A stretch of 64,000 bases of DNA, taken from Acidimicrobiales bacterium. GTDB lineage: Bacteria > Actinomycetota > Acidimicrobiia > Acidimicrobiales > Iamiaceae. The position numbers were made by a program, and so were the translations under genes. The DNA lies in assembly GCA_035547835.1 (NCBI GenBank), contig DASZTW010000006.1, positions 67,001 through 131,000 on the forward strand, read 5' to 3'. The notes under the pieces were generated by a model. It had not been told where the DNA came from, ran no database searches, and was given only the letters and a program-made list of their open reading frames with translations. Shown here piece after piece: positions 1 to 64,000 of this stretch (positions within the stretch are counted from its first letter, which is position 1; each line of letters opens with the position of its first letter).

Positions 1-583
1 CGCCGGCAGCCCACTCGCCGAGCACGGTGACCGGCAGGGGTGCGAGGAAGGCCGGCGAGCCACCGGGCGGCACCAGGGCGGTGGGCTGGTGGTCGCTGGC
101 CCCCACTGCGGCGAGCAGCGCGGCGAACGGCCCGTCGGCCAGGCCGACACGCACCGGCGCACGGCCGGCCACGGCTCCTCGCGCCACGGCTTCGGCCCGC
201 TCGAGGAGCGGCGCGTCGCCGCCGTGGTAGCGCGACGGGCCGCGGCTGGCGAACGAGCAGGTGCCGGGCCGGGTCACCTCGACCCGTGGGGTGAGGGTGC
301 CCAACGCCGCGGCGACCGCTTCGAACGCCCGGGCGTCGCGGGCAGGGTCGTGGGTGTGCACCACCAGTTCGGGGCAGCGCCGCTGCGCTTCGCGGCGCCG
401 CAGGCCCGGCACCACGTCGTCGCGGCGCGCCGCGGCGGTGGCAGCCACCACCCGGTTGGCGTGGAACACGGCGGCCGGCTCGTCCGGCGGTGCGCCGGCG
501 GCGGCGGCGGGCCAGTCGGGGCAGTGCACCGCCACCGTGCGGATCGGCTCCGCGCTTGGGACCTCGCGGGAGCGCGCGTTCAC
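1..583 (-). CDS. imuB: Y-family DNA polymerase-like protein ImuB (partial, cut by left window edge)
   Basis: The reading frame starts at a GTG (583-581) that overlaps the stop of the upstream imuA' gene by GTGA, and runs off the left edge after about 194 residues. The visible part has the N-terminal Y-family pattern: TVAVHCPDWPAAAA at residues 14-27, then VFHANRVVAATAAARRDDVVPGL, where other polymerases read their nucleotide substrate. ImuB proteins usually lack the full set of catalytic acidic residues and work as a clamp-binding adaptor in the ImuA'-ImuB-DnaE2 mutasome. Family membership is clear from the fold pattern and the neighbour. The lack of activity and a dnaE2 beyond the edge are inferred. 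The C-terminal clamp-binding region is outside the window. Confidence 0.85.
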   Translation of the reverse strand, partial: MNARSREVPSAEPIRTVAVHCPDWPAAAAGAPPDEPAAVFHANRVVAATAAARRDDVVPGLRRREAQRRCPELVVHTHDPARDARAFEAVAAALGTLTPRVEVTRPGTCSFASRGPSRYHGGDAPLLERAEAVARGAVAGRAPVRVGLADGPFAALLAAVGASDHQPTALVPPGGSPAFLAPLPVTVLGEWAAG

Positions 584-1329
584 GAGCGCAAGGCGGTCAC
601 CGACGCCACCGGTTCGACCACGGCCATGTCGCCCGACGCCCCCGGCAGCCACAGCTCGGCGCGGCGCGGCCGCGGGACTCGGCGCCCACCCACCTCGACC
701 TGCACGCGCCGGCCGGTCAGGTGGCCGTGGCCCGAGCCGATGCCGATCCACTCGGCGGTGTCGGCACGGCAGTGCAGGTCGGTCGATTCGGGCCACGCCT
801 CACACCGCTCGCCGAACGGGTCGGGCAACGGCACGAGCACGCTGCCTTGTTGGCGGGCGCGGCCGGCCAGGCGACGTGCCTCGGCGGCGCGCACGCGCTG
901 CCGGCCCGGGCCATGCACCGCCACCACCAGGTCGAACCCGTCGAGCAGGGCGCCAGCCGCCTCGGCCCAGCGTTCAGCGCCAGGATCGGCTACGGCGACC
1001 GTGCGCTCGATGGCGACCCCCAACTCGGCGGCAGCGGGCCAGGCGAGCCACGGCGCGCCGAGCACGGCCAGCCACGATCCGGTGCGGGTTGCCTCGGCTG
1101 CCAAGGCCAAGGTGAGCGACACGGCCGCGTCGCCCACCACGCCCACGGCGGTACCGCGGCGCAACCCGTCGGGGAACAGCCCGCGCAGCTCGGGAGCGAC
1201 GACCAGGGCGCGTTCGCCGGCCAAGGTGAGCGGCCCGGTGCGCGCGCGGAGCCGGCGCAGCGCTTCGGGTTGGTGATCGGGTTCCGGTGCGGTCGAGCGG
1301 GAGCGTTCCGGTGCGGCGGGCGGCGTCAC
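580..1329 (-). CDS. imuA': ImuA'-type RecA-like mutasome protein
   Basis: This 249-residue protein resembles the RecA-like accessory factor encoded before imuB in actinobacterial SOS mutagenesis cassettes. Residues 35-80 form a degenerate RecA core (LAGERALVVAPELRGLFPDGLRRGTAVGVVGDAAVSLTLALA in sense), with GVVGDAAVS where RecA has a Walker A loop, so ATP hydrolysis is doubtful. The later DLVVAVHGPG stretch fits the Walker B strand region. Its stop overlaps the imuB start (GTGA), so translation of the two is probably coupled. A LexA-type palindrome lies 11-26 bases upstream of the ATG, pointing to DNA-damage induction. The short alanine-rich C-terminus is typical of the family. The role in error-prone lesion bypass is established for homologues and inferred here. 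Confidence 0.85.
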   Translation of the reverse strand: MTPPAAPERSRSTAPEPDHQPEALRRLRARTGPLTLAGERALVVAPELRGLFPDGLRRGTAVGVVGDAAVSLTLALAAEATRTGSWLAVLGAPWLAWPAAAELGVAIERTVAVADPGAERWAEAAGALLDGFDLVVAVHGPGRQRVRAAEARRLAGRARQQGSVLVPLPDPFGERCEAWPESTDLHCRADTAEWIGIGSGHGHLTGRRVQVEVGGRRVPRPRRAELWLPGASGDMAVVEPVASVTALRS

Positions 1330-1339
1330 CCATCCACTA

Positions 1340-1355
1340 TCGAACGTCTGTTCGC
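1340..1355. promoter_or_regulatory. LexA-type SOS box upstream of imuA'
   Basis: TCGAACGTCTGTTCGC has the core CGAAC-N4-GTTCG, the actinobacterial/mycobacterial LexA operator pattern. It lies 11 bases upstream of the imuA' ATG (minus strand) and just downstream of the stop of the preceding membrane-protein gene. Its position suits repression of imuA'-imuB until DNA damage. The pattern is read directly from the sequence; LexA binding is inferred. Confidence 0.85.
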
Positions 1356-1360
1356 TTCCG

Positions 1361-1774
1361 TCAAGCGGGGTTGGCGAGCGCGTCGCGCCGACGAACAGAG
1401 CGCAACGAGCGGATCGTCCACCCTGCGGCGGCCCACGACACGAGCGCCAGCACCGTGTGGACGCCCTTGAAGCCCACGGACCGCCCGTCGAACCAGATCA
1501 CCGGGAGGCGCACCACCCAGTAGAAGATGGTCCACCACGCGACAACCCGGGCGAGGGTGCGGTCGCGTGCCGCGAGGTGCGGACCAGGGGTCCGCACCAC
1601 CACGGCGAGCGCCGCCATCCCCGCGACGACGAACACCACCACCGGCACCGTGGCCCACAGCTTCGAGGCCGACGAGCCGCCGGTGCCCCACGCCAACCCC
1701 AACCGCCCGGTCCACATCGCCAAGGTGAGCGCGCCCAACACGGTGACGGCAAGGGGTCGGAGCCGATCGGACAT
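1361..1774 (-). CDS. Small four-helix integral membrane protein, function unknown
   Basis: A 137-residue hydrophobic protein with about four membrane segments: residues 7-22 (AVTVLGALTLAMWTG), 38-60 (ATVPVVVFVVAGMAALAVVV), 75-93 (ARVVAWWTIFYWVVRLPVI) and 103-120 (GVHTVLALVSWAAAGWTI). It ends in a basic tail (RSLRSVRRRDALANPA). I do not recognise a family. It precedes imuA' on the same strand with a 31-bp gap that holds the LexA box, so imuA' probably has its own promoter. The ATG at 1774 is the natural start, since the frame upstream is not compositionally coding. Confidence 0.7.
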   Translation of the reverse strand: MSDRLRPLAVTVLGALTLAMWTGRLGLAWGTGGSSASKLWATVPVVVFVVAGMAALAVVVRTPGPHLAARDRTLARVVAWWTIFYWVVRLPVIWFDGRSVGFKGVHTVLALVSWAAAGWTIRSLRSVRRRDALANPA

Positions 1775-1890
1775 CCGTCAACGGTAGAGGGGCGACCCCC
1801 CGTGGGGCACTTCGCCAGGTCGGGCAACTCCACGCCCCGGCGCGCGGACGTGCCGGGGCGGCCGCGGTTCTTGTAGGTTCACCTCTGCCA

Positions 1891-1908
1891 CTTGACTGAC
1901 TGGTCAAG
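1891..1908. promoter_or_regulatory. Palindromic operator upstream of acyl-CoA dehydrogenase
   Basis: CTTGACTGACTGGTCAAG is an inverted repeat with perfect 6-bp arms (CTTGAC / GTCAAG) around TGACTG. It lies 38 bases before the ATG of the acyl-CoA dehydrogenase and in the divergent gap shared with the membrane-protein gene. Size and symmetry suit a TetR-type repressor of fatty acid genes. The regulator is not identified, and the site differs from the KstR motif seen later in the window. Confidence 0.55.
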
Positions 1909-1945
1909 TTGTGGAGCCGGACTGCACCCGGGGGGAGCACGACCA

Positions 1946-3205
1946 ATGGCAGAACCGACCATCAGCCTCGACGACTTCCTGGCCGAGGCCGCCACGTTCC
2001 TCGACGGCCACGCCCAACTCCGCCAAGCCGACAAGCGCTTCAAGTGGGGCGAAGGCGAAGAAGAGCTCGGCATGTTCGAGGAGACCGACCGCGAGACCGA
2101 AAAGGCCGACATCGCCAAGGCCAAGGAGTGGCGCGCCACGCGCTACGACGCCGGCTTCGGCTGGGTGGCCGGGCCGACCGAGCTCGGAGGCCGGGGCCTC
2201 CCCGCGGCATATGCGCGTGCCTACGACCAACTCGAGGCCCGCTACGCCACGCCGGACGCCGGCTTCTTCGGGATCGGCCTCGGGATGGTCGCGCCGACGA
2301 TCCTGGCCCACGCCCAACCGCACGTGAAGGAGCGGTACCTGGCGAAGATGTACCGAGGCGACCTGATCGGATGCCAACTCTTCAGCGAGCCCGGTGCCGG
2401 CAGCGATCTCGCCGGCCTCACCATGCGGGCCGACCGCGACGGCGACGAGTGGATCGTCAACGGCCAGAAGGTCTGGACGTCCGGCGCGCACTACAGCGAC
2501 ATCGGTGAGGTCATCTGCCGCACCGACTGGGATCTCCCCAAGCACCAGGGCCTCACCGGGTTCGTCGTCGACATGAAGGCGCCCGGGCTCGAAGTCCGGC
2601 CGTTGCGCCAGATGACCGGGGGCGCGGCGTTCAACGAGGTGTTCTTCAACGACGTCCGCATCCCCGACGACCACCGCCTCGGCGACGTGAACCAGGGGTG
2701 GGCGGTGGCGCTCACCACGCTCATGAACGAGCGGGCGTCGATCGGCGCCGGCTCCGGGTCGGGATCAGGGATGGCGAACGGCGTGCGGTTCATGGAGACC
2801 ATGCGCCACTTCGACCTCGCCGACGACCCGGTGCTGCGCGACGAGTTCGCCAAGGTCTACATCGGCTACCAGGTCGCCAAGTTCACCAACCAGCGTGCGG
2901 TCGACAAGATCCGCGCCGGCCAGGCACCGGGCCCGGAGATGTCGATCACCAAGATGGCCCTGTGCAACAACATGCGGGCCACCACGCAGTTCATCTCCCA
3001 CGTGCTCGGTCCGCGCCTGGTGGCGGACACCGGCGAGTGGGGGACGTTCTCGTGGAGCCAGTTCGTGCTCAGCGAGCCCGCCATGCACATCGCCGGCGGG
3101 TCCGACGAGGTACTGCGCAACATCGTCGGCGAGCGCGTGCTCGGCCTCCCGAAGGAGCCCGGCATCGACACCACCAGCCCCTTCCGCGAGCTCCGCACCA
3201 ACTGA
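1946..3205 (+). CDS. Acyl-CoA dehydrogenase family protein
   Basis: A 419-residue FAD-dependent acyl-CoA dehydrogenase, which would make the alpha,beta double bond in an acyl-CoA and pass electrons to ETF. The family landmarks are present in order: the N-terminal helical domain, the FAD/substrate motif CQLFSEPGAGSDLAGL (around residues 136-151), INGQKVWTSGA-type beta-domain residues (VNGQKVWTSGAHYSD), and the C-terminal helical domain ending with HIAGGSDEVLRNIVGERVLGLP, the usual FAD-binding IGG(T/S)xE-like region. The start at 1946 is preceded by GGGGGAG at 1931-1937. A start 54 bases upstream is possible but would add an uncharacteristic leader. An inverted repeat sits in its upstream region. 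Substrate chain length cannot be read from sequence. Confidence 0.92.
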   Translation: MAEPTISLDDFLAEAATFLDGHAQLRQADKRFKWGEGEEELGMFEETDRETEKADIAKAKEWRATRYDAGFGWVAGPTELGGRGLPAAYARAYDQLEARYATPDAGFFGIGLGMVAPTILAHAQPHVKERYLAKMYRGDLIGCQLFSEPGAGSDLAGLTMRADRDGDEWIVNGQKVWTSGAHYSDIGEVICRTDWDLPKHQGLTGFVVDMKAPGLEVRPLRQMTGGAAFNEVFFNDVRIPDDHRLGDVNQGWAVALTTLMNERASIGAGSGSGSGMANGVRFMETMRHFDLADDPVLRDEFAKVYIGYQVAKFTNQRAVDKIRAGQAPGPEMSITKMALCNNMRATTQFISHVLGPRLVADTGEWGTFSWSQFVLSEPAMHIAGGSDEVLRNIVGERVLGLPKEPGIDTTSPFRELRTN

Positions 3206-3230
3206 CCACCCCAAGCACCCGACGGGGTGG
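3206..3230 (+). terminator. Terminator-like hairpin after acyl-CoA dehydrogenase
   Basis: CCACCCC and GGGGTGG form a 7-bp GC-rich stem with an 11-base loop directly after the stop codon. No U-tract follows, as is usual in GC-rich actinobacteria, so terminator function is inferred. Confidence 0.45.
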
Positions 3231-3338
3231 CTGTCCGGTCGCCCCAACCACCACTTCCCCACCCACCACGGGGTTGTTTCGGGTTGTCGGGCGGATGGGT
3301 TGTCGGACGGTGGCGGTTGGCTCGATGGGTGGGGCGGG

Positions 3339-4082
3339 TCAGGGATCGAAGAGGCGGTGTTGGGGGTCCGGGACGACGGGCTGCCACTCGGCGAACGGGG
3401 GTGGATCGTCCTCCCCGCGCCACTCCGGTGGGCGCCAGTGACCGGACCACGCGGTGTGATCCATGAACACCCAGCGGCGTCGATGGATCGACGACGGACC
3501 CATCCACTGCAACGCCATCTTGTGGCGCGGGCACGGATAGCCCTTGTTGCTGTCGAACTCGTAGCCGGGGTGGTGCTCGGCTTCGGCGCGCATGATCCGG
3601 TCGCGGGTGACTTTGGCGAGGATCGACGCGGTGGCGATCGACAAGCAGGTCGCGTCCCCTTTGACGATGCGGCGGACGTTACCGGTGCCCACGAAGTCCC
3701 AGTTGCCGTCGACCAGCACCTGGTCGGGCACGACACCGAGACCGTCGATCGCCCGCCGCGCCGCCACTCGTTGGGCCTCGGCCATCCCGAGCCGGTCGCA
3801 TTCCGCCGGGCTGACGTGGCCGACCGACCACGCCACACACCATGGCACGAGGCGGTCGAACATCGCTTCGCGCTCCGCCTCGGTCAGGACTTTGGAGTCG
3901 CGCACCTTGTAGACCCTGCGGTCCGACGGCAACACCGCGGCACCGATCGTGAGCGGCCCGGCCCATGCACCGCGGCCCACTTCGTCGACCCCGACCACGT
4001 ACTCCGCGCCCGCGCCCCACAGCTCCCGCTCGACCGAGAGCGTGGGGCCCTTGCCCTGCAAGGCCTTCCGGAGCTGACGCAC
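3339..4082 (-). CDS. rnhB: Ribonuclease HII
   Basis: RNase HII removes ribonucleotides and RNA-DNA hybrids from DNA. The family signature GVDEVGRGAWAGPLTIGAAVL (about residues 34-54) carries the first catalytic Asp and Glu; DSKVLTEAERE and VLVDGN supply later active-site residues, and ATASILAKVTRDR is the conserved helix. The protein is about 247 residues from a GTG at 4082, slightly long for the family because of a C-terminal extension (HTAWSGHWRPPEW to the end). The same frame is open further upstream, but that part lies opposite the cyclase gene and is not credible. The gene converges with the acyl-CoA dehydrogenase and diverges from the cyclase, so it looks monocistronic. Confidence 0.92.
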   Translation of the reverse strand: MRQLRKALQGKGPTLSVERELWGAGAEYVVGVDEVGRGAWAGPLTIGAAVLPSDRRVYKVRDSKVLTEAEREAMFDRLVPWCVAWSVGHVSPAECDRLGMAEAQRVAARRAIDGLGVVPDQVLVDGNWDFVGTGNVRRIVKGDATCLSIATASILAKVTRDRIMRAEAEHHPGYEFDSNKGYPCPRHKMALQWMGPSSIHRRRWVFMDHTAWSGHWRPPEWRGEDDPPPFAEWQPVVPDPQHRLFDP

Positions 4083-4188
4083 GCCCTCGAAGTTAGGGCC
4101 CGAGTGGGCAGGCCGGCGAGGCACGCACGTCAGGCTGCCCGGTCCTTTGTCGAGCGCCGGGAGGCCGGCGAACCGCGAGACTGAGCCG

Positions 4189-5112
4189 ATGGCACTGCCG
4201 GAGCACCTCCAACAGCTCGCCGCGAAGGTGTCGAACTGGGGACGCTGGGGACCTGACGACCGCCGCGGCACCTTGAACCTGATCGACGACGCGGCCGTCC
4301 GCCGTGGCCTCGCGGCCGCCCGCACCGGCACGGCGTTGTCGCTCGCCATCCCCTTCGACGAGGACGGCCCGCAGACCGGCGGGATCCCCGGACGTGACAA
4401 CCCCCACCGCACGATGCTGACGGTCAACCAGTCCATGACCGGCGACCCGACGGACTTCTGCACGTCCGACGACGCCGTCACCATGGGCGTGCAAGCCGCG
4501 ACCCATTGGGACGCGCTGGCCCATGTCGGCTACGACGGCAAGCTCTACAACGGCGTGGACGCCGTCACCAACGACGAGGCGGGCGCCCACGAGCTCGGCA
4601 TCGAGCACGTCGGCCCGGTCACGACCCGCGGCGTGCTGGTCGACATCGCCCGCCTGAAAGGCGTCGATCATTTCGACGACGGCTACCCGATCACCGGCGA
4701 GGACCTCGATGCGGCCACCGCCGCCGCAGGCATCGAGGTCCTGGCAGGCGACGCACTGCTGGTGCGCACCGGGCAGATGCACTTCCTCCCCGACCGCCGC
4801 GCGCGCTACAGCCATCCTTCTCCGGGCCTGTCGGCACACTCCATCGAGTGGCTCCACGACCACGACGTGGCGGCGGTGGCCACCGACACCTTGGTGTTCG
4901 AGGTCTTCCCGTGCGAGGACCCGAAGGCGCTGTTGCCCGTGCACATGATCCACTTGCGCGACATGGGGCTGTTACAAGGCCAGAACTGGTTCCTCGACGA
5001 GCTGGCCGACGCCTGCGCCGCGGACGGCCGCTACGACTGCCTGCTCGTGGCCAGTCCCCTGCCGATGACCCGGTCGGTCGGGGGCCCCGTGGCGCCGGTG
5101 GCGATCCGATGA
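4189..5112 (+). CDS. Cyclase family protein (kynurenine formamidase-like metal hydrolase)
   Basis: A 307-residue member of the cyclase/kynurenine formamidase-like family (PF04199), metal-dependent enzymes acting on amides or esters. The metal-binding motif is seen as ATHWDALAHVGYDG (about residues 104-117, the H-x-D-x-x-x-H pattern), with later conserved HMIHLRDMGLLQGQNWFLDEL near the C-terminus. The ATG at 4189 is preceded by GAGA and chosen over a TTG at 4147. The stop overlaps the next ATG (ATGA at 5109-5112), so it is translationally coupled to the repeat protein and through that to OsmC. The true substrate is unknown. Confidence 0.88.
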   Translation: MALPEHLQQLAAKVSNWGRWGPDDRRGTLNLIDDAAVRRGLAAARTGTALSLAIPFDEDGPQTGGIPGRDNPHRTMLTVNQSMTGDPTDFCTSDDAVTMGVQAATHWDALAHVGYDGKLYNGVDAVTNDEAGAHELGIEHVGPVTTRGVLVDIARLKGVDHFDDGYPITGEDLDAATAAAGIEVLAGDALLVRTGQMHFLPDRRARYSHPSPGLSAHSIEWLHDHDVAAVATDTLVFEVFPCEDPKALLPVHMIHLRDMGLLQGQNWFLDELADACAADGRYDCLLVASPLPMTRSVGGPVAPVAIR

Positions 5113-5555
5113 GCGCGTTGCCGGTGCCGGCGAACGGGGCGAACCGGTCGCCTGGGTCGATGTGGTCGGACGGGTCTCCCGCGTCGATCCGCTCGGTCGG
5201 CTCCGCCGGATCCATCCGGTCGGTCGGGTCCACCGGATCCATCCTGTCGGTCGGCTCCGCCGGATCCATCCTGTCCATCGGCTCCGCCGGATCGATCCTG
5301 TCCATCGGCTCCGCCGGATCCATCCTGTCCATCGGGTCGGTGGGGTCGATGCTGTCGATCGGCTCGGTCGGATCGTTCCGTTCGACCGGGTCCGTCGGGG
5401 CGGTGGGCGGCAAAGGGACGGTCGGCCCGACCGAGCCCGACGGCGATGACGGGCGCCGCGCTGCGGGCGGGGGGCGCGGGCTGCGCGTGGTCGGCGGTGG
5501 CGGGTTGCTGCTCGGCGCCGCCTGCGCCTTGGCCGTGGCGGCCCGACGGCGATGA
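5109..5555 (+). CDS. Ser/Gly nonapeptide-repeat protein with C-terminal membrane helix
   Basis: A 148-residue protein of unknown function. After a 16-residue leader, residues 17-97 are nine tandem copies of a nonapeptide of the form S-I-L-S-I-G-S-A-G. A linker rich in Gly, Asp and Arg follows, then a hydrophobic helix (GGGGLLLGAACALAVAA) and RRR at the end, as in a tail-anchored membrane protein. ATGA overlaps join it to the cyclase before and the OsmC gene after, which supports this strand as coding. The opposite strand is also open and would give an Asp/Pro-rich repeat (DPAEPMDR), but it would overlap both flanking genes completely. No function is proposed. Confidence 0.6.
   Translation: MSALPVPANGANRSPGSMWSDGSPASIRSVGSAGSIRSVGSTGSILSVGSAGSILSIGSAGSILSIGSAGSILSIGSVGSMLSIGSVGSFRSTGSVGAVGGKGTVGPTEPDGDDGRRAAGGGRGLRVVGGGGLLLGAACALAVAARRR
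5157..5399. repeat. Nine tandem copies of a 27-bp in-frame repeat
   Basis: Nine 27-bp units run head to tail. Units 4-7 are nearly identical (TCCATCCTGTCCATCGGC followed by TCCGCCGGA), while outer units are more diverged. The period is a multiple of three and lies inside the nonapeptide-repeat gene. None of the reading frames on either strand is closed by stops, so copy number could change without frameshift. Confidence 0.9.
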
Positions 5556-6046
5556 GCGGCACCGTGCACCTCTACCGGAGCGGGCTCGAGTGGGCCGGGT
5601 CGACCGGCGTCGGCTACGAGGGCTACCACCGGGTCCACCGCTGGTGGGTCGAGCTGGTCGACGGCACGCGGGTCGAGCCCGGCGCGGAGATGTCGAACGA
5701 CCCCGCGTTCCTCGGTGACGCCCGGTTCGTGAACCCCGAGCAGCTCGTGGTGGCGGCGGCCTCGTCGTGCCAGCTGTTCAGCTTCCTGGCCGTCGCCGCG
5801 CGGGCCCGGATCGACGTCGTGGCCTACGCCGACGACGCCGTCGGCATGATGCCCGAAGACGACCCGCCGTTGCGCCTCACCGCCATCGGTTTGCGGCCCC
5901 GGATCACCATCAACACCGACCACCCCGGCCCGACGCCCAGCGACGACCGACTCCTGCACTTGTGCGAGGTGGCCCACCGCGAGTGCTTCATCGCGAGCTC
6001 CTTGCACACCGGCGTCACCGTGGAGCCGACCTTCTTTCGTCGGTGA
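5552..6046 (+). CDS. OsmC family protein
   Basis: A 164-residue OsmC/Ohr-type protein. This family includes thiol-dependent peroxidases that detoxify organic hydroperoxides. The two conserved cysteines are visible: SSCQLFSFLAVAARA (about residue 74) and HRECFIASSL (about residue 147), and the RFVNPEQLVVAAASSC stretch is the typical lead-in to the first. The start overlaps the stop of the repeat protein (ATGA, 5552-5555), making it the third gene of a coupled trio. Whether it is a peroxidase or a non-catalytic OsmC relative cannot be decided here. Confidence 0.88.
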   Translation: MSGTVHLYRSGLEWAGSTGVGYEGYHRVHRWWVELVDGTRVEPGAEMSNDPAFLGDARFVNPEQLVVAAASSCQLFSFLAVAARARIDVVAYADDAVGMMPEDDPPLRLTAIGLRPRITINTDHPGPTPSDDRLLHLCEVAHRECFIASSLHTGVTVEPTFFRR

Positions 6047-6081
6047 CGACGACGCTGCGCCGTCGGTGACGACGGCGCAGC

Positions 6082-7236
6082 TCAGCCGATGACGCCGTCC
6101 GCGGTGAGTTGGTCGAGGCGCGCCGGGTCGTAGCCGATCGACGTCAGCACCTCGCGGGTGTGCTCGCCCACCGATGGCGCCGGCCGCAGCGCGCCGACCT
6201 CGACGCCGGGCCACGACGGCACCGGCACCACCTGGCGGAGCGGGCCCATCACCGGATGGTCGAGCACGGGTGCCGATCCGTTCGCCACGACTTGGGGGTG
6301 GTCGGCGACTTCGTCCAACCCGAGCACCGGCGCGCACGGCACTTCGTGGCGGGTGAGGAGGTCGACGGCCGCAGCGGTGGTCGTCGCGCGGAGGCAGGTG
6401 CGGAGGCGGCGGAGCAGGTCGACCCGCGACTCGCCTTCGACGGCCGGCTCCCCCATGTCGACCACCGCCGCCGCGACACCGGCCCACTGCGCATCGGTCA
6501 TGGCGACGAACACGAGATGGCCGTCGCCGGTGGGGGTGGCGCGAAACGAGCCGGCGACGGCCGGTCGCCCGACGGTGGGCGCCAGCACCGACTCGGTCAT
6601 CATCCCGTCGGGCCACAGGAAGGCCAGCGCGACTTCGAGCATGCTGATCGACAGCGACGCACCCTCGCCCGTCCGGTGCCGCCGCAGCAGGGCCGCGCAC
6701 ACCGACTCGGCCAGCACGTGGCCGGTGGCCTTGTCGACCAGGCCGTGGCGAGTGAGGCGCGGCGAGCCGTCGCGCTCGGCCTGGATCGACGCCATGCCCG
6801 ACAGCGCCTGGACCACGTGGTCGTAGACGGGCAGGCCCGCGAGCGGGCCGTGCGTGCCGAACCCGGCGATGGCAACGTGGACGAGCTCGGGGCGGTCCCG
6901 GCGGACGGTCTCGGCATCGAGGCCTGCCCGGGCCGCCGCATCGAGGCGCATGCTGTGCACGAAGACGTCGGCTGTGGCGATGAGGTCGCGCACGACGGCC
7001 CGTCCCTCGTCGCGTCGAAGGTCGACCGCCACCGACCGTTTCGAGCGATTGAGGTTTGCGAAGTAGGCCGACATGCCGTTGGCTTCGGTGCCGGTGTGGC
7101 GGGTGATGTCGCCCACGAGCGGCTCGACCTTGATCACGTCGGCGCCCTGGTCGCCGAGGATCTGGGTGCCGAACGGTCCCGCCATGTTCGACGTCAGGTC
7201 GACCACCCGGTAGCCGTCGAGAGGTGCGGAGCTCAC
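6082..7236 (-). CDS. CaiB/BaiF family (type III) CoA transferase
   Basis: A 384-residue family III CoA transferase, moving CoA between carboxylic acids through an aspartyl-CoA intermediate. The start YRVVDLTSNMAGPFGTQILGDQGADVIKVEP is the standard N-terminus, followed by NRSKRSVAVDLRRDEGR. The probable catalytic Asp is in GLVDKATGHVLAES (about residue 167). The GEGASLSISMLEVALAFL region and the C-terminal PSVGEHTREVLTSIGY complete the fold pattern. It converges with OsmC and diverges from the GH38 mannosidase. A second family member lies at 56755. The substrate is not predictable, though the lipid-rich context suggests an acyl or sterol-side-chain acid. Confidence 0.92.
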   Translation of the reverse strand: MSSAPLDGYRVVDLTSNMAGPFGTQILGDQGADVIKVEPLVGDITRHTGTEANGMSAYFANLNRSKRSVAVDLRRDEGRAVVRDLIATADVFVHSMRLDAAARAGLDAETVRRDRPELVHVAIAGFGTHGPLAGLPVYDHVVQALSGMASIQAERDGSPRLTRHGLVDKATGHVLAESVCAALLRRHRTGEGASLSISMLEVALAFLWPDGMMTESVLAPTVGRPAVAGSFRATPTGDGHLVFVAMTDAQWAGVAAAVVDMGEPAVEGESRVDLLRRLRTCLRATTTAAAVDLLTRHEVPCAPVLGLDEVADHPQVVANGSAPVLDHPVMGPLRQVVPVPSWPGVEVGALRPAPSVGEHTREVLTSIGYDPARLDQLTADGVIG

Positions 7237-7259
7237 CGGCTCACCCTACGGCCCCCATC

Positions 7260-7312
7260 CCCTGCTGTGAGCACTTGACCACCCAGGAGGTGGCTGAGCG
7301 CGCACAGCAGGG
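7260..7312. repeat. Short intergenic inverted-repeat element (CTGTGAGCA family)
   Basis: Outer arms CCCTGCTGTG and CACAGCAGGG are perfect 10-bp inverted repeats. The inside holds GAGCACTTGACCACC and a partly matching AGGTGGCTGAGC. It fills the gap between the CoA transferase and mannosidase starts. It shares GTGAGCACTTG-CCACC with the elements at 14810, 16771, 18816 and 44173. Confidence 0.75.
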
Positions 7313-7362
7313 TTGGGGCAGGACGGCCCGCCGCACGCGGGGCGACGTTTACGCTGCACGGC

Positions 7363-9993
7363 ATGGCGCGAACCGTGCACGTCTTGCCGCACACGCACTG
7401 GGATCGGGAGTGGTACAAGCCGTTCCAGTCGTTCCGGATGACCCTCGTCGACCTGGTCGACGACCTCTTGCCGCTGCTGGAAGCCGACCCGTCGTACGCC
7501 CATTTCATGCTCGACGGGCAGACGGCTGTGATCGACGACTACCTCGAGATCCGGCCCGACGCCGCCGACCGGCTGCGCCGCCTCGTGACCTCGGGCCGGC
7601 TGTCAGTGGGGCCGTGGTACATCCTGATGGACGAGTTCCTCGTGTCGGGCGAGACCATGATCCGAGACCTGGCGCTCGGCATCGACAAAGCAGCCGAGTT
7701 CGGCGGCGCGATGGAGGTCGGCTACCTGCCCGACATGTTCGGCCACATCGCGCAGATGCCCCAGCTGCTGCGCCAGTTCGGCTTCGCGCACACGACAGTG
7801 TGGCGGGGCGTGCCGGACCGCTTGTGCGACTCGCCCGCGTTCTGGTGGGAGGCGCCCGACGGCTCGCGGGTCCGGGCCGAGTACCTGCCTCGCGGGTACG
7901 GCAACGGCGCCAAGTTGCCCGACGACGCCAAGGGCCTGGTCGAGCAAGTCGACCGCTACGCCGAGGCGCACCCGCATCAGGCCACCGACCCGCTGCTGTG
8001 GATGAACGGCACCGACCACCTGCACCCGCAACCGCAGCTCGGCCGGCTGGTCGCCGAGGCCAACGCGCTGCAGGACCGTTGGCACTTTCGGGTCGGTGGG
8101 CTGGCGGAGTACGCCCGTGACGCGGTGACCAACGGGCTGCCGACGTACCGCGGCGAGCTGCGTTCGGGCGCCCGGGCCAACTTGTTGATGGGGGTCGCGT
8201 CGAACCGGGTCGACGTGAAACAGGCAGCGGCTCGCGCCGAGCGGTCGTTGGAGCGCGAGGCCGAGCCGCTGTGGGCGCTCTTCGCGCCGCCCGACAGTTG
8301 GCCCACCACGTTCCTCGCGGCGGCCTGGAAGGAGATGGTCCGCAACTCGGCGCACGACTCCATCTGCGCGTGCTCGGTCGACGAGGTGGTCGACTCCGTG
8401 CTGCACCGCTTCGACGAGGCCATCGGGATCGCCGAGGGCCTCGCGGACCGAGCGCTGGCCGCGGCCGCCGAGGGCGCGGGCGGCGACGTGCCGCTGGCGG
8501 TCAACCCCGTGGCCCGCACGCGCAGCGGGGTCGTGTCGTTCGAGCTCCCGCCCGGCGACGACCTGCCCGGCACACAGACCGTCGGCTCGTCGCCGCCCGA
8601 AGTCCAGTTCGTGACCACGACCGCCGCACAAGCCGTCGACTTCCACCGTGTCGTGGTGGAGAACTTCCTCGACGTCGACCGGATCGACGTCGAGCACGGC
8701 GCCGACGGCAGCCTCGACCTCCACCTCCACGTCGACGCGGGTCGCTTCGGGCTGCTCGACCCGGCTCCGTCGCTCGCCGCCGTCGAGGAGCTGGCGTCGA
8801 CCCGTCCCGACGCGAGCTGCCGGTTCCACATGACCTGGCAGGCCACGCGGACCGTCCTCGCCCACGTGGCCGACGTCCCCGGCTTCGGCTGGCGGCGCAC
8901 GGCACCCGCAGCCTTGTCGGTCGATCCGGCCACCGCGTCGGACCGCACGCTGTCGAACGGCATCTTGACCGTGGACGTTGCCGACGACGGCACGTACTCG
9001 GTGAACGGCCACGGCGGCCTCGGCCGGCTGGTCGACGACGGCGACAAGGGCGACACGTACAACTGGTGCCCCCCGGCGAACGACACCGTGGTCGACGCGC
9101 CGGACTCGGTGGAGGTCACGGTGCTCGAGACGGGGCCGGTGCGGGCCCAGCTCGCCACCGTCGCCACGTACACCTGGCCACACGCCACGTTCGGCGAGGA
9201 ACGGGTGGGCGAGCACCGCGTCGTGGTCACGACCACACTCGAGCTCCACGCCGGCGACGACCTGCTGCGGGTCGACGTCGCCCTCGACAACCAGACCCGC
9301 GACCACCGGCTACGTGCCTGGTTCCCGTTGCCGACCGCCGCCACCACGTCGACCGCCGAGTGCGCCTTCGCCACGATCGAGCGGGGCCTCACGGCCGAAG
9401 GCGGGCCGAACGAGGAAGGCGTCCCCACGTTCCCGTCTCGCCGCTTCGTGTGCGCGGGTGGCCTGACCGTCGCCCACGAAGGCCTTCTCGAGTACGAGCT
9501 CGTCGACATCCGCGATGGCGCCGCGCACTCGCTGGCGCTCACGTTGTTGCGGTGCACCGGGCTGCTGTCGCAGATCCCCATGCGGACCCGCATGTTGCCC
9601 GCCGGGCCGATCACTCCGATGGAAGGGCCGCAGATGGCAGGCCCGCAGCGCTTCCGCTACGCCGTCCACCTCGGTGGCCGCGACCCTTACGACGTGGTCG
9701 ACGACGCCTTTGTCCCCATGCGCGGGCTGGGTTCGCCAGGTGGTGCCGAACGGATCCACGGCGACCGGCACCAGGCCCTGTCGGTCACCGGTGCGGTCGT
9801 GTCGGCGGTGCTCCGGGACCCGTCGGGAGGGCTCACCGTGCGGGTGTTCAACCCGAGCGCGTCAACAGCCGAAGTCACCATCGACGGTCGCCACGGTTGG
9901 AAAGTCGACCTCCGCGGCCGTCCGCTCGAGCCGTTCGAAGCCACGTTCGACCTCGCCCCCTGGGCGATCCAGACCGTCCAACTCCAGCCGTGA
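7363..9993 (+). CDS. Glycoside hydrolase family 38 alpha-mannosidase
   Basis: An 876-residue GH38 enzyme, a retaining alpha-mannosidase acting on mannosides or glycans. The N-terminal zinc-site motif HTHWDREWYKPFQSF (residues 10-24) is diagnostic. The catalytic nucleophile is probably the Asp in GYLPDMFGHIAQMPQLL (about residue 125), and WKEMVRNSAHDSICACSVDEVV is the conserved middle-domain helix with the third zinc-ligand His and Asp. The C-terminal two-thirds is beta-sandwich-like. No signal peptide is present, so the enzyme looks cytoplasmic. It converges with the 741-residue toroid-like protein, which may also act on carbohydrate. GH63-like and GH29 genes are found at the other end of the window. 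Confidence 0.93.
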   Translation: MARTVHVLPHTHWDREWYKPFQSFRMTLVDLVDDLLPLLEADPSYAHFMLDGQTAVIDDYLEIRPDAADRLRRLVTSGRLSVGPWYILMDEFLVSGETMIRDLALGIDKAAEFGGAMEVGYLPDMFGHIAQMPQLLRQFGFAHTTVWRGVPDRLCDSPAFWWEAPDGSRVRAEYLPRGYGNGAKLPDDAKGLVEQVDRYAEAHPHQATDPLLWMNGTDHLHPQPQLGRLVAEANALQDRWHFRVGGLAEYARDAVTNGLPTYRGELRSGARANLLMGVASNRVDVKQAAARAERSLEREAEPLWALFAPPDSWPTTFLAAAWKEMVRNSAHDSICACSVDEVVDSVLHRFDEAIGIAEGLADRALAAAAEGAGGDVPLAVNPVARTRSGVVSFELPPGDDLPGTQTVGSSPPEVQFVTTTAAQAVDFHRVVVENFLDVDRIDVEHGADGSLDLHLHVDAGRFGLLDPAPSLAAVEELASTRPDASCRFHMTWQATRTVLAHVADVPGFGWRRTAPAALSVDPATASDRTLSNGILTVDVADDGTYSVNGHGGLGRLVDDGDKGDTYNWCPPANDTVVDAPDSVEVTVLETGPVRAQLATVATYTWPHATFGEERVGEHRVVVTTTLELHAGDDLLRVDVALDNQTRDHRLRAWFPLPTAATTSTAECAFATIERGLTAEGGPNEEGVPTFPSRRFVCAGGLTVAHEGLLEYELVDIRDGAAHSLALTLLRCTGLLSQIPMRTRMLPAGPITPMEGPQMAGPQRFRYAVHLGGRDPYDVVDDAFVPMRGLGSPGGAERIHGDRHQALSVTGAVVSAVLRDPSGGLTVRVFNPSASTAEVTIDGRHGWKVDLRGRPLEPFEATFDLAPWAIQTVQLQP

Positions 9994-9996
9994 CCC

Positions 9997-10016
9997 CACC
10001 CCACCATCGTGGGGTG
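9997..10016 (+). terminator. Terminator-like hairpin after the mannosidase gene
   Basis: CACCCCAC and GTGGGGTG make a perfect 8-bp stem with a 4-base loop (CATC), four bases after the mannosidase stop and before the convergent gene. It may end transcription from one or both sides. Confidence 0.55.
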
Positions 10017-10070
10017 AGCAGTTGAGGCACCTGGGCAGCCCCGCATGCCCACAGCAGCGTGGAGCTCACC
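10013..10070. repeat. Degenerate member of the CTGTGAGCA inverted-repeat family
   Basis: Ends GGTGAGC and GCTCACC bracket a 58-bp stretch containing GAGCAGTTGAGGCACC-TGGG and CCCACAGCAG, similar to the other elements but with many mismatches. It is probably an eroded copy. Its left edge overlaps the hairpin after the mannosidase gene. Confidence 0.35.
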
Positions 10071-10082
10071 GTCGGGGTGAGA

Positions 10083-12308
10083 TCACCGTGGGGTCGGGTG
10101 CCAGAGGGTCTCGCCGCGGTGTTCCACGGTCGACCAGGTGGGGTCGAGGCCGGAACGCAAGGTGACCGGGGGGCCGTCGACCTCCCACAACACCGCCGGA
10201 CGCTCTCCGTGCCAGCGGACCGCGAACGACACTGCCGACGCCCCGAAGCGGATGCCGTGCGCCTCCAGCCCGCTCCCCCGCCACTCCGACGGCCAGGCCG
10301 GACACAACGTCAGCTCGCGCGCGGCGCGGTGCTCGCCCGCACCCTCGCCCTGGTCCGGCCCCTGGCCACCCGTCGCCGTGGCCTGACGGGCACCGTCGAG
10401 CCTGCCGCCCACCTCGACGACGGCGAGGGCCCGCGCGGCGCGCAACAGCCGGGCCGCCACGGCAAGGTCGTCGTCGCCTCCCGTCCCCCACGCACCTGCG
10501 TCTGACGCAGTCGCCGCGAGTCGCTCCAAGCGCACCGTCGCGTCGGCCTCGCCGCGCCGCACTGCGACCGTGGCCGCGTCGAGCTCTTCCACGAGCGAGC
10601 CATGTTCGCCCTCGTCGCCCGCCCCCGCGACAACCGGCCCGACGCCGGGGTGCGAAGCCGCCAACGCCCCGGCTGCCACGGCCGCCACCACGGCTCGAGC
10701 CTGCGCGCGGGCCTCGTCGGCGACCCGTCCGCCCGCACCGGCGCCGTTCGCACGGTGGTCGTCGGCATCGGCATCGGACGAGCCGGCATGGCCGGACGGC
10801 CCCGTCAGCGCCGACAGCGCGGCGTCGCGCGCGTCGGCGAGGGTGCCGACCGTGTGGCGCGCGTCGGCCGCAGCCCGGTGGTCGCCGATCTCGTCGAGCA
10901 GCGATGCCGCCGCCTGCAGTGCAGCGACCGACCAGCAGCGCAGGGCCACGGGCAGGTCGGTTCGGGCCGCGCTGCTTGCCACGGCTGCCGCCATGTCGCG
11001 CAGGATCTCGCGCCCGGCGCGCACGAGGTCGTCGTCGCCCGTGGCCGACCAGTACCGAGCGAGTGCGACAAGGGCGGGCGCACCGGCGCCGACCGATCGA
11101 GGTTCGGCCAGCAGCCACGAAGCGAGGATCTGGCCCGCTTCGTGGTCATGGCCTGCGTCGACGAGCGCGTCGAGCACCGCCACGACGGCCAGCGGGTCGA
11201 GACGGCTCACCAACGTCGACCCCGCCGCCCCACCCTCGGTGGCGCCGAGCAGGAGGCGCCGGTGTGCCCGGGCGGCAGCCTCGGCGAGCTGGCTGTCTGG
11301 CAACACGATGCGCCGCTCGGTTCCGCAGTGGATGTCCCACCCGGCCACCACGTCGTCGGCGGTCGGCAGGACCGGCGGGAACGTCGGCGCGATCGGGTGA
11401 CCGACATCGAGGGGCACGACCACCCGGACCGTCGCCCGGTGCGGAACCGCGACGATCGCCACCGCCTGCGCCAGCCCTCGCGGGCAGGCAGCGGTCGCCG
11501 GCCCTTCGGGCACCAGCGCCGCTTCGCCGAGGAGCACCACGCTGGCCAGATCCCCGCCGGAACCCGCGCCGACGGCAACGCGGCCCGGACCACGATCGAG
11601 GACCACCGCGGGCGCGTCGTGCGCGGCGGACCCCGCGGCAGGCCGCGCCACGACCGTTCGCCCCTCCACGACCACCGACCCCACCGATCCGACCCGACCG
11701 CGGACGAACGGCCGGACCGCCCATGCGAGGGCGAACGGCATCGAGGAGCGGTTCTCGACCTCGACCACGACCACGTGACCATCGGGGACTTGCGCCGCGT
11801 ACACGCGCTGCACGGCGTCGCCGTTGGGGATGCGCATCGCCGTCTCGACGACCGGGGCGGCGCCGAGCGGGCGCTGGCGGACCGCGACTTCCTCAGACGG
11901 GAGGTGCCAGCGATCGTCGGCCCCGACCCACCAATCGAGTGACCAGCTGGCGCCGCCGGGCGTGACCAGGCCGCGAGGGTCGACGGCGGCGAGCGCCGGT
12001 CCGTCGATCGTGCCGATCGATGTGAAGCGATCAGGCCGCGCGTTCGCGACCACGGGCGTGCCCGAGGCAGCCGAGCCGCCGGTGGTCACGTCGACGGTCG
12101 TCACCTCGACGGGTCCCACCTCGTCGGGTCCCACCTCGTCGCCCGCATCCGGCGTCGCGGGTCCCCCGTGCGACCACGCCCAGGGCCGCACCCAACCCTT
12201 GGTGGCCGCCGGGTCGGCCGGCTCGGGGCCAGCCCCCCGGCTGGTCCCGCGCCCGCGACCGCCCAGCGGCTTCGCGACCACCGAGCGCCAGCCTCGGCGA
12301 GCCGTCAT
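10083..12308 (-). CDS. Large protein of unknown function, glycosidase/toroid-like architecture
   Basis: A 741-residue protein that I cannot assign to a named family. Residues 1-100 are low-complexity (Gly, Pro, Val, Asp). Residues 100-310 look like a beta-sandwich (PNGDAVQRVYAAQVPDGHVVVVEVENRSSMPFALAWAVRPFVRG). Residues 340-620 are helical repeats of the type seen in six-hairpin glycosidases (RRLLLGATEGG, SRLDPLAVVAVLDALVDAGHDHEAGQILASWLL). The C-terminus is beta-rich (FGASAVSFAVRWHGERPAVLWEVDGPPV). The ATG overlaps the gpsA stop (ATGA), so the two are coupled. It converges with GH38. A role in carbohydrate or polymer handling is inference from fold and neighbour. No catalytic residues can be pointed to. 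Confidence 0.75.
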   Translation of the reverse strand: MTARRGWRSVVAKPLGGRGRGTSRGAGPEPADPAATKGWVRPWAWSHGGPATPDAGDEVGPDEVGPVEVTTVDVTTGGSAASGTPVVANARPDRFTSIGTIDGPALAAVDPRGLVTPGGASWSLDWWVGADDRWHLPSEEVAVRQRPLGAAPVVETAMRIPNGDAVQRVYAAQVPDGHVVVVEVENRSSMPFALAWAVRPFVRGRVGSVGSVVVEGRTVVARPAAGSAAHDAPAVVLDRGPGRVAVGAGSGGDLASVVLLGEAALVPEGPATAACPRGLAQAVAIVAVPHRATVRVVVPLDVGHPIAPTFPPVLPTADDVVAGWDIHCGTERRIVLPDSQLAEAAARAHRRLLLGATEGGAAGSTLVSRLDPLAVVAVLDALVDAGHDHEAGQILASWLLAEPRSVGAGAPALVALARYWSATGDDDLVRAGREILRDMAAAVASSAARTDLPVALRCWSVAALQAAASLLDEIGDHRAAADARHTVGTLADARDAALSALTGPSGHAGSSDADADDHRANGAGAGGRVADEARAQARAVVAAVAAGALAASHPGVGPVVAGAGDEGEHGSLVEELDAATVAVRRGEADATVRLERLAATASDAGAWGTGGDDDLAVAARLLRAARALAVVEVGGRLDGARQATATGGQGPDQGEGAGEHRAARELTLCPAWPSEWRGSGLEAHGIRFGASAVSFAVRWHGERPAVLWEVDGPPVTLRSGLDPTWSTVEHRGETLWHPTPR

Positions 12309-13330
12309 CGACGAAGCCGCGGCGGATCAGCCAAGCCGTACATCTCCCGGCCCGTACGCCGCCGAGCAAGACCTCGGTAGGCGTCCTCGGCCGAACCACC
12401 TTGGTGGCAGACCTTGTAGACCTCTTCGCAGATGGGGAGCTCGATGTCGTACTCCTCGGCGAGCTCGACCACGACCTTCGAGGTCTTGACGCCCTCGGCC
12501 ACCATGTTCATCTCGTCGATGATGTCGTCGATCTTGCGGCCCTTGCCGAGCTGCTCGCCGACGTGGCGGTTGCGGCTCTGGCTCGAGATGCAGGTCGCCA
12601 CCAGGTCGCCCATGCCGGCCAGGCCGGAGAACGTGATGGCCTCGCCGCCCATGGCGACACCGAGGCGGGTGGTCTCCGCCAGGCCACGGGTGATGACGGT
12701 GGCGCGGGTGTTGTCGCCCGTGCCGATGCCGTCGGCCATGCCCGACGCGATGGCGATGACGTTCTTGAACACGCCGCCGAGCTCGCAACCCACGACGTCG
12801 TGGTTGGTGTACGAGCGGAAGAGGTCGCCGTAGAAGATCTTCTGGAGCGCCCGCGCCACGTTGTCGTCGTCCATGGCCACGACGCTGGCGGCCGCGTGGC
12901 CGGCGAGGATCTCTTTGGCGAGGTTCGGACCGGTCAGCACGCCCACCGGGTGGCCGGGCACCACCTCTTGGATCACCTGGCTCATCCGCAACTTCGTGCC
13001 CAGCTCGAGGCCCTTCGACAAGCTGACCACCGGCACCCACGGCCGCAGAAACGGCTTCACCGCTTCGAGCGCGTCGCGGAAGCCGATCGACGGCACACCC
13101 ATGACGAGCACGTCGGCTTGACGCACCGCCCTTTCCAGGTCGGCGGTGGCACGCAGCTGCGCGGGTAGCTGGAAACCCGAGAGGTAGTCGCGGTTCTCGT
13201 GCTCGGTGTCGATCTGCTCGGCAAGCTCCGCCCGGCGGGCCCACAACATCGTGGGGGTGTTGGCCGCGCACAAGGCCGCCACGGTGGTGCCCCACGACCC
13301 GGCGCCGATCACCGCCACGTTGATGTCCAT
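12305..13330 (-). CDS. gpsA: Glycerol-3-phosphate dehydrogenase [NAD(P)+]
   Basis: A 341-residue enzyme reducing dihydroxyacetone phosphate to sn-glycerol-3-phosphate for phospholipid synthesis. The N-terminal Rossmann motif VAVIGAGSWGTTVAALCA (residues 5-22) and VLTGPNLAKEILAGHAAASVVA are typical. The catalytic Lys lies in GGVFKNVIAIASGMADGIGTGDN, and the family helix LAGMGDLVATCISSQSRNRHVG is intact. The ATG at 13330 is the start; more upstream codons would run into the divergent cofC. The 43-bp divergent spacing from cofC matches the arrangement of gpsA and fbiD in mycobacteria. It is coupled downstream to the 741-residue protein. Confidence 0.95.
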   Translation of the reverse strand: MDINVAVIGAGSWGTTVAALCAANTPTMLWARRAELAEQIDTEHENRDYLSGFQLPAQLRATADLERAVRQADVLVMGVPSIGFRDALEAVKPFLRPWVPVVSLSKGLELGTKLRMSQVIQEVVPGHPVGVLTGPNLAKEILAGHAAASVVAMDDDNVARALQKIFYGDLFRSYTNHDVVGCELGGVFKNVIAIASGMADGIGTGDNTRATVITRGLAETTRLGVAMGGEAITFSGLAGMGDLVATCISSQSRNRHVGEQLGKGRKIDDIIDEMNMVAEGVKTSKVVVELAEEYDIELPICEEVYKVCHQGGSAEDAYRGLARRRTGREMYGLADPPRLRR

Positions 13331-13373
13331 CTCGCTGACTCTACGGCAGGTCCCCGGCCGTAGACTCAGCCCG

Positions 13374-13946
13374 GTGGGAGCCGTGGTGCTGGTGCCGGTC
13401 AAGGCGTTCGGCCGGGCCAAGGAGCGTCTGGCCCCACGTCTGTCGCCGGCGGAGCGTTCGGCGCTCGCGCGCCACATGGCCACGATCGTGGTGCGTGCGG
13501 CCGCGCCGCTTCCCGTGTGGGTGGTGTGCGACGACGATGAAGTCGCCACCTGGGCCCGGTCGGTGGGAGCCGACGTGAGCTGGCAGCCGGGATCGGGGCT
13601 GAACGGCGCCGTGCAGGCCGCCGTCGCGGCAGCCGCCGCGGCCGGCTACGACCGGGCCGTCGTCGCCCACGGCGACCTGCCCCGCGCCACCACCCTCGCC
13701 TGGCTCGCCGAGGAACCGCTCGTCGCCGCCGCCGACACGGTCGTGCTGGTACCCGATCGCCGCGGCGACGGTACCAACGTCGCTTCGGTGCCCACGGGCG
13801 CCGGCTTCGAGTTTGCGTACGGCCCTGGTTCGTGCGCGCGGCACATGGCCGAGGCAGAGCGGCGATCGCTGCCGCTGGTGGTGCGACGCCACGACGCCCT
13901 CCAGTACGACATCGACGACCCCGCCGACCTCGCGTACCTCGACTGA
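13374..13946 (+). CDS. cofC: Phospholactate/phosphoenolpyruvate guanylyltransferase (F420 biosynthesis)
   Basis: A 190-residue nucleotidyltransferase of the CofC/FbiD family, which activates 2-phospholactate (archaea) or phosphoenolpyruvate (actinobacteria) with GTP to start coenzyme F420 assembly. The N-terminus VGAVVLVPVKAFGRAKERLAPRLSPAER contains the nucleotide-binding PVK-x6-K pattern. VVAHGDLPRA (about residues 96-105) is the conserved metal-binding Asp region, and DGTNV and FAYGPGS are the later motifs. The GTG at 13374 is chosen from homology. Divergent pairing with gpsA is conserved in actinobacteria. An LLM-type F420 oxidoreductase at 30796 is a plausible cofactor user. The other F420 genes are not in the window. 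Confidence 0.93.
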   Translation: MGAVVLVPVKAFGRAKERLAPRLSPAERSALARHMATIVVRAAAPLPVWVVCDDDEVATWARSVGADVSWQPGSGLNGAVQAAVAAAAAAGYDRAVVAHGDLPRATTLAWLAEEPLVAAADTVVLVPDRRGDGTNVASVPTGAGFEFAYGPGSCARHMAEAERRSLPLVVRRHDALQYDIDDPADLAYLD

Positions 13947-14022
13947 GGCGGCCTGGCCCGGCGCACGGCGCCCGGCGCCCGAGGTCGCGCGAGCGGCACC
14001 GCGCCGGACGTACCATCCGGCC

Positions 14023-14790
14023 GTGCCTGGGTCGCCGATCACCCCCGTCCGGCTGCGGAGCTCGAACCTCCCCACCCCGGCTCGCGCGCTCGCGATCGGG
14101 GCGCACCCCGACGACATCGAGTTCGGGTGCGGCGCCACGTTCGCCAAGTGGGCAGCGGCCGGCTGCGAGATCCACCACCTCGTCTGCACCGACGGCTCGA
14201 AAGGCACATGGAACCCCGACGCCGACCTCACCGCGCTGGTCGCCATCCGACAAGCAGAGCAACGGGAGGCGAGCCGCGCGCTCGGCGGTGGGGGCGAGGT
14301 CGTGTTCGTCGACCAGGTCGACGGCGAGCTGCGCAACGACCGGTCGACGTGTTCTGAAGTGGCCCGCTGGATCCGCGAGCTGCGACCCGACATCGTGGTC
14401 GGCCACGACCCGTGGAAGCGGTACCGCCTCCATCCCGACCACCGGGAAGCCGGCTTCCTCACGTGCGACGCGGTCGTCGCCGCCCGCGACCCCCACTTCT
14501 TCCGCGAGCACGGTCTGGCCCCGCACCGTCCCTCCGCGCTGTTGCTGTTCGAGGCCGACGCACCCACGCACGTCGAGGACGTCACCGGCTACGGCCACGC
14601 CAAGGTCGCCGCGCTCGAGGCGCACCGCAGCCAGTTCGAGTCCACGATGTTCGTGCCCGGCGACGACGACCCGAGCCGCGACGCGGCGCTCGCACGCTTT
14701 CGCCGCAGCATCCACGACGAGCTCGCCACGGTCGGCCGCGCGCTCGGTGTTGCCGAGGCAGAGGCCTTCGCCCTGATCGACGACCTCTGA
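14023..14790 (+). CDS. PIG-L family deacetylase
   Basis: A 255-residue zinc-dependent deacetylase of the PIG-L/LmbE superfamily, which removes acetyl groups from N-acetylglucosaminyl-type substrates (MshB, Mca) or related small molecules. The motif AIGAHPDDIEFGCGATFAKW (residues 23-42) supplies the His and Asp residues for zinc and catalysis. The third ligand lies in YRLHPDHREAGFLTCDAV. The GTG at 14023 gives a start close to the domain. It follows cofC with 76 bp between them. The substrate is unknown; a mycothiol-related role is possible, but nothing here singles it out. Confidence 0.9.
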   Translation: MPGSPITPVRLRSSNLPTPARALAIGAHPDDIEFGCGATFAKWAAAGCEIHHLVCTDGSKGTWNPDADLTALVAIRQAEQREASRALGGGGEVVFVDQVDGELRNDRSTCSEVARWIRELRPDIVVGHDPWKRYRLHPDHREAGFLTCDAVVAARDPHFFREHGLAPHRPSALLLFEADAPTHVEDVTGYGHAKVAALEAHRSQFESTMFVPGDDDPSRDAALARFRRSIHDELATVGRALGVAEAEAFALIDDL

Positions 14791-14809
14791 CCCCGCCGAC
14801 CCCGCCCTG

Positions 14810-14852
14810 CTGTGAGCACTTGGCCACCTGGTGGGTGGTCAAGTGCTCACAG
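14810..14852. repeat. Near-perfect 19-bp hairpin element (CTGTGAGCA family)
   Basis: Left arm CTGTGAGCACTTGGCCACC and right arm GGTGGTCAAGTGCTCACAG pair over 19 positions with one G-T mismatch and a 5-base loop (TGGTG). It lies 19 bases after the PIG-L deacetylase stop. It is the most regular of the family and could act as a bidirectional terminator or RNA-stabilising hairpin. Confidence 0.85.
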
Positions 14853-14885
14853 TTGCCGGGGTGGGCGGTGTGGGAAGGTGGCGGG

Positions 14886-15128
14886 GTGCTCCCCGATGGC
14901 CGGTACGACGCGGTGGTGGTCGACGCCGACGAGGTGGTCGACGCCGACGGCCCGTCCGGCGCGGCGGTCGTCCGCGTCGACTTGGCGATCGCGGCAGGCG
15001 AGCACCGCGGCGAGGTGGTCACCGTGCACGCCGCGGGTCTGGGCGACCGGGATCCGCTCGACCTCCTTGCGGTCCCGGTGACGTTGACGGTGGCGGACGG
15101 GCAGCCGAAGGTCCGCTTCGAGGGCTGA
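14886..15128 (+). CDS. Small conserved-looking protein of unknown function (80 aa)
   Basis: An 80-residue reading frame from a GTG at 14886, preceded by GGAAGGTGG. The sequence VLPDGRYDAVVVDADEVVDADGPSGAAVVRVDLAIAAGEHRGEVVTVHAAGLGDRDPLDLLAVPVTLTV reads as five or six short beta strands, compatible with an OB-like or small barrel fold. Third positions are strongly G/C and the composition is acidic. Nothing overlaps it. It sits between a hairpin element and the GNAT gene on the same strand. No function is proposed. Confidence 0.6.
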   Translation: MLPDGRYDAVVVDADEVVDADGPSGAAVVRVDLAIAAGEHRGEVVTVHAAGLGDRDPLDLLAVPVTLTVADGQPKVRFEG

Positions 15129-15179
15129 CGCCCGCGAATCTCGCTGGCTCGCGGCGCACCCCGATCGCCATCGTGGTAC

Positions 15180-15857
15180 ATGCGCGACTGGCCTCTGTTC
15201 GAGCTCGAGATCCGGACCCCGCGTCTGGTGTTGCGCCACCCCACTGACGCCGATCTCGAAGCGCTCGCCGATGTGGCCGCGACCGGCATCCACCCCGCGG
15301 CGGCCATTCCGTTCGAGGAGGCCTGGGCGCTCGGCACCCCCGACGAGGTTCGGCGCAGCCTCTATCAATGGCACTGGTCCGGCCGGGGCGCGCTCGGGCC
15401 GGAGAGCTGGCGGGTGGCCTTCGGGGTGTGGGCCGACGGCGCACCGGTCGGCATGCAGGACCTCTTCGCGACCGACTTCCCGACCAACCGCACCTTCCAC
15501 ACGGGGTCGTGGCTCGGCCAGGCGCACCAGGGCCAGGGCATCGGCAAGGAGATGCGGGCGGCCGTCTTGCACTTCGGGTTCGCCGGTCTCGGCGCGGCGC
15601 GGGCCGCGACGGGCGCGCACGACGACAACCCGGCGTCGATCGGGGTCACGAGATCGCTCGGCTATGCGCCCAACGGCGACGAGCTGATGAGCCGCGCCGC
15701 ACTCGATGCCGACGGTCGCGCCACCGGTGCCCGCGAGTCGGTCCGTCTCCTGCGCTTCGCCATGGACCGTGCCGTGTGGGAGGCGCAACGGCGCGACGAC
15801 ATCGAGCTGCGCGGGCTCGGCGACGCCTGCCGCAAGCTGCTCGGCGCCACCGCCTGA
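15180..15857 (+). CDS. GNAT family N-acetyltransferase
   Basis: A 225-residue GNAT protein of the RimJ/RimL-like type. The opening LEIRTPRLVLRHPTDADLEALADVA is the typical first strand and helix. SWLGQAHQGQGIGKEMRAAVLHFGF carries the acetyl-CoA pyrophosphate-binding loop (Q/R-x-x-G-x-G/A). HDDNPASIGVTRSLGYAPNG is the usual N-x-x-S-x-x-x-x-x-x-x-G-Y region. The acceptor (a protein N-terminus, amino acid or small amine) cannot be told. It has a long C-terminal helical tail after residue 185. Two palindromes follow its stop. Confidence 0.9.
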   Translation: MRDWPLFELEIRTPRLVLRHPTDADLEALADVAATGIHPAAAIPFEEAWALGTPDEVRRSLYQWHWSGRGALGPESWRVAFGVWADGAPVGMQDLFATDFPTNRTFHTGSWLGQAHQGQGIGKEMRAAVLHFGFAGLGAARAATGAHDDNPASIGVTRSLGYAPNGDELMSRAALDADGRATGARESVRLLRFAMDRAVWEAQRRDDIELRGLGDACRKLLGATA

Positions 15858-15897
15858 CCAGCGGCGTCTCGGCCGGCTCGGCCCGACCCTCGCGGAT

Positions 15898-15947
15898 CGG
15901 CCGCTCGAGCGGCCGCCCGGCGAGCCTTCGACCGGTCCCCGGACCGG
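15898..15947. terminator. Two adjacent GC palindromes downstream of the GNAT gene
   Basis: CGGCCGCTCGAGCGGCCG (15898-15915) is a perfect 18-bp palindrome. CCGGTCC-CC-GGACCGG (15932-15947) is a second one with a 2-base centre. Both lie in the 156-bp gap before the TauE gene and would fold into strong RNA hairpins. Termination is the simplest reading. Confidence 0.4.
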
Positions 15948-16013
15948 CCGCCCGACCCCTCGTCTGACCGGCCGCTTGACCGGTGACGCGGCGCCCGCGG
16001 CCAGACTGTCGCG

Positions 16014-16760
16014 ATGCATGCCGACGGCTACGTCCTCGTCGCCGTCGCCGGGCTGTTGTGCGGGTTGGTCAACACGGTGGCGGGCGGCGGCTCGCTGATC
16101 CTGTTCCCGGCGATGGTCGTGGCAGGACTCCCGGCGCTCACGGCCAACGTCACCAACTCGGTCGCCACCTGGCCCGGCTACCTGGGCGGCGTCGGCGGAT
16201 TCCAGCGCGAGTTGCGGGAGGAGCCCACGGCCCTGCGCGGCCTGGCGCTGGCCACCGTGGCCGGGTCCACCACCGGCTGCATCTTGTTGCTGCTGACCCC
16301 GTCGGGCGCGTTCGACCTGGTCGTCCCCGCGCTGGTCTTCGTGGCATCGGCGCTCGTCGGCCTGCAACCGTGGATCGCCCGCCGCCTCGGCCACCCCACG
16401 GGCGAGGGCCGACGCTGGCGCTACCCGGCGATCTTCGCCGCCACGATCTACGGCGGCTATTTCGGCGGCGCGCTCGGGGTGATCATCTTGGCCACGTTGG
16501 TGCTGTCGCTCCCCGGCACCATCGCCCGCCTCACCGCGCTCAAGACGGTGTTGTCGCTCGTCGACTGCACGGTGAGCGTGGTGATCTTCGGTCTGTTCGG
16601 GCCGGTGCGCTGGACGGTGGTCGCCGTAGCCGCGCCGACGACGCTGGTCGGTGGCTACCTCGGCGCACACGTGGCCCGAGCGCTCCGACCCCCGGCGCTG
16701 CGCGCCAGCGTCGTCCTCCTCGGCCTCGCCGCCGCGATCTACCTCGCGGTGATCGCCTGA
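16014..16760 (+). CDS. TauE/SafE family sulfite exporter-like membrane protein
   Basis: A 248-residue polytopic membrane protein with seven or eight hydrophobic segments. The family hallmark is the N-terminal repeat half GLLCGLVNTVAGGGSLILFPAMVVAGLPALTANVTNSVA (residues 14-52), echoed in the second half by ATIYGGYFGGALGVIILATLVLSL and LTALKTVLSLVDCTVSVVIFGLFG. TauE/SafE proteins export sulfite, sulfoacetate or related organic anions. Neither substrate nor regulator is visible in the neighbourhood. It ends just before a long inverted-repeat element. Confidence 0.9.
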   Translation: MHADGYVLVAVAGLLCGLVNTVAGGGSLILFPAMVVAGLPALTANVTNSVATWPGYLGGVGGFQRELREEPTALRGLALATVAGSTTGCILLLLTPSGAFDLVVPALVFVASALVGLQPWIARRLGHPTGEGRRWRYPAIFAATIYGGYFGGALGVIILATLVLSLPGTIARLTALKTVLSLVDCTVSVVIFGLFGPVRWTVVAVAAPTTLVGGYLGAHVARALRPPALRASVVLLGLAAAIYLAVIA

Positions 16761-16770
16761 CCTCCGTCGT

Positions 16771-16930
16771 GCTGTGAGCAACCAGCCACCCAGGAGGTGG
16801 CCAAGGAGGCGAGCCGGCAGGCGAGCCGACCCGTCGACACGGCGCCTGTTCGCCAGGTGGAGGCTCACGAACCGAACGGTGACCCGCGACTCGGGTGACC
16901 AATCCGCGCACCCGAAGTTGCTCACAGCAG
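16771..16930. repeat. Long (160 bp) inverted-repeat element with shared core
   Basis: Perfect 13-bp terminal inverted repeats TGCTGTGAGCAAC / GTTGCTCACAGCA bound a 160-bp intergenic element. The core holds AGGAGGCGAGCCG, ACACGGCGCCTGTTCGCCAG and GACCCGCGACTCGGG, also present in the element at 18816-18962. It contains no open reading frame of note and no transposase. It looks like a non-autonomous miniature element placed between convergent genes. Confidence 0.75.
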
Positions 16931-16974
16931 GATCGGGGCGCGCGGCCAGGGGGCAGCGGCCAGGGGGCAGGCGG

Positions 16975-17409
16975 TCAGGGGGCGGGCGGGTCGTTGGTGG
17001 CGAGCCAGCTGCGGAGCCGGGTCGCGACCTCATCGGCTTCGCCGGGGGCGTACCTGGTTCGGGGCCAGAAGAAGCCGCGCAGGCCGTCGCCTCTGGTCCG
17101 CGGCACGACGTGCACGTGCAAGTGCGGGATGCTCTGGCTCACCTTGTTGTTGACGGCCACGAACGACCCTTGCGAGCCGAGCGCGCCTTCCATCGCGGCA
17201 GCCAGCCAGCGGGCACGTCCGAACAGCGGACCGACGAGGTCGACCGGCAAGTCCGTGAGCGTGCCCTGGTGGACCTTCGGCACGAGCAGCGTGTGGCCGT
17301 GGAACAGCGGGCGCACGTCGAGGAACGCGAGGAAGTCGTCGTCGTCGAGCACGACCGTGGCCGGCTCCTCTCCGGCGACGATCCGGCAGAACCGACAGCT
17401 CGTGGCCAC
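16975..17409 (-). CDS. HIT family nucleotide-binding protein
   Basis: A 144-residue histidine-triad protein, the family of nucleotide hydrolases and transferases acting on adenosine phosphoramidates and diadenosine polyphosphates. The catalytic motif HLHVHVVPR (about residues 96-104) matches H-phi-H-phi-H-phi-phi. CRFCRIVAGEEPATVVLDDDDFLAFLDVRPLFHGHTLLVPKVH is the full N-terminal HIT consensus, with a CxxC at residues 5-8 that may bind zinc. The tail GFFWPRTRYAPGEADEVATRLR is typical of actinobacterial members. It starts 9 bases after the downstream TrkA gene stop in the same direction, so the three genes may be one operon. Confidence 0.93.
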   Translation of the reverse strand: MATSCRFCRIVAGEEPATVVLDDDDFLAFLDVRPLFHGHTLLVPKVHQGTLTDLPVDLVGPLFGRARWLAAAMEGALGSQGSFVAVNNKVSQSIPHLHVHVVPRTRGDGLRGFFWPRTRYAPGEADEVATRLRSWLATNDPPAP

Positions 17410-17418
17410 GGGAATCCG

Positions 17419-18084
17419 TCAACCGCCGACGAGCAGTTCCTTCATGCGGGCCTCGGAGTTGGGCGTCACGAGCGCCAGCACTTCGTCGCCGGCTTCGAGC
17501 GTGGTGTCACCCCGAGGCACGACCACGTGGCCGTTCCGCACGACCGCCACCACGGTCGCGTCGCGCGGGATCTCCAACTTGGCGAGCGGGATCCCGGTGT
17601 TCGGACATGACGCCGCAAGCGTCACTTCGACCAACTTCGCCTCGCCGTTCTCGAGCTTCAGCAGCTGCACCAACGACCCCACCGACACGGCCTCTTCGAC
17701 CAGCGCCGTGAGCAGGTGCGGGGTCGACACCGACACGTCGACGCCCCACGACTCGTTGAACAGCCAGTCGTTGTCGGGGTGATTGACCCGGGCCACCACC
17801 CGGGGGATCGCGAACTCCTGCTTGGCGAGCAGCGACACCACCAGGTTGACCTGGTCTTCGCCGGTGGCCGCGACCATGACGTCGACGTCGGCCATACCGG
17901 CTCTGTGCAGCTCGGCGATCTCGCAGGCGTCGGCCACCGCGAACGTCGCCCGAAGCTGCTCCTCCTGGAGCTTGGCGACGACGGCCTGGTCACGCTCGAT
18001 CACCACCACCTGATGGCCGGCGTCGGCGAGGTCGTTGGCGATGTACGCGCCGACCTTCCCGGCGCCGGCGATGGCCACTTTCAT
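17419..18084 (-). CDS. TrkA-type potassium uptake regulatory protein (second of pair)
   Basis: A 221-residue cytoplasmic RCK protein. MKVAIAGAGKVGAYIANDLADAGHQVVVIERD (residues 1-32) is the NAD-binding Rossmann unit, and residues 140-221 are the RCK-C (TrkA-C) domain (EIPRDATVVAVVRNGHVVVPRGDTTLEAGDEVLALV). Such proteins gate potassium channels or transporters in response to nucleotides. The start overlaps the previous trkA-like stop (ATGA), so they are coupled as in the ceoB-ceoC pair of mycobacteria, and the APC transporter lies divergently upstream. Control of that transporter is an inference from synteny. Confidence 0.9.
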   Translation of the reverse strand: MKVAIAGAGKVGAYIANDLADAGHQVVVIERDQAVVAKLQEEQLRATFAVADACEIAELHRAGMADVDVMVAATGEDQVNLVVSLLAKQEFAIPRVVARVNHPDNDWLFNESWGVDVSVSTPHLLTALVEEAVSVGSLVQLLKLENGEAKLVEVTLAASCPNTGIPLAKLEIPRDATVVAVVRNGHVVVPRGDTTLEAGDEVLALVTPNSEARMKELLVGG

Positions 18085-18776
18085 GACGCCGCCTCGGCGT
18101 TGTCGTCGCCCGCCAAGCGAGCCGCGAACGCCTCGAGCGCGTCGCTGGTGCACATGACGTGGAGCACATCGCCCTCCTGTCCGACGAAGTCGTCGCTCGG
18201 CAGTCGCGCCTCGCCCTCGCGGACCACGCCAACCACGCGGAAGCGGTCGTCGGCCAGGTCGCTCAGCTTCTTGCCTGCCCAGGCCGCCGGCAGGGGACGC
18301 TCGACGAGTGACAGCGTGCCGGTGGAGTCGGTCCAGTCGGGGGTCAGCACGCTCGGGATGAGGCGCCGACGGATCTGGTCGACGGTCCAGGACACCGTCG
18401 CCACCGTCGGGATGCCGAGGCGCTGGTAGATCACCGCGCGCCGCGGGTCGTAGATGCGGGCGACGACGTAGGGCACCTGGTACGTCTCGCGGGCCACGCG
18501 GGCAGTGATGATGTTCGAGTTGTCGCCGCTGGTGACCGCCACCACCGCATCGGCCCTCTCGACACCCGCCTCGAGGAGCGCATCGCGGTCGTAGCCGTAG
18601 CCGACGACCGACCGTCCGCCGAACGCCTCGGGTAGCCGCTTGTGCAACGCGCCCTTGTCGCGGTCGACCACCGACACCGAGTGCCCGTGCTCGTCGAGCC
18701 AGATGGCCAGCTCGGATCCGACCCGACCACATCCCACGATCACCACGTGCACGGAGCGCCATGCAACACGGTCCAC
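18081..18776 (-). CDS. TrkA-type potassium uptake regulatory protein (first of pair)
   Basis: A 231-residue protein whose core begins VHVVIVGCGRVGSELAIWLDEHGHSVSVVDRD, a Rossmann NAD-binding fold (GxGxxG). VVAVTSGDNSNIITARVARETYQVPYVVARIYDPRRA is the conserved TrkA-N second half, and the C-terminal 80 residues are an RCK-C domain. GTG at 18776 is taken because GGTGGAG lies about 12 bases upstream; GTG at 18752 would begin exactly at the domain and is equally possible. It is coupled by ATGA to the second TrkA protein. A 147-bp inverted-repeat element separates it from the divergent transporter gene. Confidence 0.88.
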   Translation of the reverse strand: MDRVAWRSVHVVIVGCGRVGSELAIWLDEHGHSVSVVDRDKGALHKRLPEAFGGRSVVGYGYDRDALLEAGVERADAVVAVTSGDNSNIITARVARETYQVPYVVARIYDPRRAVIYQRLGIPTVATVSWTVDQIRRRLIPSVLTPDWTDSTGTLSLVERPLPAAWAGKKLSDLADDRFRVVGVVREGEARLPSDDFVGQEGDVLHVMCTSDALEAFAARLAGDDNAEAAS

Positions 18777-18815
18777 TGCCCAGTCGCAACTCCACCCGCC
18801 CCCGGCAACACCCTG

Positions 18816-18962
18816 CGGTGAGCACTCAGGAGGCGAGCCGACCCCGCAACACGGCGCCTGTTCGCCAGGCCGCGCAGCCTGGCGAATGAACGGCGACCCG
18901 CGACTCGGGCGACCCGTCCGCGCACGTACTTGGCCACCCGCCAGGTGGTGAAGTGCTCACCG
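18816..18962. repeat. Long (147 bp) inverted-repeat element with shared core
   Basis: Terminal repeats CGGTGAGCACT / AGTGCTCACCG (11 bp, perfect) bound a 147-bp element. The right end includes TACTTGGCCACC-CGCC-AGGTGGTGAAGT, the same inner stem as the short hairpins. The middle repeats AGGAGGCGAGCCGACCC, ACGGCGCCTGTTCGCCAG and CGGCGACCCGCGACTCGGG from the element at 16771. It lies in the divergent gap between the trkA-like pair and the APC transporter. Confidence 0.75.
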
Positions 18963-19039
18963 CTCGGAGGGGTTCGCGGGGCGGGCGTCGGACGCGTGCT
19001 TCGCGGGAGGCGCGGTCATCTTTGCTTGACTGATGCCCT

Positions 19040-21517
19040 GTGGAAAGCACGGCCCCGCCCGAGACCGCCAGCCCGACCGGTTCGACCGCATCGACCGGGT
19101 CCCCTCCGTCGACCGACTCGCCGGTGGTCGAGCCGCTGCCGGAGTCCCCGGCCCTGGACCTGCCGGAGACGTTCGCGTACAAGCTGAAGAAGCGGTTCCT
19201 CGGCCCGCCCTTGCACACCGAGGAGCTCGAGCACCAACGTCTCGGCGTCCCGACCGCGCTGGCGGTCTTCTCGTCGGACTGCATCTCGTCGTCGGCGTAT
19301 GCCACCGAGGAGATCCTCCACATCCTGGTGCCGCTCGTCGGCGTCTTCGCCTTCAGCCTGGTCGTGCCGGTGACGGCGGCGATGATCGTCGTGTTGGTGT
19401 TCCTGGTGTTGTCGTATCGCCAGACCGTCAAGGAATATCCGACCGCGGGCGGCTCGTACATGGTGAGCCGCGACAACTTCGGCCCCGTCGTCGGACTGGT
19501 GGCCGGCACCTCGCTGCTGATCGGTTACAGCCTCACGGTGGCGGTCTCGGCCGCAGCGGGCATCGCCGCGGTCACCTCTGTCGTCTCGGCGCTGGTGCCG
19601 TATCGGCTGGTGCTGTCGATCGTCGTCACCTGGTTGATCACCCTGGTGAACCTGCGAGGGGTGAAGGAGTCCGGGAAGATCTTCATGGTCCCGACGTACC
19701 TGTTCATCGGCGGGATGATGCTGATGTTCGCCATCGGCTTCGCGAAGTTGTTCGGCGGCGCGCACATCGGGCACTTCAGCTCGGCCGGCTCGATCCTCGA
19801 CCTCACCAAGCACCCCACCGGCAAGCAGGGCATGACCCATACGTTCCTTTACGGCGCGGGTGCGTTCGCGGTGCTCCAGGCGTTCGCCAAGGGTGGTTCG
19901 GCCATGACCGGCGTCGAGGCCATCTCCAACGGGGTGACGGCCTTCCGTCCCACCGAGTGGAAGAACGCCCGCAAGACGCTCGTGTGGATGGCCGTGATCC
20001 TCGGCACGTTCTTCCTCGGCCTGTCGTTCTTTTCGACCAAGGTGCACCCCGTGCCCCATGAGTCGGGGAGTCCGACCGTGATCTCCCAGGTCGCGCGGCA
20101 GGTGTTCGGGCACGGCGCATTGGCCGACCTCGGCTACCTGTTCCTGCAGATCAGCACGATGCTCGTGTTGATGTTGGCGGCCAACACGAGCTTCGCCGAC
20201 TTCCCACGCCTGGCCAGCTTCGCCGCCGAGGACGCCTTCCTCCCGCGCCAGCTCACCAAGCGCGGCCACCGGCTGGTGTTCTCGAACGGGATCTTGTCGC
20301 TCGCGGTGACGGCCACCGTGCTCTTGTTGGTCACCAACGCCACGGTCAACGCATTGATCCCGCTGTACGCGGTCGGCGTGTTCTTGAGCTTCACCCTCAG
20401 CCAGTCCGGCATGACCAAGCACCATCTGACGAAGCGCGAGCCGGGCTGGCAGCGCAGCTTGGCCATCAACGGGATCGGCGCCCTGCTGTCGGCGATCGTC
20501 TTCCTCACGATCCTGGTGACGCAGTTCAAACAAGGCGCCTGGGTGGTCGTGGTGGCCACACCGCTGCTGATCCTCGTGTTCATGCGACTCAACAAGCAGT
20601 ACGAGTCCGAGCTCGCCGAACTGACGCACGAGGCGTCGAACGCCCCCGAGGAAGTGGTGCTGAAGCGTCACGTCGTGCTGGTGATGGTCGACAAGTTGAG
20701 CCGCGCGGTCGGTCGAGCGTTGCAGTACGCGCGCACGCTGTCCCCCGACCAGGTACGTGCGATGCACTTCGCGATCGACGAGCAACGCGCGCGCGAGCTC
20801 GGCGAGAACTGGACCGAGACGGGCCTCGGTCGGGTGCCGCTGCAGATCGTGGAGTGCCCCGACCGCCGGGTGGCGCGGGCCGCGCTGGAGGCGGCCGCAG
20901 CGGAGGCGATCGACGCCGAGACCGAGGTCACCGTCCTCATCCCGCGCCTGGAGTACCGGCGGTTCTGGCACCGCTTCTTGCACGACCGCACCGGTGACGA
21001 GATCGCCGAGGCCCTCGCCGACCTCCCCCACGTCAACGTCACGTTCGTGCCGTTCCACCTGCAGTCGGGCCGCCACAGCGAGCAGTCGGCGGCCGACTAC
21101 TACGAATCGGCCAAGGAAGCACGCGCGAACCAGGAGCGGCTCCGGACGGTGACCGTCGGCGGCAAGCCGTCGAAAGTGGAGGCGAGCCCGAAAGGCATCA
21201 TGTTCGACGTGGCGCCCGACGCGGCCTCGCGCGGCACCGCCACGCCCAGCGAGACGCCGTCGCCGATCGCCGCCGCCCGCTTCCGCCAGCGAGTCGACCT
21301 GGTCGGTCGCGTGAAGGTCATGGAAGTGCAGCCGGTCTCCGGCGTCGCGGCGCTCGAAGTCACGCTCGCCGATGAGGGCGGGCAGATCCAGGTCGTCTTC
21401 CTCGGCCGTCGCACGCTTGCCGGGCTCGACGTCGGCTCGACGATCCGCGTGCACGGCATGGTCGGCCAGCACCGAGGGCGGCTGGCGCTGTTGAACCCCA
21501 AGTACGAGCTGCGCTGA
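19040..21517 (+). CDS. APC family (KimA-like) potassium transporter with C-terminal OB-fold
   Basis: An 825-residue protein. Residues 35-530 carry about twelve membrane segments of the APC superfamily, including ALAVFSSDCISSSAYATEEIL, the TM1 motif of the KimA/YdaO-like potassium importer group, and EYPTAGGSYMVSRDNFG. Residues 540-720 form a cytoplasmic USP-like domain (VVLKRHVVLVMVDKLSRAVGRALQYARTLSPDQVRAMHFAID). The last 80 residues (RFRQRVDLVGRVKVMEVQPVSGVAALEVTLAD to PKYELR) look like an OB-fold. Two TrkA proteins diverge from it. In mycobacteria a similar OB-fold is a separate neighbouring gene, so this looks like a fusion. The GTG at 19040 lacks a clear ribosome-binding site. Potassium as substrate is inferred. 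Confidence 0.85.
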   Translation: MESTAPPETASPTGSTASTGSPPSTDSPVVEPLPESPALDLPETFAYKLKKRFLGPPLHTEELEHQRLGVPTALAVFSSDCISSSAYATEEILHILVPLVGVFAFSLVVPVTAAMIVVLVFLVLSYRQTVKEYPTAGGSYMVSRDNFGPVVGLVAGTSLLIGYSLTVAVSAAAGIAAVTSVVSALVPYRLVLSIVVTWLITLVNLRGVKESGKIFMVPTYLFIGGMMLMFAIGFAKLFGGAHIGHFSSAGSILDLTKHPTGKQGMTHTFLYGAGAFAVLQAFAKGGSAMTGVEAISNGVTAFRPTEWKNARKTLVWMAVILGTFFLGLSFFSTKVHPVPHESGSPTVISQVARQVFGHGALADLGYLFLQISTMLVLMLAANTSFADFPRLASFAAEDAFLPRQLTKRGHRLVFSNGILSLAVTATVLLLVTNATVNALIPLYAVGVFLSFTLSQSGMTKHHLTKREPGWQRSLAINGIGALLSAIVFLTILVTQFKQGAWVVVVATPLLILVFMRLNKQYESELAELTHEASNAPEEVVLKRHVVLVMVDKLSRAVGRALQYARTLSPDQVRAMHFAIDEQRARELGENWTETGLGRVPLQIVECPDRRVARAALEAAAAEAIDAETEVTVLIPRLEYRRFWHRFLHDRTGDEIAEALADLPHVNVTFVPFHLQSGRHSEQSAADYYESAKEARANQERLRTVTVGGKPSKVEASPKGIMFDVAPDAASRGTATPSETPSPIAAARFRQRVDLVGRVKVMEVQPVSGVAALEVTLADEGGQIQVVFLGRRTLAGLDVGSTIRVHGMVGQHRGRLALLNPKYELR

Positions 21518-21519
21518 TC

Positions 21520-22377
21520 GTGACCGCCGGCGCGGAGCGAGCGCCCGACGCGCGGCCTCGCGTCGCCCTGCTGGTCACCTGCCTGGTCGACGTGTTCGAG
21601 CCCGAGGCGGGCATGGCCACGGTCGAGCTGCTCGAAGCGGTGGGCTACGAGGTCGTGGTGCCGCTCGCGCAGACCTGCTGCGGCCAGCCCGCGTGGAACA
21701 GCGGGTTCTCACCCGACGCGGCCCGCGTGGCCCGCACCACCCTCGACGCGCTCGCGGCCGAGCTCGACGCGGGCGTCGAAGCGGTGGTGGTGCCGGCCGG
21801 GTCGTGCGCCACGATGGTCCGACGGTCGTGGCCGGAGCTGTTCGACCTCGTCGGCGACACCGCCACGGCCGCCCGGGCTCGCGCGGTCGCCGCCCGCACG
21901 TTCGAGCTCACCGAGTGGCTGGCCGGCCATCCGCTCCCGGCCCTGGCCACCCCCGAGCCGCAACGGGTGGTCTGGCACCACTCCTGCCACCTGTTGCGCG
22001 AGCTCGGCGTGCGGGACCAACCGCTGGACCTGCTCGACGTTGTCGACGGCTGTGAGCGCGCCGAGTGGGCCGACAGTGAGCGCTGCTGCGGGTTCGGCGG
22101 TCTGTTCAGCGTGAAACTGCCCGAGACCTCTGAGGCCATGGCCGACCAGAAGCTCGATTCGCTCGCGGACACCGGGACCGACCTGGTGGTGGGGGCCGAC
22201 TCGTCATGCCTGGTGCACTTGCGCACCCGCGCGGAGGCGCGCGGCCGGCCGATCCGCACCAGCCACATCGCCGAGCTGCTCGCGGCCGCCCTGCCCCCAC
22301 CCATCGACGCGCCGGCGGAGGCAGCCGGCGACACACCCCGCCACGAGCCACCCCAGCGACCGGGTACTCCCGAGTGA
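21520..22377 (+). CDS. lutA: Lactate utilisation protein A (Fe-S oxidoreductase subunit)
   Basis: A 285-residue CCG-domain protein of the LutA/YkgE family, a subunit of the LutABC complex that oxidises L-lactate to pyruvate. Two CCG domains are seen, with cysteines in TCCGQPAWNSG (about residue 50), VVPAGSCATMV, WHHSCHLLRELG (about residue 155), ERCCGFGGLFS (about residue 188) and GADSSCLVHL. It starts with GTG two bases after the APC transporter stop, so it may be read through from that gene. The stop overlaps the lutB ATG. The tail after residue 260 is Pro-rich and variable. Confidence 0.92.
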   Translation: MTAGAERAPDARPRVALLVTCLVDVFEPEAGMATVELLEAVGYEVVVPLAQTCCGQPAWNSGFSPDAARVARTTLDALAAELDAGVEAVVVPAGSCATMVRRSWPELFDLVGDTATAARARAVAARTFELTEWLAGHPLPALATPEPQRVVWHHSCHLLRELGVRDQPLDLLDVVDGCERAEWADSERCCGFGGLFSVKLPETSEAMADQKLDSLADTGTDLVVGADSSCLVHLRTRAEARGRPIRTSHIAELLAAALPPPIDAPAEAAGDTPRHEPPQRPGTPE

Positions 22378-23828
22378 TGACCGGCAGTTGGCCGCTCGGC
22401 CCGGACAGCACGTTGCGCGACCGCACGGCGGTCGCCGTCGCCGACCCGGTGCTACGCCGCCGTGTGGCCACTGCGGTCGACCGCTTCGCGAGCCACCGCC
22501 TCGACGGCTTGGCCGAGCTGCACGACCCCGATGTCCTTCGTCACCGTGCCCGCGCGGTGAAACGCGCCCTCATCGCCGACCTTCCCGCCGTGCTCGAACG
22601 CTTCGCGGACCAGGTGCTCGCCGCCGGCGGTCACGTGCACTGGTCCCCCGACGCGACCGACGCCAACCGGCACATCGCCCGGCTCGCCGGGCGTGCTGCG
22701 CGGCTGCGACCCGACCACGCGACCGCCGGGCCGCCCCGCGTCGTGAAGTCGAAGTCGATGGCCACGGAGGAGACCGGCCTGAACGACGCCCTGGAGGACG
22801 CGGGGTGCGAGGTCGTCGAGACCGATCTCGGCGAGTGGATCATCCAGCTCGCCCGCGAGCACCCGAGCCACATCATCGCGCCGGCCGTCCACCACGATCG
22901 CGGCTCGATCCGCGAGGTGTTCGGCGCCGAGGCCGGCGCGCCCGAGTCGCTTCCGGCGGTTCCCGAGGAGCTCAACGCGTTTGCCCGCGCCGAGCTGCGC
23001 CGCCGCTTCCTCGACGCCGACGTGGGCATCACCGGCGCCAACTTCGGTGTCGCCGAATCCGGATCGATCGTGTTGGTGACCAACGAGGGCAACGGCCGCA
23101 TGGTCACGTCGCTCCCCCGGATCCACGTCGTGGTCATCGGAGCCGAGCGGGTCGTGGCCGACTGGGCCCAGCTCGACCTCCTGCTCACGCTCCTCACCCG
23201 ATCGGCCACCGGCCAGCGGCTCACGTCGTACACGAGCATCATCACGGGCCCGCGCCGCGCCGGGGAACCCGACGGGCCCGACGAGCTCCATGTGGTGATC
23301 CTCGACAACGGGCGCAGCGACCTGCTCGGGACCGAGTTCGAGGAGATGTTGAACTGCATCCGTTGCGGCGCCTGCCTCAACGTCTGCCCGGTGTACCGCC
23401 AAGTCGGCGGCCATGCGTACGGGTGGGTGTACTCGGGGCCGATGGGCGCGGTGCTCACCCCGCTGCTCGCGGGTACCACGCCCGGCGCCGCAGAAGTGGC
23501 CGATGCCTCGACGCTGTGCGGCGCGTGCATGGACGCCTGCCCGGTCGAGATCCCGTTGCAGGACCTGCTGCTCGCCCATCGCCGCAACCGGGCGGCCGGC
23601 GGGGCGGGCCGAGCCGAGCGTGCGGCGTGGCGGGCGTGGTCGATGCTGTGGGCGTCGCCACGGGGTTACGACGCCTCCACGAAGGCCGCCGCGCTCGGTC
23701 GCGGCGTGGCAAAGCACCCCTGGATGGTTCCAGGAGCGGCGCGTTGGAGCAAGGGGCGCACCTTGCCCGTGCCCGCCGGCCAGCGGTTCCGTGACCGCTG
23801 GCGCCAACGAACCGAAGGTGAGTCATGA
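22377..23828 (+). CDS. lutB: Lactate utilisation protein B (ferredoxin-like iron-sulfur subunit)
   Basis: A 483-residue LutB/YkgF protein. Residues 60-300 form the LUD domain (KSKSMATEETGLNDALEDAGCEVVETDLGEWIIQLAREHPSHIIAPAVH; GITGANFGVAESGSIVLVTNEGNGRM). Two 4Fe-4S sites follow in NCIRCGACLNVCPVYRQVGG (about residues 326-345) and LCGACMDACPVEIPLQDLL (about residues 381-399). The ATG at 22377 overlaps the lutA stop by one base (TGATG); a GTG one codon earlier is also possible. It is coupled by ATGA to a 40-residue ORF before lutC. Confidence 0.93.
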   Translation: MTGSWPLGPDSTLRDRTAVAVADPVLRRRVATAVDRFASHRLDGLAELHDPDVLRHRARAVKRALIADLPAVLERFADQVLAAGGHVHWSPDATDANRHIARLAGRAARLRPDHATAGPPRVVKSKSMATEETGLNDALEDAGCEVVETDLGEWIIQLAREHPSHIIAPAVHHDRGSIREVFGAEAGAPESLPAVPEELNAFARAELRRRFLDADVGITGANFGVAESGSIVLVTNEGNGRMVTSLPRIHVVVIGAERVVADWAQLDLLLTLLTRSATGQRLTSYTSIITGPRRAGEPDGPDELHVVILDNGRSDLLGTEFEEMLNCIRCGACLNVCPVYRQVGGHAYGWVYSGPMGAVLTPLLAGTTPGAAEVADASTLCGACMDACPVEIPLQDLLLAHRRNRAAGGAGRAERAAWRAWSMLWASPRGYDASTKAAALGRGVAKHPWMVPGAARWSKGRTLPVPAGQRFRDRWRQRTEGES

Positions 23829-23947
23829 AACTCGACGCCAGGGCCACGATGGACAACATCGGCAAGCGGACCGACGTCACCGCGCCGTCCGCCGCGAGCA
23901 CCACGACCATCAGCGTGACCGACCTCGTGAACGCGCTCGCCGGGTGA
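23825..23947 (+). CDS. 40-residue ORF coupled between lutB and lutC
   Basis: A short frame of 40 codons beginning MKLDARATMDNIGKRTDVTA and ending VTDLVNALAG. Its ATG overlaps the lutB stop (ATGA, 23825-23828) and its stop overlaps the lutC GTG (GTGA, 23944-23947). Third positions are almost all G or C, as in its neighbours, which supports translation. It is Ser/Thr-rich in the middle with a possible C-terminal helix. I do not recognise a family. A translated microprotein of the lactate operon, or a simple coupling leader for lutC, are both possible. Confidence 0.55.
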   Translation: MKLDARATMDNIGKRTDVTAPSAASTTTISVTDLVNALAG

Positions 23948-24672
23948 CCACCGGGGCTGCCTTCGAGTCCGGCGACCGGACTGCGTTTCTCGCCCGCCTC
24001 CGGCGGCAGGCGGCTCGCACGTCCACTTCACCGGAACCGAGGTGGCCCGCGCACCCCGCGCCGGCACCGGAGGCGAGCGCGCCCGAGATCCGCTTCCGGC
24101 TCGTCGACCCCGCCGACGACGGCACCGCAGCCGACCTGGTCGACGTGTTCCGGCGCGTCGCCACCGACCAGAAGGCCGCGGTCGATGTGGTGGCCGCGGC
24201 CGGCGTGCCCGCCGACCTGCTCACCGGACTGGTGCGCGAGCACGCCATCACGAGCGCGGTGGTCAGCGCCGAGCCCCGTGCGCGGGCGCTGGTCGAGCCC
24301 CTGCGTGCCCTCGGCGTCGACGTGTCGACCGATCTGTCACCTGCCGCCGCGGCGCGTGCGGACCTCGGCGTCACCTCGGCGGTGTCCGCCATCGCCGCCA
24401 CGGGCTCGGCGGTGGTCGACTGCGCAGTGGCAGGCAGCCGCACAGCCAGCCTGTTGCCCCGGGTCCACGCCTGCGTGATCGACGCGGCCTCGATCGCCGC
24501 CACGCCCGCGGATGTGTTCCGGCCGCTCGGCGACGGGCGCAGCCTCCCGTCGAACCTGGTGCTGATCAGCGGCCCGAGCCGCACAGGCGACATCGAACAG
24601 CTCATCACCCTCGGCGTGCACGGACCGGTGGCCGTCCACTTCATCGTGACGGCGTCGCCGTCCACCACGTAG
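23944..24672 (+). CDS. lutC: Lactate utilisation protein C (LUD domain)
   Basis: A 242-residue LutC/YkgG protein, the third subunit of the lactate oxidation complex. After a variable Pro/Ala-rich N-terminus the LUD domain is seen: DLGVTSAVSAIAATGSAVVDCAVAGSRTASLLPRVHACVIDAASI, then LPSNLVLISGPSRTGDIEQLITLGVHGPVAVHFIV, matching the conserved SGPSxTxDIExxxVxGVHGP end. It starts at GTG 23944, overlapping the stop of the 40-residue ORF. The 260 bases after its stop hold no gene I can support. Confidence 0.93.
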   Translation: MTTGAAFESGDRTAFLARLRRQAARTSTSPEPRWPAHPAPAPEASAPEIRFRLVDPADDGTAADLVDVFRRVATDQKAAVDVVAAAGVPADLLTGLVREHAITSAVVSAEPRARALVEPLRALGVDVSTDLSPAAAARADLGVTSAVSAIAATGSAVVDCAVAGSRTASLLPRVHACVIDAASIAATPADVFRPLGDGRSLPSNLVLISGPSRTGDIEQLITLGVHGPVAVHFIVTASPSTT

Positions 24673-24932
24673 CCGGCGACGCCGCGCCAGCGCACCGGGG
24701 CGCCCACCGCCCTCGGCGTGTCGGCCGGCTGAACATCTCGTGAACTGACCCGGCCCATCCCCCACTCCGGCACCGCGCGCGGCTTTCATTGGTGGCGGTA
24801 TGCGCACGATTGCTTCGTGTGAGCGAGCCCGGAACGGTTCGTGACCACAGGTCCGACGGACGCGAGAGATGAGGGGCGCCAGCTGCGCCCCCCGGCGTCG
24901 CCGGGCCGCCGCGCCCATCGAAGGGATGCCTT

Positions 24933-26309
24933 GTGACCGACCTCCTCCCTGCGCCGTCGCGCCCTGACGGGCGCGCCACGACGACTGCCACGGTGGTGCT
25001 CGACACCTCCGCACTGGTCGCCGATGCCGACGGCGTGTTCGACGCGTACCCCGATGTTGACCTGGTCCTGCCCCTCACCGTGATCGAGGAGCTCGACGGG
25101 TTGAAGAAGCGGCTCGACCCGGTGGGGGTCGCCGCGCGAGAGGTGTTGCGCCGCATCGAAGGGATCCGCCTCGACTTCGGGGGCGACTTGCAGGCCGCGG
25201 CGCCGCGCGAGGTCGGCGGCACGATCCGCGTCGAGCTCAACAACGTGCAGACCGCGCTGCTGCGCGAGCACGGCCTCGACGCCGACAAGCCCGACAACCG
25301 CATCATCGGCGCCGCACTCGGCCAGCAGCTGCCCGGAGGGCCGCCCGTCCAGCTCGTGTCCAACGACACCGCAATGCGGGTCAAGGCCGCCACCTTCGGG
25401 CTCGCCACCAGCGAGCACGACCCGCTCGGCGCGGTGCGCCGCGGGCCGCGCGGCTACGGCTGGCACGAGCTCGAAGTCGCCGCGTCGCTCATCGACCGGC
25501 TGTTCGACACCGGCTCGGTGCTGCCCGACGATCCCGCGGCAGCGGCGCTCGACGGCCTCGAAGTCAACGAGTACGGCGTGCTCCACGCCGGCAGCCAGTC
25601 CGCGCTCGTCCGTCGCACGCCCCAGCACGTGCGCCTGCTCGGACCCGACCGCCACGCGTGGGACCTCCGGCCTCGCAACAAGGAACAGCGGTTCGCGCTC
25701 GACCTGCTGCTGGACGAAGGCGTGAAGGTCGTGGCCCTCGACGGCCCCGCGGGAACGGGCAAGACGCTGCTGGCGGTCGCCGCAGCCCTGCAACAGGTCG
25801 TAGAGGAGGGCCGCTACAGCCGGATCTGCGTGTACCGGCCGGTGGTCCCCGTCGGCAAGGCCGAGCTCGGCTACTTGCCCGGCACGCTCGACGAGAAGCT
25901 CGACCCGTGGATGGCCGCGATCACCGATGCCGTGTACGCGCTCACCGACGAACGGAGCCAGGAGGACGCCGCACGGGTGCTCGAAGAAGTGCGGGCCCGG
26001 GGCCAGCTCACCATGGAATCGGTGACCCACCTGCGGGGTCGCACGCTGCACTCGAGCTTCGTGATCGTCGACGAGGCCATGAACCTGTCGCCACAGGTCG
26101 GCAAGACGATCCTGACCCGCATCGCCGCCGACTCCAAGGTCGTGTTCACCGGCGACACCACCCAGATCGACGCGGCCTTCCTGTCGGAGCAGACCAACGC
26201 CCTCACCGCGCTGGTCACCGCGTTCCGCGGCCAGGACCTGTTCGGCCACGTCCGCCTGGTTCGCGGCGAACGGTCCGAGCTGGCCGAGCTCGCTTCGCAA
26301 CTGCTGTGA
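24933..26309 (+). CDS. PhoH family PIN-domain ATPase (PhoH2)
   Basis: A 458-residue PIN-PhoH fusion, a type linked to RNA helicase/ribonuclease activity in mycobacteria. Residues 18-150 are a PIN nuclease domain with acidic residues in VVLDTSALVAD, VIEELDGLKK, KPDNRIIGAAL and VSNDTAMRVKA. Residues 245-455 are the PhoH ATPase with Walker A GPAGTGKTLLAVAAAL (about residue 272) and Walker B SFVIVDEAMNLSP (about residue 374). The GTG at 24933 is preceded by AAGGGATG. The gene stands alone between gaps of 260 and 127 bases. No antitoxin-like PhoAT reading frame is evident upstream. Confidence 0.93.
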   Translation: MTDLLPAPSRPDGRATTTATVVLDTSALVADADGVFDAYPDVDLVLPLTVIEELDGLKKRLDPVGVAAREVLRRIEGIRLDFGGDLQAAAPREVGGTIRVELNNVQTALLREHGLDADKPDNRIIGAALGQQLPGGPPVQLVSNDTAMRVKAATFGLATSEHDPLGAVRRGPRGYGWHELEVAASLIDRLFDTGSVLPDDPAAAALDGLEVNEYGVLHAGSQSALVRRTPQHVRLLGPDRHAWDLRPRNKEQRFALDLLLDEGVKVVALDGPAGTGKTLLAVAAALQQVVEEGRYSRICVYRPVVPVGKAELGYLPGTLDEKLDPWMAAITDAVYALTDERSQEDAARVLEEVRARGQLTMESVTHLRGRTLHSSFVIVDEAMNLSPQVGKTILTRIAADSKVVFTGDTTQIDAAFLSEQTNALTALVTAFRGQDLFGHVRLVRGERSELAELASQLL

Positions 26310-26436
26310 GCCCCGGGGGGTCGCCTGCCCGACCGGTGCTGGCACCACCGACCGACCCCACCCGCGACCATCCCCCGTTCGCGCCGTAGCCGTTCGTAGC
26401 ATTCGGCAACGGCCGTCGCGGGAGGGACGTGACACG

Positions 26437-27135
26437 GTGGGACACCAGCCGATGATCTACGGCCTCGACATCGAGACCGACACGCGGGTGAACGGCCTCG
26501 ACCCCGCTGTTGCCCGTGTGCTCACCGTTGCGTTGTCGTGGCCCGGGCACGACCGGGTGTTCACCGGGCCCGAGCCCGACCTGCTCCTAGCTGTCGACGA
26601 GCAGCTCCTCGAGCTGCCGCCGGGCGTGATCGCCACGTGGAACGGGGGGGCGTTCGACCTTCCCTTCATCGCCGACCGGGCCAGCCGCCACCCCCTCGAC
26701 CTGGGGCTCCGCATCCGCCACGACCCGGCGCTGGCGGTGCGTGGGCCGCTCCCCGGACACCCGGGCGCGTACCGGGGCGAGTGGTACGGCCACCGCCACC
26801 TCGACGCGTATCGCCTCTACAAGTCCGACGTCGGTCCGCTGCTGCGGATCTCGTGCTCGCTGAAGTCGATCGCCAGGGCCATGGGCCTCACCCCGGTCGA
26901 AGTCGACCGGTCCCACATCCACGACCTCACCAACGAAGCGCTCCACGCGTACGCCGCCAGCGACGCCCGCCTCGCCCGAGTCCTCACCGAGCGCCGCTGG
27001 CCCAACGCCTCGCGCCACGTCGATCGCATGCCGGCACCGGAGACGGCTGCGGCCATGTCCTGGCAGCTCCCCGCCCCGGCGCCGCGGGTACGGCTCACGC
27101 CCGCCGCGGCCACCGGCCCCCAAGTCGCGATCTGA
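26437..27135 (+). CDS. DEDD-type 3'-5' exonuclease (DNA polymerase B exonuclease-like)
   Basis: A 232-residue ribonuclease H-like exonuclease. The three Exo motifs are present: IYGLDIETDTRVNG (residues 7-20, D and E), IATWNGGAFDLPFIADRA (about residues 66-83, N-x-x-x-F-D) and ALHAYAASDARLARVL (about residues 169-184, Y-x-x-x-D). This is the proofreading-domain fold of family B polymerases, here as a stand-alone protein. GTG at 26437 follows GGAGGG by ten bases; the ATG five codons later is an alternative. Its role (repair or RNA/DNA trimming) is not known. The C-terminal 40 residues are low complexity. Confidence 0.8.
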   Translation: MGHQPMIYGLDIETDTRVNGLDPAVARVLTVALSWPGHDRVFTGPEPDLLLAVDEQLLELPPGVIATWNGGAFDLPFIADRASRHPLDLGLRIRHDPALAVRGPLPGHPGAYRGEWYGHRHLDAYRLYKSDVGPLLRISCSLKSIARAMGLTPVEVDRSHIHDLTNEALHAYAASDARLARVLTERRWPNASRHVDRMPAPETAAAMSWQLPAPAPRVRLTPAAATGPQVAI

Positions 27136-27483
27136 CCCCAAACCCCTGGGGCGCGTGCCGTCCCACCGCGACGGTCGGAGTCGCCACCCGCGCCTCGACC
27201 CAACATCCAACCGTGAGGACCTGCGCGGATAGGCGTGCGCAGCGTCTCGCCGGCCGGATGCCGCCCGCGGCGGCGTCCTCGTCCTCGGCTCGGCTGGTGG
27301 AGGCCATGGTCGTGCGTCCTGCGTCCTGGGCGCGGACGCCCCCGACTCGACGATCCGCCACGCGACCTCCCCGCGCAGGTCCCAAATGTCACACCCGTGT
27401 GGTTGGATCGTGGCCACCCCGACGGGATCACGGTCACCCCGCTCACGCGACCGTCTCGCTGCCATCTCCGCAGGGAGCGGTCC
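27136..27483. other. Gene-free interval with small palindromes
   Basis: These 348 bases contain no frame with convincing coding character. A weak hairpin (CCCCA at 27136-27140 with TGGGG at 27147-27151) follows the exonuclease stop. A small palindrome CACACCCGTGTG lies at 27388-27399. The last 20 bases before the next ATG include GCAGGGAGCGG, a ribosome-binding site. The rest is unstructured to the eye and probably holds the promoter of the next gene. Confidence 0.4.
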
Positions 27484-28482
27484 ATGTCGACCCAACGATC
27501 CTCTGTCCAGTCCTCCTCCCACGCGTCGTCCCCCGCCGCCGCAGGCGGCGACCCGTCGTGGCCCCCAGCCCCATCTGAGCCGCCGCTCGGCCCGTCGGAG
27601 CTGCACCACATCGCCGAGGCGTTGAGCCGTTCCGTCCCGCCGCGCGATCCGCAACTCGTGCGCATCCGGCTCCAGCCCGAGGAGCCCGAACCGATCGAGA
27701 TCGGCATGATCCCGCTCGGCGAGATCGAGCCGGGTGCCACGCATCCGGTGCAGGTGCTCGCCGGCTTCGACGCGCCTGACGACTGGCATGGCATCGGCGT
27801 GGTGGTCAGCGGCACGGTGCGCTCGCTGTCGCCCGCACCAGACGGTGGCCGACCGCCGGAGCCCGGGCGGGTCGTGCACACGCACCTGTTCACGCGCGAC
27901 GGGGTCGCGGCGGGGTCGACCCATGCGTGTGACAAGGCGGCCCGAGCGCTGCTGACCGACTGCGCCGATCAACCACCCGAGGGCCGCGTGGCCGACCTGC
28001 TCGCACGCGCGCTCGGCATCGATCTGGACCGGAAGCGACCGGGTCCCGCCACCTGGGTGCAGCGGATGTGGCTCGATGCGGTCGCCCCGCTGGCGCTGCA
28101 GCCCGAGGCGCCGCTCACGTGGCGTCGCGCGGCGGCGGTGCACCCGCTCTTGCGGGCCGAGCTGGCCGAGGCCGCGCCGGGGGCCGATCCGCCCAGCACC
28201 ACGACCATCCGCCGGTTGCACCGCGAGCTCGACCACGTGGGCTGGCCGTGGTTGTTCGCCAAGTTCCCCGAGCTCGCCGAGCGCGCCCTCGACGACATCG
28301 AGGTCGACGAGCCGCAGCTGCTCCTCGACTGGGTGGGCCCGGCCGTGATGGGCAGCTGGTTGGTCGATCACTGGCCGCCCGAGCGCGATCTGCTCGACCT
28401 CATCGAGGCCAACGCACCCGAGGGCATCATCGAGCGCCTCGAGCGCTGCTGCGCCCGCCGACCGCCGCGCACCCATCGGTGA
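27484..28482 (+). CDS. Protein of unknown function (332 aa)
   Basis: A 332-residue soluble protein, not recognised. The N-terminal 35 residues are Ser/Pro-rich. Residues 36-130 carry mixed beta strands (ELHHIAEALSRSVPPRDPQLVRIRLQ; VLAGFDAPDDWHGIGVVVSGTVR). The C-terminal half is helical with many acidic residues (WVQRMWLDAVAPLALQ, RRLHRELDHVGWPWLFAKFPELAERALDDIEVDEPQLLLDWVGPAVMGSWLVDHWPPERDLLDLIEAN). The ATG at 27484 follows AGGGAGCGG. A longer in-frame extension upstream is not compositionally coding. It precedes the surface-protein gene by 115 bp that holds a promoter-like sequence, so it is probably a separate unit. Confidence 0.75.
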   Translation: MSTQRSSVQSSSHASSPAAAGGDPSWPPAPSEPPLGPSELHHIAEALSRSVPPRDPQLVRIRLQPEEPEPIEIGMIPLGEIEPGATHPVQVLAGFDAPDDWHGIGVVVSGTVRSLSPAPDGGRPPEPGRVVHTHLFTRDGVAAGSTHACDKAARALLTDCADQPPEGRVADLLARALGIDLDRKRPGPATWVQRMWLDAVAPLALQPEAPLTWRRAAAVHPLLRAELAEAAPGADPPSTTTIRRLHRELDHVGWPWLFAKFPELAERALDDIEVDEPQLLLDWVGPAVMGSWLVDHWPPERDLLDLIEANAPEGIIERLERCCARRPPRTHR

Positions 28483-28506
28483 CGGCCGCACCGACTTGGC
28501 ACCGGG

Positions 28507-28535
28507 TTGCCACTGTCGTGATCCTTCGATATCTT
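28507..28535 (+). promoter_or_regulatory. Sigma-70-like promoter before the surface-protein gene
   Basis: TTGCCA (28507-28512), a 17-base spacer and TATCTT (28530-28535) resemble -35 and -10 boxes in a locally AT-richer patch, 62 bases before the ATG at 28598. This is a visual match only. Confidence 0.4.
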
Positions 28536-28597
28536 TCGATCTTCACCACTCGCCGGCCCCGGCCGACCTCCATCCTCCGTCTGATCGAGGTCGTGCC

Positions 28598-29884
28598 ATG
28601 CCAGATCCGGCTGTCGCCACCCCTTCCCTTCCGCTCGCCGCCGCGCGGTCGCCCCTCCGCCGTGCCGCGCGCCTGGTCGGCGTCGTCGCCGCGGTCGGGT
28701 TGGCCGTGTTGTGGGCAACCCCCGTGCCGGCCCGCGCGGCCGTCCGCCACGGTGTGGGCTTCGAGGGCACCGTGTTGGGCTGGACGAGCTGGTACGGGTC
28801 GTATGACCTCGCCGGCATCGGCACCACCTATTGCATCGACCACGGGTCGCGGGCACCGGACGCCGCCCTCGGCTACCGGCCGACCACACTGCCCCTGGCT
28901 CCCGGCGACCTCACCGCCATGGCGTGGATCGCCGGGCGCTACGGCCGCAGCCCCGACCCCATCGACACGGCTGGGGTGATGCTGGCGCTCCATGACCTGC
29001 GCGGGGCGCAGTACCCCTACGGCCGCCTGCACGTCGAGCGGCTGCGCCCCGACCAGATCGCCGGGTTCGGGGGCAAGGCTGCCAACGTGCTGGCCCGGGC
29101 TCGGGCCATCCGCGCGGACGGCGAAGCCCACCGCTCGCTCGTGGGCCCGATCGCGTTGCGCGTGCGCTGGGTGACGCCAGCCGCTGCCTCAGCCGACGAC
29201 GCCACCACGCAGGTCGGTGCGGAGGCGCCGCCGAGAGCCGTGGCGACGGTGGTCGACGCGGGCGGGCGACCGGTATCCGGTGTGGTCGTTGACTTCGCCC
29301 TGTCGGGTGCCACCACGGCGGCGGGTCTGGTCGCCACCACCGGCCTCGACGGCACGGCATCCATCACCGTTACGCGCCCCGCTGGCGCCGCCACCGTGGC
29401 GGTGCAGGCCGAAGTCCCCGACCTCCAACCCGCGTTGTTCGCACCCACGAGCGCCGTCGCGCAGCGGGTGATCCTGCCCAAGGTGCGGCCCCTGCGCGCC
29501 GAGGCCACCCTGGCCGCGACGCCCCCGCCGCCCACCACGACCCCTCCGACCACCGCACCGCCCACCACCGCACCGCCCACCACCGCACCGCCGACCACCG
29601 CACCGCCGACCACCGCGGTCACACCCACGACCCCTCCAACCACCGCACCGCCCACCACCGCACCGCCGACCGGCGCGCCGCCGACCACCGCGGTCACACC
29701 CACGACCCCTCCGACCACCGCACCGCCGGTGACCGTCGTTCCCGCGCAGCTCGCCGCGCCGGCCGACGCGGTGCCCCTGGCCCGCACCGGCTCGCCGTTG
29801 CGCTCGTGGGCCATGATCGGCTGCGGGCTGCTCCTGGTGGGCGCCACGCTGACAGACCTGACAGCTCGTCGCCACCGCCGATAG
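28598..29884 (+). CDS. Secreted surface protein, Ig-like domain, Pro/Thr stalk, LARTG anchor
   Basis: A 428-residue cell-wall protein. Residues 17-47 are a signal peptide (RRAARLVGVVAAVGLAVLWATPVPARA). Residues 50-150 resemble a thioester domain of Gram-positive adhesins (GIGTTYCIDHGSRAP), but the position usually held by the bond-forming Gln in T-Q-x-A is not Gln (DTAGVMLALHDL), so a thioester looks unlikely. Residues 205-280 are an Ig-like beta-sandwich (ATVVDAGGRPVSGVVVDFALSGA). Residues 307-380 are a Pro/Thr stalk of TAPPT repeats. The end has LARTG, a hydrophobic helix (WAMIGCGLLLVGATLTDL) and ARRHRR, the layout of a class E sortase substrate. Adhesion is inferred. Confidence 0.8.
   Translation: MPDPAVATPSLPLAAARSPLRRAARLVGVVAAVGLAVLWATPVPARAAVRHGVGFEGTVLGWTSWYGSYDLAGIGTTYCIDHGSRAPDAALGYRPTTLPLAPGDLTAMAWIAGRYGRSPDPIDTAGVMLALHDLRGAQYPYGRLHVERLRPDQIAGFGGKAANVLARARAIRADGEAHRSLVGPIALRVRWVTPAAASADDATTQVGAEAPPRAVATVVDAGGRPVSGVVVDFALSGATTAAGLVATTGLDGTASITVTRPAGAATVAVQAEVPDLQPALFAPTSAVAQRVILPKVRPLRAEATLAATPPPPTTTPPTTAPPTTAPPTTAPPTTAPPTTAVTPTTPPTTAPPTTAPPTGAPPTTAVTPTTPPTTAPPVTVVPAQLAAPADAVPLARTGSPLRSWAMIGCGLLLVGATLTDLTARRHRR
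29521..29735 (+). repeat. Pro/Thr stalk-encoding tandem repeats
   Basis: Fifteen-base units of the type CCCACCACCGCACCG recur, interrupted twice by a copy of ACCGCGGTCACACCCACGAC-type spacer. They encode TAPPT/TTPPT repeats in the surface protein. Repeats of this type can change length in frame. Confidence 0.85.
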
Positions 29885-29961
29885 CATCGCCGCCGGCGGC
29901 GGGCGCTCTGCGAAGGGGGTGGATCATCACAACGGCCAAGGAGCCAACGAGCAACGCTCAG

Positions 29962-30717
29962 GTGCGCGCGGCCGTCGACGCGCTCTACCTCGCATTTTCG
30001 CCCTACCCGTACCGCGCCACGATGCCGGCCTGCGCACACTGCGTGAGCGACGCCGACCTCATGGGGCTGGGCGCCGCGCCGGTCCGCGACGTACCCGCCG
30101 ACCTGCTCGGTCGCTACGCCCGCAAGGCGGTGAGCACCTGGGGCGAGGTCGACGACTTCAAACGCCTCCTCCCCCGCCTTCTCGAGCTCTCGGCGGCCGA
30201 CCATCCCGGCATCACCCCTGCGGTGGTGACCACCAAGCTGCAGCGCGCCAACTGGCAGACCTGGCCGCTCACCGAGCGGCGGGCCGTGTGGCGGTTCCTC
30301 ACCGTCTGGTGGCGACACAACCTCGGTCGCTGGGTGGGCCCGGGCTTCGCGGCACACCGCATCCTCGACGCCATCGCCATCGCCGAAGCCGACCTCGACC
30401 CCTACTTCAGCGAGTGGCACCACGCATTGGCCGGCCAGACGAATGCACGGCTCCCCGCCACCCAACATCTGGTCGAGCTGCTCTGCGAGAGCCCGCTGCG
30501 CGTCGACGCGCCCGACACAGTGGCACACCTCGCGCCCGACGCCATCGGCGACGCGGCCAAGCAGTACACGGCATTCCTGCTCGACCCCGCCACCGACGAA
30601 GAGCTCGAGCGTGCGCTCGGCGACTTCGCCAGCAGCGAGCACGCCCGCCGTCTGGCCGTGGCGTACGCCCGGCTGCGCCGCTTCGCCGACGCCGCCACCC
30701 GACCCGAGCTGCCCTGA
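29962..30717 (+). CDS. Protein of unknown function (about 251 aa), start uncertain
   Basis: A soluble, helix-rich protein without a family I can name. It begins VRAAVDALYLAFSPYPYRATMPACAHCVSDADLMGLGAAPVRDVPADLLGRYARKAVSTWGEVDDFKRLLPRLLELSA, with a CAHC pair near residue 27. WPLTERRAVWRFLTVWWRHNLG and LGDFASSEHARRLAVAYARLRRFAD are later conserved-looking segments. GTG at 29962 is the first regular start in frame. The frame is open upstream to the previous stop, and an AAGGGGG at 29913-29919 faces two ATC codons (29923, 29926) rather than ATG, GTG or TTG. A non-standard start or a longer N-terminus is possible. It follows the surface-protein gene closely on the same strand. Confidence 0.75.
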   Translation: MRAAVDALYLAFSPYPYRATMPACAHCVSDADLMGLGAAPVRDVPADLLGRYARKAVSTWGEVDDFKRLLPRLLELSAADHPGITPAVVTTKLQRANWQTWPLTERRAVWRFLTVWWRHNLGRWVGPGFAAHRILDAIAIAEADLDPYFSEWHHALAGQTNARLPATQHLVELLCESPLRVDAPDTVAHLAPDAIGDAAKQYTAFLLDPATDEELERALGDFASSEHARRLAVAYARLRRFADAATRPELP

Positions 30718-30795
30718 TCCGGCCGCCCACGCCGCCACCGGCAGCATCGGCCCCACACCCCCACCCCGCCAGGCGCGCCGCATCGACGTCGGGGT

Positions 30796-31830
30796 TCAGC
30801 CGCGGATCGTGTCGGCGATCACTTCCAGCGCGAGCGGCGGACCCGACACCAACATCGTGGTGATGCAGGTCTCTTCCCAGCGCGCCAGGTCGTCGCGGAT
30901 CTTGTCGACCGGGCCGACCAGCGCGATGTCCTCGACGAGTTGGCGCGGGACGCTGGCGATCGCCTCGGCCTTGGCACCTGACAGGAACAGGTCCTGGATG
31001 TCGTGGACCTCCGCCTCATAGCCCATGCGCGAGAACACGTCGGCGTGGAAGTTCACGTCACGGGCACCCATGCCGCCGATGTAGAAGCCGAGGTGCTGGC
31101 GGATGCTGTCGACCGCCACCTCGACGTCGTCGTTCACCACGACGCTCACCGTGGCGCAGACCTCGAAGTCGTCCCACCCACGCCGCGCGCCGGGGCGGTC
31201 GAAGCCTTCCTGCAAGGCGGCGCGGTAGTACGCATCGCCGCCCGGGCCCATGAACAGGGGCAGCCAGCCGTCGGCGATCTCGGCCGCCAGCGCGACGTTC
31301 TTCGGGCCTTCGGCGCCCAGGTAGATCGGGAGGTCGGCGCGGCGCGGGTGCGTGATCGACTTGATGGGCTTGCCGAGCCCCGTGGTGTCAGGCCCGGTCC
31401 GTGGCAGCTGGTAGAAGTCGCCGTCGAAGGTCAGCGGCTCCTCACGAGCCAGCACCCGGCGGATGATCTCGACGTACTCGCGGGTGCGGGCGAGCGGCCG
31501 CGGGTAGCGCTCGCCGTACCACCCCTCGACGACCTGCGGGCCTGACGCGCCGAGGCCCAGGATCATCCGTCCGCCGGTGAGGTGGTCGAGCGTGAGCGCG
31601 GTCATGGCGGTGGCGGTGGGCGTGCGAGCGGAGAGTTGGCAGACCGCCGTGCCGAGCTGCACACCCGAGGTCTGTTGTCCGTACCACGCCAGCGGCGTGA
31701 AGCAGTCAGAGCCGTACGCCTCGGCGAACCAGATCGAGTCGAACCCGAGCCGTTCCGCGGCCGCGACTTGCTCGGCGACGCCGGGGGTCGGCCCCGCGAA
31801 CCAGTAGCCAACCTGCAAACCGAGCTTCAC
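30796..31830 (-). CDS. LLM class F420-dependent oxidoreductase
   Basis: A 344-residue luciferase-like (bacterial luciferase superfamily) flavin/F420 oxidoreductase. MKLGLQVGYWFAGPTPGVAEQVAAAERLGFDSIWFAEAYGSD is the usual first barrel strand and helix. TALTLDHLTGGRMILGLGASGPQVVEGWYG is the conserved phosphate-binding core, and PIYLGAEGPKNVALAAEIADGWLPLFMGP follows. This subgroup in actinobacteria usually uses F420. The GTG at 31830 follows GGGAGGACGC. It diverges from the Rieske gene across a 195-bp gap with a KstR-like box, so both may be controlled by it. cofC at 13374 shows the organism makes F420. Sterol involvement is inferred from context. Confidence 0.9.
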   Translation of the reverse strand: MKLGLQVGYWFAGPTPGVAEQVAAAERLGFDSIWFAEAYGSDCFTPLAWYGQQTSGVQLGTAVCQLSARTPTATAMTALTLDHLTGGRMILGLGASGPQVVEGWYGERYPRPLARTREYVEIIRRVLAREEPLTFDGDFYQLPRTGPDTTGLGKPIKSITHPRRADLPIYLGAEGPKNVALAAEIADGWLPLFMGPGGDAYYRAALQEGFDRPGARRGWDDFEVCATVSVVVNDDVEVAVDSIRQHLGFYIGGMGARDVNFHADVFSRMGYEAEVHDIQDLFLSGAKAEAIASVPRQLVEDIALVGPVDKIRDDLARWEETCITTMLVSGPPLALEVIADTIRG

Positions 31831-31992
31831 GCGTCCTCCCGTTGCGCCCCGCGGGCGTTCCCGCGGGATCCTATGGCAGTTGCCGATCCCGGCCTCCCGT
31901 GGTGCATCCGGTGGCACCTCGCCAGGTTGCGACTGGTGAACCGGTGCCGTGCCGGTCGGTCGGCTCGCCGCCGGCTCGCCTCCTATGATGAT

Positions 31993-32006
31993 TGAAACAC
32001 GTTCTA
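31993..32006. promoter_or_regulatory. KstR-type operator between LLM and Rieske genes
   Basis: TGAAACACGTTCTA fits the KstR consensus TNNAACNNGTTNNA at every fixed position. It lies 20 bases before the Rieske ATG and 163 bases from the start of the divergent LLM gene. A KstR homologue is encoded at 42310-42894. Confidence 0.8.
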
Positions 32007-32025
32007 GTTCGCGCGGAGCCGACCC

Positions 32026-33078
32026 ATGCAACCCACCGCACACCGCTACCCGTTCCCGCTCCCGTTCGGATGGTTCATGGCGGGCTACTCCGACCAGCTG
32101 CCCGGCGGCGAGGTCCGCCCGCTCTACTACTTCGACCGCCACCTGATCTGGTGGCGCGACGCAGATGGCGACGCCCACGTGATGGATGCGTTCTGCCCCC
32201 ACCTCGGCGCGCACCTCGGCCACGGCGGCCACGTCGACGGCACCCAGCTCGTGTGCCCCTTCCACGGCTGGAAGTTCGACGCCGAAGGGGTCAACTGCGA
32301 GATCCCCTACAGCGAGCGGGTGAACCGCAAGGGTCGTGTCGCCACGTACCCCACCATCGAGCGCAACGGCATGGTGATGTTCTGGTACCACCCTGACGGG
32401 GCCGAGCCGCAGTGGGACATCCCCGAAGTGCCCGAGTTCGCGGCCGACAACGCCGACTGGTCCACCACCATCCGCTTCGAGCACGAGGTGGAGGCCGCGC
32501 TGCAGGAGATGGCGGAGAACGGCGTCGACTCACCGCACTTCCGGTTCGTCCACAACACCGCCACCGTTCCCGAGCTCGAGAGCTATGAGACCGAGGGCCC
32601 GTTCACCAAGATGTTGTCGTCGCAGAAGTTCGTCACGCCCCGGGGCGTGGTCGAGGCCCGCATCGACAACCAGCAGTTCGGGCCGGGCCTGGCGCTGGTG
32701 AACTTCGGTGGCATCGTCGACACGGTGAACTTGGCGGCCACCACACCGATCGACCACACGCGTTGCGTCACCCGGTTCAACTTCCGGTTCAAGACGCTGG
32801 GCGACGAGCAGACCACGGCCAACGTCGGCAAGGCGTTCTGCGCCGAGGTCGAAAAGCAGTTCCTCGAGGACAAGCCGATCTGGGAGCACAAAGCGCACCT
32901 CGTGCGCCCTGCGCTGGCCGACACCGACGGGCCGATCATGAAGTTCCGCCGCTGGATCAGCCAGTTCTACGCGGAGCCGGTCGACGACGAGCGCACCGTG
33001 TTCCCGCCGCCGTACTGGCCTGACCGCATGGACGATGCCCCGGCCAAGGCCACCGCGTCGGCTCGCATCGGCGAGTGA
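32026..33078 (+). CDS. Rieske [2Fe-2S] non-heme iron oxygenase, sterol/steroid type
   Basis: A 350-residue oxygenase alpha subunit. The Rieske ligands are in CPHLGAHLGHGG (residues 57-68) and CPFHGWKFDAEG (residues 78-89). The mononuclear iron and bridging Asp are in ENGVDSPHFRFVH (about residues 165-177: N, D, H, H). The GWFMAGYSDQLPGGEVRPLYYF start and ENxxDxxHxxxxH pattern recall 3-ketosteroid 9-alpha-hydroxylase (KshA) and the related DAF-36/Neverland sterol oxygenases. A perfect KstR box lies in its upstream gap. A reductase partner is not adjacent. KshA-like ring hydroxylation is a reasonable but unproven role. Confidence 0.85.
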   Translation: MQPTAHRYPFPLPFGWFMAGYSDQLPGGEVRPLYYFDRHLIWWRDADGDAHVMDAFCPHLGAHLGHGGHVDGTQLVCPFHGWKFDAEGVNCEIPYSERVNRKGRVATYPTIERNGMVMFWYHPDGAEPQWDIPEVPEFAADNADWSTTIRFEHEVEAALQEMAENGVDSPHFRFVHNTATVPELESYETEGPFTKMLSSQKFVTPRGVVEARIDNQQFGPGLALVNFGGIVDTVNLAATTPIDHTRCVTRFNFRFKTLGDEQTTANVGKAFCAEVEKQFLEDKPIWEHKAHLVRPALADTDGPIMKFRRWISQFYAEPVDDERTVFPPPYWPDRMDDAPAKATASARIGE

Positions 33079-33093
33079 CCGCCCGGATCGCCG

Positions 33094-34197
33094 TCAGCGG
33101 CGGGCGACCCACAGACGGTTGAACGGGTTGTCGATGGGTGCTTCGGTGACCGACACGAACCCGGCCCCGTCGAACAGCTCCCGCAGCGTCGCTTCGGTGC
33201 TGCCCAACGTCCCGAGGCCTTCGGCGCCCGCCGCGCGCGCCACGGGCAGGCAGTACAGGACGCTCATGCCGTATTCCAGCGCGCCGACAGGCCCGACGTT
33301 GTCGGCGAGCGCGTCGCCCGCGTTCGGTTCCAGCACCAGGGCCACGCCGTCGGGGTGCAGCGCGTCATGGATCGACCGCACCAGCGCGGCGGGATCGGCG
33401 GTGTCGTGCAGGACGTCGAAGAGCCAGATCACGTCGTGCTGGTCGGGCAGGCCGGCGATGGCGTCCGCGCGCACGAGCTGGATGCGGTCGGCGACCCCGG
33501 TCGCCTGTGCATGCCGCCGCGCCGCGTCGAGTTGCCCCGGCAACGGGTCGTAACCGGTGAAGGTGGAGGCCGGGAAGGCCCAGGCCAGCGCGGTGATGGC
33601 ACGCCCTTGCCCGCAGCCGACGTCGGCCACCGAGCAGCCGTCGATCAGCCGTTGCTGCACGTCGGGAACGGTCGGCAGCCATTTCGGGACGAGCACGTTG
33701 TCGTGGGCCGCCCCGGTCATGCGCGCCATGCCCTCGAAGCAGTCGGGCGGGTAGCGCGACGGATCGACCCCGTCGCCGCTGCGGAACGCGTCGGTGATGG
33801 CGTCGAGCATCGGCACGACCCCGAGCAGGTTCTGCAACATCCCGCCTTGGAACAGCGTGCCGCCTTCGTCGGCGAGCGCGGCGCGGTGCGCGTCGGGCAA
33901 CGAGAACCGGTCTGTGGCCGCGTCGTGGTCGACGTAGCCGGCAGCCGTCAACGCCGCGGCCCACTCGCGCACGTAGCGGGCGTGGCAGCCGGACCGCGCG
34001 CCCAGCTCGCTGGCCGTCGCCGGGCCCTCGGCGAGGCCGGCGAAGAGCCCGAGCCGGTCACCGATCGCGGCCATGAGAGTGGTCATGGTGGCCGACGCGC
34101 GTTGGAACACCTCGAAGGAGAACTCCGCGGATGCCCGCTTGGCTGCTCTGGCCGCGTCTCGCTCGTCGGCCGTGGGAGCAGTGGTGGCGTCAACCAT
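33094..34197 (-). CDS. Class I SAM-dependent methyltransferase
   Basis: A 367-residue methyltransferase with an N-terminal winged-helix dimerisation domain (LGLFAGLAEGPATASELGARSGCHARYVREWAAALTAAGYVDHD, about residues 50-95) and a Rossmann catalytic domain with motif I VADVGCGQGRAITALAWAFPASTFTGYDP (about residues 178-206) and DVIWLFDVLHDTADPAALVRSIHDALHPDG. The ATG at 34197 is preferred to an upstream GTG. It converges with the Rieske gene (15-bp gap). The methyl acceptor is not known. A link to sterol metabolism is only positional. Confidence 0.88.
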   Translation of the reverse strand: MVDATTAPTADERDAARAAKRASAEFSFEVFQRASATMTTLMAAIGDRLGLFAGLAEGPATASELGARSGCHARYVREWAAALTAAGYVDHDAATDRFSLPDAHRAALADEGGTLFQGGMLQNLLGVVPMLDAITDAFRSGDGVDPSRYPPDCFEGMARMTGAAHDNVLVPKWLPTVPDVQQRLIDGCSVADVGCGQGRAITALAWAFPASTFTGYDPLPGQLDAARRHAQATGVADRIQLVRADAIAGLPDQHDVIWLFDVLHDTADPAALVRSIHDALHPDGVALVLEPNAGDALADNVGPVGALEYGMSVLYCLPVARAAGAEGLGTLGSTEATLRELFDGAGFVSVTEAPIDNPFNRLWVARR

Positions 34198-34256
34198 GGC
34201 ACCGACTGTACGCGCGCCCACTCCCGCACTCCCCGCCCACCCACCCCGACGCCGAA

Positions 34257-34279
34257 CTGGGCAGCTCTCGGGTGCCCAG
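34257..34279 (-). terminator. Hairpin downstream of the DUF35/thiolase operon
   Basis: CTGGGCA and TGCCCAG form a 7-bp stem with a 9-base loop, 36 bases beyond the stop of the last gene in the minus-strand operon. Next to it, pentamers of GGTCA/GGTCG repeat irregularly (34290-34319). Confidence 0.4.
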
Positions 34280-34314
34280 AACGCGACGGTCAGGTCAGGT
34301 CAGCTCGGGTCGGG

Positions 34315-35475
34315 TCAGGGTTTGTCGGATCCGACCACCCACATGGAGAAGTACTGGGAGCCGCCGCCGTACGCGTGGCCGAGGGCCACGTGGGCGCCGT
34401 CGACCTGGTGCTCGCCGGCCTGGCCGCGCACCTGCATGGCCGCCTCGCCGAAGCGCAACATGCCCGACGCGCCGATCGGGTTCGACGACAGCACCCCGCC
34501 CGACATGTTCACGGGCAGATCGCCGTCCATGGCGGTGACGCCGTCTTCGACCATGCGCCAGCCTTCACCGGGGCCGGCGAAACCTAGGTTCTCCAGCCAC
34601 ATCGGCTCGAACCAGCTGAACGGGACGTACATCTCGACGCAGTCGATCTCGCGGCGCGGGTCGGTGATGCCTGCCTGGCGGTAGACGTCGCGGGCGCACT
34701 CGGATCCGGCGCGCGGCAGCACGGGGTCGCGGTCGGCCGACATGGTCGGCTCGCTGCGCATGGCGGTGCCGTGGACCCACGCTGGCGGTCGCGGCGCCTT
34801 GGCTGCCGCCGACTCCGACGCCAGCACCAGCGCGCAGGCGCCGTCGGACGACGGGCACGTCTCGGAGTAGCGGACCGGGTCCCACAACATGACCGAGTCC
34901 TTGATCTTGTCGAACGAGACGTCCTCTTCGTGGAGGTGCGCGTACGGGTTCTTCAGCGCGTTCGTGCGGTCCTTGAGCGCCACCAAGATCCCGGTGGTGT
35001 CGGGCGCGCCCGAGCGCCGCATGTACGAGCGGATGTGCGGCGCGAAGTAGCCGCCGGCGCCGGCGTGAAGAGGTGGTGTGAACGGGATCGGGATCGACAA
35101 GGCCCACATGGCCTCCGACTCCGACTGCTTCTCGAAGCACACCGTCAACACCCGCTCGTGGATGCCCGCCTGCACCAAGCTCGCTGCGACGATGGCCGTC
35201 GACCCACCCACCGAGCCAGCGGTGTGGACCCGCAACATCGGCTTGCCGGTGCAGCCGAGCGCTTCGGCGAGGAAGAGCTCCGGCATCATCACGCCCTCGA
35301 AGAAGTCCGGCGCCTTGCCGATCACGACGGCGTCGATGTCGGCCCAGGTGAGCTCGGCGTCGGCCAGCGCCCGCTTGGCGGCCTCTCGCACGAGTCCCGT
35401 GACCGACACATCGCCGCGCACCGAGGTGTGATTGGTCTGGCCGATGCCGATGACCCCGACCCGTTCCTTCGCCAT
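34315..35475 (-). CDS. Thiolase-fold lipid-transfer protein (Ltp/aldolase type)
   Basis: A 386-residue thiolase-superfamily protein of the SCP2/Ltp type. It opens VGVIGIGQTNHTSVRGDVSVTGLVREAAKRALADAELTWADIDAVVIG. The usual nucleophile position reads VHTAGSVGGST instead of a Cys-containing V-N-x-x-C, and the GHPxGAxG histidine is replaced (SSNPIGASGML), so classical thiolytic chemistry is unlikely. Such proteins paired with DUF35 partners (Ltp2-ChsH2) act as retro-aldolases on steroid side-chain hydroxyacyl-CoA. It is the last of four overlapping genes, starting at the TGATG of the previous stop. An aldolase role is inferred from the missing residues and the DUF35 genes. Confidence 0.88.
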   Translation of the reverse strand: MAKERVGVIGIGQTNHTSVRGDVSVTGLVREAAKRALADAELTWADIDAVVIGKAPDFFEGVMMPELFLAEALGCTGKPMLRVHTAGSVGGSTAIVAASLVQAGIHERVLTVCFEKQSESEAMWALSIPIPFTPPLHAGAGGYFAPHIRSYMRRSGAPDTTGILVALKDRTNALKNPYAHLHEEDVSFDKIKDSVMLWDPVRYSETCPSSDGACALVLASESAAAKAPRPPAWVHGTAMRSEPTMSADRDPVLPRAGSECARDVYRQAGITDPRREIDCVEMYVPFSWFEPMWLENLGFAGPGEGWRMVEDGVTAMDGDLPVNMSGGVLSSNPIGASGMLRFGEAAMQVRGQAGEHQVDGAHVALGHAYGGGSQYFSMWVVGSDKP

Positions 35476-36539
35476 CAGCTCTCTCCCTCGAGCACGCAGA
35501 CCAAGTTCTGTTGCAGCGCCGGGCCTTGCGTGGCGTGGGCCACGGCCCGGCCCGCCTCGCCGGCCATCACGCGGTTCGCCGCTTCGCCGATGCGGACCAG
35601 GCCCGCCGCCATCATCGGGTTGGCGCACAGCGCGCCACCCGACGGGTTCACCGTCACGCTGTCGGCCAAGCCGATCGCCTTGCGCAGCAACAGCTCCTGA
35701 TGGGTGAACGGGGCGTGCAGCTCCGCGACGTCGACGCTGCCCGACGCGACGCCGGCCTTCTCCGCAGCCAGCCGCGCCGACGGCACGTCGGTGAGGTTGC
35801 GCCGCCCGATGGTCATCGGGTCGATGCGATGGTCGATCCCGCGGATCCACGCGGGGCGGTTGACGAGCTCGCGGGCCCGGTCGCCTGCGGCCAACACGAC
35901 GGCGGCCGCGCCATCGGTGATCGGCGGGCAGTCGTGACGCCGCAGCGGAGCGATCAGGTACGGGTCGGCGAGCAACTCGTCGGCCGGACGGTCGAAGCGA
36001 AGCTGCGCGGCCGGGTTGTTGGCGAGCGCGTCACGGCGGCTGCGCGCGGCGACTTCGGCCATGTCGGCTTCGGTCGCGACCCCCGCGTCGAGCGCGGCGC
36101 GGGCCTGGAGCGCAGCGATCGAGACGGAGTCGGGCCACAACGGGCCTTCGGAGAACGGGTCGAGCTGACGGGTGAGCACCATCGGCAGGTCACCCGGCGA
36201 CGACTTCGAGTAGCAGTACACGAACGCGGTGTCGATCTCGCCCATCTGGAGCTTGACCCACGCTTCGTACAGCGCCCACGCACCGTCCATCTCGACATGC
36301 GACTCGGCGATCGGCGGCCACGGCCCCACCCCGTCGAGGGTGGACACGAACGAGAACGCCACCCCGGCCAGGTAGTCGGTGGAGCCCGAACACGTGAAGC
36401 CGATGTCGCGGATGGTGAGGCCGACCTGGTCGAGTGCCGCCCGAGTGACCGGCATCAGCATCTCGACTTCGTTCGCGTTGGTGACCCGGCGCTGGTGCGG
36501 CTGCGACTGGGCGAAGGAGACGACGGCGACGTCGCGCAT
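35475..36539 (-). CDS. Thiolase-fold protein lacking catalytic residues
   Basis: A 354-residue thiolase-superfamily protein. It begins MRDVAVVSFAQSQPHQRR and continues VTRAALDQVGLTIRDIGFTCSGSTDYLAG. The nucleophile region is ESHVEMDGAWALYEAWVKLQMGEIDTAFVYCYSKSSPGD with no Cys at the expected place, and the histidine motif reads VNPSGGALCANPMMAAG. It is therefore a non-thiolytic member, probably a partner of the following thiolase-fold gene in a heteromeric complex with the DUF35 proteins. TGATG overlaps link it on both sides. Control by the operator at 37552 is inferred. Confidence 0.87.
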   Translation of the reverse strand: MRDVAVVSFAQSQPHQRRVTNANEVEMLMPVTRAALDQVGLTIRDIGFTCSGSTDYLAGVAFSFVSTLDGVGPWPPIAESHVEMDGAWALYEAWVKLQMGEIDTAFVYCYSKSSPGDLPMVLTRQLDPFSEGPLWPDSVSIAALQARAALDAGVATEADMAEVAARSRRDALANNPAAQLRFDRPADELLADPYLIAPLRRHDCPPITDGAAAVVLAAGDRARELVNRPAWIRGIDHRIDPMTIGRRNLTDVPSARLAAEKAGVASGSVDVAELHAPFTHQELLLRKAIGLADSVTVNPSGGALCANPMMAAGLVRIGEAANRVMAGEAGRAVAHATQGPALQQNLVCVLEGES

Positions 36540-37078
36540 CAGTCCTCGACCCCTTCCCACCCGTGCTCGCCGGGTTGGTGCACGTCGACGTCGGGCTCGT
36601 CGATCGGCCGGTACCACTTGATGCTCTCGAGCGTGGGGGCGAGATCCTCGTCGTCGACCCAGACCGCCTCGACCCGCATCCCGATGCGAACGTCGGATGC
36701 CTTGGCCTCCTGGATGAGCCCCATGAGCGGGAGGTCGGCGCCGTCGAGCTGGATGTTGGCGCACACATACGGGATCTCCATCACCGACCCGTAGAACTGC
36801 ACGTTGACCACACAGAACGACACGACCGTGCCTTTGTGGGCCAGCTCGACCTGCTCGGTGGTCGGCACGCCGTGGGACGGGCACGCTCCCCGCGGCGGCA
36901 CGTACACCTTCTTGCAGATCGGGCAGCGCTCACCGAGGATCCGCTTGTTCGCGATGCCCTGCAGGAACCGCGACGACGCGGCGCCGGCGGTGAACTGGTA
37001 GTCGAGCCGCGCCGGCGTGCGGACCGAACGCACCGGCTCGAGGCCCTGCAGGCGCTCCGGAAGCTGTACCTCGGCCAT
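36539..37078 (-). CDS. Zn-ribbon/OB-fold DUF35 acyl-CoA-associated protein
   Basis: A 179-residue DUF35 protein. The N-terminal rubredoxin-like zinc ribbon is visible in GIANKRILGERCPICKKVYVPPRGACPSHG (about residues 41-70; two C-x-x-C-type pairs), followed by an OB-fold (GTVVSFCVVNVQFYGSVMEIPYVCANIQLDGADLPLMG). DUF35 proteins bind thiolase-fold Ltp enzymes and the CoA part of the substrate, as ChsH2 does with Ltp2 in cholesterol side-chain degradation. It is the second gene of the four-gene operon and overlaps both neighbours by TGATG. Confidence 0.9.
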   Translation of the reverse strand: MAEVQLPERLQGLEPVRSVRTPARLDYQFTAGAASSRFLQGIANKRILGERCPICKKVYVPPRGACPSHGVPTTEQVELAHKGTVVSFCVVNVQFYGSVMEIPYVCANIQLDGADLPLMGLIQEAKASDVRIGMRVEAVWVDDEDLAPTLESIKWYRPIDEPDVDVHQPGEHGWEGVED

Positions 37079-37542
37079 CAGCCCTCCTCCGGCACGAAAG
37101 CCACGATGTCGGTGATCTCGCCCTCGCGGTCGTCGCGCCACTGCGGCACGACCCGCATACCGGTCGACATGGCGTCGGCCGACCCCGCGTCGACGGCGTG
37201 CAGCAACCCGGTGGCCGCGCCGTCGAGCTGGATCAGCGCCCAGGCGAAGGGGCGGTCGAGCGGGTGCTTGTCGTGCGGGTCGCCGACCCAGGCCCACGTC
37301 GTCACCACGCCGGCCGGACCCACCTCGACCATTTCACTGAGGTCGTTGCCGCTCACCGGGTCGAACTCGATCGGCGGGACCACGACCTCGCCGGCCTCGG
37401 TGCGGCTCCCGACCAGGATGCCTTCGCGCAACCCGGTCATGAACGCGCCGATCACCGGCCCGGTGGTGCGCGTAAACGGGTACTCGATGACCGATGGGGC
37501 CGACATGACCCCCTGGTCGCTCACTTCGATCTCTGTCGCCAC
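37078..37542 (-). CDS. OB-fold DUF35-like protein without zinc ribbon
   Basis: A 154-residue OB-fold protein of the same group as its neighbour but lacking the cysteine pairs: IEYPFTRTTGPVIGAFMTGLREGILVGSRTEAGEVVVPPIEFDPVSG, then GVVTTWAWVGDPHDKHPLDRPFAWALIQLDGAATGLLHAVDAGSADAMSTGMRVVPQW. It leads the operon and may pair with the zinc-ribbon DUF35 protein. The GTG at 37542 has GGCGGAC before it; an ATG at 37506 with AGGGGG four bases upstream would give 142 residues and is equally likely. The KstR-like operator lies 10 bases upstream of the GTG. Confidence 0.85.
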   Translation of the reverse strand: MATEIEVSDQGVMSAPSVIEYPFTRTTGPVIGAFMTGLREGILVGSRTEAGEVVVPPIEFDPVSGNDLSEMVEVGPAGVVTTWAWVGDPHDKHPLDRPFAWALIQLDGAATGLLHAVDAGSADAMSTGMRVVPQWRDDREGEITDIVAFVPEEG

Positions 37543-37551
37543 GTCCGCCGA

Positions 37552-37571
37552 AACTAGAACAGATTCTAGTT
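37552..37571. promoter_or_regulatory. KstR-like palindrome controlling the DUF35/thiolase operon
   Basis: AACTAGAA and TTCTAGTT are perfect 8-bp inverted arms around CAGA. The inner TAGAACAGATTCTA matches TNNAACNNGTTNNA except for one base (A in place of the G). It sits just upstream of the operon start and shares the gap with the divergent MFS gene. Confidence 0.7.
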
Positions 37572-37582
37572 CGCTGCCGACT

Positions 37583-37624
37583 TTCGGCGAGTTGTGGGTC
37601 GCGTGACCCCCACAACTCGCCGAA
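37583..37624. repeat. 16-bp perfect inverted repeat in the divergent gap
   Basis: TTCGGCGAGTTGTGGG (37583-37598) and CCCACAACTCGCCGAA (37609-37624) are exact reverse complements separated by ten bases. The stem is far longer than an ordinary operator. It sits between the DUF35/thiolase operon promoter and the MFS gene. It is unrelated in sequence to the CTGTGAGCA elements. Confidence 0.85.
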
Positions 37625-37739
37625 GTTCGGCGCCGCCGTGGCCGATGGCGCACCGGCATTTCGCTACGCGCGCGTTGCGTTTCCCCACGGCGCTCCTTAG
37701 CGTGCCGAGGTTCGCCTCACCGCCCGACGGAGCACCGCC

Positions 37740-39326
37740 ATGATCGAACAACCCGGGGGCCACGCGTACGAACGCCGCTGGCTCATCTTGGGCGTGCTCT
37801 GCCTCAGCCTGGTGATGATCGTGATGGGCAACGTCGGCCTCAACATCGCGCTCCCCGACCTGGGCGACACGCTGCACTCCTCGTTCACGGCGCAGCAGTG
37901 GATGGTCGACGCGTACTCCTTGCTGTTCGCGGGCCTCCTGCTCCCAGCCGGCGCGCTGGGCGATCGCTTCGGTCGCAAGGGCGCGCTCCAAGGTGGCCTC
38001 GTGGTGTTCGGCCTCGCCTCGCTGTTCGCCAGCCAGGCCACCCACAGCTGGCAGGTGATCGCCGCCCGCGGGGTGATGGGTGTGGCTGCGGCGTTCGTCA
38101 TGCCGGGCACGCTGTCGATCCTCGCGTCGGTGTTCCCTCCCCGCGAGCGACCCAAGGCCATCGCGATCTGGGCCGGCGTAGCCGGCGCCAGCGTCGCCGC
38201 GGGGCTGCTCATGTCGGGCTACTTGATGGAGCACTTCTGGTGGGGCTCGGTGTTCTTGTTGAACGTGCCGATCGTGGCCATCGCCCTGGCTGCCGGCATG
38301 GTGCTGTTGCCGACCTCGCGCGACACCAGCCAGGCGCCGCTCGACCGCATCGGAGCACTGCTGTCGATCGCGGCGCTCACGTCGCTGCTGTTCGGCCTGA
38401 TCCAAGGTCCCGCCTGGGGCTGGGGCGACCCGCAGATCCTCGGCTCGATCGCGCTGGCGGTCGTGCTCGGCGGCGTGTTCATCACCTGGGAGCGACGCGC
38501 CCCCGACCCGATGCTCGACCTCGCCTTCTTCCACGACGAACGGTTCAGCCTCGGCTGCATCTCGATCTCGGGATCGTTCCTCAGCCTGTTCGGGTCATAC
38601 TTCTTGTTGACCCAGTACCTCCAGCTCGTGCTCGGCATGTCGCCGTTGCGTGCGGGTCTGTACTCGTTGCCGTCGGGGATCACCCAGATGATCTCCGCGC
38701 CCCGCAGCGCGGCGCTGGTGGAGCGTTACGGCTACCGCAAAGTCCTCACGTCGGGCCTGGTCCTGATCGGCGGCGGCATGATCGCGCTGGCGTACCTGGG
38801 CCGCACGGGGCCGTCGTGGCTGGTCCTGGTGGGGCTGGGGGTGATCGGCACCGGGATGGGCTTCGCCACCGCGCCGGCAACCGGCGCCATCATCGCTTCG
38901 CTGCCGTTGAACAAGGCCGGCGTCGGGTCTGCGGTCAACGACACCACCCGTGAGCTCGGCGGCGCGCTCGGCATCGCCGTGCTCGGCAGCCTGCTCGCAT
39001 CGAAGTACCGCGCCGCCATGGGGCCGACGGTCCACCACCTCTCGGCAGCCGACGGCTCCACGGTGCTGCACGGGATCGGACCTGCCCTCGGTGTGGCCGG
39101 CCGCCACGGCACGGCGGGCGCGGCGATCGCCGATGCCGCCCGCTCGGCGTTCGCGAGCGGCATCCTCGTGGCGATGTGGGTCGGCGCCGCGCTCACGTTG
39201 CTCGGTGCGGTGATCGTGTGGTGGCGGATGCCGGCCGAGTTGCGCCCTGGCGCCCGCCACGTGCCCGACCCCGCTGCGGCGGGCCGCACCTCCTCTGCTC
39301 CGGCCGAGGCGGCGGTGCCGTCGTGA
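37740..39326 (+). CDS. MFS transporter, DHA2 (14-helix) drug-exporter type
   Basis: A 528-residue proton-driven exporter. About 14 membrane segments are visible. Motif A is GDRFGRKGALQGGLVVFGLASLF (about residues 75-97), and DHA2 motif C-like residues occur in WAGVAGASVAAGLLMSGYLMEHFWWGSVFLLNVP (about residues 142-175). The protein starts with ERRWLILGVLCLSLVMIVMGNVGLNIALPDLG. The C-terminal 30 residues are soluble. Its stop overlaps the GTG of a TetR regulator, the classic exporter-repressor pair. The substrate is unknown; export of a toxic lipid or steroid is possible but not shown. Confidence 0.92.
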   Translation: MIEQPGGHAYERRWLILGVLCLSLVMIVMGNVGLNIALPDLGDTLHSSFTAQQWMVDAYSLLFAGLLLPAGALGDRFGRKGALQGGLVVFGLASLFASQATHSWQVIAARGVMGVAAAFVMPGTLSILASVFPPRERPKAIAIWAGVAGASVAAGLLMSGYLMEHFWWGSVFLLNVPIVAIALAAGMVLLPTSRDTSQAPLDRIGALLSIAALTSLLFGLIQGPAWGWGDPQILGSIALAVVLGGVFITWERRAPDPMLDLAFFHDERFSLGCISISGSFLSLFGSYFLLTQYLQLVLGMSPLRAGLYSLPSGITQMISAPRSAALVERYGYRKVLTSGLVLIGGGMIALAYLGRTGPSWLVLVGLGVIGTGMGFATAPATGAIIASLPLNKAGVGSAVNDTTRELGGALGIAVLGSLLASKYRAAMGPTVHHLSAADGSTVLHGIGPALGVAGRHGTAGAAIADAARSAFASGILVAMWVGAALTLLGAVIVWWRMPAELRPGARHVPDPAAAGRTSSAPAEAAVPS

Positions 39327-39898
39327 CCACCACCGTCGACGACCCACGCGTTTGTCGATCGAAGGCCGCCATCGTCGATGCAACAGTCGAGCTCCTCACC
39401 GAGTCGGGCATCGACGCCGTGACCATCGAGGCGATCGCCGCCCGCTCCGGGGTGGCCAAGACCACGATCTATCGCCATTGGCCCGACCGCTCAGCGCTGG
39501 TGCGCGACATCGTCCCGGTGCTCGCCAGCTGCGAGCCGATCCCCGATTCGGGCGACCTCCGGACCGACCTCATCACTTCGATGGTGAGCCTCAACCGACG
39601 CCTCCACCAGGGCCGCTACGGCAAGGCACTTCCGGCGTTGATCGCTCGCGCCGAACACGATCCCGAGGTGGCGGCCGCGCTCGACGCGCACATCGCGGAG
39701 CGCCGCTCGATGCTCGCCGCGCGGCTGCGTGCGGCCCGCGCCGGCGGCGACCTCGCCGATGGCGTCGATGCGGACCACGTGCAGACGTCGCTCGTCGGCG
39801 CGGTCTTCTACCGGCGCCTGCTGCTCCGCAAGCCGCTCCGACGGGCCGAGATCGAACGCCTCGTCCGGCTCGCGCTGACGAGCCCCGCTGCCGGCTGA
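39323..39898 (+). CDS. TetR/AcrR family regulator of the exporter
   Basis: A 191-residue TetR repressor. The N-terminal helix-turn-helix is AAIVDATVELLTESGIDAVTIEAIAARSGVAKTTIYRHWPDRSALVRDIVP (residues 15-65). The C-terminal half fits the TetR ligand-binding helices, ending AVFYRRLLLRKPLRRAEIERLVRLAL as in the TetR_C_16-like group. It is translated from a GTG overlapping the MFS stop (GTGA), so it most likely controls its own operon with the exporter. It is distinct from the KstR-like protein at 42310. Confidence 0.92.
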   Translation: MTTTVDDPRVCRSKAAIVDATVELLTESGIDAVTIEAIAARSGVAKTTIYRHWPDRSALVRDIVPVLASCEPIPDSGDLRTDLITSMVSLNRRLHQGRYGKALPALIARAEHDPEVAAALDAHIAERRSMLAARLRAARAGGDLADGVDADHVQTSLVGAVFYRRLLLRKPLRRAEIERLVRLALTSPAAG

Positions 39899-40031
39899 AC
39901 CTGCCTGCCGGCCATGCCAGCCGCGGCTGCCGGCCTACTCCGGCTGCCCGCCGGCCGCGGGCGGGTGGCGTCGACCTCGATCCGCCTGCCGCGGGATCGA
40001 TGCCGCGCGACCGATCGCGTAGCGTGGAGCC

Positions 40032-40796
40032 GTGCGTCCCGGTCGGATCCCGTCGTTCTTCGTGGGGCTCGCGTCCGCGGTGTTGGTGCTGGTCGGCGTC
40101 ATCACGATCGCCAACGACGGCAGAGCCGCCACGCTCGACGTGGCGCAGGCCGTCACCACGCAGTCCTCGACCGTCGACGGCACGCTCGAGGTCCCCGTCG
40201 ACCCCGGGTCGTGGGCGGCCGACGCGGTCGTACCTGCGGTCGAGCTGTACAGCTCACCGGGCCAGACATCGGGCCGTTCGATGTCCGAGACGCCCGAGGG
40301 CGGGGCGTTGGTGTTCCTCGTCGTCGGGCGTCAACCTGGGTGGGTCCACGTGCAAGTGCCCGCACGGCCCAACGAAGCCACGGCCTGGGTCCGGTCGTCC
40401 GACGTGCGGCTGCGCCACCTCACGCAACGGATCGTCGTGAACCTCACCGCGCACACAGTCACGCTCTTCGACCACGGCCAGCCGGTGCTCTCGTCGCTCG
40501 CGGTGGTCGGCAAGCCCGCGTCCCCAACCCCGACGGGCCACTTCTACGTCACGTCGACCATCCGGCTGTCGTACGACACCGGCCCCTACGGCGCCGGCGC
40601 GTTCGGCCTGGCGGCGTTCTCCAACGTGTATGAGACCTTCGGCGGCGGACCCGGCCAGATCGGGATCCACGGCACCAACGAGCCCGGCCTGATCGGCCAG
40701 TCGGTGAGCCACGGTTGCGTCCGCGTCCCGAACGCCTTTTGGACCGAGCTCGCCGGCCGCGTCGCGCCCGGCACGCCCGTCGTGATCCACACCTGA
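40032..40796 (+). CDS. L,D-transpeptidase (YkuD domain)
   Basis: A 254-residue peptidoglycan-crosslinking enzyme. Residues 7-27 are a signal/anchor helix (PSFFVGLASAVLVLVGVITIA). Residues 65-125 look like an SH3-like module (VELYSSPGQTSGRSMSETPEGGALVFLVVGRQPGWVHVQVP). The YkuD catalytic domain runs from about 133 to the end, with IGIHGTNEPGLIGQSVSHGCVRVPNAFW carrying the His and the nucleophilic Cys of HGTxxxxxxGxxxSHGCVR. Start at GTG 40032. It forms 3-3 crosslinks or attaches proteins to the wall. It stands between the TetR gene and pepA. Confidence 0.93.
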   Translation: MRPGRIPSFFVGLASAVLVLVGVITIANDGRAATLDVAQAVTTQSSTVDGTLEVPVDPGSWAADAVVPAVELYSSPGQTSGRSMSETPEGGALVFLVVGRQPGWVHVQVPARPNEATAWVRSSDVRLRHLTQRIVVNLTAHTVTLFDHGQPVLSSLAVVGKPASPTPTGHFYVTSTIRLSYDTGPYGAGAFGLAAFSNVYETFGGGPGQIGIHGTNEPGLIGQSVSHGCVRVPNAFWTELAGRVAPGTPVVIHT

Positions 40797-40835
40797 CAAG
40801 CTCAGACCCTGCACCCACGAGCGAGCGGAGGCACC

Positions 40836-42239
40836 GTGCCGATCACATTCGAGCTCACCCGAGAGCTGCCGGCCCACGCCGAGGTGACCGTCGAAGGCGT
40901 CGCCGCCAACGCGGAGCTGCCCGAGGCGGTTGCCGAGTACGCCAAGACGGTCGACTTCGACGGCAAGGTCGGTCAGATCCTGTGGCTGCCGGGCCGCCTG
41001 CTCGTCGGGCTCGGCGAGGTCGCCGAAGGCGGAGTGCCCAACAGCGAGAACCTCCGCCGCGCCGCAACGGCCGCCGGCCGTGCCCTCAAGCGCAACCACT
41101 TCGTGGCCACCAACCTGCCACCGAGCCAAGCGGTGGCCGAAGGCTTCGTGCTCGGCGCGTACTCGTTTGACAAGTACAAGCGCGACGCCAAGGCCTCCGA
41201 GCTCGAGCGGGTGATCGTGGTCGGCACCGGCGGGGCGCGCGCCAAGGCCGCGCTCGACCGCGGCGCGCGGATCGCCCAGGCCGTCTGCGCCGCGCGCGAC
41301 CTGGTGAACGAGCCGGGCGGCACGCTCGTGCCGGCGGTGCTCGCCGAGTCGATCGCCGCGTTGGCCAGGTCGGGCGGTGCAGTCGCCACCATCCACGACG
41401 CCAAGTCGATCGAGCGGCTGGGCTACTCCGGCCTGCTCGCCGTGAACCGCGGGTCACAGCACGAGCCGCGGTTCGTGGAGCTCACGTACGAGCCCGAAGG
41501 CCGCAGCCGCGGCACCCTCGCCCTGGTCGGCAAAGGCATCACGTTCGATTCCGGGGGGCTGTCGCTGAAGCCCAACGCGTCGATGCTCACCATGAAGATG
41601 GACATGGCTGGCGCCGCCGCGGTGGCCGCGGCGGTCTCCGCCGCGCGTGACCTCGGGGTCAAGACCCGGGTGCGGGCCTTCCTCCCGCTCACCGACAACA
41701 TGACGGGCGGCGACGCGCAGCGCCTCGGCGACGTCATCACGTACTCCGACGGCACCACGGTCGAAGTGCTCAACACCGATGCCGAAGGCCGGCTGATCCT
41801 CGCCGATGGGTTGCTGGCGGCCGCCGCCGAGTCGCCCCACGCGATCGTCGACGTCGCCACCCTCACCGGCGCGGCGATGGTGGCGCTCGGCCGCAAGGTC
41901 GCCGCGGTGCTGTCCAACCACGACGGCTTCGCCGAGCAGGTCCGGGCCGCGGGCGACGCGGTCGACGAGCGCCTGTGGCCGCTGCCCCTGCACCGCGAGT
42001 ACCGCAAGGACCTCGACTCGAAGATCGCCGACTTGAAGAACGTCGGCGGTGCGTACGGCGGCACCATCGTGGCGGGCCTGTTCCTCGCGGAGTTCGTCGG
42101 CGACACGCCGTGGGCGCACCTCGACATCGCGGGCCCGGCGTTCGCCGAGAGCCAGGACCAGGACTTCCCCGCCGGCGGCACCGGCTTCGCGGTGCGCACG
42201 CTCATCGAGCTGATGGCGAAGTTCACCCACCCGCACTGA
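40836..42239 (+). CDS. pepA: Leucyl aminopeptidase (M17)
   Basis: A 467-residue M17 aminopeptidase that removes N-terminal residues in cytosolic peptide turnover. The signature NTDAEGRLILADGLLAAA (about residues 311-328) supplies two metal ligands. ALVGKGITFDSGGLSLKPNASMLTMKMDMAGAAAV (about residues 229-263) supplies the others and the catalytic Lys. The N-terminal macro-like domain is typical. The ATG at 40836 follows GAGCGGAGG. It converges with kstR. No functional link to the sterol region is evident. Confidence 0.95.
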   Translation: MPITFELTRELPAHAEVTVEGVAANAELPEAVAEYAKTVDFDGKVGQILWLPGRLLVGLGEVAEGGVPNSENLRRAATAAGRALKRNHFVATNLPPSQAVAEGFVLGAYSFDKYKRDAKASELERVIVVGTGGARAKAALDRGARIAQAVCAARDLVNEPGGTLVPAVLAESIAALARSGGAVATIHDAKSIERLGYSGLLAVNRGSQHEPRFVELTYEPEGRSRGTLALVGKGITFDSGGLSLKPNASMLTMKMDMAGAAAVAAAVSAARDLGVKTRVRAFLPLTDNMTGGDAQRLGDVITYSDGTTVEVLNTDAEGRLILADGLLAAAAESPHAIVDVATLTGAAMVALGRKVAAVLSNHDGFAEQVRAAGDAVDERLWPLPLHREYRKDLDSKIADLKNVGGAYGGTIVAGLFLAEFVGDTPWAHLDIAGPAFAESQDQDFPAGGTGFAVRTLIELMAKFTHPH

Positions 42240-42309
42240 GCCTGGCGGAGGGCCAAGCAGCCCCGGGCGTGCCGGGCGACCGGTGTCCGACCTCCGTGGG
42301 CCCCGGCCG

Positions 42310-42894
42310 CTACTCGACGTGGTCGAGCATCAGATGGCAGGCGGTCTCGACATCGTCGGCCGCCGCGGCGATGTCGCCGCTCCCGTTGATCCAGATGATC
42401 AACGCCGAGTACCAGACGTGGGTGAGCACCATGATCACCTGGTCGGCAAATGCCTGGTCGAGATCGTCGGACATCGCCCGCGACAGCACTCGACCCATCG
42501 ATTCGCCGACCTGGCGCTGGGGCACGGCGGTGGCCGGATCAGCCGACACGAGCGCGGTCACCACCGCTTCGGCCAGTCGGGGTTGGCGCTGCATCGCCCG
42601 GTGCGCTCGACGCAAGATGTCGGCGACCCGCTCCGCGGTCGTGGCCCCGGTCGGCGGCCGGCGCGAGATCTGCTGTTCGAGCACGTCGACCCACGACACC
42701 AGCGCGGCCGCGAGCAGATGGTCCTTCGAGGAGAAGTACCGGTAGATGGTGCCGAGCGCCACGCCCGCCTCGCGGCCAACGTCGCGCATCTGCACCGCGT
42801 CGTAGCCACCGTCGGCCGCCAGCGCGAGCGCGGCTTCGACGACCCGCTGGCGGCGGGCAGCCTGGCCCTGGGGCAGGTCCTCCGCGTCGAACAT
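42310..42894 (-). CDS. kstR: KstR-type TetR repressor of sterol/lipid catabolism
   Basis: A 194-residue TetR protein closely resembling mycobacterial KstR. The DNA-binding stretch GGYDAVQMRDVGREAGVALGTIYRYFSSKDHLLAAAL (residues 28-64) is nearly the KstR sequence from memory, and RAHRAMQRQPRLAEAVVTALVSADP matches its ligand domain. KstR represses cholesterol uptake and catabolism genes until a 3-oxo-sterol-CoA binds. It lies 10 bases after an acyl-CoA dehydrogenase that has a KstR-like box in front, implying autoregulation. Five such boxes occur in the window. Orthology rests on recalled sequences, not a search. Confidence 0.85.
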   Translation of the reverse strand: MFDAEDLPQGQAARRQRVVEAALALAADGGYDAVQMRDVGREAGVALGTIYRYFSSKDHLLAAALVSWVDVLEQQISRRPPTGATTAERVADILRRAHRAMQRQPRLAEAVVTALVSADPATAVPQRQVGESMGRVLSRAMSDDLDQAFADQVIMVLTHVWYSALIIWINGSGDIAAAADDVETACHLMLDHVE

Positions 42895-42904
42895 CGGGGC
42901 GAGG

Positions 42905-44131
42905 CTAACGACCCGCGCGGACGAGGTCGCGGAACGGGACGTCGCGGTCGGCGCGCACTTCGCCAGGTAGCCCCAGGCTCCGTTCGGCCACCGCGTTGCG
43001 CTGCATCTCGTCGGTGCCCCCGCCGATCGACAGCGACAGCGACATCAGCATCCGGCCTTGCCAGAACGTGTCGGCGTCCGGCCCTCGCCACAGCATCCCG
43101 CCCGGCCCCGCCAAGTCGGTGCCGATCTGGGCCATGGACTTCACGTGCTGCGTGTACACGAGCTTCATGATCGAGGCTTCCGGCCCGGGCGCTCGGCCCT
43201 GGCTCACCGCGGTCTGCATGCGGTAGCGGAGGAAGCGGAGGATGTGGTGGCGCACGAACGCCGCGGCCAGACGCTGGCGCATCACGGGCTCGCCGGTGCG
43301 GCCGAGCGCTCGCGCCCGGTCGACGAGCTGGAGGAACTCGTCGCCCTTGCTCGACCCGCCGATGGCGGCGCGCTCGTTCGACAAGGTGGTCACGGCGACG
43401 CGCCAGCCACCGTCGACGTCGCCCACGACGTTGGCTGCCGGGATGCGCACCTGGTCGAGGAAGACCTCGTTGAAGTGCGACAGCGTGTTCATCTGGACGA
43501 GCGGTCGCACCGTGATGCCGGGGCTGCGCATGTCGACCACGAAGAACGTGATGCCCTGGTGCTTGGGTTGGTCGGGATCCGTGCGGGCGAGGAGGATGCC
43601 CCAGTCGCTCTCGGCCGCGCTCGACGTCCACACCTTCTGGCCGGTCACCACGAACTCGTCACCGTCGCGCACGGCACGAGTGGTGATGCCGGCGAGGTCG
43701 GACCCCGCGGCCGGCTCACTGAACAACTGGCACCACAGCTCGTCGCCGCGCAGCATGGCCGGCAAGAACCGCCGTTGTTGCTCCGGGGTGCCGTGACGCA
43801 TGAGCGTCGGTGCCACCATGCCGTGGGCCACGGCGAACACACCCACCGACACGCCGAACCCGGTCATCTCCTGGTTGAACACGGCCTGCTCGATGGCCGG
43901 ACGACCCTGCCCGCCGAAGGCCACCGGCCACGCCAGACCCGCCCAACCGCCCTCGTGCAACGCGCGCTGCCAACGCTTGCAGTTCTCGGCGTGCTCGGCT
44001 TCGGTGAACTGGCCGTTCAGGTAGCCGTCGGAAAAGTCATCCGCGCTCCCCCTGGCCGGGGCGTTCGCTTCGAGCCAGGCCCGAGCCCGCGCCCGGAACT
44101 CGGCCTCCTCCGGCGTGTCCCCGAAATCCAT
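42905..44131 (-). CDS. Acyl-CoA dehydrogenase (KstR-regulated)
   Basis: A 408-residue acyl-CoA dehydrogenase. Landmarks are WCQLFSEPAAGSDLAGITT (FAD/substrate loop, about residues 129-147), VTGQKVWTSSAAESDWGILLARTD, and the C-terminal SLSIGGGTDEMQRNAVAERSLGLP. It starts MDFGDTPEEAEFRARARAWLEANAP, as sterol-side-chain dehydrogenases of the FadE group often do. In mycobacteria these work as heterotetramers of two different subunits, and no second subunit is adjacent. It is the promoter-proximal gene of the operon with kstR, with a KstR-like palindrome 12 bases before its ATG. Confidence 0.92.
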   Translation of the reverse strand: MDFGDTPEEAEFRARARAWLEANAPARGSADDFSDGYLNGQFTEAEHAENCKRWQRALHEGGWAGLAWPVAFGGQGRPAIEQAVFNQEMTGFGVSVGVFAVAHGMVAPTLMRHGTPEQQRRFLPAMLRGDELWCQLFSEPAAGSDLAGITTRAVRDGDEFVVTGQKVWTSSAAESDWGILLARTDPDQPKHQGITFFVVDMRSPGITVRPLVQMNTLSHFNEVFLDQVRIPAANVVGDVDGGWRVAVTTLSNERAAIGGSSKGDEFLQLVDRARALGRTGEPVMRQRLAAAFVRHHILRFLRYRMQTAVSQGRAPGPEASIMKLVYTQHVKSMAQIGTDLAGPGGMLWRGPDADTFWQGRMLMSLSLSIGGGTDEMQRNAVAERSLGLPGEVRADRDVPFRDLVRAGR

Positions 44132-44142
44132 CGGCCCGAGAG

Positions 44143-44156
44143 TAGAACACGTTCTC
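44143..44156. promoter_or_regulatory. KstR-type operator before the acyl-CoA dehydrogenase-kstR operon
   Basis: TAGAACACGTTCTC matches TNNAACNNGTTNNA except the final base. The inner AGAAC-AC-GTTCT is a perfect palindrome. It lies 12 bases upstream of the dehydrogenase ATG on the minus strand, suitable for autorepression. Confidence 0.75.
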
Positions 44157-44172
44157 GTCCCAACCCCCGTCC

Positions 44173-44219
44173 TGCTGTGAGCACTTGGCCACCCACCAGG
44201 TGGCTAACTGCTCACAGCA
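44173..44219. repeat. Hairpin element (CTGTGAGCA family) containing a stop codon
   Basis: TGCTGTGAGCACTTGGCCACC and its partner GGTGGCTAACTGCTCACAGCA pair at all but two of 21 positions, with a 5-base loop. The right arm supplies the last codons (A-V-S-S) and the TAG of the alpha/beta hydrolase gene. Confidence 0.8.
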
Positions 44220-45457
44220 CGGGATTTCGGGGGGGACTTGGCGGCGGGGTCGGCCTCGAGGCGGCTTGTATGGACCCAATGGAGGAAGCGCTCGATCGCC
44301 TCGACCACCGGCAGGGACCGCAGCGACGGGAACATGTCGAAGGCGTGCTGCGCGCCGTGCAGCTCGGCATAGAGCACCGGTTGGCGGGACGCGGCGCGGA
44401 CCGCGTCGACGAACGTGCGGGCGTCGGCCACGGGCGCCAAGGTGTCGCGGTCGCCGTGCACCACGAGCATCGGTGGTGCGTCGGCGTTGGCCTGGTCGAT
44501 GGGTGAGGCGTCGCGGAACAAGTCGGGCTGCTCGTCGTGGAACGCCTTCATCACCCACGGCTCGAGGAACGTCGGCACCCAGTCGTCGTGCATCGACCGG
44601 TTGCGGTTGGTGAAGTCGTACACGCCGTAGATCGGGACCGCGCCCTGGACGCTGGTGTCGGCGTCCTCGAACCCGGGTTGGTACCGGGGGTCGTTCTGGG
44701 TGAGCGCCACCAGCGAGCTGAGGTGGCCGCCGGCGGAGTTCCCGGTCACGCACACGAAGTCGGGGTCGATCCCCCACTCCTCTGCGTGCTCGCGGGTCCA
44801 CGCCAGCGCCCGTTTGCAGTCGACGAGGAAATCGGGCCAACCGGCCGCCGGGGCGAGGCGGTAGTCGGTGTCGACCCACACCCACCCGTTGGCGACGAGG
44901 TGGTTCCGCAGCGGGATGCTCTGCATCTGGCGGAACCCGAGGACCCAGGCGCCCCCGTGGATCTGCAGGATCGTCGGGCGACGATCACCCGGCTTCATGT
45001 CGACCGGGTGGAAGACGTCGAGCGTGAGGCGCCGCCCGCCGGCCCGAGCGAACACGATGTTGCGCTTCGACGCCACGCCCTTGGCCCGATGGACGAACGG
45101 CATGAGGAGGGCACCCCGCGACAAGCGCGACCCGGCCTCGGCGCCGATCGTGTCGACCAGCGCGGCCCGCATGGTCGACGCGCTCCGCTGGGCCTGCGCC
45201 ACCATGGCGAGCAGGCCCACCCACGACAGCGCGCACAGCACCAGCCCGACCCACCCCGGCGCCGAGCCCAGCGCGCCGAACACGCACAACACTGCAGCGA
45301 TCGCCGCTTGGCCCAGCAACAGTTGGGGCGCGAGCTCGATCGTGAGCCACGAGGCGAAGAAGCTCGGCGCGACCAGCCACCGGTTGCGGCTGGGGTACCG
45401 GGCGTTCACCGTGAAGAGCGCGCTCACGCTGCCGAGCGCCAGCAGAACCCATCCCAT
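44204..45457 (-). CDS. Membrane-anchored alpha/beta hydrolase (HSL/BD-FAE-like esterase)
   Basis: A 417-residue esterase or lipase. Residues 1-95 hold three or four membrane segments (GWVLLALGSVSALFTV, APSFFASWLTIELAPQLLLGQAAIAAVLCVFGALG, GWVGLVLCALSWVGLLAMVAQ). The hydrolase domain follows with the oxyanion motif QIHGGAWVLGF (about residue 171), the nucleophile elbow CVTGNSAGGHLSSL (about residue 240), an Asp in VVHGDRDTLAP and a His in GAQHAFDMF. ATG 45457 is chosen; the longer frame would cross the promoter region. It diverges from the WS/DGAT gene by 118 bp, suggesting storage-lipid turnover. Its stop lies inside an inverted-repeat element. Confidence 0.88.
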   Translation of the reverse strand: MGWVLLALGSVSALFTVNARYPSRNRWLVAPSFFASWLTIELAPQLLLGQAAIAAVLCVFGALGSAPGWVGLVLCALSWVGLLAMVAQAQRSASTMRAALVDTIGAEAGSRLSRGALLMPFVHRAKGVASKRNIVFARAGGRRLTLDVFHPVDMKPGDRRPTILQIHGGAWVLGFRQMQSIPLRNHLVANGWVWVDTDYRLAPAAGWPDFLVDCKRALAWTREHAEEWGIDPDFVCVTGNSAGGHLSSLVALTQNDPRYQPGFEDADTSVQGAVPIYGVYDFTNRNRSMHDDWVPTFLEPWVMKAFHDEQPDLFRDASPIDQANADAPPMLVVHGDRDTLAPVADARTFVDAVRAASRQPVLYAELHGAQHAFDMFPSLRSLPVVEAIERFLHWVHTSRLEADPAAKSPPKSRAVSS

Positions 45458-45575
45458 GCGGGGAGTCTTGCCGCACACGCTCCCACCGGCCAGATCGTGG
45501 AGGATCGAAGGTGCGGCACGGCGAACCGGGTGGAAAACTCGCGTCCCTCGACCATTCCCCGACAGGGAGGGCCCC

Positions 45576-47231
45576 ATGAAGCGGCTTTCTGGCCTCGACG
45601 CCTCGTTTCTGTACTTGGAAACGCCCTCCCATCACATGCACGTGTGCATGACGATGGTGCTCGACCCGTCGACCATGCCCGGCGGGTACTCCTTCGAGCG
45701 GCTCCGCGACTTCATCGAGTCCAAGCAAGACCTCCCGCTGTTCCGTCGCCGCATCGCCGAGGTGCCGTTCCGCCTCGCGCACCCGGTGTGGGTCGACGAC
45801 CCGACTTTCGACCTCGACTACCACTTGCGACGCATCGGCGCGCCCTCGCCCGGCGGTCGCCGCGAGCTCGGCGCGCTGGCGGCTCAGATCGCCGGCACCC
45901 CGCTCGACCGCAGCCGGCCGCTGTGGGAGATGTGGGTGATCGAGAACCTCAGGCACGGCCGGATCGGCGTGGTCACCAAGGTGCATCACGCCGCGGTCGA
46001 CGGCGTGTCGGGCGCCGACATCATGATGAACCTGTTCGACCTGACCCCCGACGGCGGGGGTCGGGGTGCGGCGGCCGACCTCGCGGCGCTCACTGGCGAG
46101 CCGGTGCCCGAGCAGCAGTTCGACCCGCGCGACGACCACATCCCCACCGACCTCGAGCTGGTGCAGCACGCGGTCCGCTCCCGCGTTCGCAAGGCCACCG
46201 GCCTGCTGCCCCTGCTGCGCACCACCGTCGAGTCGGTGAACAACGTGATCCAGGGCCGCCGCGACCCGACCAAGGGCGTGGGGGCCGTGCCGCTGACCGC
46301 GCCGCGCTGCCCGTGGAACGAGTCGGTCACCGCGCACCGCTCGGTGGGTCTCGCGCGCGTCTCGCTCGACGACATCAAGGAAGTGAAGACCGCGTTCGAC
46401 GTGAAGGTGAACGACGTTGTGCTCGCGCTGTGCGCCGGCATGTTGCGCCGCTACCTCGACCACCATGGCGGCGTCCCCGATACACCGCTGCTCGTCACGT
46501 GCCCGATCTCGGTCCACGACGGCACCGAGCGCGAGTCGATCAACCAGGTGTCGGCGATGTTCGTGTCGCTCGCCACCGACATCGCCGATCCCGGCGAGCG
46601 CCTGCTGGCGATCGCCGAGTCCACCAAGGGAGCCAAAGAGGAGCACAAGGCGATCGGAGCGGAGACCTTGATGGGCTGGGCCGAGTACGCGCCGCCCAAC
46701 GTCTTCAACCTGGCGGCCCGCCTCTACTCGGGTTGGTCGCTCGCGGGCCGCCACCGGCCTGTGCACAACGCGGTCGTGTCCAACGTGCCCGGCCCGCCGT
46801 TCCCGATGTACTTCGCGGGGGCCGAGATGCTCGCCACGTACCCGCTGGGCCCCGTGATGGAGGGCTGTGGCCTCAACATCACGGTGTTCAGCTACCAGGA
46901 CAACGTCGACATCGGGCTCGTGGTGTGCCGCGAGCTGGTGCCCGACGTGTGGGACATGGCCGCTGGCGCCGGACCCGCCATGGCCGAGTTGCTCGCCGCC
47001 GCCCGGACCCGCAGCGGCGCGTCGAACGGCAAGGCCGCGACGGCGGCGGCCGGGCAGGCCGCGCCCGCCGCCACCGGATCGTCGGCCAAGCCCGCGCCCA
47101 CCAAGCGGGCGGGCACCAAGCGGGCGGGCACCAAGGCCACCACGGCCAGACGGGCGACGAAGGCGTCGACCGCCACGCCCGCCACACGCAAGCGGGCCGC
47201 GGCCACCCGCGCCGCCAAGCCCAAGTCGTAG
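45576..47231 (+). CDS. Wax ester synthase/diacylglycerol acyltransferase with histone-like tail
   Basis: A 551-residue WS/DGAT that makes triacylglycerol or wax ester from acyl-CoA. The catalytic motif HHAAVDG (about residues 135-141) and start MKRLSGLDASFLYLETPSHHMHV are typical, as are NDVVLALCAGMLRRYL and the VVSNVPGPPFPMYFAGA block. Residues 480-551 are unusual: an Ala/Lys/Arg/Thr-rich tail with KRAGTK repeats and ending RAAKPKS, like histone H1 or Lsr2/HupB tails. This could bind DNA or acidic surfaces. RBS CAGGGAGGG precedes the ATG at 45576. It diverges from a membrane esterase and precedes the FadD19-like gene by 90 bp. Confidence 0.9.
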   Translation: MKRLSGLDASFLYLETPSHHMHVCMTMVLDPSTMPGGYSFERLRDFIESKQDLPLFRRRIAEVPFRLAHPVWVDDPTFDLDYHLRRIGAPSPGGRRELGALAAQIAGTPLDRSRPLWEMWVIENLRHGRIGVVTKVHHAAVDGVSGADIMMNLFDLTPDGGGRGAAADLAALTGEPVPEQQFDPRDDHIPTDLELVQHAVRSRVRKATGLLPLLRTTVESVNNVIQGRRDPTKGVGAVPLTAPRCPWNESVTAHRSVGLARVSLDDIKEVKTAFDVKVNDVVLALCAGMLRRYLDHHGGVPDTPLLVTCPISVHDGTERESINQVSAMFVSLATDIADPGERLLAIAESTKGAKEEHKAIGAETLMGWAEYAPPNVFNLAARLYSGWSLAGRHRPVHNAVVSNVPGPPFPMYFAGAEMLATYPLGPVMEGCGLNITVFSYQDNVDIGLVVCRELVPDVWDMAAGAGPAMAELLAAARTRSGASNGKAATAAAGQAAPAATGSSAKPAPTKRAGTKRAGTKATTARRATKASTATPATRKRAAATRAAKPKS

Positions 47232-47308
47232 ACCGGGCCCTCACCCGCGCCGGGCCTCGGCCCGCCAGACCCGTCGCCCTGCTGGGTCCAACGCCGGGAC
47301 ACGCGCGC

Positions 47309-47322
47309 TAGAACGTGTTTCA
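47309..47322. promoter_or_regulatory. KstR-type operator abutting the FadD19-like start codon
   Basis: TAGAACGTGTTTCA fits TNNAACNNGTTNNA at all fixed positions. Its last base is the A of the ATG at 47322, so repressor binding would cover the start region. The message is therefore probably leaderless or begins inside the operator. Confidence 0.75.
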
Positions 47323-48938
47323 TGGCCTTCAACATCGCCGACCTGTTCGAGCACGCGGTCGACGTCGTCCCTGACCGGCTGGCGCTCGTGGCCGGGCCAC
47401 GGCGGCCGACGTACGCCGAGCTCGACGAGCGGGCCACCCGCTTCGCCCACCATCTCGCCGGCCAGGGCATCGGCGTCGGCGACCACGTCGGGATCTACGG
47501 CCTGAACTCCGAAGCGTGGGTGGTGGCGATGCTGGCCGCCTTCAAGATCCGTGCGGTGCCGATCAACGTCAACTTCCGCTACGTCGCCGACGAGTTGCGC
47601 TACCTGTTCGACAACGCCGACCTCGTCGGCCTGGTGTTCGACGCCACCTTCGCACCCCGCGTCGCCGAGGTGGCGCCCGAGCTGCCGGCCCTGCGCACGT
47701 TCGTGGTGATCGACGACGGGTCCGGCACCGACGCCTCGGCGCTCGGCGCGGTGCCGTTCGAGGACGCTGTGGCCGCGGGAAGCGCCGACCGCGACTTCGG
47801 CCCGCGCTCCCCCGACGACTTGTACGTGCTGTACACGGGCGGCACGACCGGCATGCCCAAAGGCGTGCTGTGGCGCCAAGAAGACGTGTACTACGCCCTC
47901 GGCGGCGGCGTCGACGCGTACACCGGCCACCACGTGACCGACGAGTTCGAGCCGGCAGAGAAGGCGAGGACCTCCGAGTCGCCGATGATCTCGTTCTGCA
48001 CGCCGCCGCTCATGCACGGGGCCGCGCAGTGGGGCACGCTGCGGATGTTCTTCGAAGGCAACACGGTGGTGTTCATCCCGAAGTTCTCGGCCGAGGCGGC
48101 CTGGCAACTCGTCGACGACGAGAAGGTCCAGACGATGTTCATCACCGGCGACGCCATGGCCCGCCCGCTCATCGAGGCACTCGACGCCGAACCTGACCGC
48201 TGGGACTTGTCGTCACTGTTCGTGCTGTCGAGCTCGGCCGTGAGCTTCTCGCCGGTGCTCAAGCAGCGGTTCCTCGACCGCTTCCCCGGGCTGATCCTCG
48301 TGGACGCGATCGGTTCGACCGAGACCGGCCACAACGGGCAGGCGATCATCCCCTCGGGCGCCGAGCGCAAAGAAGGCATCGGCGTGAGCGTCGAAGGGCT
48401 CGAAGGCAGCTTCGTGCTCGGCGAGGACCTCAGCCCGCTCCCGGCCGGGTCGCCCGAAGTCGGCAGGCTCGCCCGCGCCGGCAACATCCCGCTCGGCTAC
48501 CACAAGGACCCCGAGCGGACGGCCCGCACGTTCGTGACCGGCCCCGACGGCACCCGCTACGCCATGCCCGGCGACTGGGCCCGCCACGAAGCCGACGGCA
48601 CGATCACGTTGCTGGGCCGTGGCTCGGCATCGATCAACTCCGGCGGCGAGAAGATCTACCCCGAAGAAGTCGAAGGCGCGCTGAAGGACCACCCGGCGAT
48701 CGCCGACGCGATCGTGGTCGGCGTGACCGACGAGCGCTGGGGCCAAGCGGTGTGCGCGCTGCTCCAGCTGGTCGACGGGCAAGCCGCGCCCACGCTCGAC
48801 GCGGTGCAGGAGCACTGCCGGGCGCGCATCGCCCGCTACAAAGTGCCGCGCAAGCTCGTGATCGTCGACACGGTCGTCCGCTCGCCGAGCGGCAAACCCG
48901 ACTACCCCTGGGCCACCAAGATCGCGGAGGGTGTCTGA
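47322..48938 (+). CDS. Acyl-CoA synthetase, FadD19-like (steroid side-chain)
   Basis: A 538-residue ANL-family ligase that activates a carboxylic acid with ATP and CoA. The P-loop is YVLYTGGTTGMPKGVLWRQED (about residues 168-188). The adenylation core is SSTETGHN-like (DAIGSTETGHNGQ), and the C-terminal hinge/Lys motif is GRGSASINSGGEKIYPEEVEGALKDHP with the catalytic Lys in SPSGKPDYPWATK. The N-terminus FNIADLFEHAVDVVPDRLALV and several long stretches resemble mycobacterial FadD19, which activates C26/C24 sterol side chains. A KstR-type box precedes it. Its stop overlaps a 34-residue ORF that leads into egtB. Confidence 0.9.
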   Translation: MAFNIADLFEHAVDVVPDRLALVAGPRRPTYAELDERATRFAHHLAGQGIGVGDHVGIYGLNSEAWVVAMLAAFKIRAVPINVNFRYVADELRYLFDNADLVGLVFDATFAPRVAEVAPELPALRTFVVIDDGSGTDASALGAVPFEDAVAAGSADRDFGPRSPDDLYVLYTGGTTGMPKGVLWRQEDVYYALGGGVDAYTGHHVTDEFEPAEKARTSESPMISFCTPPLMHGAAQWGTLRMFFEGNTVVFIPKFSAEAAWQLVDDEKVQTMFITGDAMARPLIEALDAEPDRWDLSSLFVLSSSAVSFSPVLKQRFLDRFPGLILVDAIGSTETGHNGQAIIPSGAERKEGIGVSVEGLEGSFVLGEDLSPLPAGSPEVGRLARAGNIPLGYHKDPERTARTFVTGPDGTRYAMPGDWARHEADGTITLLGRGSASINSGGEKIYPEEVEGALKDHPAIADAIVVGVTDERWGQAVCALLQLVDGQAAPTLDAVQEHCRARIARYKVPRKLVIVDTVVRSPSGKPDYPWATKIAEGV

Positions 48939-49042
48939 TGCAGAACCGCATGGTCGACATGTTCGGGTTGGAATTGAGCTGTCTCGACCTGCCACCGATC
49001 CGCGACGACGAGTGGGTGCATGCCCAGTTCGGGCACGACTGA
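48938..49042 (+). CDS. 34-residue ORF between the FadD19-like gene and egtB
   Basis: A short frame reading MQNRMVDMFGLELSCLDLPP and ending WVHAQFGHD. TGATG overlaps join it to the ligase stop (48936-48940) and to the egtB start (49040-49044), so ribosomes could pass through all three. Third positions are mostly G/C. I recognise no family. It may be a real microprotein or only a coupling device. Confidence 0.5.
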   Translation: MQNRMVDMFGLELSCLDLPPIRDDEWVHAQFGHD

Positions 49043-50355
49043 TGGGCGCCGCCGGACCGTCTGACCTGCGCGCCCGGTACTGCGAGGTGCGCACCCTCAC
49101 CGAGACCCTCGCCACGCCCCTGTCGCCCGAGGACCAAGTGGTGCAGTCGATGCCCGACGTCAGTCCCACCAAGTGGCATCGGGCGCACACCACCTGGTTC
49201 TTCGAGACCTTCCTCCTCGCCCCCCACCTGCCGGCTTTCCAGCCGCACGACCCGGCCTTCGCGTACTTGTTCAACTCGTACTACGAGGCCGTCGGCCAGC
49301 GACACGCCCGCGACCGCCGCGGGGTGATCTCCCGCCCCGGCATCGCCGAAGTTGCCGCTTACCGGGCCGCCACCGACGAGCAGATGCTCGACTTGTTGGA
49401 CTCGCTCGACGACCACCCGGCCTCGACCCGCGACCGCATCGTGGAGCTGGTCACGCTCGGCCTCCACCATGAACAACAGCACCAAGAGCTGCTGCTCATG
49501 GACATCAAGCACGTGCTGTCGTGCAACCCCACGTTCCCTTCGTACCGCACCCGCCCTGGCCGTACGGGTGCCGCCACCTCCCCCGCCCGATCCGCTGCCG
49601 TACCGGCGTCGATCGGCTGGGTCGACTTCGACGGGGGCCTGGTCGAGATCGGCCACTGCGGCGACGGCTTCGCGTTCGACAACGAGGTGCCCCGCCATCG
49701 CGAGCATCTCGAACCGTTCCGGTTGGCGACCAACCCGGTCACGTGCGGCGACTGGTTGGCGTTCATCGACGACGGTGGCTACTCGCAGCCGGGCCTGTGG
49801 CTCTCCGAAGGCTGGGCGACCGTGCAACAGCAGGGATGGATCGCGCCCTTCTACTGGCAGGGCGGCGGCGACGGCGGTTGGCAGGTCTTCACGCTCGACG
49901 GTCTGCGGGCCGTCGACCCGGCCGAGCCGGTCGTGCACGTCAGCTACTTCGAGGCCGACGCGTTCGCCCACTGGGCCGGCGCCCGGCTCCCCACCGAAGC
50001 CGAGTGGGAGCACGCCGCCGCGTCGGACGCGCCACCACCGGTCTTCAACGACCTTTCCGCCGGCCACCTCCACCCCGTCGCTGGCACCGGGGCCGACGGT
50101 CCGCAACCACGCCTGCGCCAGCTGTATGGCGACGTGTGGGAATGGACGTCGAGCTCGTACGCGCCGTACCCCGGCTTCCGGGTCGCGCCCGGCGCGGTCG
50201 GTGAGTACAACGGCAAGTTCATGTGCAACCAGCAAGTGCTGCGGGGTGGTTGCGCGATCACACCGGCCGGCCACGTCCGGCCTACGTACCGCAACTTCTT
50301 CCCGCCCGCTGCCCGCTGGGCGTTCGCCGGGCTCCGCCTGGCCGCCGACGCCTGA
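49042..50355 (+). CDS. egtB: Ergothioneine biosynthesis sulfoxide synthase
   Basis: A 437-residue iron enzyme joining hercynine to a cysteine-containing thiol with oxygen. The DinB-like N-terminal domain carries the iron-binding motif HHEQQHQE (about residues 141-148; H-x3-H-x-E) after KWHRAHTTWFFETFLL. The C-terminal formylglycine-enzyme-like domain has GGYSQPGLWLSEGWA, SYFEADAFAHWAGARLPTEAEWE and GDVWEWTSSSYAPYPGF ending in CNQQVLRGGCAITPAGHVRPTYRNFFPP. egtD follows on the same strand. EgtA, EgtC and EgtE are not nearby. The start at 49042 overlaps the stop of the 34-residue ORF. Confidence 0.95.
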   Translation: MGAAGPSDLRARYCEVRTLTETLATPLSPEDQVVQSMPDVSPTKWHRAHTTWFFETFLLAPHLPAFQPHDPAFAYLFNSYYEAVGQRHARDRRGVISRPGIAEVAAYRAATDEQMLDLLDSLDDHPASTRDRIVELVTLGLHHEQQHQELLLMDIKHVLSCNPTFPSYRTRPGRTGAATSPARSAAVPASIGWVDFDGGLVEIGHCGDGFAFDNEVPRHREHLEPFRLATNPVTCGDWLAFIDDGGYSQPGLWLSEGWATVQQQGWIAPFYWQGGGDGGWQVFTLDGLRAVDPAEPVVHVSYFEADAFAHWAGARLPTEAEWEHAAASDAPPPVFNDLSAGHLHPVAGTGADGPQPRLRQLYGDVWEWTSSSYAPYPGFRVAPGAVGEYNGKFMCNQQVLRGGCAITPAGHVRPTYRNFFPPAARWAFAGLRLAADA

Positions 50356-50410
50356 CCCGCACCCACCCGCCGGTCGTCCCTGCGCGCCCGCCCTTCCCAA
50401 GGACCCTGCT

Positions 50411-51403
50411 GTGCCCGCATCCCACGCCATGTCCGCCTCCGCCACCGTGCCCATCGAGGTGCACCTCACTGACGACGACCTCCACGAGACGCTGCGCGAG
50501 GAGGTCGCCGCCGGCCTCACCGCCGACCCGAAGTGGCTGTCGCCGAAGTGGTTCTACGACGACCGCGGCAGCGAGCTCTTCGACGAGATCACCCGTCTCC
50601 CCGAGTACTACCCGACCGAGGCCGAACGCCGGATCCTCGCCCGCCACGCTGCCGAGATCGCCGCCGCGACCGGCGCAGAAGTGCTGGTCGAGCTGGGATC
50701 GGGCACGTCGGACAAGACCCGCCTGCTGCTCGACGCGCTCGTCGCCACCGGCGTCCACACGTTCGTGCCATTCGACGTCAGCGAGGGGATCCTGCGCTAC
50801 GCAGCGGCGGTCCTCGACGACCGCTACCCCGATCTCGGTGTGGTGGGGGTGGTCGGCGACTTCGAGCGGCATCTCGACGAGCTGCCCACCCCCGGGTGCC
50901 GCACCGTCGCGCTGCTCGGCTCCACGATCGGCAACCTCGACCCCGAACAGCGGGCCTGCTTCCTGGCGACGATGGCCGAGGTGCTCGAGCCCGGCGAAGC
51001 GCTGCTGCTCGGCACCGACTTGATCAAGGATCGCCCGCGCCTGCTCGCCGCGTACGACGATCCCGGCGGCGTCACTGCGGCGTTCAACCGCAACGTGCTG
51101 GCGGTCCTCAACCGCGAGCTCGGCGCCGACTTCGAGTTGGCGTCGTTCGACCACGAGGCCCGCTGGAACGAACCACAGCACCGCATCGAGATGTGGCTCC
51201 GCTCGTCCGAGGCCCAGACCGTGCAAGTTGCCGATCTCGGCCTGAGCGTCGACTTCGCGAGAGGCGAAGGTGTGCGCACCGAGCTGTCGACCAAGTTCGA
51301 CCGCGACCTCGTCACCGCCGACGTGTGCGCCGCAGGGTTCCGCGCCGCCGGGTGGTGGACCGATGACCCGGGCGACTTCGCCGTGTCGCTCTGGCGACGC
51401 TGA
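50411..51403 (+). CDS. egtD: L-histidine N(alpha)-methyltransferase (ergothioneine)
   Basis: A 330-residue SAM-dependent enzyme that trimethylates histidine to hercynine, the first ergothioneine step. The family pattern is clear: PKWLSPKWFYDDRGSELFDEITRLPEYYPTEAERRIL (about residues 37-73), the SAM motif VLVELGSGTSDKTRLLLDAL, VPFDVSEGILRYAA, and TVALLGSTIGNLDPEQR. The end ELSTKFDRDLVTADVCAAGFRAAGWWTDDPGDFAVSLWRR is standard. GTG 50411 follows AAGGA by seven bases; ATG 50429 would shorten it by six residues. It lies 55 bp after egtB, most likely in the same transcript as the FadD19-like gene. Confidence 0.95.
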   Translation: MPASHAMSASATVPIEVHLTDDDLHETLREEVAAGLTADPKWLSPKWFYDDRGSELFDEITRLPEYYPTEAERRILARHAAEIAAATGAEVLVELGSGTSDKTRLLLDALVATGVHTFVPFDVSEGILRYAAAVLDDRYPDLGVVGVVGDFERHLDELPTPGCRTVALLGSTIGNLDPEQRACFLATMAEVLEPGEALLLGTDLIKDRPRLLAAYDDPGGVTAAFNRNVLAVLNRELGADFELASFDHEARWNEPQHRIEMWLRSSEAQTVQVADLGLSVDFARGEGVRTELSTKFDRDLVTADVCAAGFRAAGWWTDDPGDFAVSLWRR

Positions 51404-51408
51404 CCCGC

Positions 51409-51543
51409 TCAGCGGTGGGCGCAGCACCAACCACGGTCACGTTTGTCGCCGGTGCCGGCTTCGAGCGCGGCATCGACCAGGGCTCGGGCCGCGTCGGTGG
51501 CGCGCCCGAAGCGCCCGAACAGACCGCCCGCTACAGCTGCCAT
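51409..51543 (-). CDS. Possible 44-residue Cys-tailed small protein
   Basis: A frame in the 186-bp gap after egtD reads MAAVAGGLFGRFGRATDAAR, continues with an amphipathic helix (ALVDAALEAG), then a charged stretch and ends RGWCCAHR. Third positions are G/C-rich in the second half but mixed near the start, and no good ribosome-binding site is evident. It converges with egtD with its stop 5 bases after the egtD stop. Listed as a candidate only. Confidence 0.3.
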   Translation of the reverse strand: MAAVAGGLFGRFGRATDAARALVDAALEAGTGDKRDRGWCCAHR

Positions 51544-51589
51544 GCCGATGGGCTACAAGGCGAGGCGTTGGTGCCGCAATGACCGGCGG

Positions 51590-52384
51590 TCAGCGGCCCT
51601 TGAACTCCGCGGGGCGCTTCTCCGCGAACGCGCGAGGGCCCTCCTTGGCGTCGTCGGTCGAGAACACCGGCCAACCGAGCTCGAGCTCGTGGGCCAACCC
51701 GTCGGCCTCGGACAGATCCTTCGTCTCGCGCATCGACTGGAGCACGGTCCGCACCGCGATCGGCCCGTTGGCGGCGATCAGCTCGGCGAGCTCGAGCGCC
51801 TTGTCGAGCGCCTGGCCGTCGGGCACCACATGGCCGATCAGGCCGATCTCCTTGGCTTCTCGCGCGCTGATCATCCGCCCGGTCAGCAACAAGTCGGCAG
51901 CCATCGTGAACGGGATCTGACGCTGCAGCCGCACGGTCGAACCGCCGAGCGGGAACAGGCCGCGACGCACTTCGGCGATGGCGAACTCGGCGCGCTCGCC
52001 CGCCACCCGCAGCTCCATCGCCTGCAAGATCTCGGTTCCGCCGGCCACGCAGTAGCCCTCGACGGCGGCGATGAGCGGCTTGCTCGGCCGGAAGTGGCGC
52101 AGCAACGCCTTCCAGTGCAGATCGGGGTCCTCGCCCATGCGTCGGCTGGTCTCGTCGTCCATGCCCCCGGCGAGGGTCTTGAGGTCCATCCCCGAGCAGA
52201 AGTTGCCGCCCGCCCCGGTGACGATGCCGACGCGCAGGTCCGGGTCCTCATCGAGCTCCTTCCACGCGTCGTAAGCACGCACGAGCATGTCGGGGCTGAA
52301 CGCGTTGCGGGCCTCAGGCCGGTTCAGCGTGACGATCAGGACATGGCCCTGGCGTTCGACCAGGAGGTCGGGAGTGTCGCTCAT
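51590..52384 (-). CDS. Enoyl-CoA hydratase/crotonase family (EchA19-like)
   Basis: A 264-residue crotonase. VLIVTLNRPEARNAFSPDMLVRAYDAW is the N-terminal consensus. The oxyanion-hole glycines are in GGNFCSGMDLKTL (about residues 57-69) and VEGYCVAGGTEILQAMELRVAGE (about residues 108-130), and the likely catalytic acidic region AIAEVRRGLFPLGGSTVRLQRQIP follows. It would hydrate an enoyl-CoA in side-chain beta-oxidation. It diverges from the CYP125-like gene with a perfect KstR box between. EchA19 in mycobacteria has a comparable role and context; this assignment is inferred. GTG at 52387 is an alternative start. Confidence 0.9.
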   Translation of the reverse strand: MSDTPDLLVERQGHVLIVTLNRPEARNAFSPDMLVRAYDAWKELDEDPDLRVGIVTGAGGNFCSGMDLKTLAGGMDDETSRRMGEDPDLHWKALLRHFRPSKPLIAAVEGYCVAGGTEILQAMELRVAGERAEFAIAEVRRGLFPLGGSTVRLQRQIPFTMAADLLLTGRMISAREAKEIGLIGHVVPDGQALDKALELAELIAANGPIAVRTVLQSMRETKDLSEADGLAHELELGWPVFSTDDAKEGPRAFAEKRPAEFKGR

Positions 52385-52395
52385 CACCCGGAGAA

Positions 52396-52409
52396 TAGAA
52401 CGCGTTACA
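52396..52409. promoter_or_regulatory. KstR-type operator between echA and the CYP125-like gene
   Basis: TAGAACGCGTTACA fits TNNAACNNGTTNNA at all fixed positions. It lies 11 bases from the echA start and 37 bases before the P450 ATG, so one site could control both divergent units. Confidence 0.8.
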
Positions 52410-52446
52410 GTCTGAGGGGAACCGGAGAGTTCGCCAGGGGGAGGCC

Positions 52447-53679
52447 ATGCAGCTCACCGACATCGACATCTACGACCCCGATGCCTTCGTCGACGGGGTC
52501 CCGCACGAACAGTTCGCACTGCTGCGCCGGGAAGCGCCGGTGTACTGGCACCCCCACCCCGACGGCACGGGGTACTGGGCGGTCACCCGCCACGCCGACA
52601 TCGTCAAAGTGAACCGCGACGCCGCGACGTTCAGCTCGTGGCAGGGCACCGCGTTGCTCATGGACTGGGACGACCCCGAGGCCATCGAGCAGCAACGCAT
52701 GATGATGCTCAACCTCGACCCGCCCGACCACACCCGGCTCCGCAAGATCGTGAACAAGGGGTTCACCCCCAAGCACATCCGGGAGCTGTCGGCGATGTTG
52801 GAGCGCCGCGCGCACGGGATCGTCGCCGAGGTGGCCGAACGCGGTGCGTGCGACTTCGTGGTCGACGTGGCCGCCGAGCTGCCGTTGCAGGCGATCGCCG
52901 AGCTGATGGGCGTGCCCCAGGAGGACCGCAAAGTCATCTTCGAGCTGTCGAACAAGCTGGTCGGCGCCGGCGACCCCGAGTACGAGGTCCCACCCGACGA
53001 GATGGGCATCGCGGCGGCCGAGATGTTCGGCTACGCGCAGGAGATGGCCACGTTCAAGCGGGCGAACCCCGGCGACGACATCGTGACCACCTTGTTGAAC
53101 GCCGAAGTCGACGGTGAGCGGCTCACCGACCTCGAGTTCAACTTGTTCTTCATGCTGCTCGCCGTGGCCGGCAACGAGACCACCCGCAACGCGATCAGCC
53201 ACTCGATGCTCGCGTTGTTGCAGCACCCCGATGAGCGCCAGCAGCTCATCGATGAGCCCGACGTGCTCGGCCTCGCCATCGAGGAGTTCCTGCGCTGGGC
53301 GAGCCCGGTGATGCAGTTCCGCCGCACGGCCACCCGCGACACCGAACTGGGCGGCCAGAAGATCGCCGAAGGCGACCGCGTCGTGATCTACCACATCTCC
53401 GGCAACCGCGACGAGGCCGTGTTCGACGACCCGTACACGTTCGACATCGACCGCGATCCCAACTTGCACTTGCAGCAGATCGCGTTCGGCGGCGGCGGCC
53501 CGCACTTCTGCCTCGGCGCCAACTTGGCCCGGGCCGAGATGCGGATCATGTTCGACGAGCTCCGCCCCCTGCTGCCGTCGATGGAGCTGGCCGGCGACGT
53601 GCAACGCCTGCGGTCGAACTTCATCAACGGGATCAAGCACCTGCCGGTGAGCTGGGAACCCCGGGCCGTCCCGGCCTGA
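52447..53679 (+). CDS. Cytochrome P450, CYP125-like steroid C26/C27 monooxygenase
   Basis: A 410-residue P450. The heme motif is FGGGGPHFCLGANLARAE (about residues 347-364, Cys ligand), the I-helix AVAGNETTRNAISHSMLALL (about residues 239-258) and the K-helix EEFLRW. The stretches MMMLNLDPPDHTRLRKIVNKGFTPKHI, ELPLQAIAELMGVPQEDRK and LRSNFINGIKHLPV resemble mycobacterial CYP125, which oxidises the terminal carbon of the cholesterol side chain. A KstR box lies upstream. It precedes a CYP142-like gene by 14 bp, a pair with overlapping functions in mycobacteria. Confidence 0.9.
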   Translation: MQLTDIDIYDPDAFVDGVPHEQFALLRREAPVYWHPHPDGTGYWAVTRHADIVKVNRDAATFSSWQGTALLMDWDDPEAIEQQRMMMLNLDPPDHTRLRKIVNKGFTPKHIRELSAMLERRAHGIVAEVAERGACDFVVDVAAELPLQAIAELMGVPQEDRKVIFELSNKLVGAGDPEYEVPPDEMGIAAAEMFGYAQEMATFKRANPGDDIVTTLLNAEVDGERLTDLEFNLFFMLLAVAGNETTRNAISHSMLALLQHPDERQQLIDEPDVLGLAIEEFLRWASPVMQFRRTATRDTELGGQKIAEGDRVVIYHISGNRDEAVFDDPYTFDIDRDPNLHLQQIAFGGGGPHFCLGANLARAEMRIMFDELRPLLPSMELAGDVQRLRSNFINGIKHLPVSWEPRAVPA

Positions 53680-53693
53680 CGCCGTCCGATCAC

Positions 53694-54908
53694 ATGGCGA
53701 AGCACGATCATCCCACCGTGGCCGGTGTCGACCTCCTCGCAGGGTCGTTCTGGGGCCGCAACCCCCACGACGCGTTCACCGAGATGCGCGCGTCGGCCCC
53801 CGTGTACTGGGACCAGACCTCCCAGGTCTGGGCGATCACGAAGTACGGCGACTTGCGCGAGATATCCCGTGATCCGCAACGGTTCTCGTCCGCGACCACC
53901 GGCATCCGGCCGCACGGCATGTGGCTGCCGATGATGATCGACATGGACGACCCCGCGCACTGGGGTCGCCGCAAGCTGGTCAACCGCGGGTTCACGCCCA
54001 AGCAGGTGCGCGCCCAGGAGCCGAAGGTCCGCGAGGTCGTCACGTCGCTGCTCGACTCGGTGTGCGAGCAAGGCGAGTGCGACCTTGTCACCGACCTCGC
54101 CGCGTGGCTGCCGCTGATCATGATCGGCGACGCGCTCGGCTTCGACCCGGCCGACCGGCCGACGCTGCTGCAGTGGTCCGACGACTTGCTGCGCGGCCTG
54201 GACTCCGAGGACGCGGGCGAGAAGATGGCTCGGGCCGCCGAAGCCATGGCCGGCTACGCCACGTACACCGCCGGCGTGGTGGCCGACCGGCGGGGTTGCC
54301 CCCGCGACGACCTCATGAGCATCCTCGTGGATGCCGAGGTCGACGGCGACCGGCTCGACGACGATGCGCTGCTCCACGAGTCGCTGCTGATCCTGATCGG
54401 CGGCGACGAGACCAGCCGCCACGTCATCAGCGGCGGCGCGTATCAGCTGCTGCGTCACCCCGACCAACGCCAGGCGCTGATCGACGATCCGTCGCTCATC
54501 CCGACCGCGGTCGAAGAGATGTTGCGGTGGGTGTCGCCGATCAAGAACATGAACCGCACGGCCACCGTCGACGTCGAGCTGCGCGGCCAGACCATCGAAG
54601 CGGGCGACCAGGTGATGCTGGTCTACCCGTCGGCCAACCGCGACGAAGAAGTGTTCGACGACCCGTTCCGGTTCGACATCCGCCGCGACCCCAACGACCA
54701 CGTGGCGTTCGGGTTCGGGCCGCACTTCTGCCTCGGCAACTCGCTGGCGCGCCTCGAGATGGTGGTGTTCTTCGAGGAGTGGCTGCGCCGCATGCCCGAC
54801 ACCACGCTGGTCGACGGCACCGAGCCCGCATACCGGCCCGCCAACTTCGTGTCGGGCTACGAGACGATGCCGGTGCAGTTCACGCCTTCCGCGTCCGTCG
54901 GCGTGTAG
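53694..54908 (+). CDS. Cytochrome P450, CYP142-like steroid side-chain monooxygenase
   Basis: A 404-residue P450 closely recalling CYP142. LPMMIDMDDPAHWGRRKLVNRGFTPKQVR, LLILIGGDETSRHVISGGAYQLLRHPDQ (I-helix), EEMLRWVSPIKNMNRTATVDVELRG, FGFGPHFCLGNSLARLEM (heme Cys) and YRPANFVSGYETMPVQFTPS all match that family. CYP142 hydroxylates C26/C27 of cholesterol or cholestenone and can back up CYP125. It lies 14 bp downstream of the CYP125-like gene, so they share an operon and the KstR-like box. It converges with the second acyl-CoA ligase (7-bp gap). Confidence 0.92.
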   Translation: MAKHDHPTVAGVDLLAGSFWGRNPHDAFTEMRASAPVYWDQTSQVWAITKYGDLREISRDPQRFSSATTGIRPHGMWLPMMIDMDDPAHWGRRKLVNRGFTPKQVRAQEPKVREVVTSLLDSVCEQGECDLVTDLAAWLPLIMIGDALGFDPADRPTLLQWSDDLLRGLDSEDAGEKMARAAEAMAGYATYTAGVVADRRGCPRDDLMSILVDAEVDGDRLDDDALLHESLLILIGGDETSRHVISGGAYQLLRHPDQRQALIDDPSLIPTAVEEMLRWVSPIKNMNRTATVDVELRGQTIEAGDQVMLVYPSANRDEEVFDDPFRFDIRRDPNDHVAFGFGPHFCLGNSLARLEMVVFFEEWLRRMPDTTLVDGTEPAYRPANFVSGYETMPVQFTPSASVGV

Positions 54909-54915
54909 CGCTCCC

Positions 54916-56580
54916 CTACTCAGCTGCTTCGGCGAGGGCCTTCGCCCAGCGCAAGTCGGCTTTGCCCGCGGGCGAGCGGCGGATCTCATCGACCACCACC
55001 AACCGCTTCGGGAGCTTGTAGCCCGCCAAGTGCGCCCGGGTGCGGTCGCGGAGATCGTCGAGCTCGAGGGTGGCGCCAGGTGCGGGCTGCACCACGGCGC
55101 ACACCGCTTGGCCCCAACGGTCGTCGGGCACCCCGACCACCGTCACGTCGGCGACGTCGTCGAGCGCGTGCAGCGCGGCCTCGACTTCCTCGGGGAACAC
55201 TTTCTCGCCGCCGGTGTTGATGCAGCCCGATCCTCGCCCGAGGAGCCGGATCGTGCCGTCCGGCTCGACTTGGGCCATGTCGCCGGTGATCACCCAACGG
55301 TCGCCGCCGTGCAACACGAAGCTCTTGGCGGTGCGCTCGGGGTCGTTGAGATACCCGAGGGGGATCCGCCCCCGCAGCGCCACCCGGCCCACCACGTCGG
55401 AGCCCGGCTCGACCGGGTCGCCGTCGTCGTCGACCACCACGGTGTTGTCGTCATAGGGGCGGAAGCGGGCCACGCCGTCGTCCGGCCCGTCGCTCGATGC
55501 ACGAAAGCCACCCTGCGCACCCGTCTCCGACGAGCCGAAGCCGTCGTTGAGCACCAGGTTCGGGAAGGTGTCGACGAGGTCGAGTCGCAGCGCCGGCGAC
55601 ATCGGCGCGCCGCCGTTCGACAGCGAGAACAGCGCGGAGGTGTCCCACCGTCCGGGGTTGGTGAGCCAGGCGTCGAGCAGCGGCCGACCGATCGCGTCGC
55701 CCACGACCGTGACCAGGTTGGCGCGTTCGTCGGCGACTTCCTGCCACACCCGCTCGGGGTCGAACGATCCCGCGTACAGCACCACGCGGCCGCCCGCCCA
55801 CAGCCACGAGAACGCGACCCACTGGCCGGCCGCGTGCATCATCGGCGGCAGGCAGAAGTACGTCAGCGGGCTGTCGAGCATGCGGTTCGCCATGTCGGCC
55901 GGCTGCGCCACCGGGTGGAGACGACTCGGGTCGCCACCCCCGAAGCACGGGAACAGCGCGTCTTCCATGCGCCACACCACACCTTTGGGCATGCCGGTGG
56001 TACCGCCGGTGTACAGGACGTAGTGGTCGTCGCCGGAGCGGCCCTGCACGGCAGGACGGTCGTCGGGTTGCGCGGCGATCACCTCGTCGTACGCAACCGA
56101 ACCGGGCACCGATGCGACGCCGTCGGCGAGCGGAGGGCCGCTCGATTCGGGCTCGTCGACCACCAACACGGTCCGCAACCTTGACCGGGTCGCGCCGGCC
56201 AATCCGGCGACGGCCCCGGCCTGTGCCCGCCCGCACACCACAGCAGCGGCCCCGCAGTCATCGAGCAGGTACTGCAACTCGTCGGTGACGTAGCGATGGT
56301 TGACGTTGATCGGCGTGGCCCGGATCTTCCAAGCTGCGATCATCGCCTCGATGTACTCCGTGCAGTTCGGCAAGAAGATGGCCACGAACTCGCCAGGCGT
56401 GACCCCCGCCGCGAGCAGCGCATGCGCCAAACGGTTCGCGCGCCGGTCGAGCTGCCGGTACGTGAGCCGCCGCTCGCCGCACACCACCGCCTCACGGTCG
56501 GGCACACGGTCGACCGCGTACTCGAACAAGTCCGCGTAGTGGAAGGTCGCAGGGGGTGCCGGCAGCGTCGCGTCGACCAT
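54916..56580 (-). CDS. Acyl-CoA synthetase (FadD family)
   Basis: A 554-residue ANL ligase related to the FadD19-like protein. HYADLFEYAVDRVPDREAVVCGERRLTYRQLDRRANRL is the N-terminus. YVLYTGGTTGMPKGVVWRMED is the P-loop, NDGFGSSETGAQG the adenylation motif, and GRGSGCINTGGEKVFPEEVEAAL plus SPAGKADLRWAK the C-terminal catalytic part. The substrate is unknown. It diverges from a CaiB-type CoA transferase with two CTGAC-N5-GTCAG operators between, not KstR boxes, so it may respond to a different ligand. Confidence 0.92.
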   Translation of the reverse strand: MVDATLPAPPATFHYADLFEYAVDRVPDREAVVCGERRLTYRQLDRRANRLAHALLAAGVTPGEFVAIFLPNCTEYIEAMIAAWKIRATPINVNHRYVTDELQYLLDDCGAAAVVCGRAQAGAVAGLAGATRSRLRTVLVVDEPESSGPPLADGVASVPGSVAYDEVIAAQPDDRPAVQGRSGDDHYVLYTGGTTGMPKGVVWRMEDALFPCFGGGDPSRLHPVAQPADMANRMLDSPLTYFCLPPMMHAAGQWVAFSWLWAGGRVVLYAGSFDPERVWQEVADERANLVTVVGDAIGRPLLDAWLTNPGRWDTSALFSLSNGGAPMSPALRLDLVDTFPNLVLNDGFGSSETGAQGGFRASSDGPDDGVARFRPYDDNTVVVDDDGDPVEPGSDVVGRVALRGRIPLGYLNDPERTAKSFVLHGGDRWVITGDMAQVEPDGTIRLLGRGSGCINTGGEKVFPEEVEAALHALDDVADVTVVGVPDDRWGQAVCAVVQPAPGATLELDDLRDRTRAHLAGYKLPKRLVVVDEIRRSPAGKADLRWAKALAEAAE

Positions 56581-56593
56581 GGGCGCACGCTAT

Positions 56594-56608
56594 CTGACAG
56601 TGCGTCAG
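56594..56608. promoter_or_regulatory. Operator copy 1 (CTGAC-N5-GTCAG)
   Basis: CTGACAGTGCGTCAG has perfect 5-bp arms and lies 13 bases upstream of the acyl-CoA ligase ATG. Including the neighbouring CTAT, it repeats in inverted orientation the sequence of the second copy at 56727, including its ATAG flank. It suggests a TetR- or GntR-type regulator not encoded here. Confidence 0.65.
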
Positions 56609-56726
56609 GCGCTTCCGCTTTCGCACCACGCCGCGGGCGCGCGGTCCGGCGTTTCCGTTGGGACGGGTGGCGCGCCTCGCGCGACGGCGACGACATCGTC
56701 GTGCAGGCACCCCCGCCCGCCAAGAC

Positions 56727-56741
56727 CTGACGGGTCGTCAG
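56727..56741. promoter_or_regulatory. Operator copy 2 (CTGAC-N5-GTCAG)
   Basis: CTGACGGGTCGTCAG, followed by ATAG, lies 13 bases before the CoA transferase ATG. Arms and ATAG flank match copy 1 at 56594 read on the other strand, so each divergent gene has its own site at the same distance from its start. Confidence 0.65.
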
Positions 56742-56754
56742 ATAGGCTCCGCGC

Positions 56755-57984
56755 ATGACACCACCGCTCCCATTGGCCGGATTGCGGATCATCGAGAGCT
56801 CGATGCTGGGCCCCGCGGCGATCACCACCGGCCTGGCCGACCTCGGTGCCGAAGTGGTGAAAGTGGAGACGCACCAGGGCGACTACGTGCGCCAGATGAC
56901 CTGGCCGATCGTGGAGGGCGAGTCGCTCATGCACCTCCACCTCAACCGGGGCAAGCGCAGCGTGGTGCTCGACCTCCGCCAGCCCGAAGGGGTGCAGGCC
57001 TACCTCGACCTGGTCCGCCACGCCGACGTGGTGGTCGAGGCGATGCGTCCGGGCGGCCTCGAGCGGCGCGGGCTCGGCTACGACCGGCTGCGGGAAGTGA
57101 ACCCGAAGATCGTGTTCATCACGATCTCGGGCTACGGCATGACCGGTCCGTACGCCGACATGCCGAGCCACGGCATCGCGTATGACACCTGGGCCGGCAT
57201 CGTGTCACCGGCATATGACGACGACGGGTTCTGCTACATCCCCGAGCACGTGTCGATCGGCATCTTCGCGGGGCCGCTGTACGGTGCGCTCGGGATCCTG
57301 GCCGGCGTCCTCCGCGCCCGTGAGACCGGCGAAGGCTGCCGCATGGAGATCGCCCAGTCCGACGCGGCCGCGGCGTACGACTGGTACCGGTCCGAGACTT
57401 GGCGGGCCTACGAACGACCCGAGTCGGAGGTCACCGGGAACGCGTCCGATGGCTACGAGCGCCGCGCGCCGGGCACGGCGGGCATGCGCGAGGGCGTCCG
57501 CTACCAGATGTACGAGGCCAGCGACGGCCACGTGCTGTTCATGGCGTCGGAGCAGGCCTTCTGGAAGAACTTCTGCGAGGGCATCGGGCGGGCCGACTTG
57601 TTCGAGCGGTTCCCTGGCTCGACGTACGCCGACCACGCCCGCGGCAACACCGAGCTGCGCGCCGAGCTGCGCGACACCTTCCGCACCCGCACCGCGGCGG
57701 AGTGGCTCGAGTTCGGCCGCGAGCACAACACGCCGATCGCCCCGGTCAACACCCCGAAGAACCTGCCGGACGACCCGCAGTTCAAAGCCCGATTCGAGTG
57801 GCTCCCCGCCTCGCAGCTCGGGGCCGACGAGCTGCCCCAACCCGTAAAGTTCCTCGGCGAGTCGATCCCCACGCCGAGCCGGGCCCCCAAGGTCGGCGAG
57901 CACACCGAACAGGTCCTGCGCGAGATGGCGGGCTACGACGACGCCCGCCTCGCCGCCCTCCGCACCGCCAACGTCATCAACTGA
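56755..57984 (+). CDS. CaiB/BaiF family (type III) CoA transferase
   Basis: A 409-residue family III CoA transferase. LAGLRIIESSMLGPAAITTGLADLGAEVVKVETHQGDYVRQM is the N-terminal consensus and NRGKRSVVLDLRQPEGVQAYLDLVRHADVVVEAMRPGGLERRGLGYD follows. GEGCRMEIAQSDAAAAYDW and NTPIAPVNTPKNLPDDPQFKARFEWL are later family blocks. The catalytic Asp is probably in YDTWAGIVSPAYDD or nearby but is not certain by eye. It diverges from a FadD gene under a shared operator type. Both could activate the same acid by different routes. Confidence 0.92.
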   Translation: MTPPLPLAGLRIIESSMLGPAAITTGLADLGAEVVKVETHQGDYVRQMTWPIVEGESLMHLHLNRGKRSVVLDLRQPEGVQAYLDLVRHADVVVEAMRPGGLERRGLGYDRLREVNPKIVFITISGYGMTGPYADMPSHGIAYDTWAGIVSPAYDDDGFCYIPEHVSIGIFAGPLYGALGILAGVLRARETGEGCRMEIAQSDAAAAYDWYRSETWRAYERPESEVTGNASDGYERRAPGTAGMREGVRYQMYEASDGHVLFMASEQAFWKNFCEGIGRADLFERFPGSTYADHARGNTELRAELRDTFRTRTAAEWLEFGREHNTPIAPVNTPKNLPDDPQFKARFEWLPASQLGADELPQPVKFLGESIPTPSRAPKVGEHTEQVLREMAGYDDARLAALRTANVIN

Positions 57985-58061
57985 GCGCCGGCGGCCCGCC
58001 GCGCACCTCTCCACTTCCCGGGCCACCAGCCGACGTGTCACGCTGGAGGCAAGTGCACGGG

Positions 58062-59192
58062 ATGGGACGCACGACTCGCGGGCGGCGAGCAGGGATCGTG
58101 ATCGGGATCGTCGCGGTCGTGCTGATGATCGGCGCCCTCACCCCCGACCACAAGGCGCATTCGGGCGCGCGGACGTCGGCGACGTCGACCACGTCCGACT
58201 CGGCCGACGCCCCAGCCACGACGACGACCGGGGCGACGACGACCGGGGCGACGACCAGCACGTCGACCAGCACGTCGACCACCTCGCCACCCACGACCGC
58301 GACGGCGCCCCCACCGGCGCCCGCGACGTCGCCGACGGGCGTCGACCCGCTCGACAACCCCGACGGCACGCGTCCTGGCCTCGGCGCGGTCGCCGCAGCC
58401 CGCCGCCCCCAGGCGCTGGCGTTGATCGCCCGGGTTCGCACGGCAGGCCGGGGCGCAAAGACGGGTTACAGCCGAGCGCAGTTCGGACCGGCGTGGACCG
58501 ATGCAGCCACCGGCGTCGCCTGGGCGCGCAACGGTTGCGACACCCGCAACGACATCTTGCGACGCGACCTCACGTCGCTGGCCCTCGAGCCGGGGACGAA
58601 CGGCTGCGTCGCCTTGTCGGGCACCCTCGGCGAGCCGTACACGAACCAGCAACTGCACTTCGAGCGCAGCCAGGCGATCCGGGTGCAGATCGACCACGTC
58701 ATGCCGCTGTCGTACGACTGGCAGCTCGGCGCGGCGTACTGGCCGGCGGCCCGCCGTGAGCAGCTCGCCAACGACCCGCTCAACTTGCTGGCGTCGGACG
58801 GCAGCGCCAACGAGTCCAAGGGCGATTCGGGCCCGGCGGCGTGGCTGCCGCCGTCGAAGGCGGTCCGGTGCGCGTACGCCGTGCGGTGGGCGCAGGTGTC
58901 GCTCAAGTACGACCTGCCGGTCACGCCGCCCGACAAGGAGATGCTCGAGCGGCAGTGCACCGGACCCGCGCCGCCCGTGCTGCCGCTCACGCCGACGCCG
59001 GCCCCCGCGCCACCGCCCGCTGCGACGCCGGCCCCGATCCCGCCCGCGCCGTCCACAGGTGCCGGCGGGTCCGACGTCTACTACCGGAACTGCACGGCGG
59101 CCCGTGCCGCCGGCGCGGCCCCCATCCACGCCGGCGAGCCCGGCTACCGGGCCGGCCTGGACCGCGACCACGACGGCGTCGCCTGCGAGTGA
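58062..59192 (+). CDS. Membrane-anchored HNH nuclease with excalibur domain
   Basis: A 376-residue protein. Residues 8-26 form a membrane anchor or signal (AGIVIGIVAVVLMIGALTP). Residues 35-95 are a Thr/Ser/Pro-rich linker. The nuclease domain (about 105-290) resembles the HNH module of DUF1524/GmrSD-like proteins: QIDHVMPLSYDWQLGAAYWPAARREQLANDPLNLLASDGSANESKGD. A second Pro-rich linker leads to a C-terminal excalibur calcium-binding motif (DVYYRNCTAARAAGAAPIHAGEPGYRAGLDRDHDGVACE). Start at ATG 58062, or GTG 58053 three bases after GGAGG. Secreted nucleases of this kind degrade extracellular DNA; that role is inferred. Confidence 0.88.
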   Translation: MGRTTRGRRAGIVIGIVAVVLMIGALTPDHKAHSGARTSATSTTSDSADAPATTTTGATTTGATTSTSTSTSTTSPPTTATAPPPAPATSPTGVDPLDNPDGTRPGLGAVAAARRPQALALIARVRTAGRGAKTGYSRAQFGPAWTDAATGVAWARNGCDTRNDILRRDLTSLALEPGTNGCVALSGTLGEPYTNQQLHFERSQAIRVQIDHVMPLSYDWQLGAAYWPAARREQLANDPLNLLASDGSANESKGDSGPAAWLPPSKAVRCAYAVRWAQVSLKYDLPVTPPDKEMLERQCTGPAPPVLPLTPTPAPAPPPAATPAPIPPAPSTGAGGSDVYYRNCTAARAAGAAPIHAGEPGYRAGLDRDHDGVACE

Positions 59193-59249
59193 CCCGGCCG
59201 CCCACCCCCCTCCCGCGCCAACCGGGGGGACGGCTGGCATGATCCGGGG

Positions 59250-60692
59250 ATGGTCGACCCGCCTACCGAGCCGTCGTTGCGTGCATGGGCGGTCGACGTG
59301 TTGGGGACCAACGACCGTGCGGGCTGGACGCGTCCGTCGGCCTCCCTGTACCCCCACCAGTGGAGCTGGGACGCGGCGTTCTGCGCCGTCGGGTGGGCGA
59401 CCGTCGACGTCGACCGAGCCCTCGCCGAGCTCGAGCACCTCCTCGCCGCCCAGTGGTCCGACGGCCGGGTCCCGCACATCGTCTACGACCCCTCGGTCCC
59501 GTCCGGCGCGTATGAGCCGGGGCCCGACCGCTGGGGGCTGACTCGGCCAGCAGGCACGTCGCCAACTCCGACACGGATCGGGCCGCCGGCCGGGAGCACT
59601 ACGAGCCCGTTGGTGCAGCCGGCCGTGCACGCGATCGCGCTCCTGCGGGTGTGGGACCGGGCGGCCGGGCGCGGCGACCTCACCGCCGACGTCGTCGCCC
59701 GCGTGGCCACCCTCTGGCCGAAGCTGGCCGCCTGGCACCGTTACCTCCACACCCGCCGCGATCCCGATGGCACGGGCCTGGTCACCATCTGGCACCCGTG
59801 GGAGTCCGGCCTCGACAACTCGCCCCGCTGGGACGCGGCGCTCGCCCACCTCCCCACCGAGGCGAGCCGCGCCGAGCCCACTGAACGGCGAGGCGACGAC
59901 GACGGCGACGACGGCGACAGCGGCGCGGGGTCGCGGCCCCGGCCCGACACGGCCGTGGTGGATGCCGACCAGCGACCATCGGCGGCCGACTACGACCGCT
60001 ACTGGCTCCTCATCGAGCGCGGCCGCGCGGCGGGCTGGTCCGACGACGCGCTCGCGGCGACGCACCCCTTCCGCGTGGGCGACGTGCTGTCGACCGCGCT
60101 GCTGGCGGCCGCCGACGACGCCCTCGGCGCGCTCGCCGTCCGCCTCGCCGACCACCCTGGCGGCTACCAGGTGGCCGACCACGACACCCTGCTGGCGCTC
60201 GCCGCCGACGCCGACCGCGGCCGGGCCGCACTCGACGGGTGCTGGGACGTCGACGCCGGGCTCTGCCTCGACCGCGACCTCCGCACCGGCGAACCCCTCC
60301 GCGCCCGCACCATCGCCGGCTTCGCACCCCTGATCGCCGGCGGGCTGCTCGACTGGTCTCGCGAGCTGCTCACCCTGCTCGACGGCCCGTCGTTCTGCGG
60401 GGCACCGGGCTTGCGGTGGCGCACCCCACCGAGCACGGCGGTCGACGACCCGGCCTTCGACCCGCGCAACTACTGGCGAGGCCCCACCTGGCCGGTGATG
60501 ACGTGGCTGTTCTGGTGGGCGCTGCGCCGTGGCGGCCACCACGAGCGGGCCGCCCGCCTTCGCGCCGCCGCCCTCGACCAACTCGCCGCGACCGGCCTGT
60601 CCGAGTACGTCGAGCCCCGGACCGGCGAGCCGCTCGGCAGCCCCGACCAGTCGTGGACGGCAGCCGTCGCCCTCGACTGGCTCGCGGGCTGA
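59250..60692 (+). CDS. GH63-like glucosidase / mannosylglycerate hydrolase-type enzyme
   Basis: A 480-residue alpha/alpha-toroid glycosidase. YPHQWSWDAAFCAVGWATVDVDRALAELEHLLAAQWSDGRVPHIVYD is the N-terminal substrate-binding region. TIWHPWESGLDNSPRWDAAL contains the probable catalytic acid (Asp in DNSPRWD), and EYVEPRTGEPLGSPDQSWTAAVALDWL is the C-terminal base region, as in GH63 and mannosylglycerate/glucosylglycerate hydrolases. A 30-residue Asp/Gly-rich insertion (EATDDDGDDG-type) lies near residue 215. It could act on a compatible solute or glucan. No transporter is adjacent. Confidence 0.82.
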   Translation: MVDPPTEPSLRAWAVDVLGTNDRAGWTRPSASLYPHQWSWDAAFCAVGWATVDVDRALAELEHLLAAQWSDGRVPHIVYDPSVPSGAYEPGPDRWGLTRPAGTSPTPTRIGPPAGSTTSPLVQPAVHAIALLRVWDRAAGRGDLTADVVARVATLWPKLAAWHRYLHTRRDPDGTGLVTIWHPWESGLDNSPRWDAALAHLPTEASRAEPTERRGDDDGDDGDSGAGSRPRPDTAVVDADQRPSAADYDRYWLLIERGRAAGWSDDALAATHPFRVGDVLSTALLAAADDALGALAVRLADHPGGYQVADHDTLLALAADADRGRAALDGCWDVDAGLCLDRDLRTGEPLRARTIAGFAPLIAGGLLDWSRELLTLLDGPSFCGAPGLRWRTPPSTAVDDPAFDPRNYWRGPTWPVMTWLFWWALRRGGHHERAARLRAAALDQLAATGLSEYVEPRTGEPLGSPDQSWTAAVALDWLAG

Positions 60693-60802
60693 CCGCCGAG
60701 TCGCGCCCGCCCGCCCACGATCTGGCGCCGACCCCCGGCACCCAGCTTCGCCCCGCCCCGGCACCACGGCCGCCACGCCTCGCCCCCGGGCCCACGAAGG
60801 CG

Positions 60803-60820
60803 AGTTACCACCTGGTAACT
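60803..60820. promoter_or_regulatory. Palindromic operator upstream of the thiolase gene
   Basis: AGTTACCA and TGGTAACT are perfect 8-bp inverted arms around CC, in the 207-bp gap before the thiolase and 80 bases from its start. It resembles TetR-type sites but matches none of the other operators in this window. The surrounding gap is otherwise featureless. Confidence 0.6.
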
Positions 60821-60899
60821 TTCTCCCGTCCGTCGCGGCCGTGGGTGGCCGTATGCTCGAACGGCACCCAGGCGACCCACCCAGCCGGAGGAGAATCCC

Positions 60900-62105
60900 G
60901 TGACCGAAGCAGTCATCGTCGCGACCGCCCGTACCCCCATCGGGCGAGCCATGAAGGGGTCGCTGGTCGACGTCCGGCCCGACGACCTCTCCGCGCTCAT
61001 CATCGACGCCGTGCTCGACAAGGTCCCCTCGCTGGATCGCACGCTCGTCGAGGACGTGATCTGGGGCTGCGGTCAGCCAGCCGGTGAGTCGGGCACGAAC
61101 ATCGGCCGGGTCGCGGCGGTGCTCGCGGGCCTCAGCGACGTGCCGGGCGTGACGGTCAACCGCTACTGCTCGTCGTCGCTGATGACGATCCGCATGGCCG
61201 CGCACGCCATCCGCTCCGGCGAGGGCGACGTGTTCGTGGCCGGCGGCGTGGAGACCGTGAGCCGCTTCGGCAACGGGATGGCCGACAGCGGACCGGGCAA
61301 CCCGAAGTTCCTCGACGCCATCGGCCGCAGCGCCAAGCGGGCCGAAGGTGGCCAGGGCCCGTGGGCGCCGGGTGAGGGCTTGGCCGACATCTACATCGCC
61401 ATGGGCCAGACCGCCGAGAACGTGGCCGAGTACAAGAAGGTCGGCCGAGAGGCCCAAGACGAGTACGCCGCTCGCTCGCAGCAACTCGCCGTGGCCAACC
61501 AGGAGTCGGGTTACTGGGACGCCGAGATCACGCCGGTGCCGCTGCCCAACGGCGAGGTCATGACCAAAGACGACGGCCCCCGCGCCGGCACCACGGTCGA
61601 GAAGCTCGCCGGCCTCCAGCCCGTGTTCCGCCCCGGCGGCACGGTCACCGCAGGCAACGCCTGCCCGCTCAACGACGGCGCCGCGGCCGTGGTGGTGATG
61701 AGCGACACCAAGGCCAACGACCTCGGCATCACCCCGCTGGCGCGCATCGTGTCGTCGGGCGTCACCGGCCTCAACCCCGAGATCATGGGCCTCGGCCCGA
61801 TCGGCGCCACCAAGCAGGCGTTGGCCCGCGCCGGCAAGACGGCGGCCGACATCGATCTGTTCGAGATCAACGAGGCCTTCGCCGCTCAGGTGCTCCCGTC
61901 GGCCGAGGAGATCGGCATCCCGATCGACAAGCTCAACGTGAAGGGCGGCTCCATCGCTTTGGGCCACCCGTTCGGCATGACCGGCGCCCGCATCATGACC
62001 ACCTTGATCCACGCCCTGCAGGACGAGGACAAGACGTGGGGCGTCGAGACCATGTGCGTGGGCGGCGGCCAGGGCATGGCCATGGTGATCGAACGCCTGA
62101 GCTGA
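60900..62105 (+). CDS. Acetyl-CoA C-acyltransferase (thiolase), catalytically intact
   Basis: A 401-residue thiolase performing the last beta-oxidation step. The nucleophilic Cys is in VTVNRYCSSSLMTIRMAAHAI (about residues 84-104), the His in SIALGHPFGMTGARI (about residues 348-362) and the second Cys in ETMCVGGGQGMAMVIE near the end. All three catalytic groups are present, unlike the two thiolase-fold proteins at 34315-36539. GGAGGAG lies nine bases before the GTG at 60900. A palindromic operator is in its upstream gap. FadA-type function in fatty acid or sterol side-chain breakdown is likely; substrate range is not readable. Confidence 0.95.
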   Translation: MTEAVIVATARTPIGRAMKGSLVDVRPDDLSALIIDAVLDKVPSLDRTLVEDVIWGCGQPAGESGTNIGRVAAVLAGLSDVPGVTVNRYCSSSLMTIRMAAHAIRSGEGDVFVAGGVETVSRFGNGMADSGPGNPKFLDAIGRSAKRAEGGQGPWAPGEGLADIYIAMGQTAENVAEYKKVGREAQDEYAARSQQLAVANQESGYWDAEITPVPLPNGEVMTKDDGPRAGTTVEKLAGLQPVFRPGGTVTAGNACPLNDGAAAVVVMSDTKANDLGITPLARIVSSGVTGLNPEIMGLGPIGATKQALARAGKTAADIDLFEINEAFAAQVLPSAEEIGIPIDKLNVKGGSIALGHPFGMTGARIMTTLIHALQDEDKTWGVETMCVGGGQGMAMVIERLS

Positions 62106-62114
62106 GCTTCCTCG

Positions 62115-63314
62115 ATGGCACCGACGTCACCGGTGCTGGCTGAGCTCCGCGGGCACGAAGTTCCAGCCTGGTGGCGTGACGCCGGCCTCGGCATCTTCAT
62201 CCATTGGACGCCGGCGTCGGTGCCGGGTTGGGCGCCGACCGACCGCGACCTGCTCGACATCTTGACCGCCAAGGGGCCCCACCCCTTCGCCGAGATGCCG
62301 TACACCGAGTGGTACCAGAACTCGCTGCGGTTCCCCGACAGCTCGGTGTCGCGCTTCCACCGCGAGCGCTACGGCGACCGGGCGTACGAGACGTTCGCCG
62401 ACGACTTCAACGCCGGCCTGGACCGCTGGGACCCGGCCGGTTGGGCCGAGCAGTTCGCCGCGGCGGGCGCCCGCTACGTGGTGCTGGTCACCAAGCACCA
62501 CGACGGCTTCTGCCTGTGGCCGAGCGACGTGCCCAACCCGCACCGCCCGGGCTGGCACACCGAGCGCGACGTCGTGGGCGAGCTCGCCGACGCAGTGCGG
62601 GCCGCGGGGATGCGCTTCGGCGTCTACTACTCCGGCGGGCTCGACTGGACCTTCGACGACCGGCCGATCCCCACCATGGCCGCGGGCGCGGCCGCCGTGC
62701 CCCAAGGTGACTATCCCGCCTACGCCGCGGCCCACGTCCGCGAGCTGATCGAGCGCTACCAGCCGAGCGTGCTGTGGAACGACATCGCCTGGCCGCAGCC
62801 CGCCGACGATCTGTGGCCGCTGCTGCGCGACTACTACCGGGCGGTGCCCGACGGCGTCGTCAACGACCGTTGGCTGCCGTGGTCGCGGCTCAACACCGCG
62901 CTCCGCGTCGGCCCGCTGCGCCGGCTGGCCGACGCGGCGCTGCGCCGGGCGGCCACCAAGAGCAAGGGCCTGGTGCCCCCAAAGCCGCCCCACTTCGACG
63001 TGCGCACCCCCGAGTACACCGCGCTCGACGAGCGTCCGCCGTGGCCATGGGAGTGCGTGCGGGGCATGGACCGCAGCTTCGGCTACAACCGCAACTCGCG
63101 GCCCGAGCACTTCTTGGCCCGCGACGAGCTGCTGTCGACGCTCGAGTCGATCAACGCCAACGGTGGCAACCTGTTGTTGAACGTGGGCCCTCGTGGCGAG
63201 GACGCGGCGATCCCCGCCGAGCAGGTAGAACGCCTCGCGTGGCTCGCTCAAGCCGCCTCGGGTGGACGTTCCGGTGGCGGGTCGGGCGGCGGGCTCGGTG
63301 GTGGGTCGGGGTAG
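62115..63314 (+). CDS. Glycoside hydrolase family 29 alpha-L-fucosidase
   Basis: A 399-residue GH29 enzyme. WWRDAGLGIFIHWTPASVPGWAP (about residues 19-41), FAAAGARYVVLVTKHHDGFCLWPSD (about residues 116-140) and the nucleophile region PSVLWNDIAWP (about residues 217-227; catalytic Asp) are diagnostic, with the C-terminal NGGNLLLNVGPRGEDAAIP. No signal peptide is visible. The last 20 residues are a Gly/Ser run (GGRSGGGSGGGLGGGSG) that overlaps the end of the convergent HNH gene by 67 bases. It follows the thiolase gene by 9 bp on the same strand, so the two may share a transcript. Confidence 0.9.
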   Translation: MAPTSPVLAELRGHEVPAWWRDAGLGIFIHWTPASVPGWAPTDRDLLDILTAKGPHPFAEMPYTEWYQNSLRFPDSSVSRFHRERYGDRAYETFADDFNAGLDRWDPAGWAEQFAAAGARYVVLVTKHHDGFCLWPSDVPNPHRPGWHTERDVVGELADAVRAAGMRFGVYYSGGLDWTFDDRPIPTMAAGAAAVPQGDYPAYAAAHVRELIERYQPSVLWNDIAWPQPADDLWPLLRDYYRAVPDGVVNDRWLPWSRLNTALRVGPLRRLADAALRRAATKSKGLVPPKPPHFDVRTPEYTALDERPPWPWECVRGMDRSFGYNRNSRPEHFLARDELLSTLESINANGGNLLLNVGPRGEDAAIPAEQVERLAWLAQAASGGRSGGGSGGGLGGGSG

Positions 63315-64000
63315 CGGAGCGGCAGGCGGTTCGGCCGGCCGCGGTCGATGCGGCAACCGTCGGGCCGCGTGAACACCATGGTGCCGTCGCGGGCCCGGGT
63401 GAACCCGAACCCGCCCTCGTGCACGAGGTGATGATGGCGGCTGCACAGCAGCGCGAGGTTGCCGAGGTTCGTCTCGCCCTCGTGCTCCCACGGCTGGATG
63501 TGATGTGCCTCGCACCAGTCTGCGGCACGGTCGCAGCCGGGGAAGACGCAGCCTTGGTCGCGGAGCAGCAGCGCCTTGCGCTGTGCAGCGGTGGCGCTGC
63601 GGTGGGTGCGACCGAGGTCGAGCAGCACGCCCGATGTCGTCGAGGCCAAGGTGACCATGCTGTCGCAGGCGAGTCGGCGGGCCGTGTCGGCCAGAACTCG
63701 ACCTGCTCCGTCGATCTCGCAGATGGAGCCGAGCGGTGCCACGGCGGCCTGGCTCGCCGCGAGCACGTCGTCGACCACCACGACCACTGACGGGCGCGCC
63801 AAGCCGCCGCCGCTGGAAGCCGCCCCCGCCGCCACGAGCTCGACAAGCGCCTCGCCGCGACGCCAAGCCGCGGACCGGTCGGGCTCCTCACCGTCGGCCG
63901 GGTCGGGGTGTTGCTCGCGGAGCTCGCGCGCCTTGTCGTTGATGGCCCGAGCGAGCAGCGCGCCCCACTCGGCGTCGAGGCGGCCCTTCACGAAGTAGAC
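63248..64000 (-). CDS. DUF222/HNH endonuclease family protein (partial, cut by right window edge)
   Basis: The C-terminal 250 residues of a DUF222-HNH protein. The HNH core is LLLRDQGCVFPGCDRAADWCEAHHIQPWEHEGETNLGNLALLCSRHHHLVHEGGF, with two cysteine pairs for structural zinc and the catalytic His residues. PSVVVVVDDVLAASQAAVAPLGSICEIDGAGRVLADTARRLACD is the end of DUF222. The tail is Pro-rich (DPPPSPPPDPPPERPPEAA) and lies opposite the Gly/Ser tail of the fucosidase gene. These proteins are multicopy in actinobacteria and of uncertain role, sometimes linked to mobile elements. The N-terminus is beyond the window. Confidence 0.9.
   Translation of the reverse strand, partial: VYFVKGRLDAEWGALLARAINDKARELREQHPDPADGEEPDRSAAWRRGEALVELVAAGAASSGGGLARPSVVVVVDDVLAASQAAVAPLGSICEIDGAGRVLADTARRLACDSMVTLASTTSGVLLDLGRTHRSATAAQRKALLLRDQGCVFPGCDRAADWCEAHHIQPWEHEGETNLGNLALLCSRHHHLVHEGGFGFTRARDGTMVFTRPDGCRIDRGRPNRLPLRYPDPPPSPPPDPPPERPPEAA

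Follow-up and report, generated by a model that had tools for sequence, protein, structure and literature searches.

The window, that is, the whole 64,000-nucleotide stretch of DNA that was analysed, carries a wax ester synthase/DGAT (WS/DGAT) gene whose product ends in a strongly basic tail. The gene, its parts and its neighbours are listed below. For each neighbour we give the number of orthologous regions, out of the 13 fetched around orthologues of the WS/DGAT, in which a match was found.

42310..42894, minus strand: TetR-family regulator (match in 11 of 13 regions)
42905..44131, minus strand: acyl-CoA dehydrogenase family protein (10 of 13)
44204..45457, minus strand: divergent alpha/beta hydrolase, LipQ-like but below the model cut-off (5 of 13)
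45565..45571, plus strand: GGGAGGG, a purine-rich, ribosome-binding-like site upstream of the ATG, judged by eye
45576..47231, plus strand: WS/DGAT gene, 551 aa plus stop (PF03007, PF06974, TIGR02946)
45576..47003, plus strand: catalytic core, residues 1-476 (TIGR02946 at 4-476), modelled mostly with good confidence
45984..46004, plus strand: HHAAVDG, residues 137-143, which fits the HHxxxDG motif
47004..47228, plus strand: basic C-terminal tail, predicted to be disordered, residues 477-551 (K+R 18, D+E 0)
47099..47135, plus strand: perfect 15-bp direct repeat, 2.5 copies, encoding TKRAGTKRAGTK (Tandem Repeats Finder)
47322..48938, plus strand: acyl-CoA synthetase, FadD-like (NF005863), directly downstream (10 of 13)

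The start of the LipQ-like hydrolase has been set at Met 41 of the longest open reading frame (ORF), near the onset of homology in four of its five matches. LipQ (Rv2485c) is named, in a passage of PMC10699116, among the genes possibly involved in triacylglycerol (TAG) synthesis. Ergothioneine genes lie beside the lipid cluster (48931-51403, plus strand): an EgtB-type gene (TIGR03440) is followed by one for a histidine-specific methyltransferase (PF10017). Both were matched near the orthologous WS/DGAT in four of the 13 regions (L213, L215, L216 and L218).

The WS/DGAT core and its reading frame

By sequence, the protein encoded at 45576-47231 is a WS/DGAT. PF03007 covers residues 4-282 (249.7 bits) and PF06974 residues 323-472 (115.7 bits) in the Pfam search, and TIGR02946 covers residues 4-476 with 498.8 bits against a cut-off of 309.95. 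The start adopted for the gene is consistent with relatives whose match begins at residue 1. The string HHAAVDG at residues 137-143 we take to be the HHxxxDG active-site motif of WS/DGATs; H137, H138, D142 and G143 are invariant across 26 aligned sequences. The AlphaFold model has a mean pLDDT of 81.4 and a pTM of 0.80, and the solved structures most like it are the WS/DGATs 6chj (Marinobacter) and 7nxg (AbWSD1, Acinetobacter). These two enzymes and mycobacterial Tgs1 share the core fold, the family models and an HHxxxDG-type motif with the protein described here. They differ from it in length: the solved chains have 455 and 463 residues and Tgs1 has 463, whereas the present protein adds a basic stretch of 75 residues.

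The enzyme is probably an active triacylglycerol or wax ester synthase. It is the single WS/DGAT detected in its genome (completeness 97%), in which no match to PhaC was found either; as the sole WS/DGAT, with no PhaC detected, it would be the one to initiate droplets. The genome sample described below has another HHxxxDG string (L116), which was set aside, as it belongs to an ORF without a PF03007 match.

A tail of this kind might be false, the product of a frameshift, a misassembly or a wrong stop codon, and the preliminary description had named a frameshift artefact as one way in which its reading could fail. No such artefact was seen. When the translation is read, the ORF at 45576-47231 has no internal stop. 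The core has a third-position GC of 0.935 and the tail one of 0.96, and AAG is used for each of the nine Lys of the tail, which indicates that the reading frame simply continues, with no sign of a frameshift. Since other genomes carry similar tails, a false tail is largely refuted, and we find it scarcely credible.

Composition and rarity of the tail

The preliminary description, made from the sequence, was of an ordinary WS/DGAT core followed by about 70 residues rich in Ala, Lys, Arg and Thr, and this holds. The core occupies residues 1-476 and the tail residues 477-551, a stretch of 75 amino acids composed of 25 A, 13 T, 9 K, 9 R, 6 S, 6 G, 5 P, 1 N and 1 Q. It includes no D or E and none of FWYILMVC. 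At pH 7 the core carries a charge of about -11 and the tail one of +18, and the isoelectric point rises from 5.8 for the core to 8.9 for the whole protein. The tail is predicted to be disordered, with pLDDT below 50 at residues 489-505, 507-546 and 548-551 of the AlphaFold model. Searched alone, it matches nothing in Pfam at 0.1 or in the PDB at E 1. With the sampled-proteome composition, simple binomials give a chance of 1.8e-5 for at least 9 Lys in 75 residues, of 1.8e-4 for at least 18 Lys plus Arg and of 5e-5 for no Asp or Glu, figures that treat a low-complexity tail as if it were drawn at random, which it is not. An amphipathic helix that would serve as an anchor where the core ends was also considered and is unsupported, as the hydrophobic moment of residues 465-482 is very low (0.07).

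Two details of the preliminary description need to be narrowed. It spoke of KRAGTK repeats, and a perfect 15-base unit is indeed present at 47099-47135, although this is one unit in 2.5 copies only. It also likened the tail to those of histone H1 and HupB. The basic character and the predicted disorder agree with this, but the Arg count equals the Lys count and there is no motif of the AKKA/PAKKA type: the own tail has no match of [PATS]KK[APTS] and, as read from the translation, no KPAA. Among 24 orthologue-level loci, the tails of eight contain [PATS]KK[APTS] at least once. The HU protein of the same genome ends without a long Lys tail.

How unusual the tail is was assessed in a sample of the genome made up of the window and 19 further stretches (411,598 of 3,699,771 bases). 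A home-made gene finder yielded 240 proteins of at least 200 aa from this sample; it put the WS/DGAT start too far upstream and seems to have chosen the wrong frame in some other cases, C-termini being unaffected by the misplaced start. When these 240 proteins are ranked by the net charge of their last 75 residues, the WS/DGAT comes first at +18, followed by proteins at +14, +14 and +13. We defined a basic tail as the last 20-120 residues with FWYILMVC at no more than 12% and a net charge of at least +5 and of at least 0.15 per residue. This rule is passed by 6 of the 240 own proteins and by the same number among 240 from three related genomes, of which 20 stretches were sampled; apart from the WS/DGAT, no sampled protein that passes has more than two Lys. 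Widening the rule to 199 residues back gave the same control counts as 120.

The base rate is drawn from the proteins of the own genome and the three related genomes. Measured against it, basic tails are over-represented on WS/DGATs: they end 27 of 83 own-family WS/DGATs (among the matches listed) and 11 of 479 other sampled proteins of at least 200 aa (Fisher P 2e-16). If at least three Lys are demanded, the counts are 24/83 and 0/479 (Fisher P 5e-22), but both P values overstate independence, the WS/DGATs being relatives of one another. The 83 are the own-family loci with a closed 3' end out of 86 (L140, L292 and L300 were dropped), with the matches of genome G006 left out.

Adding proteins of 60-199 aa brings in a single further case, so that 1 of 667 others has a basic tail with at least three Lys. 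It is a 182-aa protein of a related genome (L198:16038-16586) with an AKK-repeat end, PAKPAKKTAAAKKAAAKKA, and a Pfam scan of it, for which the strand supplied is unconfirmed, was without a match. We also considered whether every genome retains a WS/DGAT with a basic tail. Among the matches listed, 19 of 23 genomes do so against 16.5 expected (permutation P 0.083), which is not significant, and the idea was not accepted.

Tails of related WS/DGATs

A WS/DGAT match was found in 53 of the 61 own-family genomes searched (own included). Loci L001-L024, the window gene among them, are treated as orthologue-level, and the family set was enlarged by 27 further loci. Gene order is largely kept in the 13 fetched regions, where the downstream acyl-CoA synthetases matched are 54-63% identical, and this backs orthology: most of the locus is conserved, unlike the tail. 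When the 24 orthologue-level loci are compared in pairs, the cores have a mean identity of 0.67 and the tails one of 0.20. Eleven of these tails are basic, eight short (<20 aa), three other and two acidic; 13/24 are basic by a sliding rule. Basic tails were also found at 2/6 of loci L025-L030 (3/6 by the sliding rule), on 14/40 same-family paralogues (14/40) and at 4/20 loci of other families (5/20).

A 103-row tree, for which only the cores were used, requires at least 20 changes between basic and not basic; the basic tail has been gained or lost repeatedly. The row nearest to the window gene by tree path, L005, which also has the highest alignment identity (65%), has a tail charge of -10. 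Three neighbouring orthologues (L012, L013 and L016) have acidic, neutral and basic tails and a common terminal peptide, KPAP[LM]RADL, which suggests that the end has been conserved on a tail of changed charge.

Named genomes provided 77 loci, mostly from Mycobacterium and Mycolicibacterium; one of them (L096) stops short of the core's end. One tail is basic, 71 are short (L096 included), three are acidic and two other. Tails are <20 aa in all the mycobacterial relatives examined. The five acidic or other tails all come from Acidimicrobiales or Acidimicrobiaceae MAGs, and such MAGs are included in the closest named matches (49-52%), which makes an actinobacterium of that class the likely source of the window. 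WS/DGATs from three Acidimicrobiaceae MAGs (L042, L046 and L105) have a common net acidic extension of 40-45 residues with the block PFDVP[LI]HLGPGMPP.

The sole basic-tailed locus from a named genome (L100) belongs to Parasphingorhabdus marina, one of the Alphaproteobacteria. A search with it gave a WS/DGAT match in 37 of 60 genomes (that of P. marina included), and the relatives of its genome are taken to be alphaproteobacteria. Fifty loci of Parasphingorhabdus and its kin were examined, 30 from the search and 20 picked by hand from the list (L224 is the L100 gene itself), and 47 of the 50 WS/DGATs are basic-tailed. The remaining three (L261, L267 and L269) fall outside the rule but still have 16, 15 and 6 K/R against 2, 3 and 2 D/E. 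Among 28 orthologues of one group of these kin, identity is 0.81 in the core and 0.61 in the tail, where each column of KKPKKR is conserved at 96-100% and each of ATAG at 100%. A second paralogue group (L254-L267) has a recurring tail block, for example DGSVMYRRVSKTPR, that includes an aromatic residue, unlike H1-like tails.

Basic tails on WS/DGATs thus recur in two distant bacterial groups. A search for the tail in other WS/DGATs had been proposed at the outset, and it proved productive both in the own family and in Parasphingorhabdus and its kin. Absence of the tail from relatives had been named, together with a failure to bind DNA, as counting against the reading; a basic tail is missing at 75 of the 76 readable named-genome loci, mostly mycobacterial.

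A candidate electrostatic tether and its alternatives

Basic C-termini have been described on several granule and droplet proteins. In excerpts of PMC5504291 MLDS binds DNA through its Lys-rich C-terminus, and a Lys-to-Glu change abolishes the binding; the preliminary description had likewise cited DNA binding by a Rhodococcus droplet protein. A passage of PMC10665949 calls the HBHA C-terminus necessary and sufficient for DNA binding. MLDS (TadA, in Rhodococcus) and HBHA (in mycobacteria) are lipid-inclusion proteins with a basic C-terminus like the present one, but theirs is Lys-rich, with PAKKA/AKKA motifs, and they are not acyltransferases, whereas the tail described here lacks the motif and sits on the acyltransferase itself. 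The N-terminal hydrophobic and coiled-coil region of HBHA is absent, the N-terminal part being the WS/DGAT catalytic domain.

Granules of other storage polymers provide further comparisons. PhaM and PhaF attach PHB granules to DNA and place them along the nucleoid (as summarized in part of the review PMC13052382), and the C-terminus of AlgP, an H1-like protein associated with polyphosphate granules, is required for the even spacing of these granules (parts of PMC9239181). The histone-like basic C-termini of PhaF, PhaM and AlgP belong to other protein families than WS/DGAT. The AlgP repeat region consists of 154 aa of KPAA-type repeats, and PhaM and the synthase PhaC on which it acts are separate proteins, whereas a single chain here comprises both tail and synthase. 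Tailed HU of the HupB type shares a basic C-terminal extension on a folded domain (a passage of PMC10665949), although the folded domain differs. Compared with MLDS, HBHA, PhaF and AlgP as a class, the present tail has the strongly basic and, by prediction, disordered C-terminus, with Arg equal to Lys, but not the AKKA, PAKKA or KPAA motifs. By analogy it may act as H1-like granule tethers do. An apolipoprotein-like search of the own genome gave one match, below the cut-off and in a 1191-aa frame.

We propose that an ordinary WS/DGAT core has gained an intrinsically disordered, polycationic C-terminal tail. The core would synthesize neutral lipid, either at the membrane or on a droplet as it grows, locations that the enzyme family suggests. 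The +18 tail, with nothing to bury in its 75 residues, would extend into the cytosol and hold the enzyme and the nascent droplet on a polyanionic surface through many weak, sequence-independent contacts. The likeliest surface would be the nucleoid, to judge by MLDS in the case of Rhodococcus droplets and by PhaF/PhaM in that of PHB granules. Since charge and flexibility would matter and not sequence, such a tail could change length by in-frame repeat duplication and diverge fast. We give an electrostatic tether on the droplet-building enzyme, with the nucleoid as its likeliest surface, close to an even chance; that DNA is the partner is a guess, for which we would put the chance a little lower. 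The earlier suggestion of a tie between droplets and DNA or another acidic surface gains from a tail that is real, predicted to be disordered, over-represented on WS/DGATs of the own family and common on those of Parasphingorhabdus and its kin. It loses from the orthologues at the same locus whose tails are short or acidic, and these argue against a conserved DNA tether.

A basic tail does not have to be a DNA-binding one: that of HBHA, which is Lys-rich, also binds phosphoinositides. The tail could bind anionic phospholipid of the inner membrane or of the droplet monolayer and keep the enzyme at a lipid surface, with no role in DNA binding. According to parts of PMC6176652, the Lys-rich C-terminus of HBHA is needed for lipid inclusions and for the binding of PI and PIP2, and a section of PMC10699116 places Dgat/Tgs enzymes mainly at the plasma membrane, with Tgs1 also on mature inclusions. 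However, the tail offers none of the residues FWYILMVC for insertion, and the stretch before it (465-482) has the low hydrophobic moment already given. In the case of HBHA, moreover, positive charge alone is said to be insufficient for PIP2, methylation being needed (same parts of PMC6176652). We hold acidic phospholipid to be an unlikely partner, though one that deserves serious attention. Polyphosphate, ribosomes or RNA, or the acidic core of the enzyme itself, is a distinctly unlikely choice; the tail would then tune activity, or placement at times of stress, and not tether droplets to the chromosome. The genome does encode a polyphosphate kinase, AlgP sets a precedent on polyphosphate granules and the opposite charges of core and tail would suit an internal contact, but 7 of 14 control genomes also have the kinase, so that its presence is nothing specific.

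The tail might also have no binding function at all, as a loosely constrained, disordered extension produced by slippage in GC-rich repeats and simply tolerated, its charge serving no specific purpose. The perfect 15-bp repeats within it, the 20 or more changes of state on the tree, the short or acidic tails of some orthologues and the low identity of tails compared with cores would all be expected of such an extension. Slippage alone, however, leaves the Lys bias unexplained, Lys-containing basic tails are rare on the other proteins sampled, and one group of Parasphingorhabdus kin has kept a conserved tail block. We consider this quite unlikely, although less so than polyphosphate or RNA as the partner; both, like acidic phospholipid, are nonetheless rivals to be taken seriously.

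Should the electrostatic tether be real, tether and synthase would be joined in one chain, a role that is filled elsewhere by separate proteins (MLDS, or PhaM with PhaC). A literature search, covering titles and abstract openings with few subscription journals among them, found no description of a WS/DGAT with a basic, Lys-rich or extended C-terminus or with a droplet tether among the papers listed. To our knowledge, the placement of bacterial droplets and their share-out at division are known mainly from MLDS in Rhodococcus. A wider proposal, which we think somewhat unlikely, is that H1-like tails were acquired separately by the neutral-lipid synthases of two or more phyla and that the enzyme that starts droplets thereby seeds them on the chromosome. 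A synthase with a built-in electrostatic tether would offer a one-protein, easily truncated test of the coupling between droplet birth and the nucleoid, and the basic, short and acidic tails of its orthologues would be a ready natural series for such an experiment.
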